Shown here: positions 1 to 64,000 of the stretch, piece by piece
How positions within the stretch are numbered: the stretch's first letter is position 1
Layout of the letters: the number at the start of each line of letters is the position of its first letter
Assembly: GCF_040499845.1 (NCBI RefSeq)
Contig: NZ_CP159342.1
Span: 1,860,001 to 1,924,000, forward strand
DNA: 64,000 nt
From: Micromonospora sp. CCTCC AA 2012012
GTDB taxonomy: Bacteria; Actinomycetota; Actinomycetes; Mycobacteriales; Micromonosporaceae
Reading direction: 5' to 3'
Made by a program: the position numbers and the translations under genes
The notes under the pieces: generated by a model
Told to the model about the DNA's origin: nothing
Seen by the model: only the letters and a program-made list of their open reading frames with translations
Database searches by the model: none

Positions 1-140
1 GTCACCGGCCAGAAGTGCGCCACCGACCGCTCCGCGCGGTGCCAGAGGTCGTATCCGCTCGCGGGCCCGTCCAGGAGCAGCCCCAGGGCGAGCCATCCCA
101 CGATGCCCCGTTCCGATGACGCCACCCGCGTCACCTCCAT
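1..140 (-). CDS. PadR-family transcriptional regulator, N-terminal part (cut by window edge)
   Basis: The minus strand reads open from an ATG at 140 to the first base of the window, about 46 codons. The N-terminus contains GIVGWLALGLLLDGPASGYD followed by a basic helix, the usual opening of PadR winged-helix regulators (LALL.L...P.SGYDL). PadR proteins are small cytoplasmic DNA-binding repressors, often of efflux or stress genes and often autoregulated. The gene faces the GlcG/HbpS-like gene at 319, and a perfect inverted repeat lies between them at 180-210, the expected place for its operator. The C-terminal effector and dimerisation part lies outside the window. A GTG at 134 is an alternative start. 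The family call is fairly secure from the N-terminal signature alone. Confidence 0.72.
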   Translation of the reverse strand, partial: MEVTRVASSERGIVGWLALGLLLDGPASGYDLWHRAERSVAHFWPV

Positions 141-179
141 CTCCTTGTCTGCCGCCGCCCGCGGAGCCTACTATCCAAG

Positions 180-210
180 CCAACACTAGTCCTGACAGGA
201 CTAGTGTTGG
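180..210. promoter_or_regulatory. Perfect 15-1-15 inverted repeat, candidate PadR operator
   Basis: CCAACACTAGTCCTG-like arms: bases 180-194 are the exact reverse complement of 196-210 around a single A at 195; the core is ACTAGTCCTG-A-CAGGACTAGT. It lies 40 bases upstream of the PadR-type start and 109 bases upstream of the GlcG/HbpS-like start. Repeats of this quality between divergent regulator and target genes are normally operators. No U-tract follows, so a terminator is less likely. Binding by this PadR protein is inferred from position only. Confidence 0.7.
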
Positions 211-318
211 AAGGAGTAGCTGTCCACGCCGTCGTCCTGCTGCCGACCGCAGTCGCCGGTGTGGGACTGCTGACACGACGGCCTGATCCGCCCCGCCCCC
301 GCAGACCCGGAGGACCAG

Positions 319-723
319 ATGACCCCCTACACCACCACGCAGCTCCTCGCCGCCCTCGACGCCGCCCTGGCCGTCGCCGACCAGCGCGGCGGCTCCTTCG
401 GCATCTGCTTCGTCGATGACGGGGGTCACGTGTTGCTGCACGTGCGGCAGCCCGGCGCCACCGTCGGCGCCGCGGACAGCGCCCTCGGCAAGGCGCGTAC
501 CGCCGTCTGGCTCGGTGGCGACACCGGTGTGCTGCCGCCGACCGCACCGGTGATTCCCGCCCTCGTCGCCGGGGTCCCCTGGCCGGTCGCTGTCTTTCCC
601 GGCGGACTGGTCCTGCGCCACGAGGGCGTCGTCGCCGGTGCCGTCGGCGTCGGCGGGAGCATCGATCCGGCCGACGACGCGGCCGTCTCGGCCGCCGCGC
701 GCACCCTGCTGAGCTCGCGATAG
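319..723 (+). CDS. GlcG/HbpS-family (heme-binding-like) small protein
   Basis: This 134-residue protein fits the GlcG/HbpS (Haem_degrading, PF03928) fold. It has an N-terminal helix, a central strand with VDDGGHVLLHVRQPGA, the segment ADSALGKARTAVWLGGDTG, and a C-terminal GAVGVGGSIDPADDAAV glycine-rich strand followed by a helix. Family members bind heme, cobalamin-like or small organic ligands, or serve as redox sensors; several have no known activity. No signal peptide is visible, so it is probably cytoplasmic, unlike secreted HbpS of Streptomyces. The ATG has a GGAGGA ribosome site 5 bases upstream. Its divergent PadR-type neighbour and the inverted repeat between them suggest repression by that regulator. 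Confidence 0.7.
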   Translation: MTPYTTTQLLAALDAALAVADQRGGSFGICFVDDGGHVLLHVRQPGATVGAADSALGKARTAVWLGGDTGVLPPTAPVIPALVAGVPWPVAVFPGGLVLRHEGVVAGAVGVGGSIDPADDAAVSAAARTLLSSR

Positions 724-777
724 GCCGCCCCGGAAGGACAACGGATCAACGGCTTCCGGTCGCACGTCCCGCGCCGG

Positions 778-900
778 TCAGTCCGGGGGTGCTCGCCGGC
801 CACCTTCGGTCGTAGTCGTTGACCCGGGTGACGATCCGGGGATCCACAGCTGATCGAAACGCGTCAGGGCGTCGGCCAGGTCGATCGGCTCGTTCGTCAT
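778..900 (-). pseudogene. Cupin-family gene remnant with frameshifts and 3' truncation
   Basis: An ATG at 900 opens MTNEPIDLADALTRFDQLW, which resembles the start of small actinobacterial cupins (..L..AL..FDE.W.PRIV.RVNDYD..). After the Trp the original frame runs into a TGA at 778 giving low-complexity residues. In the next frame the same DNA reads RIVTRVNDYD, and in the third frame it reads KVAGEHP, both expected in order in that cupin family. The homology is therefore spread over three frames, and the metal-binding His-rich core that should follow is absent. I infer a decayed gene with at least two small indels and loss of the 3' end. The frames were read by hand. Confidence 0.65.
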
Positions 901-926
901 GCCACCATGCTGACCGAGCGCGGCGG

Positions 927-1412
927 TCACAGGCGACGGTGCATCACGTGCAGGCCGACCCGACCCAGGGTGGGATGGGCGAACGCCTCCGGCACGGTGC
1001 CGATCACCGTGAAGCCGAGCCGCCGGTACAGCCGTACCGCCGCCTCGTTGGTCTCCACCACGGCGTTGAACTGCATCGCCGCGAAGCCCCGCGCGCGGGC
1101 CCACTCCAGGGCGTCCTCGCACAACGCGCGACCGACCCCGCGACCCCGGGCGGCGGCGGCCACCAGGAAACTCGCCGTGGCGACGTGCGCGCCCGGGCCG
1201 GGCCGGTTCGCGCCCATCTTCGCGGTGCCGAGGACGCTCCCGCCCTCCTCGGCCACCACCGTCCGGCCGGGCGGGCGCTCCACCCACACGTCGTGCGCCA
1301 CCTCGGCGCTCCAGGTCGGGTCGTACGGGAAGGTCTCCTGCGCCACGATGACGTCCTCGACGATGGGCCAGACCTGCGCCCAGTCGGCCTCGGTGAATTC
1401 TCGGATCCGCAT
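927..1412 (-). CDS. GNAT-family N-acetyltransferase
   Basis: The protein is about 161 residues when started at the ATG at 1412 (MRIREFTEADW), the usual GNAT opening strand; an ATG at 1424 would add four residues. The acetyl-CoA pyrophosphate-binding motif RGRGVGRAL lies near residue 90. It is followed by FNAVVETNEAAVRLYRRLGF, the conserved motif B region of phosphinothricin/aminoacyl-type acetyltransferases. It should acetylate a small amine or amino-acid-like substrate in the cytoplasm; the substrate cannot be read from sequence. It is divergent from the membrane protein at 1489 with about 76 bases between them, and downstream of it lies the cupin remnant. Confidence 0.85.
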   Translation of the reverse strand: MRIREFTEADWAQVWPIVEDVIVAQETFPYDPTWSAEVAHDVWVERPPGRTVVAEEGGSVLGTAKMGANRPGPGAHVATASFLVAAAARGRGVGRALCEDALEWARARGFAAMQFNAVVETNEAAVRLYRRLGFTVIGTVPEAFAHPTLGRVGLHVMHRRL

Positions 1413-1488
1413 CCGGGGCACCATAGCCACACCGGCCGGCCGCCGCCGACCGGATTTCCGGCGGCCACGGCCCGCCATACTTGTCGCC

Positions 1489-2307
1489 ATGCTCTGGGGT
1501 CTCAGCGGTCCGCTCTTCCTCCTCGACTACGTCACCGCCGTCGCCGCGGCCACCGCCGTCGCCCTGGCGATCCGGTCGGTGACCGGCTGGCGGACCCGGG
1601 GCCCCGCGCCGAGCACCGTCGAGCTGGCCTACCTGACCGACCGGGCCGGCCTCGCCTGCCAGGTCGGCGTCGCCGCCCTGCACCGGGCCACCGGCGTACG
1701 CGTCGGCGAACTGTCGACCCTGTCGGTGGACGGTCCGCCACCGTCGCGTCCCGCTCCCCTGGTCCGGGCCCTGCACGCCGCCCTGCGCCGGCCGCAGACC
1801 TGGGCCGCCGTGCTGGCCGACCCCGAGGTGAACCGGGCGCTGCGGCGGATGGTCGGCCGGCTGGTCCGGGACGGCTGGCTGCTCACCCCCGCCCAGCGGC
1901 GTCGTACCGCGCTCGGCACGCTGCCGCTCTTCGCGGTCGCCGCCGTCGGCGTGACCCGGCTGGTCGACAGCGCGGTCGAGGGCCGCGACGCCGGCGCCCC
2001 ACCCTTCGTGGCCGGCCTGCTGCTGGCCTGCCTGGCCACCCTGCTCGGCGGCTGGTGGCTGGCCGAGGTGCCGGAGACCGGGGCCGCCGCGCGCCGGCTG
2101 CTGAAGCGGCTGCGCCGCGCGCACGCCGACCTCGCCCCGGAGCAGCGTCCCGCCTGGAGCGAGCGGGACACCGACGAGCTGCTGACCGCGATGGCGCTGT
2201 TCGGGCCGCGTCCGCTGCTCGCCGTCGACCCGCGGCTGGCCGCTCAGCTCGGCATCGACAACGACCGCACCCGCCCCACCACGTACGCGAAGACCGCCCG
2301 CCGCTGA
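1489..2307 (+). CDS. TIGR04222-type membrane protein of unknown function
   Basis: The 272-residue protein has an N-terminal membrane segment (LFLLDYVTAVAAATAVALAI), then a cytoplasmic stretch starting ELAYLTDRAGLACQVGVAAL. Two further hydrophobic segments follow near the middle (TLPLFAVAAVGVTRLV and FVAGLLLACLATLLGGWWLA). This layout matches the actinobacterial TIGR04222 family. Those proteins usually carry a Gly/Cys-rich tail, which is missing here; the C-terminus is polar and basic instead. The ATG at 1489 is the first good start after the divergent acetyltransferase promoter region. Function is unknown; some relatives sit near two-component or surface-protein genes, which is not the case here. 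Confidence 0.6.
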   Translation: MLWGLSGPLFLLDYVTAVAAATAVALAIRSVTGWRTRGPAPSTVELAYLTDRAGLACQVGVAALHRATGVRVGELSTLSVDGPPPSRPAPLVRALHAALRRPQTWAAVLADPEVNRALRRMVGRLVRDGWLLTPAQRRRTALGTLPLFAVAAVGVTRLVDSAVEGRDAGAPPFVAGLLLACLATLLGGWWLAEVPETGAAARRLLKRLRRAHADLAPEQRPAWSERDTDELLTAMALFGPRPLLAVDPRLAAQLGIDNDRTRPTTYAKTARR

Positions 2308-2314
2308 TCCGGCG

Positions 2315-3343
2315 TCACCCGTCGGGCAGCTCCCGGGCCCGCTGCCGCACGCCCGGCCCGCCGTACGGGTAGTCCGCCACCGGCGGGGTGCTCGCCTCGT
2401 CGAGCAGCCGGGTCTGCTCCGGGTCCAGCCGCAGGTCCGCGGCGGTGAGGTTGTCGTCGAGCTGCTCCGTGGTCCGGGCACCGAGGATCACCGAGGTCAC
2501 CGCCGGCCGGTCCGCCAGCCAGGCGAGAGCCACCGCCGACATCGACACGCCGCGCTCCTCGGCGACCTGCCGTACCGCGTCGATCACCCGCCAGGTGCGC
2601 TCCTGCGCGTTGCGCCCCGCGTACGCCTCGACGCCCCGCTCCGGGTCCTCGCCCAGCCGGGTGGCCCCACGCGGCGGGGTGTCCCGCTGGTACTTCCCCG
2701 TCAGCCAGCCCCCACCCAGCGGCGACCAGGGCAGGATGCCGACGCCCTCGTTCTGGCAGACCGGCGCGATCTCGTACTCGATCTCGCGGACCAGCAGGTT
2801 GTACTGCGGTTGCAGGGTGACGATCGGGGCCAGGCCGAGGTGCCGGGTGAGCAGGACGGCCTTCTGCAGCTGCCAGCCGGTGAAGTTGCTGACCCCGGCG
2901 TAACGGATCTTGCCGGCGCGCACGGCGTCGTCGAAGAAGCGCAGGGTCTCCTCCAGCGGGGTCAGCGGGTCCCACGCGTGCGCCTGGTAGAGGTCGACCG
3001 CGTCGACGCCGAGCCGGCGCAGGCTGGCGTCCAGGGCACGGGTCAGGTGCACCCGGGACAGCCCGGCGTCGTTGGGGCCCGGCCCCATCGGGAAGCGTCC
3101 CTTGGTGGCGAGCACCACCCGGTCCCGCATGCCGGGCCGGTCGGCCAGCCACCGGCCGACGATCTCCTCCGAGACGCCGGCGGAGTAGACGTCGGCGGTG
3201 TCGATGAAGGTGCCACCGGCCTCGACGAAGCGGTCCAGTTGGGCGAAGCTGCCGGCCTGGTCGGTCTCCGCGCCGAAGGTCATGGTGCCGAGGCAGAGCG
3301 CCGAGACGACGGTGCCGGTGGCGCCGAGGGTGCGATGACGCAT
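2315..3343 (-). CDS. Aldo/keto reductase
   Basis: The 342-residue protein starts MRHRTLGATGTVVSALCLGT, typical of NADPH-dependent aldo/keto reductases with a TIM barrel. Visible family signatures are GGTFIDTADVYSAGVSEEIV (containing catalytic Asp and Tyr), VVLATKGRF (catalytic Lys), DLYQAHAWDPLTPLEE (His of the tetrad), GVSNFTGWQLQ and the NADPH-site stretch SVILGARTTEQLDDNL. It should reduce aldehydes or ketones in the cytoplasm. It ends 7 bases from the convergent TIGR04222 gene and is divergent from the unknown protein at 3439. The ATG at 3343 is chosen because homologs begin there; longer upstream frames are basic and low complexity. Confidence 0.9.
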   Translation of the reverse strand: MRHRTLGATGTVVSALCLGTMTFGAETDQAGSFAQLDRFVEAGGTFIDTADVYSAGVSEEIVGRWLADRPGMRDRVVLATKGRFPMGPGPNDAGLSRVHLTRALDASLRRLGVDAVDLYQAHAWDPLTPLEETLRFFDDAVRAGKIRYAGVSNFTGWQLQKAVLLTRHLGLAPIVTLQPQYNLLVREIEYEIAPVCQNEGVGILPWSPLGGGWLTGKYQRDTPPRGATRLGEDPERGVEAYAGRNAQERTWRVIDAVRQVAEERGVSMSAVALAWLADRPAVTSVILGARTTEQLDDNLTAADLRLDPEQTRLLDEASTPPVADYPYGGPGVRQRARELPDG

Positions 3344-3438
3344 GGGGTCCTTCCGGTCGTGGACGAGCGGACCCCGCCGATCCTGCCACCGCGGGCGACC
3401 GCCGGCAGCGCGACCGCGATGCTGCGCTCCGACCGGCG

Positions 3439-4941
3439 ATGCGGCACAGTGGCACGGTGACCAGCAGCAGAACGGCGAGCCCGGACGGCCCGAGCGGCGT
3501 GGTGTTCCCCGAGGCCGGCGCGGGACGCAGCACCACCGCACTGGGCCGCGCGGTGGTCGCGGACGCGCTGCGCGCCGTCGACCCGGTCGGCGCCCGGTCG
3601 GCCGAGCACGAGACCGACTGGCGGCACGGCTACGTCGGTCACTTCCGCCGTCTCGTCGAGGCGGGCCTGCTCTCCCGCGAGGCCGCCCTCACCATCGCCC
3701 GCGACGGCCTGGCCTCCCTGCACCGACGGATGCGGGTCGTCCCCGACGGCGGCACCGAGATCGGCCTGGAACAGGTCTTCGACACCCCGACCGACCATCC
3801 GCCGCTCGACACCGCCACGGTCACCGGCGACGGTGCGGTCGAGCGGGAACTGTCCCTGCCCTACCGGGGGCAGCGGCTGCGCGGCGACGACCTGCGTCGC
3901 CGGCTCGACGCCTGGGTCGACGCAGGCGTCATCGAGCCGTCCTGCGCCGAGGCCGTCCGGCTGGTGCTGGCCAACCCGGACTGGCTCGACCTGCGCGACC
4001 AGCGCGTCGTGGTGCTCGGCGCGGGCGCCGAGATGGGTCCGCTGCCGTCGGTGCTGCGCTGGGGCGGCGACGTCGTCGCCCTCGACCTGCCCCGCCCGGA
4101 GATCTGGCGGCGGGTGCTGCGCACCGCCCGCCGGCACGGCGGTCGGCTGCACCTGCCCGTCCGGCCCGGCACCGGCGACGACGACGCCGCGCTGGCCGCC
4201 GGCGCGGGCGCCGACCTGCTGCACCGTCTCCCGCAGGCCGCGCAGTGGCTGCTCGGCGTCCAGGGGCGGCTGGTGCTGGGCAACTACGTGTACGCCGACG
4301 GCGCGACCAACGTCCGGGTCGCCACCGCCGTCGACGCGCTCACCCACCACCTCCAGGGCCGCCGCGACGACGTGGCGCTGGCGTTCCTGGCCACCCCCAC
4401 CGACGTGTACGCCGTCCCCGCCGACGCGGTGCGCCACGCCGAGCGCGGCTACGCCGCCCGTGGCCCGGCCCGGCGCTCCCTGCGGGTGCTCTCCGGCGGC
4501 CGGCTGCTGCACCGCAACTATCCGCCCGACGCCGACCCCGGCATCAACGACAGCCTCGTCCCGCAGCAGGGCCCCAACTACGCGCTGGCGAAACGGCTGC
4601 AACGGTGGCGGGCGACGGTGGCCCGGGACGCCGGGGCGACGGTGTCGTTCACCGTGGCGCCGCCGACGCGTACCCGGTCGGTGCTGCGCAACCGGGCCCT
4701 CGCCGCCGCGTACGCCGGGGCGTACCGGTTCGGCATCGAGGTGTTCGAGCCGGCCACCAGCAACACCCTGATGGCGGCGCTGCTGGTGCACGACCTGCGC
4801 ACCGGGGCGCCCGCCCAGCCGCAGCCCTGGCAGGACGAGGCGTACGCGGCGGCGCACGGCGGCCTGTGGCGCGTCCCGTACGCCCCGCGCAGCGCCCTCG
4901 GCCTGGCCGTGCTGCTCGGCATCGGCGCCACCCGCGGCTGA
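3439..4941 (+). CDS. Conserved actinobacterial protein with Rossmann-like segment, unknown function
   Basis: I do not recognise a named family. The 500-residue protein is soluble, with no signal peptide or membrane helix. Near the middle it holds DQRVVVLGAGAEMGPLPSVL, a strand plus glycine-rich turn that looks like a Rossmann nucleotide- or SAM-binding site, followed by GGDVVALDLPRPE where an acidic residue closes the second strand. Later segments, GINDSLVPQQGPNYALAKRL and FGIEVFEPATSNTLMAALLV, look conserved rather than random. An NAD(P)- or SAM-dependent enzyme acting on a lipid or glycan precursor is possible but not shown. Codon bias is normal for the window. A GTG at 3457 (MTSSRTAS) is an alternative start. 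It is divergent from the aldo/keto reductase. Confidence 0.6.
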   Translation: MRHSGTVTSSRTASPDGPSGVVFPEAGAGRSTTALGRAVVADALRAVDPVGARSAEHETDWRHGYVGHFRRLVEAGLLSREAALTIARDGLASLHRRMRVVPDGGTEIGLEQVFDTPTDHPPLDTATVTGDGAVERELSLPYRGQRLRGDDLRRRLDAWVDAGVIEPSCAEAVRLVLANPDWLDLRDQRVVVLGAGAEMGPLPSVLRWGGDVVALDLPRPEIWRRVLRTARRHGGRLHLPVRPGTGDDDAALAAGAGADLLHRLPQAAQWLLGVQGRLVLGNYVYADGATNVRVATAVDALTHHLQGRRDDVALAFLATPTDVYAVPADAVRHAERGYAARGPARRSLRVLSGGRLLHRNYPPDADPGINDSLVPQQGPNYALAKRLQRWRATVARDAGATVSFTVAPPTRTRSVLRNRALAAAYAGAYRFGIEVFEPATSNTLMAALLVHDLRTGAPAQPQPWQDEAYAAAHGGLWRVPYAPRSALGLAVLLGIGATRG

Positions 4942-4959
4942 CCGGTCGGGCTGCTGCTG

Positions 4960-5448
4960 TTGCTGTCCCTGGTCACCGGCCTGTCCCGGCACTTCACGGA
5001 GGAGAGCCTGCGGGCGCACCTGCTGGCCCGCTCCGAGCGCCGCCCCGACGGCTGCCTCGTCGTGCGCGGCTACGGCCCCCACCGAGGAGTCCGCCAGAAG
5101 GTCGCCGGACGGGCGTGGGCGCACATCGCCGCGTACGTCGTCCTGGTCGGCGGTTACGACCCGACGCTCGACGTCGACCAGGTCTGCGGGGTCGGCGACT
5201 GTATCGAGCCGACGCACCTGCGCCAGGTGAGCCGCGCGGAGATCTCCCGCAACCGTCGGCAGGAACCACGCTGCCGCAACGGTCACGACCGGGAGATCGA
5301 CGACGCGACCGGCCGGTACCGCCGGGTGTGCCGGGAGTGCAACCGGGAGGCGCAGCGCCGCTGGCGCAGGCGGCGGACCGCCGACGCCGATGCTGCGCGG
5401 GCCGCGTTCGGCCGTGACCCGTCCGCTGGCCGCCCGCCCACCGGGTGA
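4960..5448 (+). CDS. HNH-endonuclease-like protein with an altered active site
   Basis: The layout follows phage and actinobacterial HNH proteins. It has CLVVRGYGPHRGV near residue 31, AWAHIAAYVVLVGG, then DVDQVCGVGDCIEPTHLRQV with the two zinc cysteines and the PxHL motif, and a C-terminal zinc-binding part CRNGH...CRECNREAQRRW. The His that normally follows Asp in the first catalytic position (VDH.C) is Gln here, so cleavage activity is doubtful. The start is uncertain: the frame opens with TTG at 4960, right after the upstream gene's stop, and later starts are possible. It may be a remnant of a mobile or intron-type endonuclease. No phage genes surround it. Confidence 0.6.
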   Translation: MLSLVTGLSRHFTEESLRAHLLARSERRPDGCLVVRGYGPHRGVRQKVAGRAWAHIAAYVVLVGGYDPTLDVDQVCGVGDCIEPTHLRQVSRAEISRNRRQEPRCRNGHDREIDDATGRYRRVCRECNREAQRRWRRRRTADADAARAAFGRDPSAGRPPTG

Positions 5449-5653
5449 GCCGGCGCATGCCTCCATCCGCCGCTGACCGGTGGTGCAGGCACCCTCCGGT
5501 CAGCCCGGTCGTTGCTTCCGGCGGAGAACCAACGCCCGCAGATCGGCCACGGGGATGGTTGGCCACCCCGTGCCGACCGGTCCTGCACCGACCGTCGTGG
5601 CGTTGGCGTCGTGCCGACTGCGCGCCGCGCGGCTCGGCCGGGCAGACGCCCCG

Positions 5654-7138
5654 TCAGATCGGCTGTCTTGAGGCGTCGGCCGGGTCATCGGCCTTCTTTG
5701 CGTGACGGAGGCCGATGACCGCCGCCAGGGCGCTGAGTGCCATCAAGGCCGCGGCAACGGCATAGCTACCGCCGACCGCGCCGGAAAGCCGGGTGTTCAG
5801 CGCTGCGCGGGCGGTCGGGTCGAGGGCGAGCATCGCGGCCAGCCCGCTGCCGTCGGTGCTGGCCAGTTCCGGCACTCGGGCGGACACCAGAACGGTGAGG
5901 GTGGCGGCGACGACGGCGACGCCGACGGCGCCGGCCAGTTGCTGGACGAGTGCGAGCAAAGTCGTGCCCCGAGGGGTGTCCCCGTGCTCCAGGTCGCGCA
6001 CCGCCACGGTCATCGTCGGCATCAGGGTGGCGCCGGAGCCGACGCCGAGGACGACCGCCGAGGCCGCGATCAACAGGTAGGACGCGCTGCTCGTAGTCGT
6101 GACCAACAGCGCGACGGTCCCGGCCAGGCCCAAGGTCACGCCGATGACCACGATGCGGCGTGGCGGCATCCGGTCCACCAGTCGGGTGGCGATCTGCAGG
6201 GTCGATCCGACGGCGAGTGCCATCGGGACGGTGATGGTGCCGGCGAGGGCGGCCGGGTCGCCGCGGACGCCTTGGACGTAGATCGGCAAGATCGACATCG
6301 CCCCGAAGTAGGCGGCGCCGAAGAACGCCAGTACGCCCAGACCCGCGGCGAGCGGCCGGTGGCGCAGCAACCGCAGGTCGACCAAGGGAGCGCCGGCTCG
6401 CAGGGCGCGGACGACGAAAGCGACGAGCATGAGCAGGCCGGCACCGAGCGTGGCGGCGACCTGCCCGGTCAGCGCGCCGGTCTCCCCGACGAGGGTGCAC
6501 CCCAGGACGAGCAGCACGGCACCGCCGGAGACCTGAGCAAGGCCGGTCCAGTCGATCCGGGAGGCCGACGTGGGGTCGGCGGGCTGGTGTGGCAGCCGTC
6601 GCGCGCACAGCAGCACGGCTGCGGCGCCGATCGGCACGTTGAGGAGGAACACCCAGCGCCAGGAGGCGGTATCGACCAGCCAACCGGCAAGCGGCGGGCC
6701 GAGGACGGGACCGATGACCACGGGCAGGCCGAGCAGGCTCATCAGTCGTCCGCGGGCTTCGCGGGGTACGGAGCGCAAGCCGATGGCCTGCGCTACCGGG
6801 TTGAGCAGGCCGCCGCCGAGCCCCTGCAGGACCCGGAACGCGGTGAGCGGCCCGGTGCCCCATGCCAGGCCGGCCAGTGCCGAGGACACGGTGAAGATCG
6901 CCAGTGCGGTCAGGTACACGCGGCGGGCGCCGTAGCGGTTCGCCGCCCAACCGGCGAGTGGGGTTACCGCGACGACCCCGAGCAGGTAGCCGCTGGTGAC
7001 CCACTGCACCGCGGGCAGGGTCGAATTCAGGTCGGAGGCGATAGCGGGTACCGCGACCAGGGTGACGGTGGCATCGACGGTGACCATCAGCCCGCCGAGG
7101 GCGAGGACCAGGCCGATGACACGGGCGCGGGTGTTCAT
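5654..7138 (-). CDS. MFS multidrug exporter, DHA2 (EmrB/QacA) type
   Basis: The 494-residue protein has the 14-helix layout of drug:H+ antiporter family 2. It begins with a first helix carrying LGGLMVTVDATVTLVAVPAI, where the Asp is typical of DHA2 motif D1. The segment PLAGWAANRYGARRVYLTAL is the loop 2-3 motif A. FRVLQGLGGGLLNPVAQAIG and GPVLGPPLAGWLVD are motifs B and C of antiporters. It should export hydrophobic or cationic compounds across the membrane. It begins 13 bases after the FMN reductase gene on the same strand, so both are likely co-transcribed from the MerR-type promoter near 7790. Confidence 0.9.
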   Translation of the reverse strand: MNTRARVIGLVLALGGLMVTVDATVTLVAVPAIASDLNSTLPAVQWVTSGYLLGVVAVTPLAGWAANRYGARRVYLTALAIFTVSSALAGLAWGTGPLTAFRVLQGLGGGLLNPVAQAIGLRSVPREARGRLMSLLGLPVVIGPVLGPPLAGWLVDTASWRWVFLLNVPIGAAAVLLCARRLPHQPADPTSASRIDWTGLAQVSGGAVLLVLGCTLVGETGALTGQVAATLGAGLLMLVAFVVRALRAGAPLVDLRLLRHRPLAAGLGVLAFFGAAYFGAMSILPIYVQGVRGDPAALAGTITVPMALAVGSTLQIATRLVDRMPPRRIVVIGVTLGLAGTVALLVTTTSSASYLLIAASAVVLGVGSGATLMPTMTVAVRDLEHGDTPRGTTLLALVQQLAGAVGVAVVAATLTVLVSARVPELASTDGSGLAAMLALDPTARAALNTRLSGAVGGSYAVAAALMALSALAAVIGLRHAKKADDPADASRQPI

Positions 7139-7151
7139 GCGGTGCCGATGC

Positions 7152-7778
7152 TCAGCTCGGGAACGGGTGGTCGCGGCGGGCGGTGTGCAGTGTCGTCGCC
7201 CACCAGGCGAGTTCGCGCAACGCCTCGTCGAGGGCTTCGCCCGCGCCGGGCGGTGGGGTGAACCCGTCGTCGTCGATGTCGTTCCACGGCCCGCGCAGGC
7301 CCACGGCGCGGCGGGTGGTCACCACGTGCAGCTCGGAAAAGACGCCACGCAGGTGCTCAGTGGCCAGCAGCCCGCCCTGGGCGCCGTAGGAGAGCACGGT
7401 GGCCGCCTTGAACATCCACTCGCGGTAGTGCCAGTCGATCGCTCGCTTCACGCTGGCCGGGTAGCTGTGGTTGTACTCAGGGGTGACGATGACGTACCCG
7501 TCGGCGCGCTCGATGCGGTCGGCGATCGCCGAGCGGGGGCCGCCGCCGCCCGGCTCCAGGTGTTCCTCGTCGGGTAACGCGCACTCGGCGAGGTCGACCA
7601 GGTCGACGTCGGCGATGCCGTCCGCCTTGCCGCAGGCCCATTCTGCGAGTACGCGGCTCAGCCGTTCCTTACGGACGCTGGCGGCGATCACGGCGAGGCG
7701 TAGCGGCTGCTCGAGGCGGCCAGCCTCCAAGGGCGCCGCCTCGGAGGAACGACTGTGGTGGGGCGTTGAACTGGTCAT
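7152..7778 (-). CDS. NADPH-dependent FMN reductase family protein
   Basis: A flavodoxin-fold reductase of about 208 residues. The FMN phosphate loop is AASVRKERLSRVLAEW and the second signature is VIVTPEYNHSYPASVKRAID, both standard for the FMN_red/azoreductase-like family. Such enzymes reduce quinones, azo dyes, chromate or free FMN with NAD(P)H in the cytoplasm. An ATG at 7787 would add three residues. That codon overlaps the likely -10 element, so the ATG at 7778 is preferred, and it would sit at or next to the transcript start (leaderless). It heads a two-gene unit with the MFS exporter and faces a MerR regulator, which suggests defence against redox-active compounds. Confidence 0.85.
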   Translation of the reverse strand: MTSSTPHHSRSSEAAPLEAGRLEQPLRLAVIAASVRKERLSRVLAEWACGKADGIADVDLVDLAECALPDEEHLEPGGGGPRSAIADRIERADGYVIVTPEYNHSYPASVKRAIDWHYREWMFKAATVLSYGAQGGLLATEHLRGVFSELHVVTTRRAVGLRGPWNDIDDDGFTPPPGAGEALDEALRELAWWATTLHTARRDHPFPS

Positions 7779-7785
7779 GCCGGCC

Positions 7786-7816
7786 ATGCTCAGCCTTCAA
7801 CATATGTTGAAGTCAA
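7786..7816 (-). promoter_or_regulatory. MerR-type promoter with perfect 18-base palindrome in the spacer
   Basis: Read on the minus strand, TTGACT (7815-7810) is a good -35 and GAGCAT (7791-7786) a fair -10, separated by 19 bases. The long 19-base spacer is the hallmark of MerR-activated promoters. CTTCAACATATGTTGAAG at 7795-7812 is a perfect palindrome overlapping the -35 and lying in that spacer, the same arrangement as SoxR/MerR boxes. The expected transcript start falls on or beside the ATG at 7778. The divergent MerR gene begins 31 bases from the palindrome and is probably autoregulated through it. Confidence 0.75.
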
Positions 7817-7842
7817 GCCGCCGTACGGGTCATCATGGTCGA

Positions 7843-8247
7843 GTGAGCAGCCCGGTGCAGGTCCCTTCCCGTTTCGTCCTCACGGTCAAGGACGTCGCCA
7901 CTGCGGCCGGGGTCGCGCCGTCCGCCGTGCGCTTCTATGAGCAGCACGGGGTGATCAACGCCCACCGCACCGCAGGCGACCAGCGGCGCTTCGACGACAA
8001 CGCCGCCTGTCGGATCAAGGTCGCCAAGGTCGCCCAGCGCGTCGGACTCACCGTCCGGGAAATCGCAGACGTGTTCGCCGCGCTGCCCGACGACCCCCAG
8101 CCGCCCGACTGGCAACGTGTCGCCGCCGTCCTCATCGACGAGGCGCAGACGCGCACCGCGGCACTGCAGGCGTACCTCGGCGAGATGCTCTCCGGCGCTC
8201 GACTGTGCGAGATCGACGACCGCACCGAGGTGTCCGAACAGGTCTGA
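7843..8247 (+). CDS. MerR-family transcriptional regulator
   Basis: A 134-residue protein from GTG 7843. The N-terminal winged helix is LTVKDVATAAGVAPSAVRFYEQHGVI followed by RTAGDQRRFDDNAACRIKVAKVAQRVGLTVREIADVF, the complete MerR DNA-binding domain. A short dimerisation helix and a tail follow. There is one Cys in the tail (ARLCEID), not the SoxR iron-sulfur cluster pattern, so it is not a classical SoxR. Its target is most likely the adjacent FMN reductase/MFS pair through the palindrome at 7795-7812. MerR proteins untwist promoters with long spacers when they bind their ligand, which fits the spacing there. The inducer is unknown. Confidence 0.85.
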   Translation: MSSPVQVPSRFVLTVKDVATAAGVAPSAVRFYEQHGVINAHRTAGDQRRFDDNAACRIKVAKVAQRVGLTVREIADVFAALPDDPQPPDWQRVAAVLIDEAQTRTAALQAYLGEMLSGARLCEIDDRTEVSEQV

Positions 8248-8583
8248 ACGCGGCGGCGGCCTCGACCACGACTCGCAGCCCTCGGACCACGACAGGAGAG
8301 GGGTCGATCCCTTCGTACACCATCCTGAACCCTTACGCACAAGAACTGTCATTATGATGTACCGCCGTTTCATACCCTTTGTCCGTAGAATTTGATGGAT
8401 TGTCATTATCGGTAATCCGTTAATTGGCCGACGGCGAGGTGGAGACGGCGGCACGCGGGCGGCGCTGACGATCGCCGACGTCGAACGGATGAAGGTGGGC
8501 GCGCTGACTGACCTCGACCAGCGGACCCACCGCCGGGCGCTGAGATTGAGGTCGGCGCAGGGCGGTGGGTCCGTCGTCGCGGG
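8248..8583. other. Intergenic stretch between convergent genes with an AT-rich core
   Basis: No convincing gene is seen. Bases about 8335-8430 are markedly AT-rich for this genome. They contain the 9-base direct repeat TGTCATTAT at 8347-8355 and 8401-8409, and an inverted pair GGATT (8397-8401) and AATCC (8414-8418). Both flanking genes end here, so ordinary promoters are not expected. It could hold a small RNA or be residue of an old insertion. Confidence 0.4.
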
Positions 8584-9360
8584 CTACTCCTCCGGCTCCC
8601 AGGCGATCAGCTGGTCGAAGACGCGCCGGTCGCCCTCGACCTGCAGCGAGTCCATCGTGATGCGGCCGTAGCAGAACATGACCAGCTCGTTGGCCGTACC
8701 CCGGGCGGAGACCCACGCCGTCTCCGGGACCTCGCCGGCGACCGGCGTGGGGAGGCGGGCGGTCCGGGCGCCGTCGGCGGAGAACCAGAGGCGCCAGGAG
8801 CGGCCCTCGGTGGCGTGGTAGTCGACGACCGCGGGCTCGTGCGGCCACGGGGCCGTCGTCGCGACGCAGGTGGTCACGAACTCGTCGACACCGTCGAGGG
8901 CTACCTCGTCCGGCAGCGGCTGCGGGGCGCCCACGGCGACCTGGGCGTCGTACGTGTGCACGGCGACCTGCTGGAGCTGGTGCCGGGCGACGGCACCGGT
9001 GGTCTGCGGCGACTGCGACGAACCCCACCAGGTCCAGCACCCACGATCCGGGCCGGCGTCCCGCAGCGCGGCCAGCAGCTCCTCCGTCGACTCGGCGAAC
9101 CAGGTCAGCAGGGCCTCGCGCTCCCGGGGCACCACCGGGGCGGGGATCGCGGGCGGAGTGTCGGCGGGCCCCGCGGCCACGATGGCGGCCCACCTGCGAC
9201 GTCCCTCGCCCAGGTGCTGCACCAGGTCGAACAGTGTCCACTCGGGACAGGTCGGCACCCGCACGTCGAGGCTAGGTGCCGCGGCGACCGCCGCCCGGAA
9301 GGCGGTCGACCGTTCGTCCATCAGGCGCAGCAGGTCAGGGAACTCCAGGGTCTTCTCCAC
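8584..9360 (-). CDS. Maleylpyruvate isomerase-family, mycothiol-dependent-type enzyme
   Basis: A 258-residue protein with the DinB-like four-helix metal-binding N-domain: RVPTCPEWTLFDLVQHLGEGRRRW provides the first His, and ARHQLQQVAVHTYDAQVAVG the later metal His residues (HQ..Q..VHTYD). The C-terminal MDMPI_C-like domain ends with NELVMFCYGRITMDSLQVEGD. Members use mycothiol as a cofactor or are relatives of unknown substrate; all are cytoplasmic. It starts 60 bases after the FAD monooxygenase on the same strand. A plausible pathway is oxidation of an aromatic or polyketide-like compound by that enzyme followed by thiol-dependent isomerisation or conjugation here. The start is GTG. Confidence 0.85.
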   Translation of the reverse strand: MEKTLEFPDLLRLMDERSTAFRAAVAAAPSLDVRVPTCPEWTLFDLVQHLGEGRRRWAAIVAAGPADTPPAIPAPVVPREREALLTWFAESTEELLAALRDAGPDRGCWTWWGSSQSPQTTGAVARHQLQQVAVHTYDAQVAVGAPQPLPDEVALDGVDEFVTTCVATTAPWPHEPAVVDYHATEGRSWRLWFSADGARTARLPTPVAGEVPETAWVSARGTANELVMFCYGRITMDSLQVEGDRRVFDQLIAWEPEE

Positions 9361-9420
9361 CGCGGCTTTCTACCACCGCCCCTGCGGCGATCGACAGCGG
9401 ATTTGGTTCGTCCGGGTGGG

Positions 9421-10539
9421 TCAGGACGACTGGACCTGGTCGAACAGGGCGAGGGCCTCGGCGGGGTCCGGGCTGACCAGGCGCTCCAGACCCGCCGTCG
9501 TGATCGTCGCCCACCTGCCGGCCCGCGCCCACATCTGTTCCTCGAAGGCACGCACGACCTCGTCCAGGTCGCCGGAGCAGTCGGCGATGGACTCCGCGAG
9601 TTCGGCGCCCTCCAGCATCGCGAGGTTCGCGCCCGCGCCCAACGGGGGCATCAGGTGGGCGGCGTCGCCCAGGAGCGTCACCCCGGGGACGTGGGTCCAG
9701 CAGTGGGATACCGGCAGGACATGCAGGGGGCGGTGGACGAAGGTGGTGCCGCGCCGGAGGAGGTCGAGGACGGGAGCGGCCCAGCCGTCGAAGAGCGCTA
9801 GGAGGCTCGATCGCACCGCCTCGACGTCGGCCAGGTCCAGGTCGGCGTGCCAGTCCAGCGGCGCACGGAACTGGGCGTACACCTTGACGTGGCCGCCGCT
9901 GTTGCGTTGGGCGACGAGGGCCCGGTTCGCGCCGTACACCGCGAGCGCGCCGTCGCCGATCAACCGGGCCAGCTCGGGGTGGCGGGTGTCGACGTCGTCG
10001 AGGGAGGTCTCGACCGAGGTGACGCCGGTGTAGTGCGGCACCGCGGCGGAGACCGCCGGGCGGACCCGGGACCAGGCGCCGTCCGCGCCGACGACGAGGT
10101 CGAACGTCTCCTGTCGACCGTCCGCGAAGCGGACCAGGACGCCGTCCCGGGTCCCCGGCACCACCTGCGTCACGCCCCGCCCCCACTGCACGTCGAGCGG
10201 GCCGAGCAGCAGGTCACGGAGCTGCCCGCGGTCGATCTCGGGATTGGCGCGGTCGTCCGGGCCGGGCCGCCAGTCGCGCAGCACGGTCCCGTTCGGGTCC
10301 AGGATGCGCATGGCCTGCCCCTCGGGACGGGACAGCGCCCGGAACTGCGTCAGCAGCCCGGCCTTGTCCAGCGCGAGCTGGCCCATCCCCGCGTGCAGGT
10401 CCAGCGTGCCGCCCGGCGGACGGGCGTCCGGGGTGGCATCGCGTTCGAGGACGGCGACGGGAAGACCGTGGCGGTGCAGGACGTGGGCGAAGGTGAGGCC
10501 CCCGGGGCCACCCCCCACCACGGCGATACGGTGCCTCAT
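9421..10539 (-). CDS. FAD-dependent monooxygenase (PHBH/TetX-like)
   Basis: A 372-residue flavoprotein of the p-hydroxybenzoate hydroxylase group. The N-terminal Rossmann motif is AVVGGGPGGLTFAHVLHRHG with ERD at the end of strand 2. The DG motif appears as DLVVGADGAWSRVRPAV and the GD motif as VTLLGDAAHLMPPLGAGANL. The size and the LDLHAGMGQLALDKAGL region resemble TetX-type and other antibiotic-modifying monooxygenases, but the substrate cannot be assigned. It likely inserts oxygen into an aromatic compound in the cytoplasm. It is divergent from a TetR regulator with a 54-base gap containing a short palindrome, so repression by that TetR protein is likely. The downstream gene is the mycothiol-type enzyme. 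Confidence 0.87.
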   Translation of the reverse strand: MRHRIAVVGGGPGGLTFAHVLHRHGLPVAVLERDATPDARPPGGTLDLHAGMGQLALDKAGLLTQFRALSRPEGQAMRILDPNGTVLRDWRPGPDDRANPEIDRGQLRDLLLGPLDVQWGRGVTQVVPGTRDGVLVRFADGRQETFDLVVGADGAWSRVRPAVSAAVPHYTGVTSVETSLDDVDTRHPELARLIGDGALAVYGANRALVAQRNSGGHVKVYAQFRAPLDWHADLDLADVEAVRSSLLALFDGWAAPVLDLLRRGTTFVHRPLHVLPVSHCWTHVPGVTLLGDAAHLMPPLGAGANLAMLEGAELAESIADCSGDLDEVVRAFEEQMWARAGRWATITTAGLERLVSPDPAEALALFDQVQSS

Positions 10540-10543
10540 GGCG

Positions 10544-10554
10544 ATACACTGTAT
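10544..10554. promoter_or_regulatory. Short palindrome in the FAD monooxygenase/TetR divergent region, candidate operator
   Basis: ATACA-C-TGTAT is a perfect 5-1-5 inverted repeat, starting five bases upstream of the monooxygenase ATG and 40 bases before the TetR start. Flanking bases extend the symmetry only partially (GCGATACACTGTATTGTCGC). Its position would block both promoters, as usual for TetR-type repressors. The assignment rests on position and symmetry. Confidence 0.5.
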
Positions 10555-10593
10555 TGTCGCGTTACACCGCATCGCAATGGGCACGGAGTGACC

Positions 10594-11286
10594 ATGACCG
10601 TCTGGGACCGGCCCGAGCCGCCGAGCCGCCCCGTGCCGCTCGACCGGGAGCGGATCGTCGCCGCCGCCATCGCGCTGGCCGACGAGGGCGGACTGGAGGC
10701 GGTGTCCCTGCGTAAGGTCGCCGCCCGGCTCAACGCCGGTCAGATGCGGTTGTACGGATACATCTCCACCAAGGACGGGCTGCTCGACCTCATGGTGGAC
10801 GAGGTCCACGCCGAGATCCTGCCCGTCGAACAGCCCGGTGACTGGCGCGAGGCGCTGCGCGTCCTGGCCCACCGCACCCGGCAGGCCGCCCTGCGGCACG
10901 AATGGTTGGCCGACCTGCTCGGGGGACGCCCGTCCCTGGGCCCGAACGGCCTCGCCGTGACCGAGGCCCGGCTGGCCGCCCTCGACGGCCTCGCCGACAC
11001 CGACACGGCGATCCGCGCCGTGGAAACCGTCAGCGCCTACGTCACCGGCGCGATCCGGCACGAGATCGCGAACCTGCGGGCCGAGCGCGCCACGGGCCTG
11101 TCCGAGCGCGACTGGCAGCGCGCCAACGGCCCCCACGTGACGGGCATGTTGGCCACCGGCCGCTTCCCGGCGCTGACCAAGGCCGTGCACGACGGCACCG
11201 ACGTGGACGCCGAGACCTCCTTCGCGACCGGCCTGGAGTGGGTCCTCGACGCCGTGGCCGCCAGACTCACCGGACCGCCGGCGTGA
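10594..11286 (+). CDS. TetR-family transcriptional regulator
   Basis: A 230-residue repressor with DREERIVAAAI-like helix 1, then LEAVSLRKVAARLNAGQMRLYGYISTKDGLLDLM, a clear TetR helix-turn-helix. The remainder fits the TetR_C_1 ligand-binding type (as in TetR itself), including AVETVSAYVTGAIRHEIANL. The ATG at 10594 has GGAG five bases upstream; an in-frame GTG at 10588 is also possible. It faces the FAD monooxygenase, so it probably senses that enzyme's substrate. This resembles drug-inactivating monooxygenase/TetR pairs, though the ligand is unknown. Confidence 0.88.
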   Translation: MTVWDRPEPPSRPVPLDRERIVAAAIALADEGGLEAVSLRKVAARLNAGQMRLYGYISTKDGLLDLMVDEVHAEILPVEQPGDWREALRVLAHRTRQAALRHEWLADLLGGRPSLGPNGLAVTEARLAALDGLADTDTAIRAVETVSAYVTGAIRHEIANLRAERATGLSERDWQRANGPHVTGMLATGRFPALTKAVHDGTDVDAETSFATGLEWVLDAVAARLTGPPA

Positions 11287-11353
11287 CCGCCCGTGCTGCC
11301 ACGGCAGGTGAGCGGAGCTGCCCGCCGCGGCCGGGGCTGGCAAGGTCGGCGAC

Positions 11354-11929
11354 ATGACAGCGATGACTGGAACGGACGTCCGGGCGGCGGCCGGGGAATC
11401 GGTGCGGGTGCTCGGGCCACTGACCGACCGCGACTGGACAGCGCCCGCCGGGGACCTCGAATGGTCCTGCTGGACCACGGCCGCGCACCTCGCGCACGAC
11501 CTCGTCGCCTACGCCGGCCAGGTGATCGGCCGCTCCGACGCCGACTATCTGCCCTTCGACCTGCGGGTACGCCGGGACACTCCGCCGCGGCGGGTGCTGA
11601 CCGTCGTCACCGCCGCGGCGGGACTGCTCGGCGCGGCCGTCGACACCACCGATCTCGACGCCCGCGCCTGGCACTGGGGGCCGACCGATCCCGGTGGGTT
11701 CGCCGCGATGGGCGTCGCGGAGATCCTCCTGCACACGTACGACATCACCCGCGGCCTCGGCGTGGCCTGGCGGCCGCCGGCGGACCTCTGCGCGAGCGTG
11801 ACGCGGCGGCTCTTCCCGGACGCTCCGGGCGGCGAGCCACCCGAGGTGCTGCTCTGGCTGACCGGCCGGGACGAGCTACCCGACCACCCGCGCCGCACCT
11901 CGTGGACCTGGCGGGCTGCGCTCTCCTGA
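11354..11929 (+). CDS. DinB-like / mycothiol maleylpyruvate isomerase N-terminal domain protein
   Basis: A 191-residue protein. It shows SVRVLGPLTDRDWTAPAGDL and CWTTAAHLAHDLVAYAGQV, the first helices of the MDMPI_N/DinB fold with a metal His, and later GVAEILLHTYDITRGLGVAW, where HTYD supplies the other ligands. It lacks the C-terminal domain of full maleylpyruvate isomerases. A role in thiol-dependent metabolism of small molecules is possible; related proteins are mostly uncharacterised. It begins 67 bases after the TetR gene in the same direction. Starts at 11354 or 11363 are both possible. A strong hairpin follows it. Confidence 0.75.
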   Translation: MTAMTGTDVRAAAGESVRVLGPLTDRDWTAPAGDLEWSCWTTAAHLAHDLVAYAGQVIGRSDADYLPFDLRVRRDTPPRRVLTVVTAAAGLLGAAVDTTDLDARAWHWGPTDPGGFAAMGVAEILLHTYDITRGLGVAWRPPADLCASVTRRLFPDAPGGEPPEVLLWLTGRDELPDHPRRTSWTWRAALS

Positions 11930-11949
11930 CCGGCGACGCACTCCAGCCC

Positions 11950-11990
11950 GCTCGGCGACGCGGTCGCAACCCCCGACCGCGCTGCCGAGC
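11950..11990. terminator. Bidirectional hairpin terminator
   Basis: GCTCGGC (11950-11956) and CGCGGTCG (11959-11966) pair with CGACCGCG and GCCGAGC (11974-11990) around loop CAACCCC, about 17 pairs with one mismatch. It lies between the convergent DinB-like and Rox-like genes. Confidence 0.7.
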
Positions 11991-12048
11991 CCGTATCCGT
12001 GCTGCGGACTACCGACGAACCGGGCTACCGGCCGCCCCGCCGGTGACA

Positions 12049-13683
<1,635 letters not shown>

Positions 13684-13760
13684 TCACCTCCTCGGGCCGG
13701 TCACGGTCGAGTGCAAGCTACAAGTCCGCTCGTCACCCCGTCCAGCCGTTTCCGGGGGCC

Positions 13761-13804
13761 GGTCGGTAGCCGGGCGGCCCGTTCGGTCCGCCCGGCTACC
13801 GACC
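13761..13804 (-). terminator. Perfect 17-pair hairpin terminator of the DUF1062 gene
   Basis: Bases 13761-13777 are the exact reverse complement of 13788-13804, with a 10-base loop. It starts 3 bases past the DUF1062 stop and before the Rox-like gene's upstream region. Confidence 0.75.
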
Positions 13805-13806
13805 CC

Positions 13807-14367
13807 CTACTCCCCCGCCGTCACGATGAAGGTGAACCCGGCGCTCGTCGGACGGCGCAGCGGAACGTCGCACTTGACCCTCCGCAGCACCTCCTGCCTG
13901 CTGAGGCCGAGCCGGTGCGCGATGAGCCGCTCCGGGCGTACCGGCACCGGGTCTGCGAAGGTGACCTCCACCTGGACCGGCCATTCCTGGTCGAGGTACG
14001 CCTCCGGGGCGTCCAGCCGCCAGGCCCCCGTCCAGTCGAGCGTGAAGTGGCTGCGCCGGGCGAGCAACGGATCCAGCAGCGTGGACGCCACCAGCTCCGG
14101 GTCGTTGACGCGATAGCCGTGCAGCTCGGCCGGGTCGAAGGAGCTGACCGGCGTGCGCTCGTACACGGTGAGCTTGCTCGTCCGATCGCAGGACACGCAG
14201 CGGACCAGCAGCCACACGTCCAGCAGCTTGCGGTTGGCGTTGACGCGGAACCTGCCCTCGCCGGTGGTGGCCGAGGCCGACCGGCAGTCCACGCACCGCA
14301 ACGACACCAGCGGCAGGCGGGTCCGGCGGACGACCCAGGGCAGCACGATATGAGGTGATGAAGACAT
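13807..14367 (-). CDS. DUF1062 domain protein
   Basis: A 186-residue protein starting MSSSPHIVLPWVVRRTRLPL. It has two CxxC pairs, LRCVDCRSAS and LVRCVSCDRTSKLTVYERTP, which should bind zinc, followed by HGYRVNDPELVASTLLDP and a C-terminal region with ERLIAHRLGLSRQEVLRRV, a helix-turn-helix-like stretch. This matches the DUF1062 family of Firmicutes and Actinobacteria. Function is unknown; the zinc ribbon and helix-turn-helix-like part hint at nucleic-acid contact, but this is inference. It is a single-gene unit with its own strong terminator. Confidence 0.8.
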   Translation of the reverse strand: MSSSPHIVLPWVVRRTRLPLVSLRCVDCRSASATTGEGRFRVNANRKLLDVWLLVRCVSCDRTSKLTVYERTPVSSFDPAELHGYRVNDPELVASTLLDPLLARRSHFTLDWTGAWRLDAPEAYLDQEWPVQVEVTFADPVPVRPERLIAHRLGLSRQEVLRRVKCDVPLRRPTSAGFTFIVTAGE

Positions 14368-14462
14368 GTGTGTCGGGACCTGATCTCTGAAGACCTGACG
14401 TGAGGCCGATCACGCGCGGCCTCGAACGCTGGAGGACCGGGCGCACGAGGGCAGCCCGGTGG

Positions 14463-14482
14463 AGCCGACGGGAGCGTCGGCT
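14463..14482. other. Small perfect hairpin in the 14368-14656 gap
   Basis: AGCCGAC (14463-14469) and GTCGGCT (14476-14482) form a seven-pair stem with a six-base loop and no U-run. The rest of the 289-base gap upstream of the DUF1062 gene and downstream of the DUF1992 gene shows no gene I can support. Confidence 0.35.
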
Positions 14483-14656
14483 ACCGGTGAGCGCGGAAGC
14501 TGTCAGGTTCAGAGAGCGGGCGGGGTCACGCGATGCTGTCCTCTGTCCTCATCAGTGGGGTCGAGAGGCAACCTAAGGGAGCGCGGAAGAAAGCCCCAAG
14601 CGGTTTTCGACCGACCGGGACTGCGGTGGCCCGCAGCGGCGACGCCGGGCCGGTGG

Positions 14657-15154
14657 TCAGCGGCGCCACCACCGCCAGGACCGGCGGCGTCGAGCCGGTG
14701 GCGCCGCCGGCGGCGGGACCGCCGCCGCAGCGGCGACGCGTTCCGCCGCCGCGCGCTCCCGGTCGGCCCGCCACCGGTGTACGACGTCCTCGACCTTGAC
14801 CGGGCGGACCGCCACCCGGGGGCCGGTCGGGGTCCGCAGCCAGGCGACGATGTCGGCGTTGAGGTCGGCCGCGTACGACCGGACCGACTCCTCCGTGGGC
14901 AGGTCGCGCACCTCGTCGGGGAGCTGTTCGACGCGGCGCCGCAGTTGCAGCGGGGTGGGCAGCAGCAGGTCGCTGGGGAGCGCCTCCCGTTCCAGGAAGC
15001 TCTTGATCCACCACGACTCGTCGTAGGGCAGCCCGCGTCCGGGGATCGGCTTGCCCGCGCCGGGCAGGTTGTCGAACTCGCCGCGTTCCTGGGCCGAGCG
15101 GATCTGCGCCTCGACCGCCGCCTCCCAACTGGTCACCGCCGTCACCTCCGGCAT
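14657..15154 (-). CDS. DUF1992 (DnaJ-related, YdhN-like) domain protein
   Basis: A 165-residue protein. The N-terminal half carries WEAAVEAQIRSAQERGEFDN followed by LPGAGKPIPGRG, the defining signature of DUF1992, with a later LREREALP-like segment (FLEREALPSDLLLPTPLQLR). The C-terminal part is a charged helix and an Arg/Trp-rich end (RRRRSWRWWRR) preceded by an Ala/Pro linker. DUF1992 is also found at the end of some DnaJ-like proteins, so a chaperone-adaptor role is possible but unproven. The ATG at 15154 is the first methionine before the signature. A perfect inverted repeat separates it from the upstream gene. Confidence 0.82.
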   Translation of the reverse strand: MPEVTAVTSWEAAVEAQIRSAQERGEFDNLPGAGKPIPGRGLPYDESWWIKSFLEREALPSDLLLPTPLQLRRRVEQLPDEVRDLPTEESVRSYAADLNADIVAWLRTPTGPRVAVRPVKVEDVVHRWRADRERAAAERVAAAAAVPPPAAPPARRRRSWRWWRR

Positions 15155-15217
15155 CCACGGTATCCGCTGATCCGGCCCGGTTCGGGGTCCGCCGCGGGCA
15201 CGACGGTCCCGGTGGCG

Positions 15218-15252
15218 CGGCCGGGCCCGGCCCAGCCGGCCGGGCCCGGCCG
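15218..15252 (-). terminator. 15-pair GC hairpin after the 15253 gene
   Basis: CGGCCGGGCCCGGCC (15218-15232) is the exact reverse complement of 15238-15252 with a five-base loop; each arm is also nearly self-complementary. It abuts the stop codon of the Cys-rich coiled-coil gene. Confidence 0.7.
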
Positions 15253-15822
15253 TCACCGCGGTCCCTGGTCCGGCCGCTTCGGCGGGTACGGGTAGGCCGG
15301 CACCTTGGCGTCGACGTCGTGCTCGGGGAGCCGCTCCGGCGCCTCGCAGCCGGTGAACCGGCACGGTGGCTCCGGCTGCTGCGGCGGGCAGCACGCGTCC
15401 ATCCGGGCCGCCGCGGCGGTGGACCGTTCCCACTCCAGGGCGCTGCCCGGGTTGACCGTCGAGTAGAGGAAGACCAGTGCGTCGAGGTCGGTCCGCATCC
15501 GCTCCAGGGCGGGTGTCTGGCGTGCGGAGTCGTTGAGCAGCGCGCAGGTGTTCCGCGCGATGCTGTCCAGCAGGCAGATCATGGTGTCGGCCTGCGCGGA
15601 GAGGTGACTCAGCACCGTGTTGGTCTGGGCCTGCAGCGCGGCGAGCACCGCCTGTCCCTGCGCCAGCACGGTGAAGCCGGCGTCGAGGTGCGCCTCGGTG
15701 TCGAGCACCGCGTCGCGGACGGCCTTCGTGGCGTTGGTGCCGGCGAGCAGGTCGGTGTGGAGTTGGTCGAGTTTGCCGTTCGACGCGTTGATCGCGTTCA
15801 GGATGTCCTGTGCCGAAGCCAT
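15253..15822 (-). CDS. Unknown helical protein with Cys/Pro-rich tail (metallopeptidase cassette)
   Basis: I do not recognise a family. The 189-residue protein starts MASAQDILNAINASNGKLDQ. Up to about residue 130 it is predicted helical with heptad-like spacing (GQAVLAALQAQTNTVLSHL and later), which suggests a coiled coil or helical bundle. The tail contains DACCPPQQPEPPCRFTGCEA with four cysteines, then a Pro-rich end (VPAYPYPPKRPD). No signal peptide is present. It is the third gene of a unit with the 15866 and 16381 genes, 43 bases downstream, and ends in a strong hairpin. A partner, adaptor or cargo of the metallopeptidase is plausible; nothing in it shows catalysis. Confidence 0.6.
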   Translation of the reverse strand: MASAQDILNAINASNGKLDQLHTDLLAGTNATKAVRDAVLDTEAHLDAGFTVLAQGQAVLAALQAQTNTVLSHLSAQADTMICLLDSIARNTCALLNDSARQTPALERMRTDLDALVFLYSTVNPGSALEWERSTAAAARMDACCPPQQPEPPCRFTGCEAPERLPEHDVDAKVPAYPYPPKRPDQGPR

Positions 15823-15865
15823 CGGAGCCTCCGTGGGTGCGGTGGGGTGGTTCGGGATGATTCGT

Positions 15866-16393
15866 TCAGGGCGTGTGCGGCGGACGGGGCTCGTCGGGTC
15901 GGGACGGCGTCACCCGCTGCACGTCGAAGTGGGCCTGCTCGCGCATGTGCCGCACGCGTGCCTTCGGGTCGAGGTCGAGCGGCGGCTGGAACGGCGTCGG
16001 GCTGCTCGCGATCCGGACCTGTGTGTGGTCGATCGCGCCGACCGCGACGCCCGGACGGGCGATGCTGGACAACCCGCCGCCCCGGTTGTACTGGTGGATC
16101 GAGGCCGGGACGACGGTGCTGAGTTCGCCCTCCTCACCGGGGGCGAGGACGACCTGGTGCGGGACGAACGGGTGCGCGGAGACCACCACGATCCCGGGCC
16201 CGGGATCGTCGTCGTGGGGCACCCCGAAGTCGACCGAGAGCACCCGGCTGCCCGGGTCGTACGACAACCCGCTGAGCTCACCCGAGACGTGGAGCTGCGC
16301 GGACGTGTCGTTGCGGATCACCACCCGCAGCCGGCGCGCCCCCGACGCGTCGGCGTCGTCGAGCCGGACCGCCACCACGCTCACCTTCGCCAT
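15866..16393 (-). CDS. Unknown beta-rich protein overlapping the metallopeptidase gene
   Basis: A 175-residue protein with no family I recognise. It starts MAKVSVVAVRLDDADASGAR and is mostly predicted strand (RLRVVIRNDTSAQLHVSGEL, SRVLSVDFGVPHDDDPGPGI), as in Ig-like or C2-like sandwiches. A calcium-friendly acidic loop DDDPGPG and the later PLDLDPKARVRHMREQAHFD are notable. Its start overlaps the end of the metallopeptidase gene by 13 bases, with a GGAGGGAGC ribosome site inside that gene, so the two are translationally coupled. The product may bind or present the peptidase. No signal peptide is visible. Confidence 0.6.
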   Translation of the reverse strand: MAKVSVVAVRLDDADASGARRLRVVIRNDTSAQLHVSGELSGLSYDPGSRVLSVDFGVPHDDDPGPGIVVVSAHPFVPHQVVLAPGEEGELSTVVPASIHQYNRGGGLSSIARPGVAVGAIDHTQVRIASSPTPFQPPLDLDPKARVRHMREQAHFDVQRVTPSRPDEPRPPHTP

Positions 16394-17616
16394 GCCGAGC
16401 TCCCTCCGAGAAGTGTCCGTTCCACCAGGGCTACCCGGTGGCGTAGCGCGTCGGGCGTGGCCGTCAGGTCCGGGGCCTGCTCCAGCCACCACGCCACGAT
16501 GCGCTCCCGCAGCGCGGCCGGAGCGGGCGCCCGCCCGGCCAGCCGCACCCCCCAGTAGGCCCGCAGCGGACGGATGATCGCCCACTGGGTGAGGGGCAGC
16601 CGGTCGTCGACGAGTCGACCACCCACCAGGCCGTCGCGCGGGCCACGGTCGAGGACGACGTCGACGACCTGCGCGGCGAGCCGTTCGCGCGGCGGACCGG
16701 CGCCGACCGTCGTGGCCAGCGCGTCGGCGAGGACGGCGTCGACCGCGGCGACATCGGGCCAGGCGCTCAACGCGTGCAGCAGCACCGCGTAGACGGACAG
16801 CAGCGGCTCCACGACCGCCTCCCGGTACGCGTCGCGCAGCGCCGGGTCGAGCCACAACCGCCGGGCGATCCCCGGACTGTACGAGTAGTACTCGCGGTAC
16901 AGATCCTCGAAGAGCGCGTACCCCACCGGGAGGACCCGCACCGCGAGGTCGCGGACCAGCCGTAACGCGTCCACGGACCGCTGCGCGTCGGCACCCATCG
17001 CCGCCGTGACCACGAAGCAGTCGATCTGCCAGTCGCCCGAGCTGCTGCCGGGGCTGCCGCAGCCGCCGTTGTGGCTGGTGGTGAGCCGCAGGTCCTCGCC
17101 CTTGGCCGATCGGGCGACGTTCTCGTCGGTCTCGGCCGCCTGTTCCTCGGCCGCGCTCGTGGCCGCGACGGCGCTGTTGACGATGTGCCAGGCGTGCGAG
17201 AGTTCGTGATAGAGAATGATCGCCCGGGGAAAATCGACGTGGCTGCCGGACTGGCCGTCGACCCAGTATCCGGAACCGTTGCACATACCGACGTCGTACG
17301 CGACCCGGACAACGGTGTCACCGGTGGACGTCGTGTCGGTGAACGTTTCCCCGGCCACCGCCGTGATCGCATTTCCGTCGGGCAGGACGAAGGAACTCGG
17401 CACTCCGGAGACGACGATGTCGCCGGTCGAGTCGACCAGTGCCTTGATGCGTTGCGACACGGCGTCCGCGCCGGGCGAGGTGTAGGTCAGCCGCACGATG
17501 TCGGTGAAGCCCGTGACGTTGACCTCGCCGAGGTCACCCGAGCCGCCGGTCAGTGACGTGAAATCGGCGAAGACCTGATCGGAATTGCCGAAACCGACGT
17601 CGATGTACAGTGCCAC
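16381..17616 (-). CDS. M91-like zinc metallopeptidase of unknown role
   Basis: An HExxH peptidase of about 411 residues. The motif is AIILYHELSHAWHIVN near residue 142, followed by EEQAAETDENVARSAKGEDL. This spacing and the Glu/Asn-Val-Arg stretch resemble family M91 (NleD-type effector peptidases and bacterial relatives). The N-terminal third is strand-rich and Thr/Ser-rich, and the C-terminal half is helical. There is no signal peptide. The second GTG at 17616 is chosen because AGGAGG lies five bases upstream; the first GTG at 17622 overlaps that site. It leads a three-gene unit with two unknown proteins. Secretion by a contractile or other device, or an internal regulatory role, are both open. 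Confidence 0.65.
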   Translation of the reverse strand: MALYIDVGFGNSDQVFADFTSLTGGSGDLGEVNVTGFTDIVRLTYTSPGADAVSQRIKALVDSTGDIVVSGVPSSFVLPDGNAITAVAGETFTDTTSTGDTVVRVAYDVGMCNGSGYWVDGQSGSHVDFPRAIILYHELSHAWHIVNSAVAATSAAEEQAAETDENVARSAKGEDLRLTTSHNGGCGSPGSSSGDWQIDCFVVTAAMGADAQRSVDALRLVRDLAVRVLPVGYALFEDLYREYYSYSPGIARRLWLDPALRDAYREAVVEPLLSVYAVLLHALSAWPDVAAVDAVLADALATTVGAGPPRERLAAQVVDVVLDRGPRDGLVGGRLVDDRLPLTQWAIIRPLRAYWGVRLAGRAPAPAALRERIVAWWLEQAPDLTATPDALRHRVALVERTLLGGSSAWRR

Positions 17617-17919
17617 ACGCACCTCCTCTCCGAGGTTGGTCGAGTGGTGCCAGGCTATTTGCGCCGGTCCGCCATTTCGGTCGGCGAGCCGACATGAGGG
17701 AGGTCGGAATTCCGGCGCAGGGCCGCCGGAAACAGTCGACGGAATTATGTGATCGACCGCAGGAAATTTGCGCCTCGGCGTTCTTTCCGCCGCCGGGGGT
17801 CAATTCCGGCCGGCGGCACGGGACCCGCGCGCACGGCGGGCGGCGGGGTGTCGGCGTACATTCCAGGTGGGCCGCCGACCGGTCGGCCCTCGTACCGGTG
17901 GACGGGAAGGACCGGCGGC
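17617..17919. other. Divergent intergenic region, metallopeptidase cassette / DUF1232 gene
   Basis: About 300 bases with no gene I can support. It should contain promoters for both directions. On the minus strand CAAATAGCCT near 17655 gives a TANNNT -10 (TAGCCT), but I could not find a convincing -35. GC content is lower than in the flanking genes. Confidence 0.35.
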
Positions 17920-18420
17920 GTGCGCGACTGGCTGATCGGCCTGGGTGTGGCGGTGGCCTGCCTGCTCGCCAGCTGGGGGCTGCTGGTGCTGCTGGCGCGG
18001 CGGCTGCCCCCGGGCATCCTGCGGGACCTGGCCGCCTTCATTCCCGACTGCCTCACCGCCGTCCGGCGGCTGCGCCGCGACCCCCGGGTGCCGCGCCGGG
18101 CGAAGGTCGTCATCGTCTTCGCCGGGCTCTGGCTGGCCAGCCCGATCGATCTGATCCCGGAGTTCCTGCCGGTGATCGGGCCGCTGGACGACATCGTGGT
18201 GGTGGCCCTGGCGCTGCGCTACGCGGGCCGGCAGGTCCCCCGGGAGGTGCTGCTGGCCGCCTGGCCCGGTGAGCCGCGGCTGCTGCTGCGCCTGCTCGGC
18301 CCCGCCACCGACCGCGCCCCGGCGGTCGACGGCGACCCGGGCACCGGCCCCGCCCCGGCCACCGATGGTGGTCCGGCGGTCGGCGGGCCGGCCACCCGCG
18401 GCGGCGCGGTCGACCGCTGA
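17920..18420 (+). CDS. DUF1232 (YkvA-like) membrane-associated protein
   Basis: A 166-residue protein from GTG 17920. The first 25 residues form a membrane helix (WLIGLGVAVACLLASWGLLV). Then comes RRDPRVPRRAKVVIVFAGLW with LASPIDLIPEFLPVIGPLDD, the unmistakable DUF1232/YkvA signature (SPIDLIPdFiPViGylDD). The tail after residue 125 is Ala/Pro/Asp-rich and probably disordered. The family's function is unknown. It is followed after 7 bases by the TauE/SafE gene, and both are likely one transcript. The start is the GTG preceding the membrane helix; longer upstream reading is Arg-rich and unlike homologs. Confidence 0.8.
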   Translation: MRDWLIGLGVAVACLLASWGLLVLLARRLPPGILRDLAAFIPDCLTAVRRLRRDPRVPRRAKVVIVFAGLWLASPIDLIPEFLPVIGPLDDIVVVALALRYAGRQVPREVLLAAWPGEPRLLLRLLGPATDRAPAVDGDPGTGPAPATDGGPAVGGPATRGGAVDR

Positions 18421-18427
18421 CCCGACG

Positions 18428-19144
18428 GTGGGCGCCCTGCTGGCCGCGTCGGCGGCGGCGTTCGTCCTGGCGGCGCTCTCGGCGGTGACCGGCTTCGGCG
18501 GTGGGGTGCTGCTGCTGCCGGTCTTCACCGCGCTGTTCGGGCTGCGGGTGGCGGTGCCGGTGCTGACCCTGGCCCAACTGTCCAGCAACGGTGCCCGGGT
18601 CTGGCTGAACCGGCGGGAGTTGCGTGGTGACCTGGCCGGCCGGTTCGCCCTCGGGGCGGTGCCGTTCGCCGTGGCCGGGGCGCTGCTGCTCGCGCACGCT
18701 CCCCTCGCCGCGCTGAAACGCCTGCTCGGGGTGTTCCTGCTCGCGGTGGTGGCCTGGCGGCACGGGGGCCGGCGCCCCCGTCGCCCGACGGGCCGGACCT
18801 TCGTCGCGGTCGGCGCGGCGTCCGGGATCGGTTCGGCGCTGCTCGGCTCCGTCGGCCCGCTGACCGCGCCGTTCTTCCTGGCGTACGGGCTGACCCGGGC
18901 CGCGTACGTGGGCACCGAGGCGGCCGGCGCGCTGACCCTGCACGTGGCGAAGACCGTCGGCTACGCCGCCGGCGGCCTGGTCACCCGGGACGTGGTGCTG
19001 CTCGGCGCGGCGTTGACCCCGGCCACCCTCGCCGGGGCGTGGGTGGGCCGGCGGATCGTCGGCCGGCTCAGCGACCGGCTCTTCGTGCTGCTGGTCGAGG
19101 CGGGGCTGATCGCGGCGGCGGTGCTGTTCCTGGCCGGGTGGTGA
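18428..19144 (+). CDS. TauE/SafE-family membrane permease
   Basis: A 238-residue protein with about eight hydrophobic helices. The first carries ALSAVTGFGGGVLLLPVFTA and a matching repeat near the middle carries GAASGIGSALLGSVGPLTAP. This two-repeat arrangement is typical of TauE/SafE (DUF81) permeases, which export sulfite, sulfoacetate or related anions. The substrate cannot be assigned. GTG 18428 lies 7 bases after the DUF1232 stop. It ends 7 bases from the convergent acetyltransferase gene. Confidence 0.82.
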   Translation: MGALLAASAAAFVLAALSAVTGFGGGVLLLPVFTALFGLRVAVPVLTLAQLSSNGARVWLNRRELRGDLAGRFALGAVPFAVAGALLLAHAPLAALKRLLGVFLLAVVAWRHGGRRPRRPTGRTFVAVGAASGIGSALLGSVGPLTAPFFLAYGLTRAAYVGTEAAGALTLHVAKTVGYAAGGLVTRDVVLLGAALTPATLAGAWVGRRIVGRLSDRLFVLLVEAGLIAAAVLFLAGW

Positions 19145-19151
19145 CCGGGGT

Positions 19152-19700
19152 TTAGCGGTGCCGGCGCACGTGCCGGTGCCCGTCGCGGGGGAACGGCGGT
19201 CGGGCGGGCAGCACCTCCTGGAAGGCGTACCCGCTCTTCTCGGCGACCCGGCAGGACGCCGGGTTGTCCACCTGGTGCAGCAGTTCCAGCCGGGTCAGGC
19301 CGGCGGCGGCGAACCGGGCGAAGGCCCACTCGGTGACCGCCACCGTGGCACGGGACGCCACCCCACGCCCCCGCGCCGACGCGGCCGTCCAGTAGCCCAG
19401 CTCGGCGTGCCCCCGGCCCGGCAGGAACTCCTTCAGCAGCACCTGGGCGACCAGCCGCTCCCCGTCGGGCCCGGGTTCGAGGACCGCGAAGCTGAACCGG
19501 CGGCCGGCCGCCCAGCCCTGCCGGCTGCGGCGCAGGAACGCCGCCGCGTCGGCGGTGGTGTCCACCGGGCGCCGGGTGAAGCGGCGCAGCACCGGATCCC
19601 GGTACGCCGCGAGCAGCTCCTCGACGTCCTCGTCCCGCCAGGGGCGCAGCAGCAGCCCGGGCGCGGTGGAGGTGGGGGCGGCCGTCAGCACGATCGACAT
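19152..19700 (-). CDS. GNAT N-acetyltransferase, RimJ/RimL-like
   Basis: A 182-residue protein. GLLLRPWRDEDVEELLAAYRD is the standard RimJ/RimL opening and LGYWTAASARGRGVASRATV the acetyl-CoA-binding segment (motif A), followed by LTRLELLHQVDNPASCRVAEKSGY (motif B). It should acetylate a protein N-terminus, an aminoglycoside-like amine or another small amine. It is cytoplasmic, and no neighbour points to a substrate. It ends convergent with the TauE/SafE gene. Confidence 0.88.
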   Translation of the reverse strand: MSIVLTAAPTSTAPGLLLRPWRDEDVEELLAAYRDPVLRRFTRRPVDTTADAAAFLRRSRQGWAAGRRFSFAVLEPGPDGERLVAQVLLKEFLPGRGHAELGYWTAASARGRGVASRATVAVTEWAFARFAAAGLTRLELLHQVDNPASCRVAEKSGYAFQEVLPARPPFPRDGHRHVRRHR

Positions 19701-19754
19701 CCTGTCAGTGTCGCCCGTCCCGGCTGTGGTGGCGATCCCCTGTGTGGTGCGGGT

Positions 19755-20264
19755 TCAGAGGGCGTCGGGCTGGCCCAGCGCCGGGTGCCGTTCGCCGGGC
19801 CGGGCGTACCAGGTGGGGGCGTCCGCGTCGGCGGTGGTGTCGATCCGCAGCCGCGCCCAGTCGTCCAGGGCGGGCAGGTCGTCCGGGGCGAACCAGCCGA
19901 CCTCGAGGGACTCGTCACCGTCCGCGGTGGGGGTGCCGCCGACGGCGCGGCAGCGGAACCACACGTTGAGGTATTCGCAGACGTCACCGTTGGGATAGAC
20001 GACCGGATGGGTGGCGACCCCGCCGACCCGCTCGATCGTCGCCTGCACGCCGGTCTCCTCGTGGATCTCCCGCAGCAGCGCGTCCGCGGGCTGTTCGCCG
20101 GGGTCGACCACGCCGGCGGGCAGCGACCAGCGGCCGTTGTCGCTGCGCCGGACCAGCAGCAGCCGTCCGGCGTCGTCGCGCACGATGCCGCTCACGCCGG
20201 GCAGCAGGAGCAGCTCGGGTCCGATCCGGGCGCGCATCCGGGCGATGTACGGGGACAGGGCCAT
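19755..20264 (-). CDS. Nudix hydrolase
   Basis: A 169-residue protein with a complete Nudix box, GVVDPGEQPADALLREIHEE then TGV, near residues 61-83. The preceding strands, DAGRLLLVRRSDNGRWSLPA, are typical of MutT-like and NUDIX-DR type enzymes. It should hydrolyse a nucleoside diphosphate linked to another moiety, with Mg at the box glutamates. The product is cytoplasmic. It lies between the acetyltransferase (same strand, 54 bases downstream) and a divergent coiled-coil gene. Confidence 0.9.
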   Translation of the reverse strand: MALSPYIARMRARIGPELLLLPGVSGIVRDDAGRLLLVRRSDNGRWSLPAGVVDPGEQPADALLREIHEETGVQATIERVGGVATHPVVYPNGDVCEYLNVWFRCRAVGGTPTADGDESLEVGWFAPDDLPALDDWARLRIDTTADADAPTWYARPGERHPALGQPDAL

Positions 20265-20337
20265 CCCGGCACCCTACCGGCCGGCCCGCCGGTGTCGCCG
20301 TACCCGGCCGGCGCCCCGCCACTAGACTTCGCCCTCG

Positions 20338-21489
20338 ATGGACGCCGAGCCCACCCCCGCCACCGACACCCGCCCCTGCGCCCACTGTGGTCGGGAGGTG
20401 CCGCAACGCGTCGGCGCGGGCCGGCCGTTCCGCTACTGCCGGGACAACGACGGCGCCTGCCAGCGGGCGTCCCGCAACTCGCGGATGCGGCACCGTAACG
20501 CTCCCGGCCTGCCCGGTCAGGTCGCCCGCACCTGGGAGGCGGTGGACCGGCTCGACCAGATCGTGGACACCCTCAGCGAGGCGCTGCACGCCGAGCTCTC
20601 CCCCGCCGGGGTGGAGCGGCAGCTGGCGCAGCTGCGCGCCGAGGCGGCCGCGCAGGTGGCCGCCGCGCACACCGAACGCGACGACGCGCGCCGCGACGCC
20701 GAGGACGCGGCGGCGACCGTGGCGCGGGCCCGGCAGGAGACCCGCGCCGCCACCGCCGACCGGGACACCGCCCACGAGCGGGCGACACGCGCCGACGCGC
20801 AGGCCACCGCCGCCGCGCAGCGCGCGGAGCAGGCCGAGGCGGCCCGGGACGAGGCCCGTCGGGAGGCCAGCGCCGCGCAGGCGCTGCGGGTGCAGGCCGA
20901 ACGGGACCGCGACGGCGCGCGGCACGAGGTGCGTACCCTCCGGGCGGAACTGGACGCCGACCGTCGCCGGGCGGCGGACCTGACCGCCGAACGGGACGCC
21001 GCCCGGACCGACGCGGAGCGGGCGCTGCGCTCGGCCGGCGAGGCCGTGCAGCGCGCCGAGCAGTCCCGCGACCAGGCCCGCCAGGCCCGCGCCGACGCCG
21101 ACCGGGCCCGCGCGGAGGCCGAGCAGGCCCGCGCCGACGCCGACCGGGCGCGGGCGGAGGCCGCCGACGCGGACCGGGCGCGCCGTGACGCCGAGACGGC
21201 CCGGGACCGCGCGGAGACCACCGCCCGGGAGGCCGCCGAGGAGACCGGGCGTCGGCTCGTCGCGCTGACCGGCGAGCGGGACAGCCTGGCCGCCGACCTG
21301 ACGGCCGCGCGGGACGCCGCCGCGTCCGCCGAGGCCCGGCTCGCCGAGCTGACGGTACGGCTGCACGCCGCCGAAGCCGACCGGGAGGTCGCCCAGCGCC
21401 GCTCGGCGCAGCTCGCCGACCAGGTCAGCGACCTGGCCAGCGCCCTGGCCCGGCTCGGCTCGGCCGGCGCCACCCGCCCACCGGCCTGA
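20338..21489 (+). CDS. Long coiled-coil protein with N-terminal Cys cluster
   Basis: A 383-residue protein. The first 50 residues hold PCAHCGREVPQRVGAGRPFRYC and, a few residues later, another Cys (GACQR), a likely small zinc-binding knuckle similar to that of FCS or HNH-like modules. From about residue 60 to the end the sequence is almost continuous Ala/Arg/Glu/Asp heptads, a long coiled coil. It includes a 14-residue unit repeated in tandem (QARADADRARAEAE-type). The protein resembles actinobacterial proteins loosely called chromosome-segregation ATPase-like, but no ATPase domain is present. A scaffold or DNA-associated role is a guess. Confidence 0.65.
   Translation: MDAEPTPATDTRPCAHCGREVPQRVGAGRPFRYCRDNDGACQRASRNSRMRHRNAPGLPGQVARTWEAVDRLDQIVDTLSEALHAELSPAGVERQLAQLRAEAAAQVAAAHTERDDARRDAEDAAATVARARQETRAATADRDTAHERATRADAQATAAAQRAEQAEAARDEARREASAAQALRVQAERDRDGARHEVRTLRAELDADRRRAADLTAERDAARTDAERALRSAGEAVQRAEQSRDQARQARADADRARAEAEQARADADRARAEAADADRARRDAETARDRAETTAREAAEETGRRLVALTGERDSLAADLTAARDAAASAEARLAELTVRLHAAEADREVAQRRSAQLADQVSDLASALARLGSAGATRPPA
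21082..21165 (+). repeat. Tandem 42-base repeat in the coiled-coil gene
   Basis: The segment starting CAGGCCCGCGCCGACGCCGA at 21082 recurs at 21124 nearly unchanged and then decays. It encodes two copies of a 14-residue (two-heptad) unit, so the coil grew by in-frame duplication. Confidence 0.6.
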
Positions 21490-21545
21490 GCCGAAGGGTG
21501 GGAACGGGGCAGCGCCGCGTGCCCCGCGACGGCCATCATGCGGGT

Positions 21546-22136
21546 GTGGGAAAGACATACGAACGCCTCGACGGCCGGCTGCGCACCTTCATCGAGGAGC
21601 AGCCGCTCTTCTTCACCGCGACCGCGCCGCTGGCCGGCGACGGCACGATCAACCTGTCCCCGAAGGGGCTGCGCGGCTCCTTCGCGGTGGTCGACGACCT
21701 GACCGTCGCCTACCTGGACTTCGCCGGCAGCAACGCCGAGACGATCGCCCACCTGCGGGAGAACGGCCGGATCACGCTGATGTGGTGCGCCTTCACCGGC
21801 CCGCCGAACATCGTCCGGGTGCACGGGCGGGGCGAGCCGGTGTTCCGCGACGACCCCCGCTGGACGGACCTGGTCCGGCTCTTCCCGGACATCGACGCCT
21901 CCGCGCACGGCCTGCGGGCGATCATCGTGGTGCGCGCCGAGCTGATCCGGGACACCTGCGGCTACGCGGTGCCGCTGATGACCTACGACGCCGACCGGGA
22001 CCTGCACGGGCGCCGCTTCGCCCGGGAGGACGACGCGTCGCTGAGCGCCTACTTCGCGGGCAAGGACCACGTGGCCAGCAGCATCGACGGCCTGCCGGGT
22101 CTGCCGTTGCCGCTGCCACCGACCCCGGCGGCCTGA
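21546..22136 (+). CDS. Pyridoxamine 5'-phosphate oxidase-family flavoprotein
   Basis: A 196-residue protein from GTG 21546 (VGKTYERLDGRLRTFIEEQ). PLFFTATAPLAGDGTINLSP followed by KGLRGSFAVVDDLTVAYLDF is characteristic of the PPOX split-barrel subgroup of small FMN- or F420-binding proteins; ITLMWCAFTGPPNIVRVHGR is the following strand pair. It probably reduces a small molecule or binds flavin, and it is not the vitamin B6 biosynthetic enzyme itself. It ends 6 bases from the convergent POT transporter. Confidence 0.82.
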   Translation: MGKTYERLDGRLRTFIEEQPLFFTATAPLAGDGTINLSPKGLRGSFAVVDDLTVAYLDFAGSNAETIAHLRENGRITLMWCAFTGPPNIVRVHGRGEPVFRDDPRWTDLVRLFPDIDASAHGLRAIIVVRAELIRDTCGYAVPLMTYDADRDLHGRRFAREDDASLSAYFAGKDHVASSIDGLPGLPLPLPPTPAA

Positions 22137-22142
22137 ACGCAC

Positions 22143-23624
22143 TCAGTGGATGCCGGCCATCAGCCGCCGGATGTGTCGGGCGAACATCACCGCGCCCAGC
22201 CCCAGCAGCACCGACGCGAGACCGAAGGTGAGGAAGTACGTCGGCTCGGGCCAGGTCTCGGCGAGGCGGGCCACCTGCCCACCGATCGCGTCACCGACGG
22301 CGGTGGCGAGGAACCACAGGCCCATCATCTGGCTGGCGTACTTGACCGGGGCGAGCTTGGTGGTGGCGGAGAGCCCGACCGGGCTGAGCGACAGCTCACC
22401 GGCGACCTGGATGGCGTACACGGCGACCAGCCACCACGGGGAGACCAGGTCGCCGCCGACGGCGGCCTTCGCGGCGGCGGCCATCAGCACGAACGACAGG
22501 CCGTTGAGGACCAGCCCGACGGCGAACTTCATCGGTGTGGACACCCGGTGGCCCAGCTTCAGCCACAGCAGCGCGGCCAGCGGCGCGCCGATGATCACCA
22601 GGATCGGGTTGACCGACTGGAGCCACGACGCCGGGAAGGTGAAGCCGAACACGTCCCGGTCGGTCCGGTCGGCGGCGAAGATGTTCAGCACCGACCCGGC
22701 CTGGTCGTAGATCAGCCAGAACGCCGCCGCGAAGACGAACAGCCACAGGTACGCCTTCATCCGGGAACGTTCGGTGTCGCTGATCTCCCGGTCGGTGAGG
22801 ATCCGGGCGAAGTATCCGATGGTCACCAGGACGGTGACCGCGGTGAGCAGGTTGACCACGGTGTTGACGGTGAACAGCCCGGCCAGGGCGAGCCCGGCCA
22901 GCACCAGCACCGCCACGGCGACGGTGACGCCGATGCGGGTCAGCGCCCGGCGCCGGTCCGCGCCGAGCAGCGGGTCGGCCGGCAGCGCTCCGGCGTCGCC
23001 GAGGTTGCGCCGGCCCAGGACGTACTGGAGCACGCCGAAGGTCATGCCGATCGCGGCGGCCCCGAACCCCAGATGCCAGTTGATCTTCTCGCCGAGGAAG
23101 CCGGTGACCAGCGGGGCGATGAACGCCCCCAGGTTGATGCCCATGTAGAACAGCGAGAACCCGGCGTCGCGGCGCGGGGAGTCCCGGTCGTAGAGGGCGC
23201 CGACCATGGTGGAGATGTTGGGTTTGAGCAGGCCGGTGCCGAGCACGATCAGGGCCATGCCGGCGAAGACGCTCCACCGGGCGGGCACCGCCATCACGTA
23301 GTGGCCGGCGGCGATGACCACCCCACCCCACAGCACGCTGCGCCGGGCCCCGATCAGCCGGTCGGCGATCCACCCGCCGGGCAGCGCCATCAGATAGACC
23401 ATCGCGTTGTACGTGCCGTAGACGGCGTTGGCGGTGGACTCGCGGATGGCGAGGCCGTCGTCGGCGACCGACGCGGTGAGGTACAGCACCAGGATCGCCC
23501 GCATGCCGTAGAAGCTGAACCGTTCCCACATCTCGGTGAGGAACAGGGTCGACAGGGCGCGCGGGTGACCGAAGAAGGTCTTCCCGCCGGGCGGTCGGGC
23601 GTCGACCGGCGCGTCACTGGTCAT
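22143..23624 (-). CDS. POT-family proton-dependent oligopeptide transporter
   Basis: A 493-residue protein with about 14 membrane helices. The family signature ExxERFxYYG is present as TEMWERFSFYGMRAILVLYL at about residue 33. GTGLLKPNISTMVGALYDRD is the PTR2 signature loop, and FSLFYMGINLGAFIAPLVTG follows. It should import di- and tripeptides with protons. The ATG at 23624 has GGAGGTGACG just upstream and is preferred to earlier GTG/ATG codons. It is divergent from rbpA. Confidence 0.92.
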   Translation of the reverse strand: MTSDAPVDARPPGGKTFFGHPRALSTLFLTEMWERFSFYGMRAILVLYLTASVADDGLAIRESTANAVYGTYNAMVYLMALPGGWIADRLIGARRSVLWGGVVIAAGHYVMAVPARWSVFAGMALIVLGTGLLKPNISTMVGALYDRDSPRRDAGFSLFYMGINLGAFIAPLVTGFLGEKINWHLGFGAAAIGMTFGVLQYVLGRRNLGDAGALPADPLLGADRRRALTRIGVTVAVAVLVLAGLALAGLFTVNTVVNLLTAVTVLVTIGYFARILTDREISDTERSRMKAYLWLFVFAAAFWLIYDQAGSVLNIFAADRTDRDVFGFTFPASWLQSVNPILVIIGAPLAALLWLKLGHRVSTPMKFAVGLVLNGLSFVLMAAAAKAAVGGDLVSPWWLVAVYAIQVAGELSLSPVGLSATTKLAPVKYASQMMGLWFLATAVGDAIGGQVARLAETWPEPTYFLTFGLASVLLGLGAVMFARHIRRLMAGIH

Positions 23625-23825
23625 CGTCACCTCCGGCACACGTGCGGCGGCTACCATCCCCCGGGGTCGGCCGCCGACGGCGGCCGGCGTCGGGGGCTAA
23701 CATCCCCGATAACAGGCGAAACACTCCACCGTTTCGACCCGGCCGGGGACGACCTCGCCGGGTGGCTGCGCTGGGCGGCTACCCTTGTCAGGATCCGCCC
23801 GTGCGCCGGCCCGCCGGCGTGGGCG

Positions 23826-23852
23826 GGAATGGCCCGGCGGGGACGGACCGTT
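23826..23852 (+). promoter_or_regulatory. Sigma-R (SigR/SigH)-type promoter of rbpA
   Basis: GGAAT at 23826-23830 and GTT at 23850-23852 are separated by 19 bases, matching the actinobacterial sigma-R consensus GGAAT-N18/19-GTT. The expected start is near 23860, leaving a leader of about 33 bases to the ATG at 23893 with ribosome site GAGGGGAAG. In Streptomyces rbpA is a known thiol-oxidative-stress (sigma-R) target, so the site agrees with family knowledge. Confidence 0.75.
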
Positions 23853-23892
23853 ACACGAGTAGACCAGCACCACGGACGAGGGGAAGTCGATC

Positions 23893-24234
23893 ATGGGCGA
23901 GCGTATGCTGCGCGGAAGCCGCCTGGGCGCGGTGAGCTACGAATCCGACCGCAACACCGAGCTCGCACCGCGGCAGACCCGCGAGTACCTGTGCGCCAAG
24001 GGCCACCAGTTCGAGGTGCCGTTCGCCGTCGACGCCGAGGTCCCCACGACCTGGGAGTGCAAGTTCGACGGCAGCGTCGCCCGGCTGGTCGACGGCAGTG
24101 AGCCGGAGCAGAAGAAGGCCAAGCCGCCGCGTACCCACTGGGACATGCTGCTGGAGCGGCGCTCCATCGCCGAGCTGGAGGACATCCTGGCCGAGCGGCT
24201 GCAGGAGGTCCGCACCCGGCGCGGTCGCGCCTGA
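23893..24234 (+). CDS. rbpA: RNA polymerase-binding protein RbpA
   Basis: A 113-residue protein. The N-terminal tail MGERMLRGSRLGAVSYESDR is the conserved RbpA tail. It is followed by a small beta-barrel with EYLCAKGHQFEVPFAVDAEV and TTWECKFDGS (CxxxH and C zinc-site relatives), then a basic linker and the sigma-interaction domain RTHWDMLLERRSIAELEDIL. RbpA binds RNA polymerase and the principal sigma factor and stabilises open complexes; it is found only in actinobacteria. The gene has its own sigma-R-type promoter and a strong terminator. The length and all domains are normal. Confidence 0.97.
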   Translation: MGERMLRGSRLGAVSYESDRNTELAPRQTREYLCAKGHQFEVPFAVDAEVPTTWECKFDGSVARLVDGSEPEQKKAKPPRTHWDMLLERRSIAELEDILAERLQEVRTRRGRA

Positions 24235-24241
24235 TCAGCGA

Positions 24242-24286
24242 ACACGACAGCGCCCCCGGGATCCCGTCCCGGGGGCGCCGTCGTGT
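24242..24286. terminator. Bidirectional terminator between rbpA and fxsA
   Basis: GCGCCCCCGGGA (24250-24261) pairs perfectly with TCCCGGGGGCGC (24267-24278). After one mismatch the flanks ACACGAC-type bases pair for seven more. The two genes converge here, 8 and 5 bases from the stem ends. Confidence 0.85.
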
Positions 24287-24290
24287 GGTC

Positions 24291-24809
24291 TCAGGGGCGG
24301 CCGGGCTCGACGATCTCGCCCTCGATGGCGCGGCCCGGGTCGGTGACCGGCGTGGCCGTCGGGGCGGTCGTGGGCTGCGGGTCACCGCGCCGCACCCGCA
24401 CCCGGCGGGGCCCGAACAGGTCACCGGCGGTCATCGACGACACCCGCCGCTCCGCGGCACGCTGCACCCCGGAGCGGGCCAGCCGGCGCACCGGCGGCAC
24501 CAGCAGCAACAACCCCACCAGCCCGCTGACCAGGCCCGGCAACGCCAGCAGCAGGGCACCCACCAGGCCCACCAGACCGTCGGTCACCTGCCGTCCCGGC
24601 GGTTGCCGGGACTCCAGCGCGGCCCGGAAACCCCGCCACGCGCGCATCCCCTCGCGGCGCAGCAGCACCAACCCCAGCAGCGACGCCGCGAACATCAACA
24701 GCACCGCCGCGCCGTAACCGATCCCCCGCCCCACCAGGACGAACACCGCCAGCTCCAGCACCGCGAGCAGCAGCAGGGCCGGCGGCACGAACCTCAGTAC
24801 TCGGCGCAT
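24291..24809 (-). CDS. fxsA: FxsA-family membrane protein
   Basis: A 172-residue protein. An N-terminal helix pair (VPPALLLLAVLELAVFVLVG and GAAVLLMFAASLLGLVLLRR), then EGMRAWRGFRAALESRQPPG, and a second hydrophobic part DGLVGLVGALLLALPGLVSG match FxsA (YtzA-like), whose E. coli member relieves exclusion of phage T7. The cytoplasmic C-terminus is Arg/Pro-rich and variable. Its role in actinobacteria is unknown. It is upstream of a divergent-free gap of 55 bases before ppm1, and transcription of the ppm1 and lnt genes may continue into it. Confidence 0.88.
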   Translation of the reverse strand: MRRVLRFVPPALLLLAVLELAVFVLVGRGIGYGAAVLLMFAASLLGLVLLRREGMRAWRGFRAALESRQPPGRQVTDGLVGLVGALLLALPGLVSGLVGLLLLVPPVRRLARSGVQRAAERRVSSMTAGDLFGPRRVRVRRGDPQPTTAPTATPVTDPGRAIEGEIVEPGRP

Positions 24810-24864
24810 CTCACCTCATCTGCCGTGGGAGTCAACCCGCTCCTCCAGCATGACACGTCCGCGC

Positions 24865-25650
24865 TCAGGGCCACCGGCCCGACCGTCGGGGCCGCCGCAC
24901 CGCCGCCCGCCGGTCCTGCACCGCCCACGTGGTGATCCGCCACAGCGCCTCCGCCACGATCAGCGGGCTCATCTTGCTGTCGCCGTGTTCCCGCTCGGCG
25001 AACGTGATCGGCACCTCCACGATCCGCACCCCGGCCCGGTGCGCCAGCCGGGACAGCTCCACCTGGAACGAGTAGCCCTGCGACCGGACCGACGCCAGGT
25101 CGATCGCGTCCAGCACCGTCGACCGGTACACCCGGTAGCCGCCGGTGGCGTCGGAGACGGGCATGCCCAGCGCCAGCCGCGCGTACAGGTTGCCGCCGCG
25201 CGACAGCAGCAGCCGCCGCAGCGGCCAGTTCACCACCCGCGCGCCCCGCGTCCACCGCGACCCGATCACCACGTCGGCGTCGCGGGCGGCGGCCAGCAGC
25301 GCCGGCAGGTCCTCCGGGGCGTGCGACCCGTCGGCGTCCATCTCTACCACCGCGTCGTAGCCGCGCTGCCGCGCCCACGCGAACCCCGCCAGGTACGCCG
25401 CGCCGAGGCCCTCCTTGCCGGGCCGGTGCAGCACGTGCACCCGCTCGTCGGTGCGGGCGAGGGCGTCGGCGACCGCGCCGGTGCCGTCGGGGCTGTTGTC
25501 GTCGGCGATCAGGACGTCCACCGCCGGCGCGGCGGCCCGCACCCGCGCCACGATCCCGCTGACGTTGTCGGCCTCGTTGTAGGTCGGCACGACCACGACG
25601 ACGCGTCCCACCCCGCCGACGGTCGTCCTGTCGGCTGCCTGGCTCACCAC
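24865..25650 (-). CDS. ppm1: Polyprenol monophosphomannose synthase (Ppm1 catalytic domain type)
   Basis: A 261-residue GT2 glycosyltransferase. The nucleotide-sugar motifs are VVVVVPTYNEADNVSGIVAR, VLIADDNSPDGTGAVADAL and AVVEMDADGSHAPEDLP (the DxD-type metal site). The family end is GYSFQVELSRLAHRAGVRIV with EVPITFAEREHGDSKMS. It transfers mannose from GDP-mannose to polyprenol phosphate on the inner membrane face, supplying lipoglycan and protein mannosylation. In Mycobacterium tuberculosis this domain is fused behind an Lnt-like domain; here the two are separate adjacent genes, with lnt 27 bases upstream. The start is GTG. Confidence 0.9.
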   Translation of the reverse strand: MVSQAADRTTVGGVGRVVVVVPTYNEADNVSGIVARVRAAAPAVDVLIADDNSPDGTGAVADALARTDERVHVLHRPGKEGLGAAYLAGFAWARQRGYDAVVEMDADGSHAPEDLPALLAAARDADVVIGSRWTRGARVVNWPLRRLLLSRGGNLYARLALGMPVSDATGGYRVYRSTVLDAIDLASVRSQGYSFQVELSRLAHRAGVRIVEVPITFAEREHGDSKMSPLIVAEALWRITTWAVQDRRAAVRRPRRSGRWP

Positions 25651-25677
25651 TGTCCCGCCTTCCGCCGGCGTCGCTGC

Positions 25678-27285
25678 TCAGCCGGGGGTGACCTCCCGGC
25701 GGCGACGCAGCACCGCCGCGCCGGCCAGGGCCGCGACGGCGAGCGCCGCCAGGGCCACCTCGGGCCACACCCCGGCCCGGGTGGCGGGGGTATGCCCGTC
25801 CCCGAGCCGCATCTGCCGGACCACCACCTCGGCGGTGTTGAATCCGGTGGCCCCGGATACCCGCCCGTCGGGGGTAACGAACCCGGACACCCCGACCGTG
25901 GAGGCCATCAGCGCCGCCCGGCCGTGCTCCACGGCCCGCAGCCGCACCATGGCCAACTGCTGCCGGGCCTCGGCGACGTCGAAGGTGGCGTTGTTGGTCT
26001 GCACCACCAGCAGCTGCGCCCCGCCGGTGACGGTGTCGCGGACCAGGCCGTCGTAGGCGACCTCGAAGCAGATGACGTCGCCGACGGTGGCCGGCCCGGT
26101 GTCCAGCACGCCCGGGGTGGTGCCGGGCACGAAGTCGGAGCGGACCCGGTCCACCTCGGCGCTGACCTTGCGGGCGATGTCCCGCAGCGGCACGTACTCG
26201 GCGAACGGGACGGGATGCCGTTTGGTGTACAACTGCCCCAGGTCGGGGCCGCTGCCGGGCCGCCACAGCAGGCCGGCGTTGCGGACCTGTCCCTGGCCGG
26301 GGCCGAGCAGCACCGCGCCGACCAGGATCGGCGCGCCGATCACGTCGGCGGCCTGGGAGATCCGGTAGCCGGCGCCCGGGTTGCGCAGCGGGTCGATGTC
26401 GCTGGAGTTCTCCGGCCACACCACCAGGTCGGGGCGGCGCTGCGCGCCGGCGGTGACCTGCGCGGCGAGGCGGAGGGTGGCGTCGACGTGGTTGTTGAGC
26501 ACGGCCTGCCGCTGGGCGTTGAAGTCCAGCCCGAGGCGGGGCACGTTGCCCTGCACGATCGCGACGGTGACGGTGTCGCCGCCGCCGCGGACCCCGGCCG
26601 GCACGGCCAGGCCGACGGCGAGGACGGCGACGAGCGCGGCGACCGCCCCCGCCACGGGCCGCCACGCCCGCGTCGGCCGCCAGCGCCGCCAGCCGAGGGT
26701 GACCAGCAGCCCGCCGGTCAGCGCCACCGCGAAGGTGACCAGCGGCGCGCCGCCGAGCGCGGCGAGCCGCAGCAGCGGCGAGGTGTCCTGGCTGAACGCC
26801 AGCCGACCCCACGGGAACCCGCCGAACGGGGTGCGGTCACGCAGCGCCTCCTGCCCGACCCACAGCACCCCGGTCACCGCCGGCCACGCCGCCCGGTGCC
26901 GGTCGACCAGCGGCGACACCCAGGCGGTGGCCGCGCCGAGCAGCGCCAGGTAGCCGGCCTGCAGCAGCGACAGCAGCACCCACGGCAGGTAGCCGGTGTG
27001 CAGGTTGGTCCACTCCAGCAGCGGCGCGAAGAGCGTCACGCCGGCCAGGAAGCCCAGCCCGGCGCCGGCGCGCAGCCGCCGCCGGTGGACGGCCGCGGCC
27101 AGCAGCGCCACGCCGACCGGCGCGAGCGGCCACACCCCGTACGGGGGGAACGCCGCCAGCAGCGCCAGCCCGGCCACCACGGCCAGCGGCACGGCCACCG
27201 TCAACGGCAGGGGACGGGGCGTGCCCGCGTCGCGGGCCCCGTCGGTGGCCTGCGTCTCTTCCCGGTCGAGCGTCGTCACCGGCAC
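25678..27285 (-). CDS. lnt: Apolipoprotein N-acyltransferase
   Basis: A 535-residue protein. An N-terminal domain of about six to seven membrane helices is followed by a nitrilase-fold domain and a C-terminal helix. The catalytic triad is visible: Glu in LVVWPENSSD (about residue 292), Lys in LYTKRHPVPFAEYVP (about 355) and Cys in DVICFEVAYD (about 406). It adds the third acyl chain to lipoproteins such as the family 5 binding protein at 47149. Two close GTG codons (27285, 27279) can start it; the second has GAGG better placed. Adjacent ppm1 is likely co-transcribed, as in mycobacteria where the two domains are fused or cooperate. Confidence 0.93.
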   Translation of the reverse strand: MPVTTLDREETQATDGARDAGTPRPLPLTVAVPLAVVAGLALLAAFPPYGVWPLAPVGVALLAAAVHRRRLRAGAGLGFLAGVTLFAPLLEWTNLHTGYLPWVLLSLLQAGYLALLGAATAWVSPLVDRHRAAWPAVTGVLWVGQEALRDRTPFGGFPWGRLAFSQDTSPLLRLAALGGAPLVTFAVALTGGLLVTLGWRRWRPTRAWRPVAGAVAALVAVLAVGLAVPAGVRGGGDTVTVAIVQGNVPRLGLDFNAQRQAVLNNHVDATLRLAAQVTAGAQRRPDLVVWPENSSDIDPLRNPGAGYRISQAADVIGAPILVGAVLLGPGQGQVRNAGLLWRPGSGPDLGQLYTKRHPVPFAEYVPLRDIARKVSAEVDRVRSDFVPGTTPGVLDTGPATVGDVICFEVAYDGLVRDTVTGGAQLLVVQTNNATFDVAEARQQLAMVRLRAVEHGRAALMASTVGVSGFVTPDGRVSGATGFNTAEVVVRQMRLGDGHTPATRAGVWPEVALAALAVAALAGAAVLRRRREVTPG

Positions 27286-27395
27286 CTCACCACGATCACG
27301 CGCCGAAGGCTACCCGTTCCGGCCCGCCCGGCGTCGCTGTGGTGGCCGGCCCGGGCCCTTCGCGTCCGATGTTCCGGCCCTGCCCGTGACGCTCC

Positions 27396-27761
27396 CTAGT
27401 CGGGCAGGTGGATCACCGGCAGGTCCCCGTCGCCGTAGCGCGGTTCCCCGGTCAGGATCGGGGCGTCGTGCTCCAGGCAGGCCAGCACCGTGGTCGCCAG
27501 GTCCACCCGGCCGGTGAAGCCCCGCCAGTACGCCAGTTCCTGCCAGGACGCGGCGGCCGTCGGCAGCACGGCGCACGCGTCCAGACCGAGGAGTCGGCCC
27601 AGCGCCGCCCGGTCCTTGGGGTCGTCCACGACGGCGAGGGTCTCCGCGGCGGTCACGGCGGTCACCCCGAACCGGACCCTGTCGGCGATCACCTCGTGCA
27701 GCGGCTCACCCACGTGCACCGATCCCGCCAGGTACGCCAGCAGCGCGGAGCGGTCCAGCAC
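27396..27761 (-). CDS. PIN-like domain protein, orphan
   Basis: The protein has about 121 residues from GTG 27761 (GTG CTG GAC, giving LDRSALLAYLAG). PIN-fold acidic residues are plausible: Asp in VLDRSALLAYL, Glu in TAVTAAETLAVV, and Asp/Glu in GRVDLATTVLACLEHDAPIL followed by TGEPRYGDGDLPVIHL. The fold resembles VapC-type RNases, although the central Asp near residue 90 (DLATTVLACLEHD) is not in the usual GFDALHV-like setting. The start could be earlier; the frame is open but has no good start codon. No antitoxin gene is seen next to it: the neighbours are lnt and a divergent hydrolase. It could be an antitoxin-less toxin relative. Confidence 0.5.
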   Translation of the reverse strand: MLDRSALLAYLAGSVHVGEPLHEVIADRVRFGVTAVTAAETLAVVDDPKDRAALGRLLGLDACAVLPTAAASWQELAYWRGFTGRVDLATTVLACLEHDAPILTGEPRYGDGDLPVIHLPD

Positions 27762-27848
27762 CAGCCGGACCGGCGGCGCGTCGGGCGTCGTCGTGGTCCC
27801 GCCGCCCGACCGGCCGGATTGTCGTACCCGGTGGGCAGGGTGGTGGGC

Positions 27849-28535
27849 ATGGCAACGACCTACGTGCTGATCCCGGGAGCCGGCGGCGACGCCGCGTTCT
27901 GGCAGCCCCTGGTGGCCGAGCTGTGCCGACGCGGCCACGACGCGGTGCCGGTGCAGCTGCCGGCCGCCGACGAGGAATCCGCCCTGCCGGAATACGCCGC
28001 CGTCGTCCGCGCCGCCGTCGACGGCCACGACGACGTGGTGCTGGTCGCCCAGTCGCTCGGGGCGTTCACCGCGCCGCTGGTGGCCGACCATCCGGCGGTG
28101 CGGCTGCTGGTGCTGCTCAACCCGATGATCCCCGCCCCCGGCGAGACCCCCGGCGAGTGGGGGGACGCCACCGGCCACGGCCCGGCCCGCGCCGCGTACG
28201 CCGCCGCGCAGGGCCGCGACCCCGACGCCCCGGTGGACCTGGCGGTGGACTTCCTGCACGACGTGCCCGACGAGGTGGCCGCGCCGTTGCTGGCCGGTGA
28301 CCGGGCGTCGGAGTCCGAGTCGGTGTTCACCCGACCGAACCCGCTGCGCCGGTGGCCGGACGTGCCGACCCGGGTGGTCTCCGGCCGCGACGACCGGCTC
28401 TTCCCGCTGGAGTTCCAGCGCCGTCTGGCCCGCGAACGGTTGGGCGTCGAGCCCGCCGTGCTGCCCGGCGGGCACCTGCTCGCCATGAGCCAGCCGCGAC
28501 TGCTGGCCGACCTGCTGGAATCCTGGCGCCCCTGA
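27849..28535 (+). CDS. Alpha/beta hydrolase
   Basis: A 228-residue protein. TYVLIPGAGGDAAFWQPLV holds the oxyanion region, VVLVAQSLGAFTAPLVADH carries the nucleophile elbow (AQSLGAF, Ser), VVSGRDDRLFPLEFQRRLAR the Asp, and VLPGGHLLAMSQPR the catalytic His. The lid region is short. The family includes esterases and lactonases; no substrate is evident. It is divergent from the PIN-like gene and followed by a perfect hairpin at 28552-28581. Confidence 0.85.
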   Translation: MATTYVLIPGAGGDAAFWQPLVAELCRRGHDAVPVQLPAADEESALPEYAAVVRAAVDGHDDVVLVAQSLGAFTAPLVADHPAVRLLVLLNPMIPAPGETPGEWGDATGHGPARAAYAAAQGRDPDAPVDLAVDFLHDVPDEVAAPLLAGDRASESESVFTRPNPLRRWPDVPTRVVSGRDDRLFPLEFQRRLARERLGVEPAVLPGGHLLAMSQPRLLADLLESWRP

Positions 28536-28551
28536 CCTGGTGCGGAACGAA

Positions 28552-28581
28552 ATCGGGGCGCGGCGTGAGCCGCGCCCCGAT
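28552..28581 (+). terminator. Perfect 13-pair hairpin terminator
   Basis: ATCGGGGCGCGGC (28552-28564) and GCCGCGCCCCGAT (28569-28581) pair fully around loop GTGA, just after the alpha/beta hydrolase. Confidence 0.85.
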
Positions 28582-28951
28582 GCTCCCAGGCCCTTCCCGG
28601 CCGGTGGGGCGAGAGTGAACGGCGCCGACCTTCGGACCGACCCGACGTGGACTGGCTGCCCCCGCCTGGCCGTTGTCTACTGGCCGTGCCTTTCACCCTG
28701 CCCGTACACCGGTAACCGCGGCCGGTTCGCGCCGCCCCGCCGACCCCCGCCCGCTGGACCTGGCCGCCGCGACTATGAAGGTCGCTCGGCCAGCGGACGA
28801 AGGGACGAAGCGAACAACAGCCACTTCCCGTGGTAGGACTCAAAGACGGTACGTGCTGCACCCCGCCCGCTGTCAACCCACCCCGGCCTGTCGTGTGTTG
28901 CGCCACGGCGTGTCGCGTCGGCGCGTCTCGATGAGCTGACCGTCGGTGCGC
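28582..28951. other. Convergent intergenic region, no gene seen
   Basis: About 370 bases between the ends of the hydrolase and the MutL-like gene. Open frames here are short, GC-rich and without ribosome sites. I see no tRNA or riboswitch fold; the strand toward the lysine operon may hold its terminator, but no strong stem was found. Confidence 0.4.
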
Positions 28952-30286
28952 TCACCGGTCCAGGTGACGGCGCAGCAACGCCCGCGCCGCACCCGGATGC
29001 TCCCCGGCGAGCAGCCCACCGGCGGCCAGCACGTAGTCCACGTCGACGACGGGCCGCGCCGCCCTCGGCAGCGGCCACCCACCGGCGTGGTCGGTCAGCA
29101 CCGCACCCAGCACCCCCGCCGCGTCGGCGGGCACCGCGTGCCGCAACACCCCACCCGAACCCACCAGCAGCCGCACGTCCCGCAGGTCCCGACCGGCCCG
29201 TTCCCCGGTCGCCGCGCCCCGCGCGTGCCGCCGCAACGCCACCGTCGCCGCCAGCGCCGCGATCCGCGCGTCGACCGCCCGGTCGGCGGCACCGCCGGGC
29301 AGGAACCCCGGATCGGCCGCCCGCACCGCCGCCGCGGCCGCCAGGTCACCCTCCTCACCGGCGGCCAGCAGACGTTCCTCCGCGGCGGCCCGCACCACCC
29401 CGGGCGCGCTCCACCGCATGCCCAGGTCCCCCTCGACGGTCCGCGCCCGCCACAACGTGCCGGCGACCTCCCGACCCGGACCGGTGGCCCGCTCGTCCGG
29501 GGTGAGCACCGAGTACACGTCGGTGGTCGCGCCCCCCACGTCCACCACCGCCAGGTCCCCGCCGACGGCGTCCGCGAGGACCTCCACCCCGGTCAGCACC
29601 GCGTCCGGCGTCGCGGCCCGCACCAGCCGCGCGAACCGGCCACCCCGCGACAGCCGCTTCCCGCCGATCACGTGCCGCAGGAACACCTCCCGGATCGCCG
29701 CCCGCGCCGACGCCGGCGCCAACACCCCGATGCGCGGCAGCACGTTGTCGGCCACCGTCACCGGCACCCCCGCACCGGCCAGCACGCCACCCAGCTCGGC
29801 GCGCACGTCGGCGTTGCCCGCCAGGACCACCGGCACCCGCCAGCGGGCCCTCGCCAACCGCGTCGCGTTGTGCGTCAACGTCTCCGCGTCCCCGCCGTCG
29901 GTGCCGCCGACCAGCAGCACCACGTCGGGACGGGCACCGCGCAGCGCCGTCAGATCCGCCGCACCGAGCCGCCCCGCCGCCACGTGCACCACGTTCGCGC
30001 CCGCCGACAACCCCACCCGCCGGCCGGCCTGCGCCGTGACCAGAGGCTCGTAGCCGATCACCGCCAACCGCAACCCACCACCGGCCGACGAACACACGTA
30101 CCAGGGAACGTCGCGGACCCCGAGACCGGCGGTCGCCGCGCCCACCGCGGCGTCCAGGCCGTGCAGCACATCCGAGCCCACGGTGGTGGGCGCCGACGCC
30201 GCCGCGACCAGCGCGCCCGCGTCGAGGTCCACCACCGCCGCCTTCGTGTACGTGGACCCGACGTCCGCGCAGACCGCGACGTTCAC
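28952..30286 (-). CDS. MutL/GlmL-like actin-fold protein, likely lysine 5,6-aminomutase reactivase
   Basis: A 444-residue protein of the glutamate mutase L family. The actin-like phosphate loop 1 is VCADVGSTYTKAAVVDLDAG, a second ATP loop is LAVVDVGGATTDVYSVLTPD, and the segment CSSAGGGLRLAVIGYEP lies between them. Family members reactivate B12-dependent mutases and eliminases by exchanging damaged cobalamin with ATP. Here it is the last gene of the lysine operon, overlapping kal by 4 bases, so its client is most likely KamDE, a B12/PLP enzyme prone to inactivation. Direct evidence is positional. Confidence 0.8.
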   Translation of the reverse strand: MNVAVCADVGSTYTKAAVVDLDAGALVAAASAPTTVGSDVLHGLDAAVGAATAGLGVRDVPWYVCSSAGGGLRLAVIGYEPLVTAQAGRRVGLSAGANVVHVAAGRLGAADLTALRGARPDVVLLVGGTDGGDAETLTHNATRLARARWRVPVVLAGNADVRAELGGVLAGAGVPVTVADNVLPRIGVLAPASARAAIREVFLRHVIGGKRLSRGGRFARLVRAATPDAVLTGVEVLADAVGGDLAVVDVGGATTDVYSVLTPDERATGPGREVAGTLWRARTVEGDLGMRWSAPGVVRAAAEERLLAAGEEGDLAAAAAVRAADPGFLPGGAADRAVDARIAALAATVALRRHARGAATGERAGRDLRDVRLLVGSGGVLRHAVPADAAGVLGAVLTDHAGGWPLPRAARPVVDVDYVLAAGGLLAGEHPGAARALLRRHLDR

Positions 30287-30675
30287 GCCGCCGGCGGCAC
30301 GACCACCGTGCCCGTCGCGGTCACCGCCACGATCGGCTCCGCCAGCACCTCCGCCGCCGACTCACCCCGGTCCGGGCGGCCCCGACACACCACCCGCGCC
30401 GCGAAGTCGATGGTGCGGCTGCGGGTGCCCACCCGGGTCACCGTCGCCGTCACCTCCAGCACGTCACCCGCCTTCATCGGCGCCCGGAACTGCACATCCG
30501 CGTACGACGCGAACAACCCCTCGTCACCGTCGGTACGGATACACACCTCCGTCGCCACATCCCCGAACAACCCCATCGCGTACGCCCCGTCGACCAGGTT
30601 CCCCGCGTAGTGGGCGTGCGAGTACGGCACATACCGGCGGTGCACCACGGTCAACCCGACCCGGGAATCGCTCAT
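30283..30675 (-). CDS. kal: 3-aminobutyryl-CoA ammonia lyase (Kal-like)
   Basis: A 130-residue hotdog-fold protein. MSDSRVGLTVVHRRYVPYSH opens with the Kal-type sequence, then AHYAGNLVDGAYAMGLFGDV holds the hotdog helix with the lyase His/Gly region, and VQFRAPMKAGDVLEVTATVT is the typical hotdog strand pair. In the lysine fermentation pathway Kal removes ammonia from L-3-aminobutyryl-CoA to give crotonyl-CoA. The length fits the clostridial enzyme. It overlaps kamE (ATGA, 4 bases) and the MutL-like gene (4 bases). A general thioesterase is the alternative; operon context favours Kal. Confidence 0.8.
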   Translation of the reverse strand: MSDSRVGLTVVHRRYVPYSHAHYAGNLVDGAYAMGLFGDVATEVCIRTDGDEGLFASYADVQFRAPMKAGDVLEVTATVTRVGTRSRTIDFAARVVCRGRPDRGESAAEVLAEPIVAVTATGTVVVPPAA

Positions 30676-31469
30676 CGCTTGGCCTTCCTGTCCGTAATCA
30701 ACGCGTGAACCAGGTAACTGGCGACCTCACCGGGCGTGGTGCCCCGACCGAAGATCCGGTCCACGCCCAACTCGCCGGTCATCGTCTCGTCGAACCGGGG
30801 CCCACCCACGATCAGCAGCGGCCGCTTCCCCGCCGGCATCGCCTCCCGGAACGCCGCCGACATCTCCCGCGTGTTGTGCAGATGCGCGTCCCGCTGCGTC
30901 ACCACCTGCGACACCAGCACCGCGTCGGCCTTCTCCACCCGGGCCGCCTCCACCAACTCCGGAACGCTGACCTGCGCCCCCAGGTTGGTGACCTTCAACT
31001 CCCGGTAGTACTCCAGGCCCTTCTCCCCCGCGATGCCCTTCACGTTCAGGATCGCGTCGATCCCCACCGTGTGCGCGTCCGTGCCGATGCACGCCCCCAC
31101 CACCGACAACTTCCGCCGCAACTTCTGCTTCACCACCGCGTTGACCTCCTTGGCCGACAGCAGCGGAAAGTCCCGCTCCACCACGTGCACCTTCGACATG
31201 TCCACCAGATGGTTGACCCGCCCGTACACCACGAAGAACGTGAACGCGTCACTCATCGGCTTGGCGTGCACCAGCATCGCCGGGTCGATGCCCATCTTGT
31301 TGGCGAGCTGGATCGCCGCACCCTCGGCCCGCTTGTCGTGCGGCACCGGCAGGGTGAAACTGACCTGCACCATCCCGTCGCCGCTGGTGTCCCCGTACGG
31401 ACGCACGATGCGCCGGTCACCCGACTCCACCGGATGCCCGTGCACGGCGCTGCGCTCCTCGCTGCTCAT
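30672..31469 (-). CDS. kamE: Lysine 5,6-aminomutase beta subunit (B12-binding)
   Basis: A 265-residue protein. The base-off cobalamin motif DxHxxG is present as GTDAHTVGID (Asp131, His133, Gly136) within SVVGACIGTDAHTVG. The PLP-anchoring Lys is in AILNVKGIAGEKGLEYY at residue 144, the position reported for Lys144-beta of the clostridial enzyme. An N-terminal dimerisation/PLP region precedes the Rossmann domain, as in family members. With KamD it moves the epsilon-amino group of lysine or beta-lysine to C5 using adenosylcobalamin and PLP. It overlaps kal and kamD by 4 bases each. Confidence 0.93.
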   Translation of the reverse strand: MSSEERSAVHGHPVESGDRRIVRPYGDTSGDGMVQVSFTLPVPHDKRAEGAAIQLANKMGIDPAMLVHAKPMSDAFTFFVVYGRVNHLVDMSKVHVVERDFPLLSAKEVNAVVKQKLRRKLSVVGACIGTDAHTVGIDAILNVKGIAGEKGLEYYRELKVTNLGAQVSVPELVEAARVEKADAVLVSQVVTQRDAHLHNTREMSAAFREAMPAGKRPLLIVGGPRFDETMTGELGVDRIFGRGTTPGEVASYLVHALITDRKAKR

Positions 31470-33031
31470 CGGGTCAGTCCCTCCTCGAGCAGCTCCGACG
31501 CGGGGTTGTAGTAGTCCGCCTCGTGCCGCGCCACACCGTCGAGACCCTTGCCCCGGTCCGCCGGCCGCTTCATGATCCCGAACGTGCCCTCGGCGATCGC
31601 CGTCAACAACGACTGATCCCCGATCCGCTCCAGCAGATCCACCGCCTCACCCAGGACCCGGTTCGCGCGCTGCTGGATGAACCCACCCGACGCCGGCACG
31701 AAATCCTCGTGCAACCCACCCGCGGCACTCAACACGTACCGCACGTTCTGCAAGGCGATGTCCCGGTCCGACAACCACGGCGTCACCACCGCCTCCGTCA
31801 TCATCCCCACCAGCAGAATGCCCTGCCCGGTCATCGTGCCCACCAGGTTGAAGAACCCGTCCAGCAGGTTCCCCCGGAACACGTCACCCGTCATGTGCTT
31901 CGTCGGCGGCATCCACTTCAACGGCGCGTCCGGGAACAACTCCCGCGCCAACAACGCGTGCGCCAACTCCAACCGGAACGACTCCGGCACATCCGGATTG
32001 ATCTCGAACGCGTGCCCCAGACCCAACTGCCAGTCCGCCAACCCCGCCTCATGCGCGAAGAACTCGTTCAGCAGCTGCGACACCGTCACCGTGTGCGCCT
32101 CATCCACCGCGTCCGCAGTGGTCAGGTAGTTGTCCTCACCGGTGTTGATGATGATCCCCGCCCGCGCGTGCACCTGCCGCGAGAACCGCTGGTCCACGAA
32201 CGTCCGGATCGGGTTGATGTCCCGGAACAGGATCCCGTACATCGAGTCGTTCAGCATCATGTCCAGCCGCTCCAGGCCGGCCAGCGTCGCCATCTCCGGC
32301 ATGCACAGACCCGACGCGTAGTTCGTCAGCCGCACGTACCGCCCCAACTCCCGCGACGAGGAGTCCAACGCCGCCCGCATCAGCCGGAAGTTCTCCTGCG
32401 TCGCGTACGTGCCGGCGAACCCCTCCCGGGTCGCACCCTCCGGCACATAGTCCAACAGCGACTGACCCGTCGACCGGATCACCGCGATGACATCCGCACC
32501 CGCCCGCGCCGCCGCCTGCGCCTGCGGAATGTCCTCGTAGATGTCCCCAGTCGCCACGATCAGATAGATCCACGGCCGCTGCTTCGGATCCCCGTACCGC
32601 TTCACCAGCCGGTCCCGCTCGACCCGGCGCCGATCCACCTGCCGCACCCCGGCGCCCACCGCCTTGCGGGCCGCCCGCCGCGCCGCCGTCGCGGCCCTAC
32701 CGGTGGGCTGGATGAACCGCACCGACCCGGCCGCGGCCTTCTGCGCCAGCAACGTCACATCCGCGATGTCCTCCCGGACCAGGGCGTCGAACACCGGCGC
32801 CGCCACCCCGTGCCCCAGACCCACGTCCGCGACCACCGCGTCGACGAGCCGGTTCACCCACGGAATGCCGTCCGGGTCCGCACCCGTCACCCCCGCCAAC
32901 CGCAGCACCGCCCGCTCCACCGACACCGTCGTGTGGCTGCGCGCCAGATCCACCACCGGCTGCCCCGCCCGCCGCGCCAACTCCCGCGCCCGCGCCACCA
33001 GCACCGGATCCAGGTCAAGCTTCCCTGTCAC
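31466..33031 (-). CDS. kamD: Lysine 5,6-aminomutase alpha subunit
   Basis: A 521-residue TIM-barrel subunit. Conserved stretches are RFIQPTGRAATAARRAARKA, RYGDPKQRPWIYLIVATGDI (a basic substrate-site loop), QAQAAARAGADVIAVIRSTG, FFAHEAGLADWQLGLGHAFE and MPPTKHMTGDVFRGNLLDGF. These match the KamD family, which binds substrate, PLP and cobalamin at the barrel face. It forms the active heterodimer with KamE. The GTG start overlaps the stop of the upstream amidohydrolase, and its end overlaps kamE by 4 bases. Length and motifs are normal. Confidence 0.93.
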   Translation of the reverse strand: MTGKLDLDPVLVARARELARRAGQPVVDLARSHTTVSVERAVLRLAGVTGADPDGIPWVNRLVDAVVADVGLGHGVAAPVFDALVREDIADVTLLAQKAAAGSVRFIQPTGRAATAARRAARKAVGAGVRQVDRRRVERDRLVKRYGDPKQRPWIYLIVATGDIYEDIPQAQAAARAGADVIAVIRSTGQSLLDYVPEGATREGFAGTYATQENFRLMRAALDSSSRELGRYVRLTNYASGLCMPEMATLAGLERLDMMLNDSMYGILFRDINPIRTFVDQRFSRQVHARAGIIINTGEDNYLTTADAVDEAHTVTVSQLLNEFFAHEAGLADWQLGLGHAFEINPDVPESFRLELAHALLARELFPDAPLKWMPPTKHMTGDVFRGNLLDGFFNLVGTMTGQGILLVGMMTEAVVTPWLSDRDIALQNVRYVLSAAGGLHEDFVPASGGFIQQRANRVLGEAVDLLERIGDQSLLTAIAEGTFGIMKRPADRGKGLDGVARHEADYYNPASELLEEGLTR

Positions 33032-34593
33032 GAAACGCCTTCCTCATAGATGACCTCACCGCGCAGCACCGTGGCCCGACACACCGGCAACGGCGTCGGA
33101 TCGTCCGCACCCCGCAACTCCGGATCAGCGGCCTGCAACACCGGCAACCCCCGATCCACCCCCGCCGGCGTGGACCACACCGCGAACGTCGCCGGCGCCC
33201 CCAACGCCAACACACCCTCGTTGTCCAGGTGCACCGCCCGCCACCCACCCCGGGTGTGCGCCGCGAACGCCGCCCGCACACTCATCCGCTGCGACGGGTT
33301 GTGATGCGCCGCCGCCGCCCGCACCGAACCCCACGGATCCAACGGCGTCACCGGCGAATCCGACCCGAACGCCAACGCCACCCCGACCCCGTGCATCGCC
33401 CCCATCGGGTTCGACTCCAACGACCGGGACAACCCCAACCGCGACTCGTACATCCGACCCGCGCCACCCCACAACCGGTCGAACGCCGGCTGCATGCTCG
33501 CCACGATCCCGAACTCCACGAACCCCGCGATCATCCGCTTGTTCATGATCTCCGCGTGCTCCACCCGGTGCCGGGCCGCCCGCAACCGATCCACCCCCAG
33601 CTTCTCCGCCGCCGCCGCGAACCCCGCCAGCACCGTGGAGATCGCCGCGTCCCCGATCGCGTGGAAACCGCCCTGCATCCCGTGCGCCGCACAGTCCAAC
33701 AGATGATCACGCACCTGCTCCGCCGACAGGTAACCGTGCCCGCAGGAATCCCCATCCCGGTACGCCTGCGACACGTGCGCCGTCCGCGACCCCAACGCCC
33801 CATCCGCGAACAGGTCACCACCCGCACCCACCGCACCCAGCTCCCGGGCCCGCGCCGCACCCGACAACTCACCCCAGTAGCCGTACACCTCCGGCACCCC
33901 CGCACCGGAAATGCCCAACAACCCCGTGAAGTCCTCCTCGTCGGAGATCTCCGGCCCGCCACACTCGTGCACCGCCGCGATCCCCAACGACGCCGCGTGC
34001 GCCAACGCCACCCGCTGCGCCGCCACCCGCTGCGCCCGCGTCACCGACCCCTGCGCCGCCGCCCGCACCACATGGTGCGCGTCCCGCCGCAACCAGCCCG
34101 ACGCGTCGTACCCCGGCGCGGCCGCCGCCTCCGGACACGCCGCCAGCAACGCCCCCGACACCAACGCCGAATGGATCGACGCCTGCGACAGGTACACCCG
34201 CCGACCGGACGCGGCCCGATCCAGCTCCCCCGCGTCCGGCAGCCGCCCGTCCACCCAGTTCGACTCGTCCCAACCGTGCCCCAGCACCACCGCGTCACCC
34301 GGCAGCCCCGCCGCGAACGCCGACACCGCGTCCAGCAACTCCCCCGCCGACCGCACCCGCGACAGGTCCAGCCCCGACAACACCAACCCGGTGTCGGTGG
34401 CGTGCACGTGCGCGTCCACGAACGCCGGCGTCACCAGCGCCCCACCCAGGTCCACCACCCGGTCCGCGGCCGGCGCCTCCGCGTCCGCACCCAACCAGGA
34501 GATCCGACCACCGGAGACCAGCAGCGCCGTCGCGGTGGGATCGGCCGGACAGTGCAGCACTCCGCCGCGGTACAACGTCGAGGGGTTCGTCAT
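33028..34593 (-). CDS. Amidohydrolase (YtcJ-like) inside the lysine operon
   Basis: A 521-residue metal-dependent hydrolase. The entry strand is ALVTPAFVDAHVHATDTGLV with the HxH pair, followed by GFHAIGDAAISTVLAGF, RHRVEHAEIMNKRMIAGFVE and LAFGSDSPVTPLDPWGSVRA, giving the later His and Asp ligands of the YtcJ/Amidohydro_3 family. It should hydrolyse an amide or lactam-like bond in the cytoplasm. It overlaps kamD by 4 bases and lies 5 bases after kdd, so it is embedded in the operon. No standard step of lysine fermentation needs it. It could act on an N-acylated or cyclised lysine intermediate, or proofread a side product. Confidence 0.85.
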   Translation of the reverse strand: MTNPSTLYRGGVLHCPADPTATALLVSGGRISWLGADAEAPAADRVVDLGGALVTPAFVDAHVHATDTGLVLSGLDLSRVRSAGELLDAVSAFAAGLPGDAVVLGHGWDESNWVDGRLPDAGELDRAASGRRVYLSQASIHSALVSGALLAACPEAAAAPGYDASGWLRRDAHHVVRAAAQGSVTRAQRVAAQRVALAHAASLGIAAVHECGGPEISDEEDFTGLLGISGAGVPEVYGYWGELSGAARARELGAVGAGGDLFADGALGSRTAHVSQAYRDGDSCGHGYLSAEQVRDHLLDCAAHGMQGGFHAIGDAAISTVLAGFAAAAEKLGVDRLRAARHRVEHAEIMNKRMIAGFVEFGIVASMQPAFDRLWGGAGRMYESRLGLSRSLESNPMGAMHGVGVALAFGSDSPVTPLDPWGSVRAAAAHHNPSQRMSVRAAFAAHTRGGWRAVHLDNEGVLALGAPATFAVWSTPAGVDRGLPVLQAADPELRGADDPTPLPVCRATVLRGEVIYEEGVS

Positions 34594-34598
34594 GGCAC

Positions 34599-35660
34599 TC
34601 AGTCTGCCGCCAACCGGGATTCGAAGAGACCACGCACCCCCGGCTCGGCCCGCAACAACTCCAACGCCAGCTCCGCGTGCCCCGGCACATACCCGTTGCC
34701 CACCAGCATCGTCACGTCCGCCGCCAGGCCCTCCGCACCCAACGCCGCCGCCGCGAAGCTCGTCGCCATCGAGAAGAAGATCACCGTGCCGCCGTCCGCC
34801 GTGGCCAGCACCGCACCGTGCTCACAGCCCGGCACGTCCACGCACACCACCGTCACGTCCGCCGGCGTCCCCAGCACCGTCGTCACCGTCGTGGAGAGCG
34901 CCACCGGATCCCGGGCGTCCGCCAACGCGACGCCCGAGGCCAGCCCGGCCCGCTCCAGCGCGTCCCGCTCCGCCGCCACCGGCACCACCCCGACCGTACG
35001 ACCCGCACCCGCCCGCCGCGCCGCCGCGAGGGACAACGAACCGCTCTTACCGGCCCCACCGATCACCGCCACCGTCACCGGCCGCGGGTCACCCGCCCGC
35101 TCCCGCCGCGCCACGTGCTCGGCCACCACCCGCGCCGTCAACGCCGGCGCACCGCACACGTCCAGCACCGCCAGCGACAACTCCGGGTGCAGGTCCGCCG
35201 GCAGCACCGCCGCGATCGACCGGGCGAACAGGATCGCGTACCCGTCGCACGGCACCTGCTCGCTACGCCCGTCCCAACGGGCCAACCCGTCGAGGATCGT
35301 CAGCGGCGTCAGCGTCAGCGACACCAGCGTCGCCACCCGGTCACCGACCCGCAGCCCCAACGGGGACCGCCGGCCCGCCTCCTCGACCGTGCCGATCAGC
35401 ATGCCGCCCGACCCGGTCACCGGGTTCTGCATCTTGCCCCGGGTGGAGACGATGTCCAGCACCTCGGCGCGGACCTTCTCGCCGTCCCCGCCGTGCTTCT
35501 CCGACAACTGCCGGAAACTCGCCGCGTCCAGGTTCAGCCGCTCCACCCGGATCCGCACCTCGTTCGCGGCGATCTCCGGGCGGGCGTCCAACCGCCAGGC
35601 CGCCTGCGGCAGCACCCCCGCCGGTTCCACGACGCGGTGCAGACCCACCGGTGACGTCAC
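34599..35660 (-). CDS. kdd: L-erythro-3,5-diaminohexanoate dehydrogenase
   Basis: A 353-residue Rossmann-fold dehydrogenase. The NAD-binding motif is VAVIGGAGKSGSLSLAAARR and the first part has a GroES-like barrel with PVTGSGGMLIGTVEEAG. The stretch LTPLTILDGLARWDGRSEQV and the C-terminal GTVIFFSMATSFAAAALGAE are typical for the Kdd family. It oxidises 3,5-diaminohexanoate to 5-amino-3-oxohexanoate with NAD. The GTG at 35660 is preferred because GGGGGAGG lies just upstream and because the family starts there; the frame continues upstream into the promoter region. It is the first gene of the minus-strand operon and divergent from kamA. Confidence 0.88.
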   Translation of the reverse strand: MTSPVGLHRVVEPAGVLPQAAWRLDARPEIAANEVRIRVERLNLDAASFRQLSEKHGGDGEKVRAEVLDIVSTRGKMQNPVTGSGGMLIGTVEEAGRRSPLGLRVGDRVATLVSLTLTPLTILDGLARWDGRSEQVPCDGYAILFARSIAAVLPADLHPELSLAVLDVCGAPALTARVVAEHVARRERAGDPRPVTVAVIGGAGKSGSLSLAAARRAGAGRTVGVVPVAAERDALERAGLASGVALADARDPVALSTTVTTVLGTPADVTVVCVDVPGCEHGAVLATADGGTVIFFSMATSFAAAALGAEGLAADVTMLVGNGYVPGHAELALELLRAEPGVRGLFESRLAAD

Positions 35661-35713
35661 GCCGACCTCCCCCTGTCCAGCCGCTCGAAGCCCCGGCCAG
35701 GGCTCGCGTAACG

Positions 35714-35755
35714 GGAAAACTTCCGGCAGACTAATTTCTTCGCCGGATATTTTCC
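35714..35755. promoter_or_regulatory. 14-base inverted repeat in the kdd/kamA divergent promoter region
   Basis: GGAAAACTTCCGGC (35714-35727) and GCCGGATATTTTCC (35742-35755) match as an inverted repeat at 12 of 14 positions, with a 14-base AT-rich centre. The surrounding DNA is the most AT-rich part of the locus. It would suit a dimeric regulator controlling both transcripts. An Lrp-type gene at 38816 is the nearest candidate regulator. Confidence 0.5.
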
Positions 35756-35802
35756 AGTAGCCTTCGGGCCGCTGATCAATCGCACCATCCGAGGAGAAGG
35801 CC

Positions 35803-37209
35803 GTGACCCAGACCCAACCGGTGGAGACCATCCCAGCGCCCCGCCCGTCGCCGGTCGCGGTCCCCACCGCCGGACAGCCCTACGAATACCGCCGCAGCCC
35901 CCTGGTCGAACCCGACTGGACCCGCTTCCCCGGCTGGCGCCACGTCACCCGCGAGCAGTGGGAGAACGCCCAGTGGCAGCGGGTCAACTGCGTCAAGAAC
36001 ATCAAGCAGCTGCGCACCGTCCTCGGCGACACCGTCGACGAGACCTTCTACGCCGACCTCGAGGCCGACCAGAAGGCCCTGGCCACCATGTCGATGCTCG
36101 TGCCACCGCAGATGATCAACACGATGGTGCCGTTCGCGTCGATGACCACCGAGGCGTTCCTCGCCGACCCGATCCGGCGCTACATGATCCCGGTCGCCTC
36201 CGACCGGCGCACCGACTGGCCGTCGCACCCGTACGCCAGCCGCGACTCGCTCCACGAGCACGACATGTGGGTGGCCGAGGGGCTCACCCACCGCTACCCC
36301 ACCAAGGTCCTCGCCGAGCTGCTCTCCACCTGCCCGCAGTACTGCGGGCACTGCACCCGGATGGACCTCGTCGGCAACTCCACCCCCGCCGTCGACAAGC
36401 TCAAGCTCACCCTCAAGCCCGTCGACCGCTACGACGCCCACATCGCCTACCTCAAGGCCCACCCCGGCGTCCGTGACGTCGTCGTCTCCGGCGGCGACGT
36501 GGCCAACGTGCCGTGGAAGAACCTCGAGTCCTACCTGATGCGGCTGCTCGAACTGGAGACCGTCCGCGACATCCGGCTCGCCACCAAGGCCCTGATGGGC
36601 CTGCCCCAGCACTGGCTGCAGGGCGACGTGGTCGAGGGCCTGGAGCGGGTCGCCCGCACCGCCGCCCGACGCGGCGTCAACCTGGCGATCCACACCCACG
36701 TCAACCACGCCCAGTCGATCACCCCGCTGGTCGCCAAGGCCGCCCAGACCGCCCTCGACGTGGGCGTCCGCGACGTCCGCAACCAGGGCGTCCTCATGCG
36801 CGGCGTGAACGCCACCAGCGAGGACCTGCTCGACCTGTGCTTCGCGCTGCAGGGCGAGGCGGGCATCCTGCCGTACTACTTCTACATGTGCGACATGATC
36901 CCCAACGCCGAGCACTGGCGGGTCCCCGTCTGGCACGCCCAGCAGCTCCAGCACGACATCATGGGCTACCTGCCCGGCTACGCCACGCCGCGGATCGTCT
37001 GCGACGTCCCCTTCGTCGGCAAGCGCTGGGTGCACATGCTCACCGAGTACGACCGCGAGCGCGGCATCTCGTACTGGACCAAGAACTACCGCACCTCCAT
37101 CGAGTCGGCCGACCTGGAGGCGCTCAACAAGCGGTACGCCTACTACGACCCGATCGACACGCTGCCCGAGGCCGGTCAGCAGTGGTGGGCCGCGCACCGC
37201 GACGACTGA
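35803..37209 (+). CDS. kamA: Lysine 2,3-aminomutase (radical SAM)
   Basis: A 468-residue radical SAM enzyme. The iron-sulfur motif CxxxCxxC is CPQYCGHC at residues 177-184, followed by DVVVSGGDVANVPWKNLESY (SAM/PLP region), RLATKALMGLPQHWLQGDVV and NQGVLMRGVNATSEDLLDLC near the PLP Lys region, and ILPYYFYMCDMIPNAEHWRV. It converts lysine to beta-lysine with SAM and PLP, and is oxygen-sensitive. At 468 residues it is longer than the clostridial enzyme (416), mainly at the N-terminus. It is divergent from the Kdd operon and ends in a strong terminator. Beta-lysine could alternatively feed a secondary metabolite. Confidence 0.92.
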   Translation: MTQTQPVETIPAPRPSPVAVPTAGQPYEYRRSPLVEPDWTRFPGWRHVTREQWENAQWQRVNCVKNIKQLRTVLGDTVDETFYADLEADQKALATMSMLVPPQMINTMVPFASMTTEAFLADPIRRYMIPVASDRRTDWPSHPYASRDSLHEHDMWVAEGLTHRYPTKVLAELLSTCPQYCGHCTRMDLVGNSTPAVDKLKLTLKPVDRYDAHIAYLKAHPGVRDVVVSGGDVANVPWKNLESYLMRLLELETVRDIRLATKALMGLPQHWLQGDVVEGLERVARTAARRGVNLAIHTHVNHAQSITPLVAKAAQTALDVGVRDVRNQGVLMRGVNATSEDLLDLCFALQGEAGILPYYFYMCDMIPNAEHWRVPVWHAQQLQHDIMGYLPGYATPRIVCDVPFVGKRWVHMLTEYDRERGISYWTKNYRTSIESADLEALNKRYAYYDPIDTLPEAGQQWWAAHRDD

Positions 37210-37264
37210 TCCCCCATCGAGCACGGAGAACCGCCCGAACCAGGGCCCTCCGCTCCTCGCTCCA

Positions 37265-37297
37265 ACGGCCCTCCGCCCCGTCCGGGCGGAGGGCCGT
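37265..37297 (+). terminator. Perfect 14-pair hairpin terminator of kamA
   Basis: ACGGCCCTCCGCCC (37265-37278) pairs with GGGCGGAGGGCCGT (37284-37297) around a five-base loop. A smaller hairpin, ATCGGCC-TTCA-GGCCGAT, follows in the AT-rich stretch near 37400. Confidence 0.85.
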
Positions 37298-37460
37298 CGC
37301 CGTACCCGGGCAGCTTCTTCCGCGGCCTGCCGACGGCCCGCTCCGCCGCGATCGGCGCTCAACCGGTGTCGCTTGTCCGGTTGTTTGCTGTATCGGCCTT
37401 CAGGCCGATTCCTCATTGGTTTGTTCCGCGACTTCCGCGACTCGCGCCATACCCGCTAAT

Positions 37461-37471
37461 GCGTCCTAGGA
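37461..37471. repeat. GCGTCCTAGGA, left copy of a direct repeat
   Basis: The 11-mer GCGTCCTAGGA recurs at 38201-38211. Each copy is followed or preceded by extra CTAGG/TAGG words (ACACTAGGT here). CTAG is normally rare in such genomes, so the clusters stand out. The copies flank the ynfA and csbD genes. Confidence 0.45.
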
Positions 37472-37488
37472 CACTAGGTGCGAAGAGG

Positions 37489-37824
37489 TCAGCCACTGCG
37501 GGGGGCGTACATGATCACCGCGACGCCGAGCAGGCAGACCGCGGCACCCACCACGTCCCAGCGGTCCGGGCGGAAGCCGTCCACCAGCACACCCCACGCC
37601 AACGACCCGGCCACGAAGACACCCCCGTAGGCCGCCAGGATCCGGCCGAAGTTCGGGTCCGGCTGAAAGGTCGCCACGAAGCCGTACGCGCCCAGCGCCA
37701 GCACTCCCCCGGCGATCCACCACAGCCCCCGGTGCTCCCGGAAGCCCTGCCAGACCAGCCAGGCCCCACCGATCTCGGCCAGGGCGGCCAGCACGAACAG
37801 CACCAGCGAACGGGCGACGGTCAT
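37489..37824 (-). CDS. YnfA/UPF0060 small membrane protein
   Basis: A 111-residue, four-helix membrane protein. [20 protein letters not shown] and [20 protein letters not shown], then [20 protein letters not shown] and a C-terminal [18 protein letters not shown], match the YnfA family, relatives of small multidrug resistance proteins. Activity is unproven; E. coli YnfA is reported as an efflux pump for some cations. It lies in a small AT-poor island between kamA and csbD and is read on the minus strand. Confidence 0.9.
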
Positions 37825-37860
37825 CAGGCGACCCTATCCACCGCCGACCGCCGTTCAGCG

Positions 37861-37900
37861 TGTCGGCGGGGTCCCGGACCGGTCCGGGACCCCGCCGACA
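37861..37900. terminator. Perfect 40-base palindrome, terminator of csbD
   Basis: Bases 37861-37880 are the exact reverse complement of 37881-37900 (TGTCGGCGGGGTCCCGGACC and its complement). It begins 5 bases after the csbD stop, and separates csbD from ynfA. Confidence 0.75.
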
Positions 37901-37905
37901 ACGGA

Positions 37906-38100
37906 TCACTTCTCGAAGGCGTCCTTGACGTCCCGGCCGGCCTCCTTGACGTGCTCCCCCGCCTGCCGGGCCTGCGCGGTGCTCCGCTCGCTGGCGCCCT
38001 CGCCCCGCATCCGCTCGTTGTCGGTCATGTCGCCGATGCGTTCCTTGGCGGCGCCGGTCAGCTCCTGGGCCTTGTTCTTCGCCTTGTCGGTGAAGCTCAT
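37906..38100 (-). CDS. CsbD-family stress protein
   Basis: A 64-residue hydrophilic protein. MSFTDKAKNKAQELTGAAKE followed by RIGDMTDNERMRGEGA is the CsbD signature. The tail is a charged Ala/Glu/Lys helix. Members are small and heat-stable, and are often induced by general stress or sigma-B-type factors; biochemical function is unknown. A perfect 40-base palindrome follows the gene. Upstream the 38101-38274 gap holds the CTAGG-rich repeat, whose role is unknown. Confidence 0.93.
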   Translation of the reverse strand: MSFTDKAKNKAQELTGAAKERIGDMTDNERMRGEGASERSTAQARQAGEHVKEAGRDVKDAFEK

Positions 38101-38200
38101 CTCGCCTCCTCGCCCGCTTCAGGGTCGGCGCGGGCCTCGCCGGCCGCTTGCCCCCTGGTCATCCGGGCAAACGCGGGTGCGCACGGGCACCACCGCTAGG

Positions 38201-38211
38201 GCGTCCTAGGA
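38201..38211. repeat. GCGTCCTAGGA, right copy of a direct repeat
   Basis: The second copy of the 11-mer seen at 37461, flanked by CGCTAGG and AGATAGGTTT. It lies between csbD and the histidine phosphatase gene. Confidence 0.45.
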
Positions 38212-38274
38212 AGATAGGTTTGGCGGAACGCGGCTCGACCGGCGGTGCCCGGTTCCAGGTGGTTGACTGGGCGG

Positions 38275-38886
38275 GTGAGCGAGATCCTGCTGATCCGGCA
38301 CGGCGAGACCACGTGGAGCGCCAGCCACCGGCACACGTCGTACACCGATCTGCCGCTCACCGCGGACGGCGAGCGGCAGGCCCGCGCGCTCGCCACGGTC
38401 CTCGCCGGCCGGCGGTTCGTCCGCGTGCTGGCCAGCCCGCGCAAGCGGGCGCTGCGCACCGCCCAGCTCGCCGGCCTCGACGTCACCGCCGTGGAACCCG
38501 ACCTCGCCGAATGGAACTACGGCGAGTACGAGGGCCGCACCGGCGCGGACATCCAGGAGGAACGCCCGGGCTGGAACATCTGGACCGACGGCGGCCTCGG
38601 CGGCGAGTCACCGGCCCAGGTCGGCGAACGACTCGACCGGGTCCTCGACCGGGTCGCTCCCCTGCTGGAGCGGGGCAGCGTCGCCCTGGTCGGCCACGGC
38701 CACAGCCTCCGGGTGCTCGGCGCCCGCTGGATCGGCCTGCCGCCGTCGGCCGGGGCGCTGCTGCGGCTCGACACCGCCACGGTCAGCGCACTCGGTCACG
38801 AGCACGGCCGACGGGTCATCCTGCGGTGGAACCAGCCGACTCCGCCGCCGGACGGGACCGCCCCCGCACCGCCGGCTCGGCACTGA
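38275..38886 (+). CDS. Histidine phosphatase family protein
   Basis: A 203-residue protein from GTG 38275. The catalytic motif ILLIRHGETTWSASHRHTSY contains RHGE, and later SVALVGHGHSLRVLGARWIG holds the second catalytic His; RVLASPRKRALRTAQLAG provides an Arg of the phosphate pocket. It belongs to the phosphoglycerate mutase-like acid phosphatases, acting on a small phosphoester in the cytoplasm. Its last 71 bases overlap the 3' end of the Lrp-type gene on the other strand. Confidence 0.9.
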   Translation: MSEILLIRHGETTWSASHRHTSYTDLPLTADGERQARALATVLAGRRFVRVLASPRKRALRTAQLAGLDVTAVEPDLAEWNYGEYEGRTGADIQEERPGWNIWTDGGLGGESPAQVGERLDRVLDRVAPLLERGSVALVGHGHSLRVLGARWIGLPPSAGALLRLDTATVSALGHEHGRRVILRWNQPTPPPDGTAPAPPARH

Positions 38887-39322
38887 TCTTCGGCGGCCGG
38901 TGCTCGTAGGGGGTCGACAGCACCACGGTGGTGCGGGTGGTGACGTTGGCCGCCGTCCGGATCTCCTGGAGCACCCGCTCCAGGTCCGCCGGGCCGGCCA
39001 CCCGCACCAGCAGCAGATAGAAGTCCTCGCCCGCGACCGAATAGCACGAGTCGATCTCGGGCAGGTGCGCCAGCCGCTCCGGCGCGTCGTCCGGCTGGGA
39101 CGGGTCGAACGGCCGGATCGCCACGAAGGCGGTCAACGGCAACTCCAACGCCTCGAAGGAGACGCGCGCGGAGTAGCCCTTGATGACGCCGCGCTGCTCC
39201 AGCCGCCGCACCCGCTGGTGCACGGCGGACACCGACAGCCCCACCTTCTCGGCCAGATCCGTGTACGACAGCCGACCGTCCCCGGTCAGTGCGGCGACGA
39301 TGGCGCGGTCGATCTCCTCCAC
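38816..39322 (-). CDS. Lrp/AsnC-family transcriptional regulator
   Basis: A 168-residue protein from GTG 39322 (VEEIDRAIVAALTGDGRLSY). The helix-turn-helix is YTDLAEKVGLSVSAVHQRVR with RLEQRGVIKGYSARVSFEAL, and the RAM ligand-binding domain includes IDSCYSVAGEDFYLLLVRVA. Such regulators sense amino acids and often control their catabolism. The lysine-degradation promoters lie 3.5 kb away and hold an inverted repeat, so they are possible targets (inference). The C-terminal tail of about 20 residues beyond the domain overlaps the phosphatase gene in antisense. Confidence 0.9.
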   Translation of the reverse strand: MEEIDRAIVAALTGDGRLSYTDLAEKVGLSVSAVHQRVRRLEQRGVIKGYSARVSFEALELPLTAFVAIRPFDPSQPDDAPERLAHLPEIDSCYSVAGEDFYLLLVRVAGPADLERVLQEIRTAANVTTRTTVVLSTPYEHRPPKISAEPAVRGRSRPAAESAGSTAG

Positions 39323-39362
39323 GCGGTGCAACCTACCCGTAAACGCGCTCCGCCGCCGCACC

Positions 39363-39393
39363 CGGCCCGTCGGGCGTCACGCCCGACGGGCCG
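39363..39393 (-). terminator. Hairpin overlapping the DUF433 stop codon
   Basis: CGGCCCGTCGGGC (39363-39375) pairs with GCCCGACGGGCCG (39381-39393) around GTCAC. The stop codon of the DUF433 gene lies in the loop, so translation of the gene's last codons would clash with folding. Confidence 0.7.
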
Positions 39394-39598
39394 TGCGGTC
39401 ACGCACCGCGTCGGCCGCGTAGTTCAACACCTCCGCCATGTCCTCCTCGTCGAGGAAGGGCAGGTCGGTGAGGATGTCGGTGACCGACATGCCCTCGGCG
39501 AGCATCGCCAGCAGGGTGGCGACGGGGATCCGCGACTGCCGGACGCAGGGCGCACCCCCCATGACCTCGGGATCGACGGTGATGCGGGGGAACGTCAC
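39377..39598 (-). CDS. DUF433 (antitoxin-like) protein
   Basis: A 73-residue protein. ITVDPEVMGGAPCVRQSRIP followed by VATLLAMLAEGMSVTDILTD and LPFLDEEDMAEVLNYAAD is the DUF433 domain, a small winged-helix DNA-binding fold. Family members often act as antitoxins for PIN-type toxins (VapB45-like), but no PIN gene is adjacent here; the PIN-like gene at 27396 is 12 kb away. It lies between the Lrp-type gene (downstream) and the acyl-CoA dehydrogenase (upstream, 9 bases), so it could be part of a longer unit with those genes. Confidence 0.9.
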   Translation of the reverse strand: MTFPRITVDPEVMGGAPCVRQSRIPVATLLAMLAEGMSVTDILTDLPFLDEEDMAEVLNYAADAVRDRTARRA

Positions 39599-39607
39599 CG
39601 CGACAGG

Positions 39608-40750
39608 TTAGCCCTTCGCCAGCGCGCGGGAGATGACCAGCCGCTGGATCTGGTTGGTGCCCTCCACGATCTGGAGCACCTTCGCCTCCCGCATGTACCG
39701 CTCGACCGGGTGGTCGGCGACGTAGCCGGCGCCGCCGAGCACCTGCACCGCGTCGGTGGTCACCCGCATCGCCACGTCGGTGGCGAAGAGCTTCGCCTTC
39801 GCCGCCTCGATCGAGTACGGCCGGCCGGCGTCGCGCAGCCGCGCGGCGGCCAGCATCAACGCGCGGGCCGCGGAGATCTGGGTGGCCGCGTCGGCCAGCA
39901 GGAAGCCCAGCCCCTGGAAGTCGATGATGGCGCGGCCGAACTGCTGCCGCTCCCTGGCGTAGCCGACCGCGTAGTCCAGCGCGGCCTGGGCGAGGCCGAC
40001 CGCGCAGGCGGCGATGCCGAGCCGGCCGGAGTCCAGGGCGGACATGGCGATGGTGAAGCCCATGCCCTCGCCGCCGATCAGCCGGTCGGCCGGCACCCGG
40101 GCGTCCTCGAAGACGATCTGCGCCACCGGGGAGGCGTGCAGGCCCATGGTGCGCTCGGCCGCCTGCGGGAGGATGCCCGCGGTGTTCCGGTCGGCCAGCA
40201 GGCAGGAGACGCCCTTCGGGCCGGGGCCGCCGGTGCGGCAGAAGATGTTGTAGAAGTCGGCGACCCGGGCGTGGGTGATCCAGGCCTTGGTGCCGGAGAC
40301 CAGATAGGCGTCGCCGTCGCGGACCGCCTTCGTGGTCAGCGCCGCCGCGTCGGAGCCGCCCTGCGGCTCGGAGAGGCAGTACGCCCCCAGCAGCTCCCCG
40401 CCGATCATGTCCGGCAGCAGCTTGCGCTGCTCGTCCGAGCCGAACTGGGCCAGCGGGTAGCAGGACAGGGTGTGCACGCTGACCGCCTCGGCGACCGCGA
40501 GCCACCGGCTGGCCAGGATCTCCAGCACCTGGAGATAGACCTCGTACGGCTGGGCCGCGCCGCCGTGCTCCTCGGCGTACGGCAGGCCGAGCAGGCCGGC
40601 CCGGCCCAGGGTGCGCAGCACCTCGCGGGGGAACTCGGCGCGCTCCTCGAAGCCGGCGGCCTTCGGCGCGAGCTCACGGTCGGCGAGCTCGGTGGCGAGG
40701 TCCAGCAGGTCGTGGGCCTCGTCGGTGGGGAGGATCCGGTCGACAGTCAT
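39608..40750 (-). CDS. Acyl-CoA dehydrogenase
   Basis: A 380-residue flavoprotein. LGAYCLSEPQGGSDAAALTT and VSGTKAWITHARVADFYNIF are the FAD-binding beta-domain signatures; RERQQFGRAIIDFQGLGFLL and VQVLGGAGYVADHPVERYMR are from the C-terminal helical domain, which continues to QIVEGTNQIQRLVISRALAK with the catalytic Glu in EGTNQ. It introduces a double bond in short- or branched-chain acyl-CoA and passes electrons to ETF. It overlaps the upstream aminopeptidase by 4 bases (ATGA). A link to the crotonyl-CoA end of the lysine pathway is tempting but unproven. Confidence 0.93.
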   Translation of the reverse strand: MTVDRILPTDEAHDLLDLATELADRELAPKAAGFEERAEFPREVLRTLGRAGLLGLPYAEEHGGAAQPYEVYLQVLEILASRWLAVAEAVSVHTLSCYPLAQFGSDEQRKLLPDMIGGELLGAYCLSEPQGGSDAAALTTKAVRDGDAYLVSGTKAWITHARVADFYNIFCRTGGPGPKGVSCLLADRNTAGILPQAAERTMGLHASPVAQIVFEDARVPADRLIGGEGMGFTIAMSALDSGRLGIAACAVGLAQAALDYAVGYARERQQFGRAIIDFQGLGFLLADAATQISAARALMLAAARLRDAGRPYSIEAAKAKLFATDVAMRVTTDAVQVLGGAGYVADHPVERYMREAKVLQIVEGTNQIQRLVISRALAKG

Positions 40751-41862
40751 AGTGCGATGAGCTCCGTGGGGGTGGTGTTGAGCCGTCGTACGCCGTCCGT
40801 CGTGCAGACGACGATGTCCTCGATCCGGGCGCCGTGCCGCCCGGCCAGGTAGATGCCGGGCTCGATGGAGAACGCCATGCCGGTCTCCAGCGGCCGGGAA
40901 CTGCCGGCGACGACGTACGGCTCCTCGTGGGTCTCGAGGCCGATGCCGTGGCCGGTGCGGTGCAGGAAGGCGTCGCCGTGGCCGGCTGCGGTGATGAGGT
41001 CCCGGGCCACCGCGTCGACCGCCTCGGCGGTCACTCCGGGGCGTACCGCCTCGACGGCGGCGCGCTGTGCCGCGTGCAGCACCGCGTAGTAGTCGGTGAA
41101 CTCGGCCGGGGCGGGCCCGCCGGCTACGTAGGTGCGGGTGCAGTCGGAGCGGTAGCCGGACGGCATGGTGCCGCCGATGTCCACCACGACCGGCTCGCCG
41201 GCGCCGATCGGGCGGTCCGAGGTGCCGTGGTGCGGGCTGGCGCCGTTCGGGCCGGCGGCGACGATGACGAAGTCGACGCTGACGTGCCCGGCGGCGCGGA
41301 TGGCCGCGGCGATGTCGGCGCCCACCTCGTTCTCGGTCCGGCCGGGGCGCAGCCACTCCCCCATCCGCCGGTGCACCGCGTCGATCGCCGCGCCCGCCTC
41401 CGCGAGGGCCGCGACCTCGGCCGGAGACTTGCGGATCCGCAGCTCGCGCAGCACCTCGCCGGCCAGTCGCTGGGTCGCGTCGGGCAGCGTGGCGCGCAGC
41501 GCGAGGACCTGCTCGGCCCACATCCGGTCGGCCAGCCCGACGGCGGTCACCGGGCCGGGCAGCGCCGCGCGCACCAGCGGGTACGGGTCGGAGCCGTCGG
41601 CGTGGTCGACGATGCGCAGCCCGGTGGCCGACACGGGGGACGCCTCGGCGCCCGGTCGCTCCAGGACCGGCACGATCAGCGTCGGCTCACCCTCGGCGGG
41701 CAGCACCAGGCAGGTGAGCCGCTCCCCCTCGTGGGCGTCGTAGCCGGTCAGATAGCGCAGGTCGGAGCCGGGAGTGAGCAGCAGCGCGTCGAGGCCGGCG
41801 GCGGCGGTGGCGCGCTGGGCGGCGGCCAGCCGGGCGGCCGGGTACAGCTCGTCGGATCCCAC
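40747..41862 (-). CDS. M24-family metallopeptidase (Xaa-Pro aminopeptidase-like)
   Basis: A 371-residue protein with an N-terminal creatinase-like domain (AAGLDALLLTPGSDLRYLTG) and a pita-bread catalytic domain. The metal ligands are Asp and Asp in EPVVVDIGGTMPSGYRSDCT, His in FLHRTGHGIGLETHEEPY, and Glu in AFSIEPGIY and ARIEDIVV. It removes N-terminal residues before Pro, or acts on related substrates. It is translationally coupled to the acyl-CoA dehydrogenase, which suggests a peptide/amino-acid catabolism unit. Confidence 0.92.
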   Translation of the reverse strand: MGSDELYPAARLAAAQRATAAAGLDALLLTPGSDLRYLTGYDAHEGERLTCLVLPAEGEPTLIVPVLERPGAEASPVSATGLRIVDHADGSDPYPLVRAALPGPVTAVGLADRMWAEQVLALRATLPDATQRLAGEVLRELRIRKSPAEVAALAEAGAAIDAVHRRMGEWLRPGRTENEVGADIAAAIRAAGHVSVDFVIVAAGPNGASPHHGTSDRPIGAGEPVVVDIGGTMPSGYRSDCTRTYVAGGPAPAEFTDYYAVLHAAQRAAVEAVRPGVTAEAVDAVARDLITAAGHGDAFLHRTGHGIGLETHEEPYVVAGSSRPLETGMAFSIEPGIYLAGRHGARIEDIVVCTTDGVRRLNTTPTELIAL

Positions 41863-41952
41863 CCGCTCAGCTTAACGGTCGTTTGGGCAATCGCGGGAGC
41901 CGGTCGCGGCGGACCGGTGGCCGCACCCGCCCCGACCGGCGGCGACAACCCG

Positions 41953-42306
41953 TCACCCGCACTGGGTGACCAGCGGCTGCGTCTCGTCGACGAAGTACGT
42001 CGAGAGCATCATGGTGGTCACGTCGTCGGTGATGTTCCGGGCGTTGTGGACGACCCCCGGTGGGATCAGGAAGGGCTGCCCGGCGCGGATGGTCAGGGTG
42101 GGCCGGTCGTCGAACTCCATGGCGACCACGCCGTGGATGAGGAAACCCACTTCCTCGCCCGGATGGTGGTGCCGGCCCGAGGCCAACCCCACCGGGATCT
42201 CGAAGAGCGTCTGGACGATCAGCCGGCCCGGCACGGAGGCCGGGTGCCGCTGCAACTCGGTGCGTCGGACGGTGGGCGGTTCCGCGACCCCTGGGTGGTG
42301 CGACAT
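41953..42306 (-). CDS. Small cupin-domain protein
   Basis: A 117-residue single cupin. The first motif is LASGRHHHPGEEVGFLIHGV with the His-His and Glu ligands, and the second is PFLIPPGVVHNARNITDDVT. Such proteins bind a divalent metal and are enzymes or regulators; the substrate is not known. The gene follows the antiporter gene by 55 bases on the same strand. A short charged N-terminus lies before the barrel; no signal peptide is present. Confidence 0.85.
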   Translation of the reverse strand: MSHHPGVAEPPTVRRTELQRHPASVPGRLIVQTLFEIPVGLASGRHHHPGEEVGFLIHGVVAMEFDDRPTLTIRAGQPFLIPPGVVHNARNITDDVTTMMLSTYFVDETQPLVTQCG

Positions 42307-42361
42307 CGTGTCTCTCCTGTCCTGTCGTTCGGTACTCGTGGTGGGTGTCCGCCGGCGGCGG

Positions 42362-43936
42362 TCAGTCCTCGATGGTCGGGCCGAGCAGCCGGATCTCCTC
42401 GATGTCCAGGGCGGCCTGCACCTCTCGCAGCACCGCGTCGTCGATCTCGTTGCGGTCGCGCAGCCGGGCGACCTCCCGACGCTTGTGCTCCAGGACCGCG
42501 AGTCGCAGCCGGCGGTCCTCGTCCCGCGCCCGCACGGTCGCCGGGTCCGGGGCGGTGCGGACCTCGTCGAGGTGCTGCTCGTAGTCGGCCCGGAGCCGGT
42601 CGACCGAGTCCGGCGAGACCGCCAGTTCGGCCGCCACCAGGGGCAGGGCCGCCAGCCCGGCCTCCGTGGCACGCAGGCGCGCCAGGTCCAGCTCGGCGGC
42701 CCGCGCCCCTTCGCCCCGCAGCCCGGCCCAGCCGACCACGGCCGGCATCGTGGTGCCCTGGACCAGCATCGTCAGCACGATGACGATCACCGTGACGAAG
42801 ATGATCAGGTCTCGCTCCCGTACCGGGGTGCCGGCGGAGGTGGTCAGCGGGACCGCCAGGGCCGCCGCGAGGGAGACCGCGCCCCGGAAGCCCGCCCAGC
42901 CGGCGGCGGTGCGTACCCGGAAGTCGAAGCGCCGCTCGCGGCGCGACGCCCGCCGGTCGACCGCCTGGACCATCGACGTCGACAGCTGCACCCAGAGCAT
43001 CCGGGTGACCATGACGACGGCGGTGACCACGACGGCGATGACCAACGCCCGCATCGCCGAGCTGCTGGGGACGCCGCGCAGCGCGCGCGGCACCTGGAGG
43101 CCGAGCAGGACGAAGAGACCGCCGTTGATCATGAAGGTGGAGAGGTCCCAGAAGGCGTACGCGGTCACCCGGGACCGGGCCCGGATGACGCGGGGCCCGG
43201 CGAAGGAGAGCAGCAGGCCCGCGACCACCACCGCGAGCACCCCGCTGGCGTGCACGCTCTCCGCGAGCAGGAACGCCACGAACGGGGTGAGGATGCTCAG
43301 CCCGCCCTCGCGCAGCGGGTCGTCGAGGCGGCGGCGGACCAGGATCACCGCGGTCCCGGTCAGCAGCCCGGCGGCGAGCCCACCGCCGACCGAGACGCCG
43401 AAGCGTTGCAGCAGCCCGAGCGGGTCCGGCCCCGCCCCACCGACGGCCACCGCCACGGCGACGGAGAAGAGCACCAGCGCCGTACCGTCGTTGATCAGGC
43501 TCTCCGCGCGCAGGGTGGTCAGCAGGTTGCGCGGCATCCGCTTGGCGAGCCCGGCGACCGCCGCCGCGTCGGTCGGCGCGAGCACGGCGCCGAGCACCCA
43601 GGCCGCCGCCGGGTCGACGCCGAAGGCCTGCGCGGTGAGCGCGACCGCGACCATGGTCAGCCCCACCAGCACCACCGCCAGCAGGGTGATGACCAGCAGG
43701 TTGGCCCGGATCTCCCGGATGCTGACCACCAGGCTCTCCCGGTAGAGGATCGCCGGGAGGAAGAGCAGCAGCACCACGTCGGGCGGGAGGGTCACGTCGG
43801 CGAGCGGCGGAGCCAGGCCCAGCAGGGCGCCCATCGTGATCAGCAGCACCGGCGGCGCCACGCTGTAGCGACCGCCGAGCGTGGTGCCGACCAGCACCGT
43901 CACCCCGAGGACCGCGATCAGCTCGAGGCCCTCCAC
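42362..43936 (-). CDS. CPA1-family Na+/H+ antiporter
   Basis: A 524-residue protein with about 12 helices and a cytoplasmic tail of about 120 residues. The catalytic region shows AVLAPTDAAAVAGLAKRMPR and LRAESLINDGTALVLFSVAV (ND motif), and FVLLGLQVPRALRGV-type helices follow. These match NhaP/YjcE exchangers (CPA1). It exchanges Na+ or K+ for protons in pH or salt homeostasis. The C-terminal tail, a charged helix bundle, probably regulates it. The GTG start follows the YrdC gene by 119 bases. Confidence 0.9.
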   Translation of the reverse strand: MEGLELIAVLGVTVLVGTTLGGRYSVAPPVLLITMGALLGLAPPLADVTLPPDVVLLLFLPAILYRESLVVSIREIRANLLVITLLAVVLVGLTMVAVALTAQAFGVDPAAAWVLGAVLAPTDAAAVAGLAKRMPRNLLTTLRAESLINDGTALVLFSVAVAVAVGGAGPDPLGLLQRFGVSVGGGLAAGLLTGTAVILVRRRLDDPLREGGLSILTPFVAFLLAESVHASGVLAVVVAGLLLSFAGPRVIRARSRVTAYAFWDLSTFMINGGLFVLLGLQVPRALRGVPSSSAMRALVIAVVVTAVVMVTRMLWVQLSTSMVQAVDRRASRRERRFDFRVRTAAGWAGFRGAVSLAAALAVPLTTSAGTPVRERDLIIFVTVIVIVLTMLVQGTTMPAVVGWAGLRGEGARAAELDLARLRATEAGLAALPLVAAELAVSPDSVDRLRADYEQHLDEVRTAPDPATVRARDEDRRLRLAVLEHKRREVARLRDRNEIDDAVLREVQAALDIEEIRLLGPTIED

Positions 43937-44055
43937 GCGGCTCTCCCCTCGTCCGGTCGGCGGCAGCCGGGGCCGCGCCGGTCGCGGCGTCCGTCCTCCA
44001 CATCGTGGTACCGGGGGCCGGTGGCGCAGGGTCGAACGACCGAACGGGTGACGGG

Positions 44056-44676
44056 CTACTCGAATCGTGAGGTGTCGCCGGCCCCGTGGCGCAGGATCTC
44101 CGGCTCCCCCTCGGAGAGGTCGATGACGGTGGTCGGCTCCGTGCCGCACTCGCCCGCGTCGAGCACCGCGTCGAGGGCGTGGTCGAGGCGTTCCTTGATC
44201 TCCCAGCCCTGGGTCATCGGCTCGTCCTGCCCGGGCAGGAGCAGGGTGCTGGAGACCAGCGGCTCGCCCAGCTCGGCCAGCAGCGCCTGGGTGACCGTGT
44301 GCGCGGGGACGCGGACACCGACGGTGCGCTTGCGCGGGTGCAGCATCCGGCGCGGCACCTCCCGGGTCGCCGGCAGGATGAAGGTGTAGCTGCCCGGGGT
44401 GCACGCCTTCACCAGCCGGAAGACCGCGTTGCTGATCTGCACGAACTGGCCGAGCTGCGCGAAGTCGCGGCAGACCAGGGTGAAGTGGTGCCGGTCGTCG
44501 AGCCGGCGGATCTCCCGGATCCGGTCCAGCCCGTCCCGGTTGCCCAGTTGGCAGCCGAGGGCGTAGCAGGAGTCCGTCGGGTAGGCGACGAGCCCGCCGT
44601 CCCGGATCAGGCCGGCGACCTGACCGAGGATGCGGGGCTGCGGATTGTCGGGATGGATGTCGTAGTACCGGGCCAC
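44056..44676 (-). CDS. L-threonylcarbamoyladenylate synthase-type protein (Sua5/YciO/YrdC)
   Basis: A 206-residue YrdC-fold protein. GGLVAYPTDSCYALGCQLGN is the opening signature, then RLDDRHHFTLVCRDFAQLGQ (in place of KxR..pK) and PGSYTFILPATREVPRRMLH follow, with RTVGVRVPAHTVTQALLAEL. These features are closer to the YciO branch than to true TsaC. The role is tRNA t6A formation or a related carbamoylation. The start is GTG 44676. Confidence 0.85.
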   Translation of the reverse strand: MARYYDIHPDNPQPRILGQVAGLIRDGGLVAYPTDSCYALGCQLGNRDGLDRIREIRRLDDRHHFTLVCRDFAQLGQFVQISNAVFRLVKACTPGSYTFILPATREVPRRMLHPRKRTVGVRVPAHTVTQALLAELGEPLVSSTLLLPGQDEPMTQGWEIKERLDHALDAVLDAGECGTEPTTVIDLSEGEPEILRHGAGDTSRFE

Positions 44677-44777
44677 GGGGCCGAGCCTACGTCGCTGCTC
44701 GGCACCATTTTCCGGCGCGAGGTTTGGGCGGTGGACGGGCTGGAAACATCCAGGGCCGTTTCGAAGGAGGAACAGGC

Positions 44778-45098
44778 ATGCCGGAGTCCGGTACAGAGCG
44801 GTTCGACGCGTCCCCCGAGCGCCCCGACGAGGTGACCGATCCGCTGCTGTGGAAGCTCGCCCTGGCCGTGGCGGACGCGCACGCGCCCGACGGCGACGGG
44901 TGCGCCAACCTCGCCTGTGCAGGCCAGGGCTGGCCCTGCGCCGCGTGGAACAACGCCCAGCACGCGCTGCGGGTCGCGCGGTCGGCACCCGGCGAGCCCG
45001 CGCCGGCTCCGCTGCGGTCCACCCCCGCCGGGTCGGGCCCGGTCGATCCGATCGTGGGCTGGTCCACCGCGCTGGTGCCCGCCACCACCGCCGCCTGA
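44778..45098 (+). CDS. Unknown small Cys-containing protein
   Basis: A 106-residue protein I cannot assign. ATG 44778 has GGAGG nine bases upstream. The middle holds GCANLACAGQGWPCAAWNNA with three cysteines, apparently conserved, preceded by LLWKLALAVADAHAPDGDG. The rest is Pro/Ala-rich and probably disordered. It may be a small zinc- or thiol-binding actinobacterial protein. It lies between the divergent YrdC-type gene and the isochorismatase-like gene. Confidence 0.55.
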   Translation: MPESGTERFDASPERPDEVTDPLLWKLALAVADAHAPDGDGCANLACAGQGWPCAAWNNAQHALRVARSAPGEPAPAPLRSTPAGSGPVDPIVGWSTALVPATTAA

Positions 45099-45179
45099 CG
45101 GGCCCTCCCCGCCGCGTCCCTGCCGAGTTGTCGGTGGGTGGCAGTACGGTCCGGTGACACCGGAACCCAGGGGGAGATC

Positions 45180-45740
45180 ATGACCACACTCGAGAACAGG
45201 CCGCACACCGCACTGCTCGTCGTCGACGTGCAGAACGGTGTGGTCGCGGGTGCTCACGAGCGCGACGCGGTCGTCGCGAACATCGACGGCCTGGTCGCGC
45301 TGGCGCGGCGCGAGGGCGTGCCGGTGGTCTGGGTGCAGCACTCGGACGAGCAGCTCGCGAAGGGCGGCGACGACTGGCGCATCGTCCCCGAGCTGACCCC
45401 GGGCGACGCCGAGCCGCTGGTGGAGAAGACCTACGGCGACTCCTTCGAGGACACCGACCTCGAGGCGGTGCTCGCCGGCCTGGGCGTCGGGCGGCTGGTG
45501 GTCGTCGGCGCCCAGACCGACGCGTGCATCCGGTCGACCCTGCACGGCGCGCTCGTGCGGGGTTACGACACGACGCTGGTCAGCGACGCCCACACGACCG
45601 AGGACCTGACGGCCTGGGGTGCGCCGCCGCCGGCCCAGGTGGTCGCGCACACCAACCTCTACTGGTCCCACCAGGCGGCGCCGGGCCGCACGGCCGGCAC
45701 CGTCGAGACGAAGGACGTCGACTTCGGCGCGGCGTCCTGA
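45180..45740 (+). CDS. Isochorismatase-family hydrolase
   Basis: A 186-residue protein. The catalytic triad Asp/Lys/Cys appears as LLVVDVQNGVVAGAHERDAV (Asp), EPLVEKTYGDSFEDTDLEAV (Lys) and VVGAQTDACIRSTLHGALVR (Cys), with the cis-peptide-type VVGAQTDAC. This is the cysteine hydrolase layout of nicotinamidases and related amidases. The substrate is unknown. The ATG has GGGGGAGA just upstream. A long hairpin follows at 45767-45805. Confidence 0.92.
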   Translation: MTTLENRPHTALLVVDVQNGVVAGAHERDAVVANIDGLVALARREGVPVVWVQHSDEQLAKGGDDWRIVPELTPGDAEPLVEKTYGDSFEDTDLEAVLAGLGVGRLVVVGAQTDACIRSTLHGALVRGYDTTLVSDAHTTEDLTAWGAPPPAQVVAHTNLYWSHQAAPGRTAGTVETKDVDFGAAS

Positions 45741-45766
45741 CCGCGGGCTGACCGCAGGCACGCTTC

Positions 45767-45805
45767 CGCCCCCGACCGTCGGCTCTCCACCGATGGTCGG
45801 GGGCG
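45767..45805 (+). terminator. Hairpin terminator of the isochorismatase-family gene
   Basis: CGCCCCCGACC (45767-45777) pairs with GGTCGGGGGCG (45795-45805); the inner bases continue the stem after a wobble pair. Confidence 0.8.
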
Positions 45806-45891
45806 TCGTGCTGCGGGGATCCTGAACGCATCGACGCTGGTCAGCGCGCATCTCGGGGTGGCCGGAGTCGTCCTGGCCGTCGGGCCGCTTC

Positions 45892-45910
45892 TTTCATAGC
45901 TTGAAATTAG
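45892..45910 (+). promoter_or_regulatory. 19-base motif shared with the GH30 promoter, first copy
   Basis: TTTCATAGCTTGAAATTAG contains the inverted repeat TTTCA-N5-TGAAA. A close relative (15 of 19 bases) lies upstream of the GH30 gene at 54508-54526. It sits about 120 bases before the LacI-type gene in an AT-rich stretch, where a promoter is expected. A shared regulator, possibly this LacI protein, could bind both. Confidence 0.5.
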
Positions 45911-45969
45911 GGATGGTTTGTTATCCGCCCGTTATTGACGTGACCGGGGCCACTCGGATTGACTGCGAC

Positions 45970-45993
45970 GGAACCGCTTCCGCAACCGGTTCC
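45970..45993 (+). promoter_or_regulatory. Tandem LacI-like half-palindromes upstream of the LacI gene
   Basis: GGAACCGCTTCC (45970-45981) and GCAACCGGTTCC (45982-45993) lie side by side. Both have the central CG and partial symmetry expected of LacI-family operators, about 40 bases before the GTG start. They are the alternative autoregulatory operators to the motif at 45892. Confidence 0.45.
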
Positions 45994-46031
45994 ACCGCAC
46001 CGACCCGACCCCTCCGACCCGGGAGCGCCAC

Positions 46032-47033
46032 GTGCCGATCACCATCGCCGACGTCGCCGTCCGGGCCGGCGTGAGCAAGACGACGGTCTCCCGGGTGCTC
46101 AACGGCAAGGACGAGGTCGACCGGCGTACCGCCGACCGGGTCCGGGCCGTGATCGACGACCTCGGCTACGTGCCCAGCGCCCGCGCCGTCGGGCTGGCCC
46201 GGGGCCGTACCCGGGTGGTCGGCATGCTGGTGCCGGCGCTGACCTGGCCGTGGATGGGCGAGGTCCTCCAGGGCGCGGTCGACGTCGTCGAGGCCGAGGG
46301 GTACGGCCTGCTCCTGTTCACCTGCAACCGGGGCGACGAGTCGATGCGGCGGTTCGCCTCCCAGGTCTCCGCCAAGTCCTTCGACGGCCTGCTGGTGGTC
46401 GAGCCGGAGGGCACCCTGGACTACATCACCGAGCTGCACCGACGCGGCCTGCCGGTGATCCTCGTCGACGACCGGGGGCACCAGCCCGGCTTCCCCTCCG
46501 TACGCACCACCAACGCCGACGGCGCCCGAGCTGCCGCCACCCACCTGCTGGCCCTCGGTCGACGGCGGCCCCTGGTCGTCACCGGCCTGCGCCGCTTCGG
46601 TTGCACCCGGGAGCGGCTGGCCGGCTTCGCCCAGGGTTACGCCGACGCCGGCGTGCCGATCGACCCCGCCCTCACCGTCGAGGGCGACTTCACCTTCGAG
46701 TGCGGACGCGAGGCGGTACGCCGGCTGCTCGTCGCCGGGGTGCCCTTCGACGCCGTCTTCGCCCACAACGACCTCTCCGCCGCCGGCGCCCTCCAGGCGC
46801 TGCGCGACGCCGGCCACCGGGTGCCGCAGGACGTGGCCGTGGTCGGTTTCGACGACCTGCCCCTCGCCGGCCACACCCACCCGCCGCTGACCTCCGTACG
46901 CCAGCCGTTGCGTCAGATGGGGGCGGTGGCCGCCCGCACCCTCATCTCGCACTTCGGCGGCGCACCCCTGCCCGACCAGCCGACCGTCATCCCGACCAGC
47001 TTCACCGTGCGCGCCTCGACCACCGGCACCTGA
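46032..47033 (+). CDS. LacI-family transcriptional regulator
   Basis: A 333-residue repressor. The helix-turn-helix is [20 protein letters not shown] followed by [20 protein letters not shown] and the hinge [17 protein letters not shown]. The periplasmic-binding-like domain then contains the sugar pocket and ends [20 protein letters not shown]. It probably represses the downstream ABC importer, GH1 gene and perhaps GH30, releasing DNA when an imported beta-glucoside binds. The GTG is preceded by GGGAGCG. Candidate operators lie upstream; a hairpin separates it from the binding-protein gene. Confidence 0.92.
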
Positions 47034-47049
47034 CTTCTGCTCCGCACCC

Positions 47050-47082
47050 CCACCGCCGGTCGGCACCACCGACCGGTGGCGG
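47050..47082 (+). terminator. Hairpin between the LacI and binding-protein genes
   Basis: CCGCCGGTCGG (47053-47063) pairs with CCGACCGGTGG (47069-47079) around CACCA, eleven pairs with one wobble, with more pairing outside. It likely ends lacI transcription, so the ABC genes should have their own promoter or partial read-through. Confidence 0.65.
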
Positions 47083-47148
47083 TACCGCACACCCTCCACC
47101 CACCACCGAATCCGCTCCCCGAGCCGGGAGCACCCGAGGGAGACCACC

Positions 47149-48822
<1,674 letters not shown>

Positions 48823-48829
48823 CCGGACG

Positions 48830-48862
48830 GGTCCGGGCGGCGGCACCCCCGCCGCCCGGACC
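48830..48862 (+). promoter_or_regulatory. Perfect 14-pair hairpin between the binding protein and ATPase genes
   Basis: GGTCCGGGCGGCGG (48830-48843) pairs with CCGCCGCCCGGACC (48849-48862) around CACCC, starting 7 bases after the binding-protein stop. Such stems raise binding-protein mRNA over the rest of an ABC operon through partial termination or decay protection. No U-tract is seen, so read-through is expected. Confidence 0.7.
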
Positions 48863-48890
48863 ACCGACGACGACAAGACAGGAATCGCCC

Positions 48891-49946
48891 ATGGCATCGC
48901 CCACCACCGACGCCCCGGCCGCCGGAGAGGACGTGCTGGAGGCGGTCGGCCTCACCAAGCACTTCCCCGTCCGCCGCCGGCTGCGCGGCCTGCTCTCCCG
49001 CACCCGGCTGACCGTGCACGCGGTCGACGACGTCGACCTCACCCTGCGCCGCGGCCGGGTGACCGCCCTGGTCGGCGAGTCCGGCTCCGGCAAGTCAACC
49101 GTCGCCCGGCTGCTCGCGCAGCTCCAGCCGCTGACCGCGGGCACCGTCCGGCTGCACGGCACGCCGGTCACCGTCCGCGGCGGTCGACCCTTCCGGGCGT
49201 ACGTCCGGCGAGTGCAGATGATCTTCCAGGACCCGTTCGCCTCGCTGAATCCGGTGCACACCGTGCGCTACCACCTGACCCGGGCACTGCGGGTGCACGG
49301 CAACGCCGGGCGCAGCAGCGCGGATCTGGAGGCGGCCCTGGCCGGGCTGCTCGACCGGGTGTCACTCACCCCGGCGGAGCGCTACCTGGACAAGTTCCCG
49401 CACGAACTCTCCGGCGGGCAGCGGCAGCGGGTCGCCATCGCCCGGGCGCTCGGCGCCGACCCGGAGGTGCTGCTCGCCGACGAGCCGGTCTCGATGCTCG
49501 ACGTCTCGATCCGGCTGGGCGTGCTGAACCTGCTGCGCGACCTGAAGGAACGGCTGCGACTGGCCGTCCTCTACATCACCCACGACATCGCCTCGGCCCG
49601 CTACTTCGCCGACGAGACGCTGGTGATGTACGCGGGCCGCCTGGTCGAGGGGGGCGACAGCGAGACCGTCACCCAGCACCCGGCGCACCCGTACACCCGG
49701 CTGTTGATCGAGTCGGCGCCCGACCCGGACCGGATCACCGGCGCGACCCGGGCGGGCGACGGCGAGCGCGGCGGCGGCGAGCCGCCCAGCCTGATCCGGC
49801 CGCCGGCCGGCTGCCGGTTCCACCCGCGCTGCCCGGCGGCGATGCCGCGCTGCGGCACGGACCTGCCACCCCGGCTGGCGGTCGGCGACCGGCCCGGCCA
49901 CTGGGCGGCCTGCTGGCTCTACGACCCGGCGGAGGCGACGTCATGA
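48891..49946 (+). CDS. ABC transporter ATPase, OppF/DppF type
   Basis: A 351-residue ATPase. Walker A is [20 protein letters not shown], the Q-loop region is [20 protein letters not shown], the signature is [20 protein letters not shown] and Walker B is [20 protein letters not shown]. The C-terminal oligo_HPY extension has [15 protein letters not shown] with cysteines, as in OppF/DppF. It hydrolyses ATP at the inner membrane for the family 5 importer. It overlaps the first permease gene by 4 bases. Confidence 0.95.
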
Positions 49947-50923
49947 CCTACCTGCTGCGCCGAATCGGCTTCTATCTCTTCACCGCCTGGGCGGCGCTGA
50001 CCCTCAACTTCTTCATCCCCCGGCTGATCCCCGGCGACCCGGTGAAGTCGCTGATCGCCCGCTACCAGGGCCAGCTCAGCACCGACGCGATCAACTCGCT
50101 CTACGTGCTGTTCGGCATCGACACCCACGACAGCCTCTGGGACCAGTACGTCGACTACTGGCGGCAACTGCTGCACGGCGACCTGGGTCTGTCGTTCACC
50201 GCGTTCCCGGCGCCGGTGTCCGAGGTGATCGCCGACGCGCTGCCGTGGACGCTCGCCCTGGTCGGCGTGACCACGCTGGTCAGCTTCCTGCTCGGCACCG
50301 GGTTGGGCGTGCTGGCCGGCTGGCGGCGCGGCTCCTGGGTGGACGGGCTGCTGCCGGCCACCACCTTCCTCTCCTCGGTGCCGTACTTCTGGCTGGGCCT
50401 GGTGGCGATCGCGCTGCTGGCCGGTCCGGGCAGCTTCTTCCCCTCCTCCGGCGGCTACGACCCCGGCCTGGTACCCGCACCGGACAGCATCTTCCTCGGC
50501 AGCGCGGTACGGCACAGCGTGCTGCCCGCCGCGACCATCCTGATCTCGTCGATGAGCGGGTGGATCCTCAGCATGCGCAACATGATGGTGACCGTGGCCG
50601 CCGAGGACTACATCACCGTGGCGCACGCCAAGGGCCTGCCGGAGCGCCGGGTCGCGCTGAGCTACGCGGCGCGCAACGCGTTGCTGCCGAACATCGCCGG
50701 GTTCGCGCTGTCGCTGGGCTTCATCGTCGGCGGCACCCTGCTGGTGGAGATCGTCTTCTCGTATCCGGGGCTGGGTTTCCTGCTCTTCCGGGCGGTCAGC
50801 GCCAAGGACTACCCGCTCATGCAGGGCATCTTCCTGGTCATCACGCTGTCGGTGCTGGTGGCGAACCTGGTCGCCGACCTGGCGTACCTGGCGCTCGACC
50901 CGCGTACCCGCAAGGAGGGCTGA
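49943..50923 (+). CDS. ABC permease, OppB/DppB type
   Basis: A 326-residue membrane protein. [20 protein letters not shown] is the first helix with the DppB start, then [20 protein letters not shown], and the EAA-type loop [20 protein letters not shown] precedes a final helix with [20 protein letters not shown]. It forms one half of the importer channel. It begins ATGA-coupled to the ATPase and is followed after 3 bases by the second permease. Confidence 0.95.
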
Positions 50924-50926
50924 GGG

Positions 50927-51963
50927 GTGTCCATTCCGACCTCCAGCATCGAGCAGGTCATCCCCGAGCAGGGGGCGATGGCGCAGCCGTCCGCCGCGCC
51001 CCGGCGCCGCCGCTGGCGCTTCGTGACCGGCGGCAAGGCGGCCACCGGGCTGGCCGTGGTGGCGGGGTACGTGCTGCTCGCGGTGCTCGGCCCGTCGATC
51101 GCCCCGTACGACCCGGACGCCCGCAGCGGCGACCTGCTCCAGCCGCCGTCGGCGCAGCACTGGTTCGGCACCACCCACCTCGGCCAGGACGTGTTCAGCC
51201 AGATCCTGGTCGGCACCCGCGGGGTGATGCTGGTCGGGTTGACCGCCGGGGTGGTGGCGACCGTCCTGGCGGTCCTGGTCGGGGTGACCGCCGGCTATCT
51301 CGGCGGGCTCGCCGACGACGGGCTCTCCGCGCTGTCCAACGTGTTCCTGGTGATCCCGGCGCTGCCACTGATCATCATCGTGACCTCCACCATCAGCGAC
51401 GCCGGTGACCTGGTGGTGGCCCTGGTCATCGGGCTGACCTCGTGGGCCTGGGGGGCCCGGGTGCTGCGCGCCCAGACGCTGTCACTGCGCCGCCGCGACT
51501 ACGTGGAGGCGGCCCGGGCCACCGGGGAGACCACCTGGCGGATCATCGTCTTCGAGATCCTGCCGAACCTGACCGCGATCATCGCCTCCGGCTTCGTCGG
51601 CACGGTGATCTTCGCGGTGATGTCGGAGATCACCCTGGCCTTCATCGGGATCTCGTCCATCTCGTCGTGGAACTGGGGCACGATCCTGTTCTGGGCGCAG
51701 AGCCAGCAGGCCCTCGCCCAGGGCGCGTGGTGGTGGTTCGTCCCCGCCGGGCTGGCCATCGCCCTGCTCGGCACCGCCCTCGCGCTGATCAACTTCGGCA
51801 TCGACGAGTTCGTCAGCCCCCGGCTGCGCAGCGCCGGCCGGACCCGGGTCCGCACCACCGACGGGCACGTGGTCCGGATGCGGGTCGGCTTCACCCCGGT
51901 GCTGGCGTCCCGGGCCGTCCCCGCGCCCCGTGCGGGCGCGGTCACCCCGAAGGAGGTCGGGCG

Positions 51964-51967
<4 letters not shown>
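50927..51967 (+). CDS. ABC permease, OppC/DppC type
   Basis: A 346-residue membrane protein from GTG 50927. A long cytoplasmic N-terminus is followed by [20 protein letters not shown], then [20 protein letters not shown], the DppC-type sequence, and the EAA loop [20 protein letters not shown]. It pairs with the OppB-type permease as the second half of the pore. A C-terminal tail of about 45 residues is basic and cytoplasmic. It overlaps the next ATPase gene by 4 bases (ATGA). Confidence 0.95.
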
Positions 51968-52971
<1,004 letters not shown>

Positions 52972-53021
52972 CCGAGCCACCCCCCGTCGTCCCCGAACCG
53001 TCCGCGACCGCGAGGAGAACC

Positions 53022-54428
53022 ATGGACAGCGACCGCACCACCCCGGCCACCCAGGCCGACCCGATCGACACCCTGCCGCCGACCTTCCGCTGGGGGGTGG
53101 CGACCTCGTCGTACCAGATCGAGGGGGCGGTGGCCGAGGACGGCCGGACACCGTCCATCTGGGACACCTTCTGCCGGGTGCCCGGCGCGGTCGCCGGCGG
53201 GGACACCGGCGACGTGGCCTGCGACCACTACCACCGGATGCCGCAGGACGTCGCGCTCATCGCCGACCTGGGGCTGGACACCTACCGGTTCTCGGTGGCC
53301 TGGCCGCGGGTGCAGCCCGGCGGGCGGGGACCGGCGAACCCGGCCGGGCTGGCCTTCTACGACCGGCTGGTGGACGAGCTGCTCGGGCGGGGCGTGGACC
53401 CGTGGGTCACCCTCTACCACTGGGACCTGCCGCAGGAGCTGGAGGACGCCGGCGGCTGGCCGGTACGGGACACCGCGTACCGGTTCGCCGACTACGCGGA
53501 GCTGGTCTTCGCCGCGCTCGGCGACCGGGTGAAGACGTGGACCACGCTGAACGAGCCGTGGTGCTCGGCGATGCTCGGGTACGCGTACGGCGACCACGCT
53601 CCCGGCCGGCGGAGCCTGGGCGACGGCATCGCCGCGGCGCACCACCTGCTGCTCGGGCACGGGCTGGCGGTGCAGCGGCTGCGGGCGGCGGCGCCCGGGC
53701 CGGTGGAGCTCGGCATCACCGTCAACCTGGCCACCGCCGACCCGGCCACCGACAGCCCGGCGGACCGGGACGCCGCCCGCGCCGCCGACGGGCTGGGCAA
53801 CCGCCTCTACCTCGACCCGCTGGTGCACGGCCGCTACCCGGAGGACGTGGTCGACGATCTGGCCCGCCAGGGCGTCCGGATCCCGGTCGAGGAGGGTGAC
53901 CTGGCGGTCATCTCCACCCCGTTCGACGTGCTCGGCGTCAACTACTACTTCGGCCAGCTCTTCTCCGGCGTCGACGAGCAGGGCCGTGACCGGGACGACG
54001 ACGGCCGCCCGGTGCAGCGGGTGGTCCGGCGGGACCTGCCGCGCACCGCGATGGACTGGGAGATCGTCCCGGACTCCTTCACCGAGCTGCTGGTGCGGCT
54101 GAGCCGCGACTACCCGGGCGTGCCGTTGGTGATCACCGAGAACGGGGCGGCGTTCGACGACCGGCCCGACGCGGACGGCTTCGTCGCCGACGACGACCGG
54201 GTGGCGTACCTGGCCGAGCACCTGCGTGCGGTGGCCCGGGCCCGGTCGGCGGGGGCGGACGTGCGCGGCTACTTCGCCTGGTCGCTGCTGGACAACTTCG
54301 AGTGGGCGTACGGCTACGACAAGCGGTTCGGCATCATCCGGGTCGACTACGACACGCAGCGGCGTACCCCGAAGCGCAGCGCGCTCTGGTACCGCGACAC
54401 CGTGCGGCGGGTGCGCGGGCAGCGCTGA
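53022..54428 (+). CDS. GH1 beta-glucosidase, cytoplasmic
   Basis: A 468-residue glycoside hydrolase family 1 enzyme. The N-terminal signature is FRWGVATSSYQIEGAVAEDG. The acid/base Glu178 is in TTLNEPWCSAMLGYAYG and the nucleophile Glu373 in PLVITENGAAFDDRP. The family end FAWSLLDNFEWAYGYDKRFG is present. There is no signal peptide, so it splits imported beta-glucosides inside the cell. The ATG at 53022 is chosen because GAGGAG lies 4 bases upstream; the earlier GTG at 52968 overlaps the ATPase stop by 4 bases and would add 18 residues. It completes the importer operon and ends in a strong terminator. Confidence 0.95.
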   Translation: MDSDRTTPATQADPIDTLPPTFRWGVATSSYQIEGAVAEDGRTPSIWDTFCRVPGAVAGGDTGDVACDHYHRMPQDVALIADLGLDTYRFSVAWPRVQPGGRGPANPAGLAFYDRLVDELLGRGVDPWVTLYHWDLPQELEDAGGWPVRDTAYRFADYAELVFAALGDRVKTWTTLNEPWCSAMLGYAYGDHAPGRRSLGDGIAAAHHLLLGHGLAVQRLRAAAPGPVELGITVNLATADPATDSPADRDAARAADGLGNRLYLDPLVHGRYPEDVVDDLARQGVRIPVEEGDLAVISTPFDVLGVNYYFGQLFSGVDEQGRDRDDDGRPVQRVVRRDLPRTAMDWEIVPDSFTELLVRLSRDYPGVPLVITENGAAFDDRPDADGFVADDDRVAYLAEHLRAVARARSAGADVRGYFAWSLLDNFEWAYGYDKRFGIIRVDYDTQRRTPKRSALWYRDTVRRVRGQR

Positions 54429-54442
54429 TCCCCCGCCGACGG

Positions 54443-54472
54443 CGGCCGCCCGGGGACCCGCCCGGGCGGCCG
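54443..54472 (+). terminator. 12-pair GC hairpin terminator of the importer/GH1 operon
   Basis: CGGCCGCCCGGG (54443-54454) pairs fully with CCCGGGCGGCCG (54461-54472) around GACCCG, shortly after the GH1 stop. Confidence 0.8.
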
Positions 54473-54507
54473 TCCCGTCGTGCCCGAGCACCCCGCGCGG
54501 GCACTTT

Positions 54508-54526
54508 TTTCATGCCTTGACATAAG
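54508..54526 (+). promoter_or_regulatory. 19-base motif shared with the LacI/ABC promoter, second copy
   Basis: TTTCATGCCTTGACATAAG matches the motif at 45892 at 15 of 19 bases. It includes a fair -35 (TTGACA) and a one-mismatch version of TTTCA-N5-TGAAA. It lies 60 bases before the GH30 start, so the same regulator may control importer and secreted enzyme. A palindrome ACATCGATGT follows at 54555-54564. Confidence 0.5.
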
Positions 54527-54554
54527 CCTGCGGCGCGTGTTCCCTCAGTCATGC

Positions 54555-54564
54555 ACATCGATGT
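54555..54564 (+). promoter_or_regulatory. ACATCGATGT palindrome in the GH30 leader
   Basis: A perfect 10-base palindrome 21 bases before the GTG start of the GH30 gene, downstream of the likely -35 in TTGACA. It may be an operator or be chance. Confidence 0.35.
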
Positions 54565-54585
54565 ATGACCCGGAAGGGAGCACCC

Positions 54586-56478
54586 GTGCACCCCACACCC
54601 CCCACCACCCGCCGCACGGCCACCCGCGCCACCCTCGCGCTCTGCCTCGTCGCCGGCACCGTCACCCTCTCCCCTGCCCCGGCCCGGGCCGCCGGGGAGA
54701 GCGTCGGCGTCTGGCTCACCACCACCTCCGACGCGGGCGGCCGGACCGTCACCCGCGGCCTGCAACCCCAGACCCCGGTCGCCTTCGCGGCCACCAGCCC
54801 GGCCGCCACGCAGACCATCACCGTCGACGAGAACACCCGCTACCAGCAGTTCGAGGGGGCCGGCGCGTCGATCACCGACACCACCGCCTACCTGCTGCGC
54901 GGCGGGCCGGTCAGCGCCGCCACCCGGGACGAGGTGATGCGCAAGCTGTTCAGCACAGCCGACGGCATCGGGCTCTCCTTCGTCCGCAACCCGATCGGCG
55001 CCTCCGACCTGTCCCGGCCGGGCAACGTCTCGCTCGACGACACCTGCTGCGACCTGAACGACTTCGGGGCGAATGGCTACGACACGAACGTCGAGCTGCT
55101 CACCGCGCAGGCCCGCCAGCTCAACCCGGCGCTGCGGGTGATGGTGGTGCCGTGGAGCGCGCCCGGCTGGATGAAGGACAACGGCCGGATGGACCAGATG
55201 GGCTGGCTGAAGTACGAGTACTACGCCAGCTACGCGCAGTACTTCGTGAAGACCATCCAGGCGTACGCGGCCCGCGGTGTGAAGGTCGACTACGTCTCGT
55301 TGCAGAACGAGCCGAACTGCTGCCAGGCGGGCAACCCCACCGCGATGGACTACCCCGGCATGAGCTGGAACTCCTCCGGGCTGGTGGAGCTGACGAAGAA
55401 CTTCGTCTACCCGGCGTTCCGGGCCGCCGGCATCACCACCAGGGTGCTCGTGCACGACTGGAACTACGGCGACTACGGCACCATCGGCTCCGGGCTGCTG
55501 GCCGACACCGCCGTCCGCACCGACCCGCTCTTCGGCGGCATCGCCTGGCACGGCTACTGGGGCGACCCCGCCGTCGGCAGCCAGGTCCACGACCAGTACG
55601 CCGCCGTGCCGCAGTTCAGCACCGAGCACTCCGGTGGCACCTGGATCGGCAACCAGCACAACGAGGACCTGGCCGACATCGTCAACTACGCCCGGAACTG
55701 GAGCCGCAGCGTGGTGAAGTGGAGCCTCGCGGTCAACCAGAACATGGGCCCGCACAACGGCGGCTGCGGCACCTGCACCGGCCTGATCACCGTCCACGAG
55801 GGGGACTCCCGCGCCGGCCAGGTGGACTACACGATCGAGTACTACACCACCGGGCACCTGACGAAGTTCGTCCGGCCCGGGGCGTACCGGATCGACTCGA
55901 CCGCCAGCAGCGCGGTGCCGAACGTCGCCTGGCGCAATCCCGACGGCTCCAAGGCGCTGATCGCGCACAACGGTGGCACGTCCGCGCAGTCGGTGAAGGT
56001 GGTCTGGGGCGGCCAGTCGTTCACCTATTCGCTGCCCGCCCGCACCACCGCCACCTTCACCTGGTCCGGCACCCCGTCCGGCACGCCGAGCGGGTCGACC
56101 GGCACGGTCACCGGGCTGGGCGGCAAGTGCCTGGACGTGACCGACAACAACTCCGCCGACGGGACCCCGGTGCAGATCTGGAGCTGCTTCGGCGGCCCCA
56201 ACCAGACGTGGACCCGGGCCGCCGACGGCACCCTCCGCGCCCTGGGCAAGTGCCTGGACGTCTCCGGCGGCGGCACCGCCGACGGCACGAAGGTGCAGTT
56301 GTGGACCTGCAACGGCACCCCCGCCCAGCAGTGGACCTGGACCGCCGGGCGGGACCTGGTGAACCCGCAGGCGAACAAGTGCCTCGACGTCACCGGCAAC
56401 ACCGCCACCGACGGGACGAAGACGCAGATCTGGTCGTGCACCGGGGGCGCGAACCAGAAGTGGACCCTGCCCGCGTGA
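54586..56478 (+). CDS. Secreted GH30 beta-glucanase with C-terminal ricin-type lectin domain
   Basis: A 630-residue protein from GTG 54586 with GGAAGGGAG 7 bases upstream; the ATG at 54565 is less likely. A signal peptide with TLALCLVAGTVTLSPAPARA and signal peptidase site after ARA comes first. The GH30 barrel follows with YQQFEGAGASITDTTAYLLR and RNPIGASDLSRPGNVSLDDT, acid/base Glu242 in YVSLQNEPNCC and nucleophile Glu347 in QFSTEHSGGTW. From about residue 505 a ricin B-type (CBM13) domain has three CLDV...QxW repeats. Family members include endo-beta-1,6-glucanases and glucosylceramidases; layout favours secreted beta-glucanase. It shares a promoter motif with the importer. Confidence 0.9.
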   Translation: MHPTPPTTRRTATRATLALCLVAGTVTLSPAPARAAGESVGVWLTTTSDAGGRTVTRGLQPQTPVAFAATSPAATQTITVDENTRYQQFEGAGASITDTTAYLLRGGPVSAATRDEVMRKLFSTADGIGLSFVRNPIGASDLSRPGNVSLDDTCCDLNDFGANGYDTNVELLTAQARQLNPALRVMVVPWSAPGWMKDNGRMDQMGWLKYEYYASYAQYFVKTIQAYAARGVKVDYVSLQNEPNCCQAGNPTAMDYPGMSWNSSGLVELTKNFVYPAFRAAGITTRVLVHDWNYGDYGTIGSGLLADTAVRTDPLFGGIAWHGYWGDPAVGSQVHDQYAAVPQFSTEHSGGTWIGNQHNEDLADIVNYARNWSRSVVKWSLAVNQNMGPHNGGCGTCTGLITVHEGDSRAGQVDYTIEYYTTGHLTKFVRPGAYRIDSTASSAVPNVAWRNPDGSKALIAHNGGTSAQSVKVVWGGQSFTYSLPARTTATFTWSGTPSGTPSGSTGTVTGLGGKCLDVTDNNSADGTPVQIWSCFGGPNQTWTRAADGTLRALGKCLDVSGGGTADGTKVQLWTCNGTPAQQWTWTAGRDLVNPQANKCLDVTGNTATDGTKTQIWSCTGGANQKWTLPA

Positions 56479-56483
56479 GCGAC

Positions 56484-56510
56484 GCCGGGCCGGCGGTCCG
56501 CCGGCCCGGC
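56484..56510. terminator. GC hairpin between GH30 and the ROK gene
   Basis: GCCGGGCCGGCGG (56484-56496) is the reverse complement of 56498-56510; a practical loop of five leaves eleven pairs. It serves both convergent genes. Confidence 0.75.
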
Positions 56511-56513
56511 GGC

Positions 56514-57773
56514 TCAGCGGGCGCGGGAGCGCGGGCGACGCGCCGGTCGCGGCGGCGTCATCCGGACAGCGGCCGGGTCGCGCGGCACACCGCCGTCGCG
56601 CAGCAGCCGGGCCATCGGCAGGGTGGCCGCGCCCATCGCGACCGCGTCGGGCCCGAGCTGGCACAGCTCGATCGAGGTCTGGGCGTACGGCTGGCGCAGC
56701 GCGTGCCGCGCGGTGGCCTCGCGGATCTGCGGCAGGTAGCGCTCGCCGAGGGCCAGCCCGGCCCAGCCGCCGAGCACCACCCGTTCCGGGTTGAAGAGGT
56801 TGACCAGCGTCGCGACGCCGGCGCCGAGATAGCCGACGGTCTCGTCGAGCACCTTCGCCGCCGTCCGGCTCGACGAGCGCAGCAGCTCACCGAAGGCGCT
56901 CTCCTCGTCGCCGCCGGCGGCCGGCCGACCCCGGTTGGCCTGGCGGAACCGGTCGAGGACCCCCTCCGCGCCGACGTACGCCTCCAGGCAGCCGAGGTTG
57001 CCGCAGCGGCAGCGGCGACCGCCGTACACGATGGTGGTGTGGCCCCACTCGCCGGCGCTGCTGTGCGCGCCGCGGTAGCCGGTGCCGTCGGCGACCACGC
57101 TGGCCCCGACGCCGGAGCCGACCAGGGCGATGACGGCGTGCCGGGCGCCCCGGCCGGCGCCGAACCACATCTCGGCCTGGCCGAGGGTCTTCGCGCCGTT
57201 GTCGACGTGCACGGGGATGTCGGTGCCGGCGCGCAGCATGGCGCCCAGCGGCACGCCGTCCCAGCCGAGGGTCTGGGCGTGCACCACGGCGTCGGCGGTC
57301 CGCTCGACCGTGCCGGAGACGGCCACGCCGAGGCCGAGCACGGCGGCCGGGTCGACGCCGGCCTGCTCGGTCACCGCGTGCAGGCCGTGCAGCAGGTGGG
57401 CGGCCACGTCGTGCGGGTCGGGTTCGGCGGCGGCGATCGGGTACTCCGCCTTGGCGAGGGCGGTCATCGCCAGGTCGAAGAGTTCGACCTGGACCCGGGT
57501 CTCGCCGACGTCGGCGCCGACCAGATAGCCGTAGCCGGGGGCGACGCGCAGCAGCACCCGGGGCCGGCCGCCGTCGGAGTCGACCGAGCCGGCCTCCTCG
57601 ACGATGCCCTCGCCGATCATCTCGCCGACCAGGTTGCTGACGCTGGCCAGGCTGAGCGCGGTGGTCTGCCCCAGCTCGTGCCGGCTCAGCGGGCCGTCCA
57701 GCCAGATCCGGGTGAGCAGCACCGAGCGGTTGGCGCGGCGCATGTCGCGCACGGTGGTGCGTCGGGCGTCCAT
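56514..57773 (-). CDS. ROK-family transcriptional regulator
   Basis: The protein has about 419 residues from ATG 57773 (MDARRTTVRDMRRANRSVLL). The winged helix is LDGPLSRHELGQTTALSLAS followed by VSNLVGEMIGEGIVEEAGSV. The ROK sugar-kinase-like domain has ALVGSGVGASVVADGTGYRG, HTTIVYGGRRCRCGNLGCLE (a zinc-binding CxCGxxGCxE motif) and LFNPERVVLGGWAGLALGER. Such proteins sense sugars or phosphosugars and repress carbohydrate genes. It is divergent from the GH18 chitinase with short inverted repeats between them. A start at 57839 with an extra 22 residues is possible. Confidence 0.9.
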   Translation of the reverse strand: MDARRTTVRDMRRANRSVLLTRIWLDGPLSRHELGQTTALSLASVSNLVGEMIGEGIVEEAGSVDSDGGRPRVLLRVAPGYGYLVGADVGETRVQVELFDLAMTALAKAEYPIAAAEPDPHDVAAHLLHGLHAVTEQAGVDPAAVLGLGVAVSGTVERTADAVVHAQTLGWDGVPLGAMLRAGTDIPVHVDNGAKTLGQAEMWFGAGRGARHAVIALVGSGVGASVVADGTGYRGAHSSAGEWGHTTIVYGGRRCRCGNLGCLEAYVGAEGVLDRFRQANRGRPAAGGDEESAFGELLRSSSRTAAKVLDETVGYLGAGVATLVNLFNPERVVLGGWAGLALGERYLPQIREATARHALRQPYAQTSIELCQLGPDAVAMGAATLPMARLLRDGGVPRDPAAVRMTPPRPARRPRSRAR

Positions 57774-57839
57774 CTCCGCCGCCGTCCTTTCCCTGGGCGC
57801 CACCGGCCGGCGACCCCACCCAGGATGCCTCAGCGTCAC

Positions 57840-57899
57840 GGTTCACGCCATGAACCAAGTGGTGACACCCTACCGGCCATTTACATTTAACAAAGTTAA
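57840..57899. promoter_or_regulatory. Two inverted repeats between the ROK and GH18 genes
   Basis: GGTTCA-CGCCA-TGAACC occupies 57840-57856 (perfect six-base arms). TTAAC-AAA-GTTAA occupies 57887-57899 (perfect five-base arms) in an AT-rich stretch 37 bases before the GH18 start. ROK regulators bind short AT-rich inverted repeats, so the second is the better operator candidate. Confidence 0.5.
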
Positions 57900-57935
57900 C
57901 TGATAGCGTCCGGCGCATCGACGAGGAGGTATGTC

Positions 57936-59333
57936 ATGCGACTTCGACCCGGGGCGATCGCCCTGTTCAGCGCGGCGGCGTTGGCCGCCACCACCGCCGC
58001 CCTGCCGGTCACCCCCGGCCTGGCGGCGGTGACCGGCGGCACCGGCGCGCTCGTGGTCTGCGACGCCCCGGCCTGGACGGAGGGTGTCACCTACCCCGTC
58101 GGCAGCCGGGTCACCTACGCCGGCCGGCTCTATCAGGCCCTGGTCACGCACACCCCGCCACCGGGCGCGGGCTGGAACCCGGCCGCCACGCCGGCCATCT
58201 GGAGCGACCTCGGCGCCTGCTCCGCCGGCACGCCCTCGCCCACCCCCACCACCGCCCCGCCCTCCCCCACGCCCACCACGTCGCCCTCGCCGACCACGTC
58301 GCCCTCGCCGACCGTGACGCCCTCGCCGACCGCGACGCCGACGATCAGCCCGACGACCACTGCGCCACCGGGGACGACGACCTGCGCGGTGCGGTCCCGG
58401 CCGGCCGGCAAGGTGCTCCAGGGCTACTGGGAGAACTGGGACGGCGCGGCCAACGGGGTCCACCCGCCGCTGGGCTGGATCCCGATCACCGACCCACGGA
58501 TCCCCGGGCACGGCTACAACGTGGTCAACGCCGCCTTCCCGGTGATCCGCTCCGACGGCACGGTGCTCTGGGAGGACGGCATGGACGCCGGCGTCAAGGT
58601 GGCCACCCCCGCCGAGATGTGCCAGGCCAAGGCCGCCGGGCTGACCATCCTGATGTCGATCGGTGGGGCCACCGCGGGCATCGACCTCAGCTCCACCGCG
58701 GTCGCCGACCGGTTCGTCGCCACCGTCGTGCCGATCCTCAAGCGGTACAACTTCGACGGCATCGACATCGACATCGAGACCGGGCTCAGCGGCAGCGGGG
58801 ACATCACCCGGCTCTCCACCTCACAGGCGAACCTGATCCGCATCATCGACGGGGTGCTCGCCCAGATGCCCGCGAACTTCGGTCTCACGATGGCCCCGGA
58901 GACCGCGTACGTCACCGGCGGCAGCGTCACCTACGGCTCGATCTGGGGCGCGTACCTGCCGATCGTCAAGCGGTACGCCGACAACGGCCGGCTCTGGTGG
59001 CTGAACATGCAGTACTACAACGGCAGCATGTACGGCTGCGCCGGCGACTCGTACTCCGCCGGCACGGTGCAGGGCTTCACCGCGCAGACCGACTGCCTCA
59101 ACGCCGGTCTGGTCGTCCAGGGCACCACCATCCGGGTCCCGTACGACAAGCAGGTCCCCGGCCTGCCGGCGCAGCCCGGCGCGGGCGGCGGCTATCTCGC
59201 GCCGGCCTCGGTGAGCCAGGCGTGGAACACCTACCGGGGCGGCCTGAAGGGGCTGATGACCTGGTCGATCAACTGGGACGGGTCGAAGGGCTGGACGTTC
59301 GGCGACAACGTCCGGGCCCTCCAGTCCCGCTGA
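57936..59333 (+). CDS. Secreted GH18 chitinase with CBM5/12 and Pro/Thr linker
   Basis: A 465-residue protein. A signal peptide ends near residue 32 (PGLAAVTGG). A CBM5/12-type chitin-binding module follows, CDAPAWTEGVTYPVGSRVTY and later YQALVTHTPPPGAGWNPAAT, then a Pro/Thr/Ser linker of about 45 residues. The GH18 domain holds the active-site motif DGIDIDIE at residues 274-281 with catalytic Glu281, plus TILMSIGGATAG and MTWSINWDGS. It cleaves chitin outside the cell. ATG 57936 has GAGGAGGT upstream. Divergence from a ROK regulator suggests control by a GlcNAc-type or oligosaccharide signal. Confidence 0.93.
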   Translation: MRLRPGAIALFSAAALAATTAALPVTPGLAAVTGGTGALVVCDAPAWTEGVTYPVGSRVTYAGRLYQALVTHTPPPGAGWNPAATPAIWSDLGACSAGTPSPTPTTAPPSPTPTTSPSPTTSPSPTVTPSPTATPTISPTTTAPPGTTTCAVRSRPAGKVLQGYWENWDGAANGVHPPLGWIPITDPRIPGHGYNVVNAAFPVIRSDGTVLWEDGMDAGVKVATPAEMCQAKAAGLTILMSIGGATAGIDLSSTAVADRFVATVVPILKRYNFDGIDIDIETGLSGSGDITRLSTSQANLIRIIDGVLAQMPANFGLTMAPETAYVTGGSVTYGSIWGAYLPIVKRYADNGRLWWLNMQYYNGSMYGCAGDSYSAGTVQGFTAQTDCLNAGLVVQGTTIRVPYDKQVPGLPAQPGAGGGYLAPASVSQAWNTYRGGLKGLMTWSINWDGSKGWTFGDNVRALQSR

Positions 59334-59343
59334 CGCGCCACCA

Positions 59344-59378
59344 CACCGCCGGGGTCCCGGGTCGGGGCCCCGGCGGTG
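59344..59378 (+). terminator. 15-pair hairpin terminator of the GH18 gene
   Basis: CACCGCCGGGG (59344-59354) pairs with CCCCGGCGGTG (59368-59378) and the stem continues inside to a five-base loop. Confidence 0.8.
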
Positions 59379-59462
59379 CCGCGCGCCGCCCCGCCGGGAA
59401 CCGGCCGGGACAGTGACGTATCGACATGTTGCGAGGAGCCGGAGGGGCGATCTACGCTGCGG

Positions 59463-59476
59463 TGGGAGCGCTCCCG
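59463..59476 (+). promoter_or_regulatory. CebR/CelR-like box upstream of the GH5 cellulase
   Basis: TGGGAGCGCTCCCG differs at one position from TGGGAGCGCTCCCA, the operator of CebR in Streptomyces and CelR in Thermobifida, LacI-type cellobiose-responsive repressors. It lies 86 bases before the cellulase ATG. The repressor may be the LacI gene at 46032 or a separate CebR homolog outside the window. Confidence 0.75.
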
Positions 59477-59562
59477 AGAACGCTGCGTCGGCTCACCGGG
59501 CGAGTCAGCGGCAGCACCCGCCCGCACGTCACCACCACCGACCCAGATGGGGACGATCCCGC

Positions 59563-61020
59563 ATGACGACAATCCCGCGCCCGTCCCGGCGCAACCTCCT
59601 GCTCGCCGGCACCGTCGGCGCCCTGACCCTGGCCGCCACCGCCGCCCTGCCCGCGGTCGACGCCATGGCCGCCACCGGCTGCGCCGTCACCTGGACTACG
59701 AACAGCTGGCAGGGCGGCTTCACCGCCAACATCACGATCAAGAACCTCGGCGACGCCGTCAACGGCTGGACCCTCGGCTTCGGCTTCCCCGACGCCGGCC
59801 AGCGGGTCGGACAGGGCTGGTCGGCCACCTGGCAGCAGAGCGGCAACACCGTCACCGCCCGCAACGTCGACTGGAACGGCAGCCTGCCCAGCGGCGGCAC
59901 CACCAGCATCGGGTTCAACGGCACCTGGACCACCGCCAACCCGGCGCCCACCTCGTTCACCCTCAACGGCGTGGCCTGCACGGGCGGCACCACGCCCAGC
60001 ACGCCACCGACCACCGGCACCCCGCCGACCACTCCCCCACCCACCACCCCGCCGCCCACCACGCCGCCGCCGCCCACCGGGACGACGCCGGTGGCCATCA
60101 ACGGACAGCTCCACGTCTGCGGCACCAAGCTCTGCAACCGGTACGACCGGCCGATCCAGCTGCGCGGCATGAGCACCCACGGGCTCCAGTGGTTCGGCTC
60201 CTGCTACAACGACGCGTCGCTGGACGCGCTGGCCACCGACTGGCAGGCCGACCTGCTGCGGATCTCCATGTACGTCCAGGAACAGGGCTACGAGACCAAC
60301 CCGACCGGCTTCACCAACCAGGTCAACACGCTGGTCGACAAGACCGAGGCCCGGGGCATGTACGCCCTGATCGACTTCCACACCCTGACGCCCGGTGACC
60401 CGACGTACAACCTGGAGCGGGCCAAGACCTTCTTCGCCGCCGTCTCCGCCCGCAACGCCAGCAAGACCAACGTGATCTACGAGATCACCAACGAGCCCAA
60501 CGGCGTGAGCTGGTCCACCATCAAGAACTACGCCGAGCAGGTCATCCCGGTCATCCGCGCCAACGACCCGGACGCGGTGATCATCGTCGGCACCCGGGGC
60601 TGGTCCTCGCTGGGCGTCTCCGAGGGCGGCAACTCCGACGAGATCGTCAACAACCCGGTGAACGCCGCCAACATCATGTACACGTTCCACTTCTACGCCG
60701 CGTCCCACCGGGACAACTACCGGGCCGAGCTGGAGCGGGCCGCCGGGCGGCTGCCCGTCTTCGTCACCGAGTTCGGCACGGTGTCGTACACCGGGGACGG
60801 CGCGGTCGACTCCGCCAGCAGCACGGCCTGGCTGGACCTGCTGGACCGGCTGAAGATCAGCTACGCCAACTGGACCTACTCCGACGCCGCCGAGGGCAGC
60901 GCCGCGTTCCGGCCCGGCACCTGCGCCGGCGGCACGTACGCCGGCACCTCCGTCCTGACCGCGTCGGGCAGCTTCATGCGCAACCGGATCCGCACCCCGG
61001 ACACCTTCCCCACCAGCTGA
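59563..61020 (+). CDS. Secreted CBM2-GH5 cellulase
   Basis: A 485-residue protein. The N-terminus has a Tat-like signal peptide (RPSRRNLLLAGTVGALTLAA). A CBM2-type cellulose-binding module follows, with CAVTWTTNSWQGGFTANITI and WNGSLPSGGTTSIGFNGTW, then a Pro/Thr linker. The GH5 barrel (about residue 190 on) has the acid/base Glu311 in YEITNEPNGVSW and nucleophile Glu403 in VFVTEFGTVSY. It cleaves beta-1,4-glucan outside the cell. The CebR-like box upstream indicates cellobiose-type regulation. It ends in a perfect bidirectional hairpin. Confidence 0.95.
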   Translation: MTTIPRPSRRNLLLAGTVGALTLAATAALPAVDAMAATGCAVTWTTNSWQGGFTANITIKNLGDAVNGWTLGFGFPDAGQRVGQGWSATWQQSGNTVTARNVDWNGSLPSGGTTSIGFNGTWTTANPAPTSFTLNGVACTGGTTPSTPPTTGTPPTTPPPTTPPPTTPPPPTGTTPVAINGQLHVCGTKLCNRYDRPIQLRGMSTHGLQWFGSCYNDASLDALATDWQADLLRISMYVQEQGYETNPTGFTNQVNTLVDKTEARGMYALIDFHTLTPGDPTYNLERAKTFFAAVSARNASKTNVIYEITNEPNGVSWSTIKNYAEQVIPVIRANDPDAVIIVGTRGWSSLGVSEGGNSDEIVNNPVNAANIMYTFHFYAASHRDNYRAELERAAGRLPVFVTEFGTVSYTGDGAVDSASSTAWLDLLDRLKISYANWTYSDAAEGSAAFRPGTCAGGTYAGTSVLTASGSFMRNRIRTPDTFPTS

Positions 61021-61031
61021 CCGAGCGCGCC

Positions 61032-61073
61032 CGAGGCGGCGGCGACCCCTGCGCAGGGGTCGCCGCCGCCTCG
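61032..61073. terminator. Perfect 42-base palindrome, bidirectional terminator
   Basis: The two 21-base arms 61032-61052 and 61053-61073 are exact reverse complements. It lies between the convergent cellulase and hybrid kinase genes. Confidence 0.85.
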
Positions 61074-61077
61074 TCGC

Positions 61078-64000
61078 TCAGCTGGTCAGCCAGCGGTGGA
61101 TGCAGTGCAGCAGGTCGTCGGCGTCGACCGGCTTGGTGACGTAGTCGCTCGCGCCGGAGGAGATGCTCTTCTCCCGGTCGCCGTGCATGGCCTTGGCGGT
61201 CACCGCGATGATCGGCAGGTCGGCGTAGCGCGGCATGGCCCGGATCGCGGCGGTCGCGGCGTAGCCGTCCATCTCCGGCATCATCACGTCCATCAGGACG
61301 AGGTCGATGTCGTCGTGCCGCATCAGCGTCTCGACACCCTTGCGGCCGTTCTCGGCGTACACCACGTCGAGGCCGTGCAGCTCCAGGATGTTGGTCAGGG
61401 CGAAGACGTTGCGGGCGTCGTCGTCGACCACCAGCACCTTCCGCCCGGCCAGCGCCGAGGCCAACGGGTCGGCGACCGCCGCCCGGTCGTGACTGGGCAG
61501 CGGGAACGGCACGACCCGCTCCGGGGACTCCGCCGTCAGGTGCAGGGCGATCCGCTCGCGCAGGTCGTCCAGGCTGCGCAGGATCTCCAGCGGCCGGTCG
61601 TTCGCCAGGGACTGGAGCAGGGCCTCCTGCCCGGGCGCCAGAGGCTGGCCGTGGTAGGCGAGCACCGGGACGCCGCGCAGGCCGGCGTCGTCGTGCACCG
61701 CCTTCAGCAGCGCGGTGCCGCTGTCCTCGGTGGCGTCCAGGTGCAGCACCAGCAGGTGGTGCCGGTGCGCCGCCAAGGCCTCGACCGCCGAGGAGACGTC
61801 GACCGCGGTGAAGACGTCCACGCTCGCGCCGGTCTCCGCAGCCACCGCCCGGGTCAGCAGGCTCAGCAGCCCCTTGTCGTGCGGTTCGAGCACCAGCAGC
61901 CGGCGCTGCTGCAGCTCCACCCACCGGTGGGCGTCCGGCTCCATGGCCTGACCGGCGACGGGGAGCGCCGGGTTGTCGACCGCGTGCGCGCCGGTGACCG
62001 TGGCCGGCAGGTACAGGGTGAAGGTGCTGCCCTGGCCGAGCACGCTGCGGGCGGTGATCTGCCCACCGAGCAGCTGGGCGATCTCCCGGCTGATGGACAG
62101 CCCCAGCCCGGTGCCGCCGTAGCGGCGGCTGGTGGTGCCGTCGGCCTGCTGGAAGGCGTCGAAGATCGCGGTCAGGTGCTGCTCCGCGATGCCGATGCCG
62201 GTGTCGATCACCCGGAACGCGACGACGTCACCGTCGGTCGGGAAGCCGCCGGGCAGCTCGTCGGGGCGGGCCCGCTCGATGCGCAGCTGCACCCGCCCCT
62301 GCTCGGTGAACTTGACCGCGTTGGAGACCAGGTTGCGCAGCACCTGCCGCAGCCGCTGCTCGTCGGTGTGCAGCCGGGTGGGGACGTCGGGACCGGTGCT
62401 GATGTCCAGCTCCAGGCCGCGCGGCGTGGTCAGCGGGCGGAAGGTCGCGTCGACGTAGTCGCGCAGGACGGAGAGGTCGAACGTCTCCGGGTTGATGTCC
62501 ATCTTGCCGGCCTCGACCTTGGACAGGTCGAGGATGTCGTTGATCAACTGGAGCAGGTCGGTGCCGGCCGAGTGGATGACCGTGGCGTACTCGACCTGCT
62601 TGCCGGTCAGGTTCCGGCTGGGGTTCTGGGCCAGCAGTTGGGCGAGGATGAGCAGCGAGTTCAGCGGCGTACGCAGCTCGTGGCTCATGTTCGCGAGGAA
62701 CTCGGACTTGTACTTCGAGGCGAGCGCGAGCTGCTGCGCCCGCGCCTCCAGCTCCTGTCGGGCCTGCTCGATCTCGGAGTTCTTGGTCTCGATGTCGTGG
62801 TTCTGCCGGACCAGCAGCTCCGCCTTGTCCTCCAGCTCCGCGTTGGAGCGCTGCAGCTCCTCGGAGCGGGCCTGCAGCTCCTCCGACCGGGCCCGCAGCT
62901 CCGCGGCGAGGCGCTGCGACTCGGTCAGCAGCACGTCCGTACGGGCATTCGCGACGATGGTGTTGACATTGACGCCGATGGTCTCGGTGAGCTGGTCGAG
63001 GAAGTCCCGCTGGATCTCGGTGAAGCGGTTCATGCTGGCCAGCTCGATCACGCCGAGCACCTGGTCCTCGAAGAGGATCGGCAGCACCACCAGGTGCAGC
63101 GGGGCGGCGGCGCCGAGGCTGGAGGAGACGGTGACGTAGTCGGCCGGGACGGTGTCGACGACGATCGCCCGCTTGCTGACCGCGGCCTGCCCGACCAGCG
63201 ACTCGCCGAGGGCGTAGCGGCGGCGGGTGGCATCGTGGCCGTAGCCGCCGACCACCCGCAGGCCCGTCCCCGCCGGGCCGTCGTCGACCAGCAGGAACGT
63301 GCCGAGCTGCGCGGCGACCAGCGGAGCCAGCTCGTTCATCACCAGCCCGGCGACGACGTCGAGGTCCCGGTGGCCCTGCATCAGGCCGGAGATGCGGGCC
63401 AGGTTGGTCTTGAGCCAGTCCTGTTCCTCGTTGGTACGGGTGGTCTCGCGCAGCGACTCCACCATGAAGTTGATGTTGTCCTTCAGCTCCGCGACCTCGC
63501 CGGAGGCGTCCACCGTGATGGAGCGGGTCAGGTCGCCGGTGGCCACCGCGCTGGTGACCTCGGCGATGGCCCGCACCTGCCGGGTGAGGTTCCCGGCCAG
63601 CTCGTTGACGTTCTCGGTGAGGCGCTTCCACGTACCGGAGACGCCCTCGACCTCAGCCTGCCCACCGAGGCGGCCCTCGCTGCCGACCTCCCGGGCCACC
63701 CGGGTGACCTCCGCGGCGAAGCTGGAGAGCTGGTCGACCATGGTGTTGATGGTGGTCTTCAGCTCCAGGATCTCGCCGCGCGCGTCGACGTCGATCTTGC
63801 GGGTCAGGTCGCCCTGCGCCACGGCCGTGGTGACCTGGGCGATGTTGCGGACCTGGCCGGTCAGGTTGTTGGCCATCGAGTTGACGTTGTCGGTGAGGTC
63901 CTTCCAGGTGCCGGCGACGTTCGGCACCCGCGCCTGACCGCCCAGCCGCCCCTCGGTGCCCACCTCACGGGCCACCCGGGTCACCTCGTCGGCGAACGCG
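61078..64000 (-). CDS. HAMP-repeat hybrid histidine kinase (N-terminus beyond window)
   Basis: The frame is open from 64000 to the stop at 61078, more than 970 residues. In order it has at least two HAMP units ([16 protein letters not shown], then [20 protein letters not shown] and [14 protein letters not shown], with a second unit [15 protein letters not shown]), a GAF domain, and a coiled coil. Next come a HisKA with [20 protein letters not shown], an ATPase domain ([35 protein letters not shown]), and a C-terminal receiver with [16 protein letters not shown]. It belongs to group III/nik1-like osmosensing hybrids, usually cytoplasmic. The upstream repeats are near-copies at DNA level and continue beyond the window. 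A phosphotransfer partner is not in the window. Confidence 0.93.

Follow-up and report, generated by a model that had tools for sequence, protein, structure and literature searches.

Three adjoining genes of Micromonospora sp. CCTCC AA 2012012, encoding a predicted zincin metallopeptidase (P), a predicted Ig-like beta-sandwich protein (B) and a helical, Cys-rich protein (H), co-occur and diverge in correlation. Purifying selection acts on all three, and distant bacteria have acquired them as a single unit that carries little besides. The partnership of P, B and H is firmly shown, and the three genes likely specify a protease complex; to the full reading, in which they constitute one co-inherited accessory module making a self-contained protease complex, we assign a probability of about one half. 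Searches of the literature and of family libraries found no described counterpart of the set, in agreement with the first-pass annotation, which had recognized no described system of such composition.

The three genes and their products

Within the window, that is, the whole stretch of 64,000 nt analysed, all three ORFs were confirmed on the minus strand at 17616–15253 in the order P, B, H, exactly where the first-pass annotation had placed a three-gene set (15253..17616). P (16381..17616, minus strand) was assigned from its ORF, sub-threshold M91 and CFI-box matches, an AF2 model, fold matches and dN/dS; B (15866..16393, minus strand; 175 aa) from its translation, homologues adjoining P, an AF2 model and dN/dS; and H (15253..15822, minus strand; 189 aa) from its ORF, homologues adjoining P and B, and dN/dS. 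The described overlap of the peptidase gene by a beta-rich gene is borne out, the start of B (16393) lying 13 nt inside the end of P, as is the Cys-rich helical protein downstream, H, which has six Cys and follows B after 43 nt. Compared with the near relative G074, the window proteins are 89 (P), 91 (B) and 97 percent (H) identical, with dN/dS values of 0.19, 0.18 and 0.11, that of H being the lowest of the three, and substitutions in all three genes fall mostly at third codon positions; on account of this bias and the low dN/dS, P, B and H are real genes under purifying selection. The absence of signal peptides likewise holds, since none of 26 P, 13 B and 19 H rows has a hydrophobic N-terminus, as judged by the crude test of a simple hydropathy scale only (Kyte–Doolittle above 1.6 over the first 45 residues).

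Directly 3' of the H stop lies a GC hairpin (15218..15252, minus strand), assessed by folding against shuffles. The closing hairpin that had been called strong is so in the window (61 nt, −47.2 kcal/mol, z −3.15, 1/200 shuffles as good), but no terminator-like site was found after H and the G074 counterpart is weaker (z −1.88 over 61 nt, 0.06 over 101 nt), which leaves the hairpin unsupported as a conserved part of the cassette. There was no Rfam match to a conserved RNA over 14500–18500.

P comprises 411 aa from the GTG at 17616 or 413 aa from the GTG at 17622, the former being favoured because homologues begin with MALYID and because of the AGGAGG spacing in the sequence. Its layout is an N-terminal catalytic domain, a CFI box and a helical C-terminal part. 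The AF2 model (pLDDT 83) has fold matches to bacterial toxins and effectors in VIA tables, a comparison that barely covers the model beyond residue 252 and that leaves room for folds missing from the tables; L002 rows were left out of the structure alignments. The HELSH (HExxH) motif (17194..17208, minus strand) is conserved across the P alignment: its H, E and H are invariant in 25/25 rows, leaving aside the truncated L006, which also carries HELSH, and every one of the 26 rows has HELSH or HEMAH. Three Rugamonas loci (L003:11464-12861, L004:11458-12849 and L009:11548-12993) encode a second, diverged P with HEMAH directly after H, giving the order P-B-H-P'.

The earlier description of an M91-like HExxH peptidase stands for the motif itself and for a local match to the M91 profile (PF14891) over residues 131–170, but not for family membership proper, the window P scoring 20.2 bits against a Pfam cut-off of 25. 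PF14891 matches 24/26 P rows at E <= 1 and appears in the precomputed database annotation of 3/9 P relatives; with the window P below the cut-off, the P family is therefore placed on the border of M91. An RxxY motif, given as a feature of M91 and M27 in PMC6367388, does not occupy a conserved position after HExxH (best column, 6/26 P rows). Further differences from M91, which includes NleD, a type III effector cleaving JNK and p38 (PMC6367388), are an extra CFI box, roughly 140 additional residues and the partners B and H. For the window P itself, the M91 label is thus a weak one on profile grounds.

P also resembles M27 clostridial neurotoxin light chains in having the light-chain zincin fold, although identity is only ~9–17 percent and the shared fold is no evidence of toxin activity. 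Unlike those toxins, P (411 aa) has no room for translocation and receptor-binding domains, and B and H are only 175 and 189 aa long.

The internal CFI-box-like domain (residues 202–271; 16810..17019, minus strand) was assigned by NCBIfam NF041770, which matches all 26 P rows at E <= 1. P shares with CFI-box-CTERM proteins a pattern resembling CxI/V..A.GS...LR..RD...YY..SP, but differs from them in that the box is internal, with ~140 residues following it, and in that the window P stays under the curated cut-off of 40 (35.5 bits, or 39.1 bits by genome search). After the box, residues 261–286 form a moderately hydrophobic stretch (above 1.6) in 13/26 P rows, and this region is helical in the window P model. 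The CFI box also occurs on a protein that by eye resembles an M14 carboxypeptidase in another Micromonospora genome, G120 (L019:133-1983), and on further unrelated proteins at L023, L024 and L025.

B directly follows P in both gene orders described below. Its AF2 model (pLDDT 79.8, pTM 0.77) resembles the Ig-like sandwiches of ApaG, of a DUF1425 member and of the B. subtilis intracellular proteinase inhibitor (3isy) in the general sandwich arrangement; Foldseek lists 3isy with an E of 0.024, and a possible role of B as a protease inhibitor is only a lead from the model.

H belongs to a family of at least 217 clusters. In the H alignment, the Cys motif CCPP..C..C (residues 144–159; 15346..15393, minus strand) contributes a CCP found in 132/133 rows, while the tail G[Q/L][D/N]W is present in 89 rows and a C-terminal Gly in 100 of the same 133; the window H ends in Arg and is without the tail motif. 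At the Paraliomyxa locus (L012:8444-8860), H is only 138 aa long and has no Cys, with P and B at full length.

Co-occurrence, distribution and insertion of the cassette

Sixteen P loci were compared: twelve from a profile search, by exact peptide words, of a one-genome-per-species collection (84,980 species), G013 and G074 from the window's genus, G1118 from the H search, and the window. H and B homologues adjoin P in 15/16 of them, the sixteenth (L006) ending inside P, and the co-occurrence elsewhere on which the first-pass annotation had made its proposal depend was thus found. Matches are independent except where they follow by construction, namely for the window, L002, L008, L011, L013 and L014 with the B profile, and for the window, L002 and six database proteins with the H profile; the B genes of L008, L011, L013 and L014 were first found with a profile resting on that of L002. 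The B match at L005 is weak (E 0.0049), and the next-best ORF for the H profile in the searched loci has E 0.38. Across 13 loci, 25/26 gene junctions lie within −35 to +43 nt and the remaining one measures 199 nt, some gene starts having been chosen by the analyst. Pairwise distances over 11 loci, without the near copies L004 and L009, are correlated (r 0.89 for P-B, 0.73 for P-H and 0.60 for H-B), values reached by 0, 0 and 3 of 10,000 permutations, respectively. Since the same three-gene unit recurs in bacteria that are only very distantly related, P, B and H very probably work together.

The cassette occurs in two gene orders, P-B-H and H-P-B, which divide the P tree by a single change when the 16 rows of known order are counted and the other 10 are not. 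Micromonospora holds both types, the window falling among the P-B-H loci and G013 among the H-P-B loci of Proteobacteria, and the P tree consequently does not follow species. In Micromonospora, the P model matches 7/151 genomes, of which three have P in full and the same three have H; the partial matches in G004, G035 and G092 lie only around HExxH, and that in G120 was rejected as a CFI-box protein of another kind. Elsewhere P is no commoner: in the phylum sample, 5/396 genomes match, with full length only in the window's own and partial matches around the CFI box (G228, G522, G346) or in the C-terminal part (G250). H matches, counted with the centre genome itself, were obtained in 1/297 genomes of the phylum of G571, 4/294 of the family of G567 (two being fusions), 2/360 of the class of G576 and 2/205 of the class of G577, one match in each of these two classes being chance-like; two further H matches, in G1319 and G1591, are attributed to chance, being short as well as weak. 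These frequencies are a fair estimate of rarity and no census, first-look candidates not all having been scored in each genome.

Six relatives (L029–L034) were used for comparison of the insertion site. In the cassette-free L029, L031 and L030, both neighbours adjoin with gaps of ~58, 62 and 100 bp, from which we infer an inserted unit of ~2.64 kb holding three genes and little else, extending approximately over 15195..17835, with ~220 bp upstream of P. Both flanks are present in L033 with ~770 bp between them, and L032 and L034 match on one side only. The right neighbour is a DUF1232 gene and the left one, by eye, presumably a DUF1992 gene. No mobility gene or terminal repeat was identified at the cassette, target duplications being examined only within one alignment. 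Plasmid searches gave no relatives of the window P, the H protein P0017 or the L014 P, phage searches none of the window H or the L014 P, and viral-contig searches none of P; a phage or plasmid origin found no backing in these searches and was set aside. P-B-H is an accessory and mobile module.

Proposed function and alternative readings

In the proposed protease complex, P, predicted to be an active zinc protease, would be the working part and would cut a specific protein. H, with its conserved Cys and tail, may act as an adaptor or scaffold that places P, a role suggested by the fusion of its core to another protein elsewhere, and B would stabilize P, present the substrate or restrain P until needed. 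No export signal is evident in the proteins, so the complex would either act in the producer's cytosol or leave by an unrecognized route. The distribution, patchy and horizontally spread, points to a conflict role (toxin or defence) over housekeeping; that the cassette has such a role is a guess from distribution.

The fusions referred to occur in two genomes (G1095 and G986), both sampled from the family to which the Rugamonas genome G567 belongs, where the H core, without the conserved H tail, forms the N-terminus of a propeller-like protein (L046:6730-8637, 635 aa; L047:4224-6152, 642 aa); neither P nor B lies near them in the fetched stretch. On each of three plasmids, a relative of the propeller-like protein has an 80-aa polar ORF in front of it (L049:3645-3887, L050:3607-3849 and L051:3621-3863), the two from Ruegeria being alike and the Streptomyces one not obviously so; these were considered as H acting in trans and rejected, as they are not H. 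Tentatively, H might represent a carrier domain of a class not described before, able to recruit or load working proteins of different kinds, namely a protease and its Ig-like partner in trans (P-B-H) and the propeller-like protein in cis (G1095, G986), in which case P-B-H would be one version of a new effector or immunity module that crosses phyla and moves as a bare three-gene unit.

It is unlikely that P is an injected or released toxin that acts inside a different cell and for which B and H serve as chaperones or loading factors. Such a role would accord with the fold matches of P to bacterial toxins and effectors, with its patchy spread across phyla and with the inclusion of NleD, a type III effector, in M91 (PMC6367388); it is opposed by the lack of a hydrophobic N-terminus, by the lack of phage, plasmid and viral-contig relatives in the searches made, and by the flanks, where no secretion genes were seen beside the cassette among the listed ORF starts and the 25 listed of 54 flank families. 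Cargo of a contractile device, as the first-pass annotation had suggested, was rejected as a general rule: among 14 genomes with the cassette, which include drafts but neither the genome of L006 nor G1118, the contractile sheath (PF04984) is above the cut-off in six, including the window's own and all three from Micromonospora, and absent or below it in eight, and the sheath gene of the window genome (G000:C1:2542496-2542720) lies ~665 kb from the cassette.

Less probable still is anti-phage defence, whereby H would sense infection and release P to cut host or phage proteins. The sporadic, horizontally moved, cytosolic-type and minimal nature of the cassette would fit such a role, as would its neighbours at one Streptomyces locus, but the six proteins of the window and L014 gave no strong match in PADLOC-DB (2023 library), the best (0.0033) being to a coiled-coil-like stretch of an H. 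A scan of 85 of 164 flank ORFs from 10 of 11 loci (L003–L005, L007, L008 and L010–L014; L009, a near copy of L003, was excluded and other ORFs were dropped by hand) matched 19 PADLOC families with one member each; as no family matched more than one ORF, a defence island around the cassette was rejected. The single flank matches include the mad2, mad3 (E 5.3e-36), mad8, AriA, ATPase-Toprim and MTase_II models, which favour defence, although ordinary genes, too, may give such matches. A locus was assigned only to the Cas matches: in Streptomyces sp. NRRL WC-3742, type I-B Cas7b, Cas8b and Cas6b genes (L005:4709-8145) end ~0.85 kb before the cassette, with a transposase-like ORF, by eye, on its other side.

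The most doubtful of the functional alternatives is a maturation module in which the conserved tail of H, rich in Pro and ending in Gly, would be the site of processing by P, H being the functional product and B a helper. Conservation of that tail and the lowest dN/dS of the three genes, that of H, speak for it, but the window H and the propeller-fused H are both without the tail, the fusions have no P nearby, and no maturation enzyme recurs beside the cassette, where only Peripla_BP families (three members) and Lipase_chap (two) occur more than once among the 25 listed of 54 flank families. Finally, GC-rich DNA yields many spurious ORFs, but a chance association of neighbours or of ORFs that are not genes is refuted by the co-occurrence in 15/16 loci, the correlated distances and the purifying selection, and can be dismissed.

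Implications for the H and B families

Through the cassette, two nameless families, H (>= 217 clusters, i.e. at least that number) and B, gain a fixed partner, and because this partner has a recognizable enzyme fold, their function becomes testable; with its small size the cassette can be expressed whole, and it is present in named isolates. The fold of P is common to M91 effectors and neurotoxin light chains and may bear on the roles of such proteases before they became toxins. If H were indeed a general carrier domain, it would offer a route to finding further effectors.
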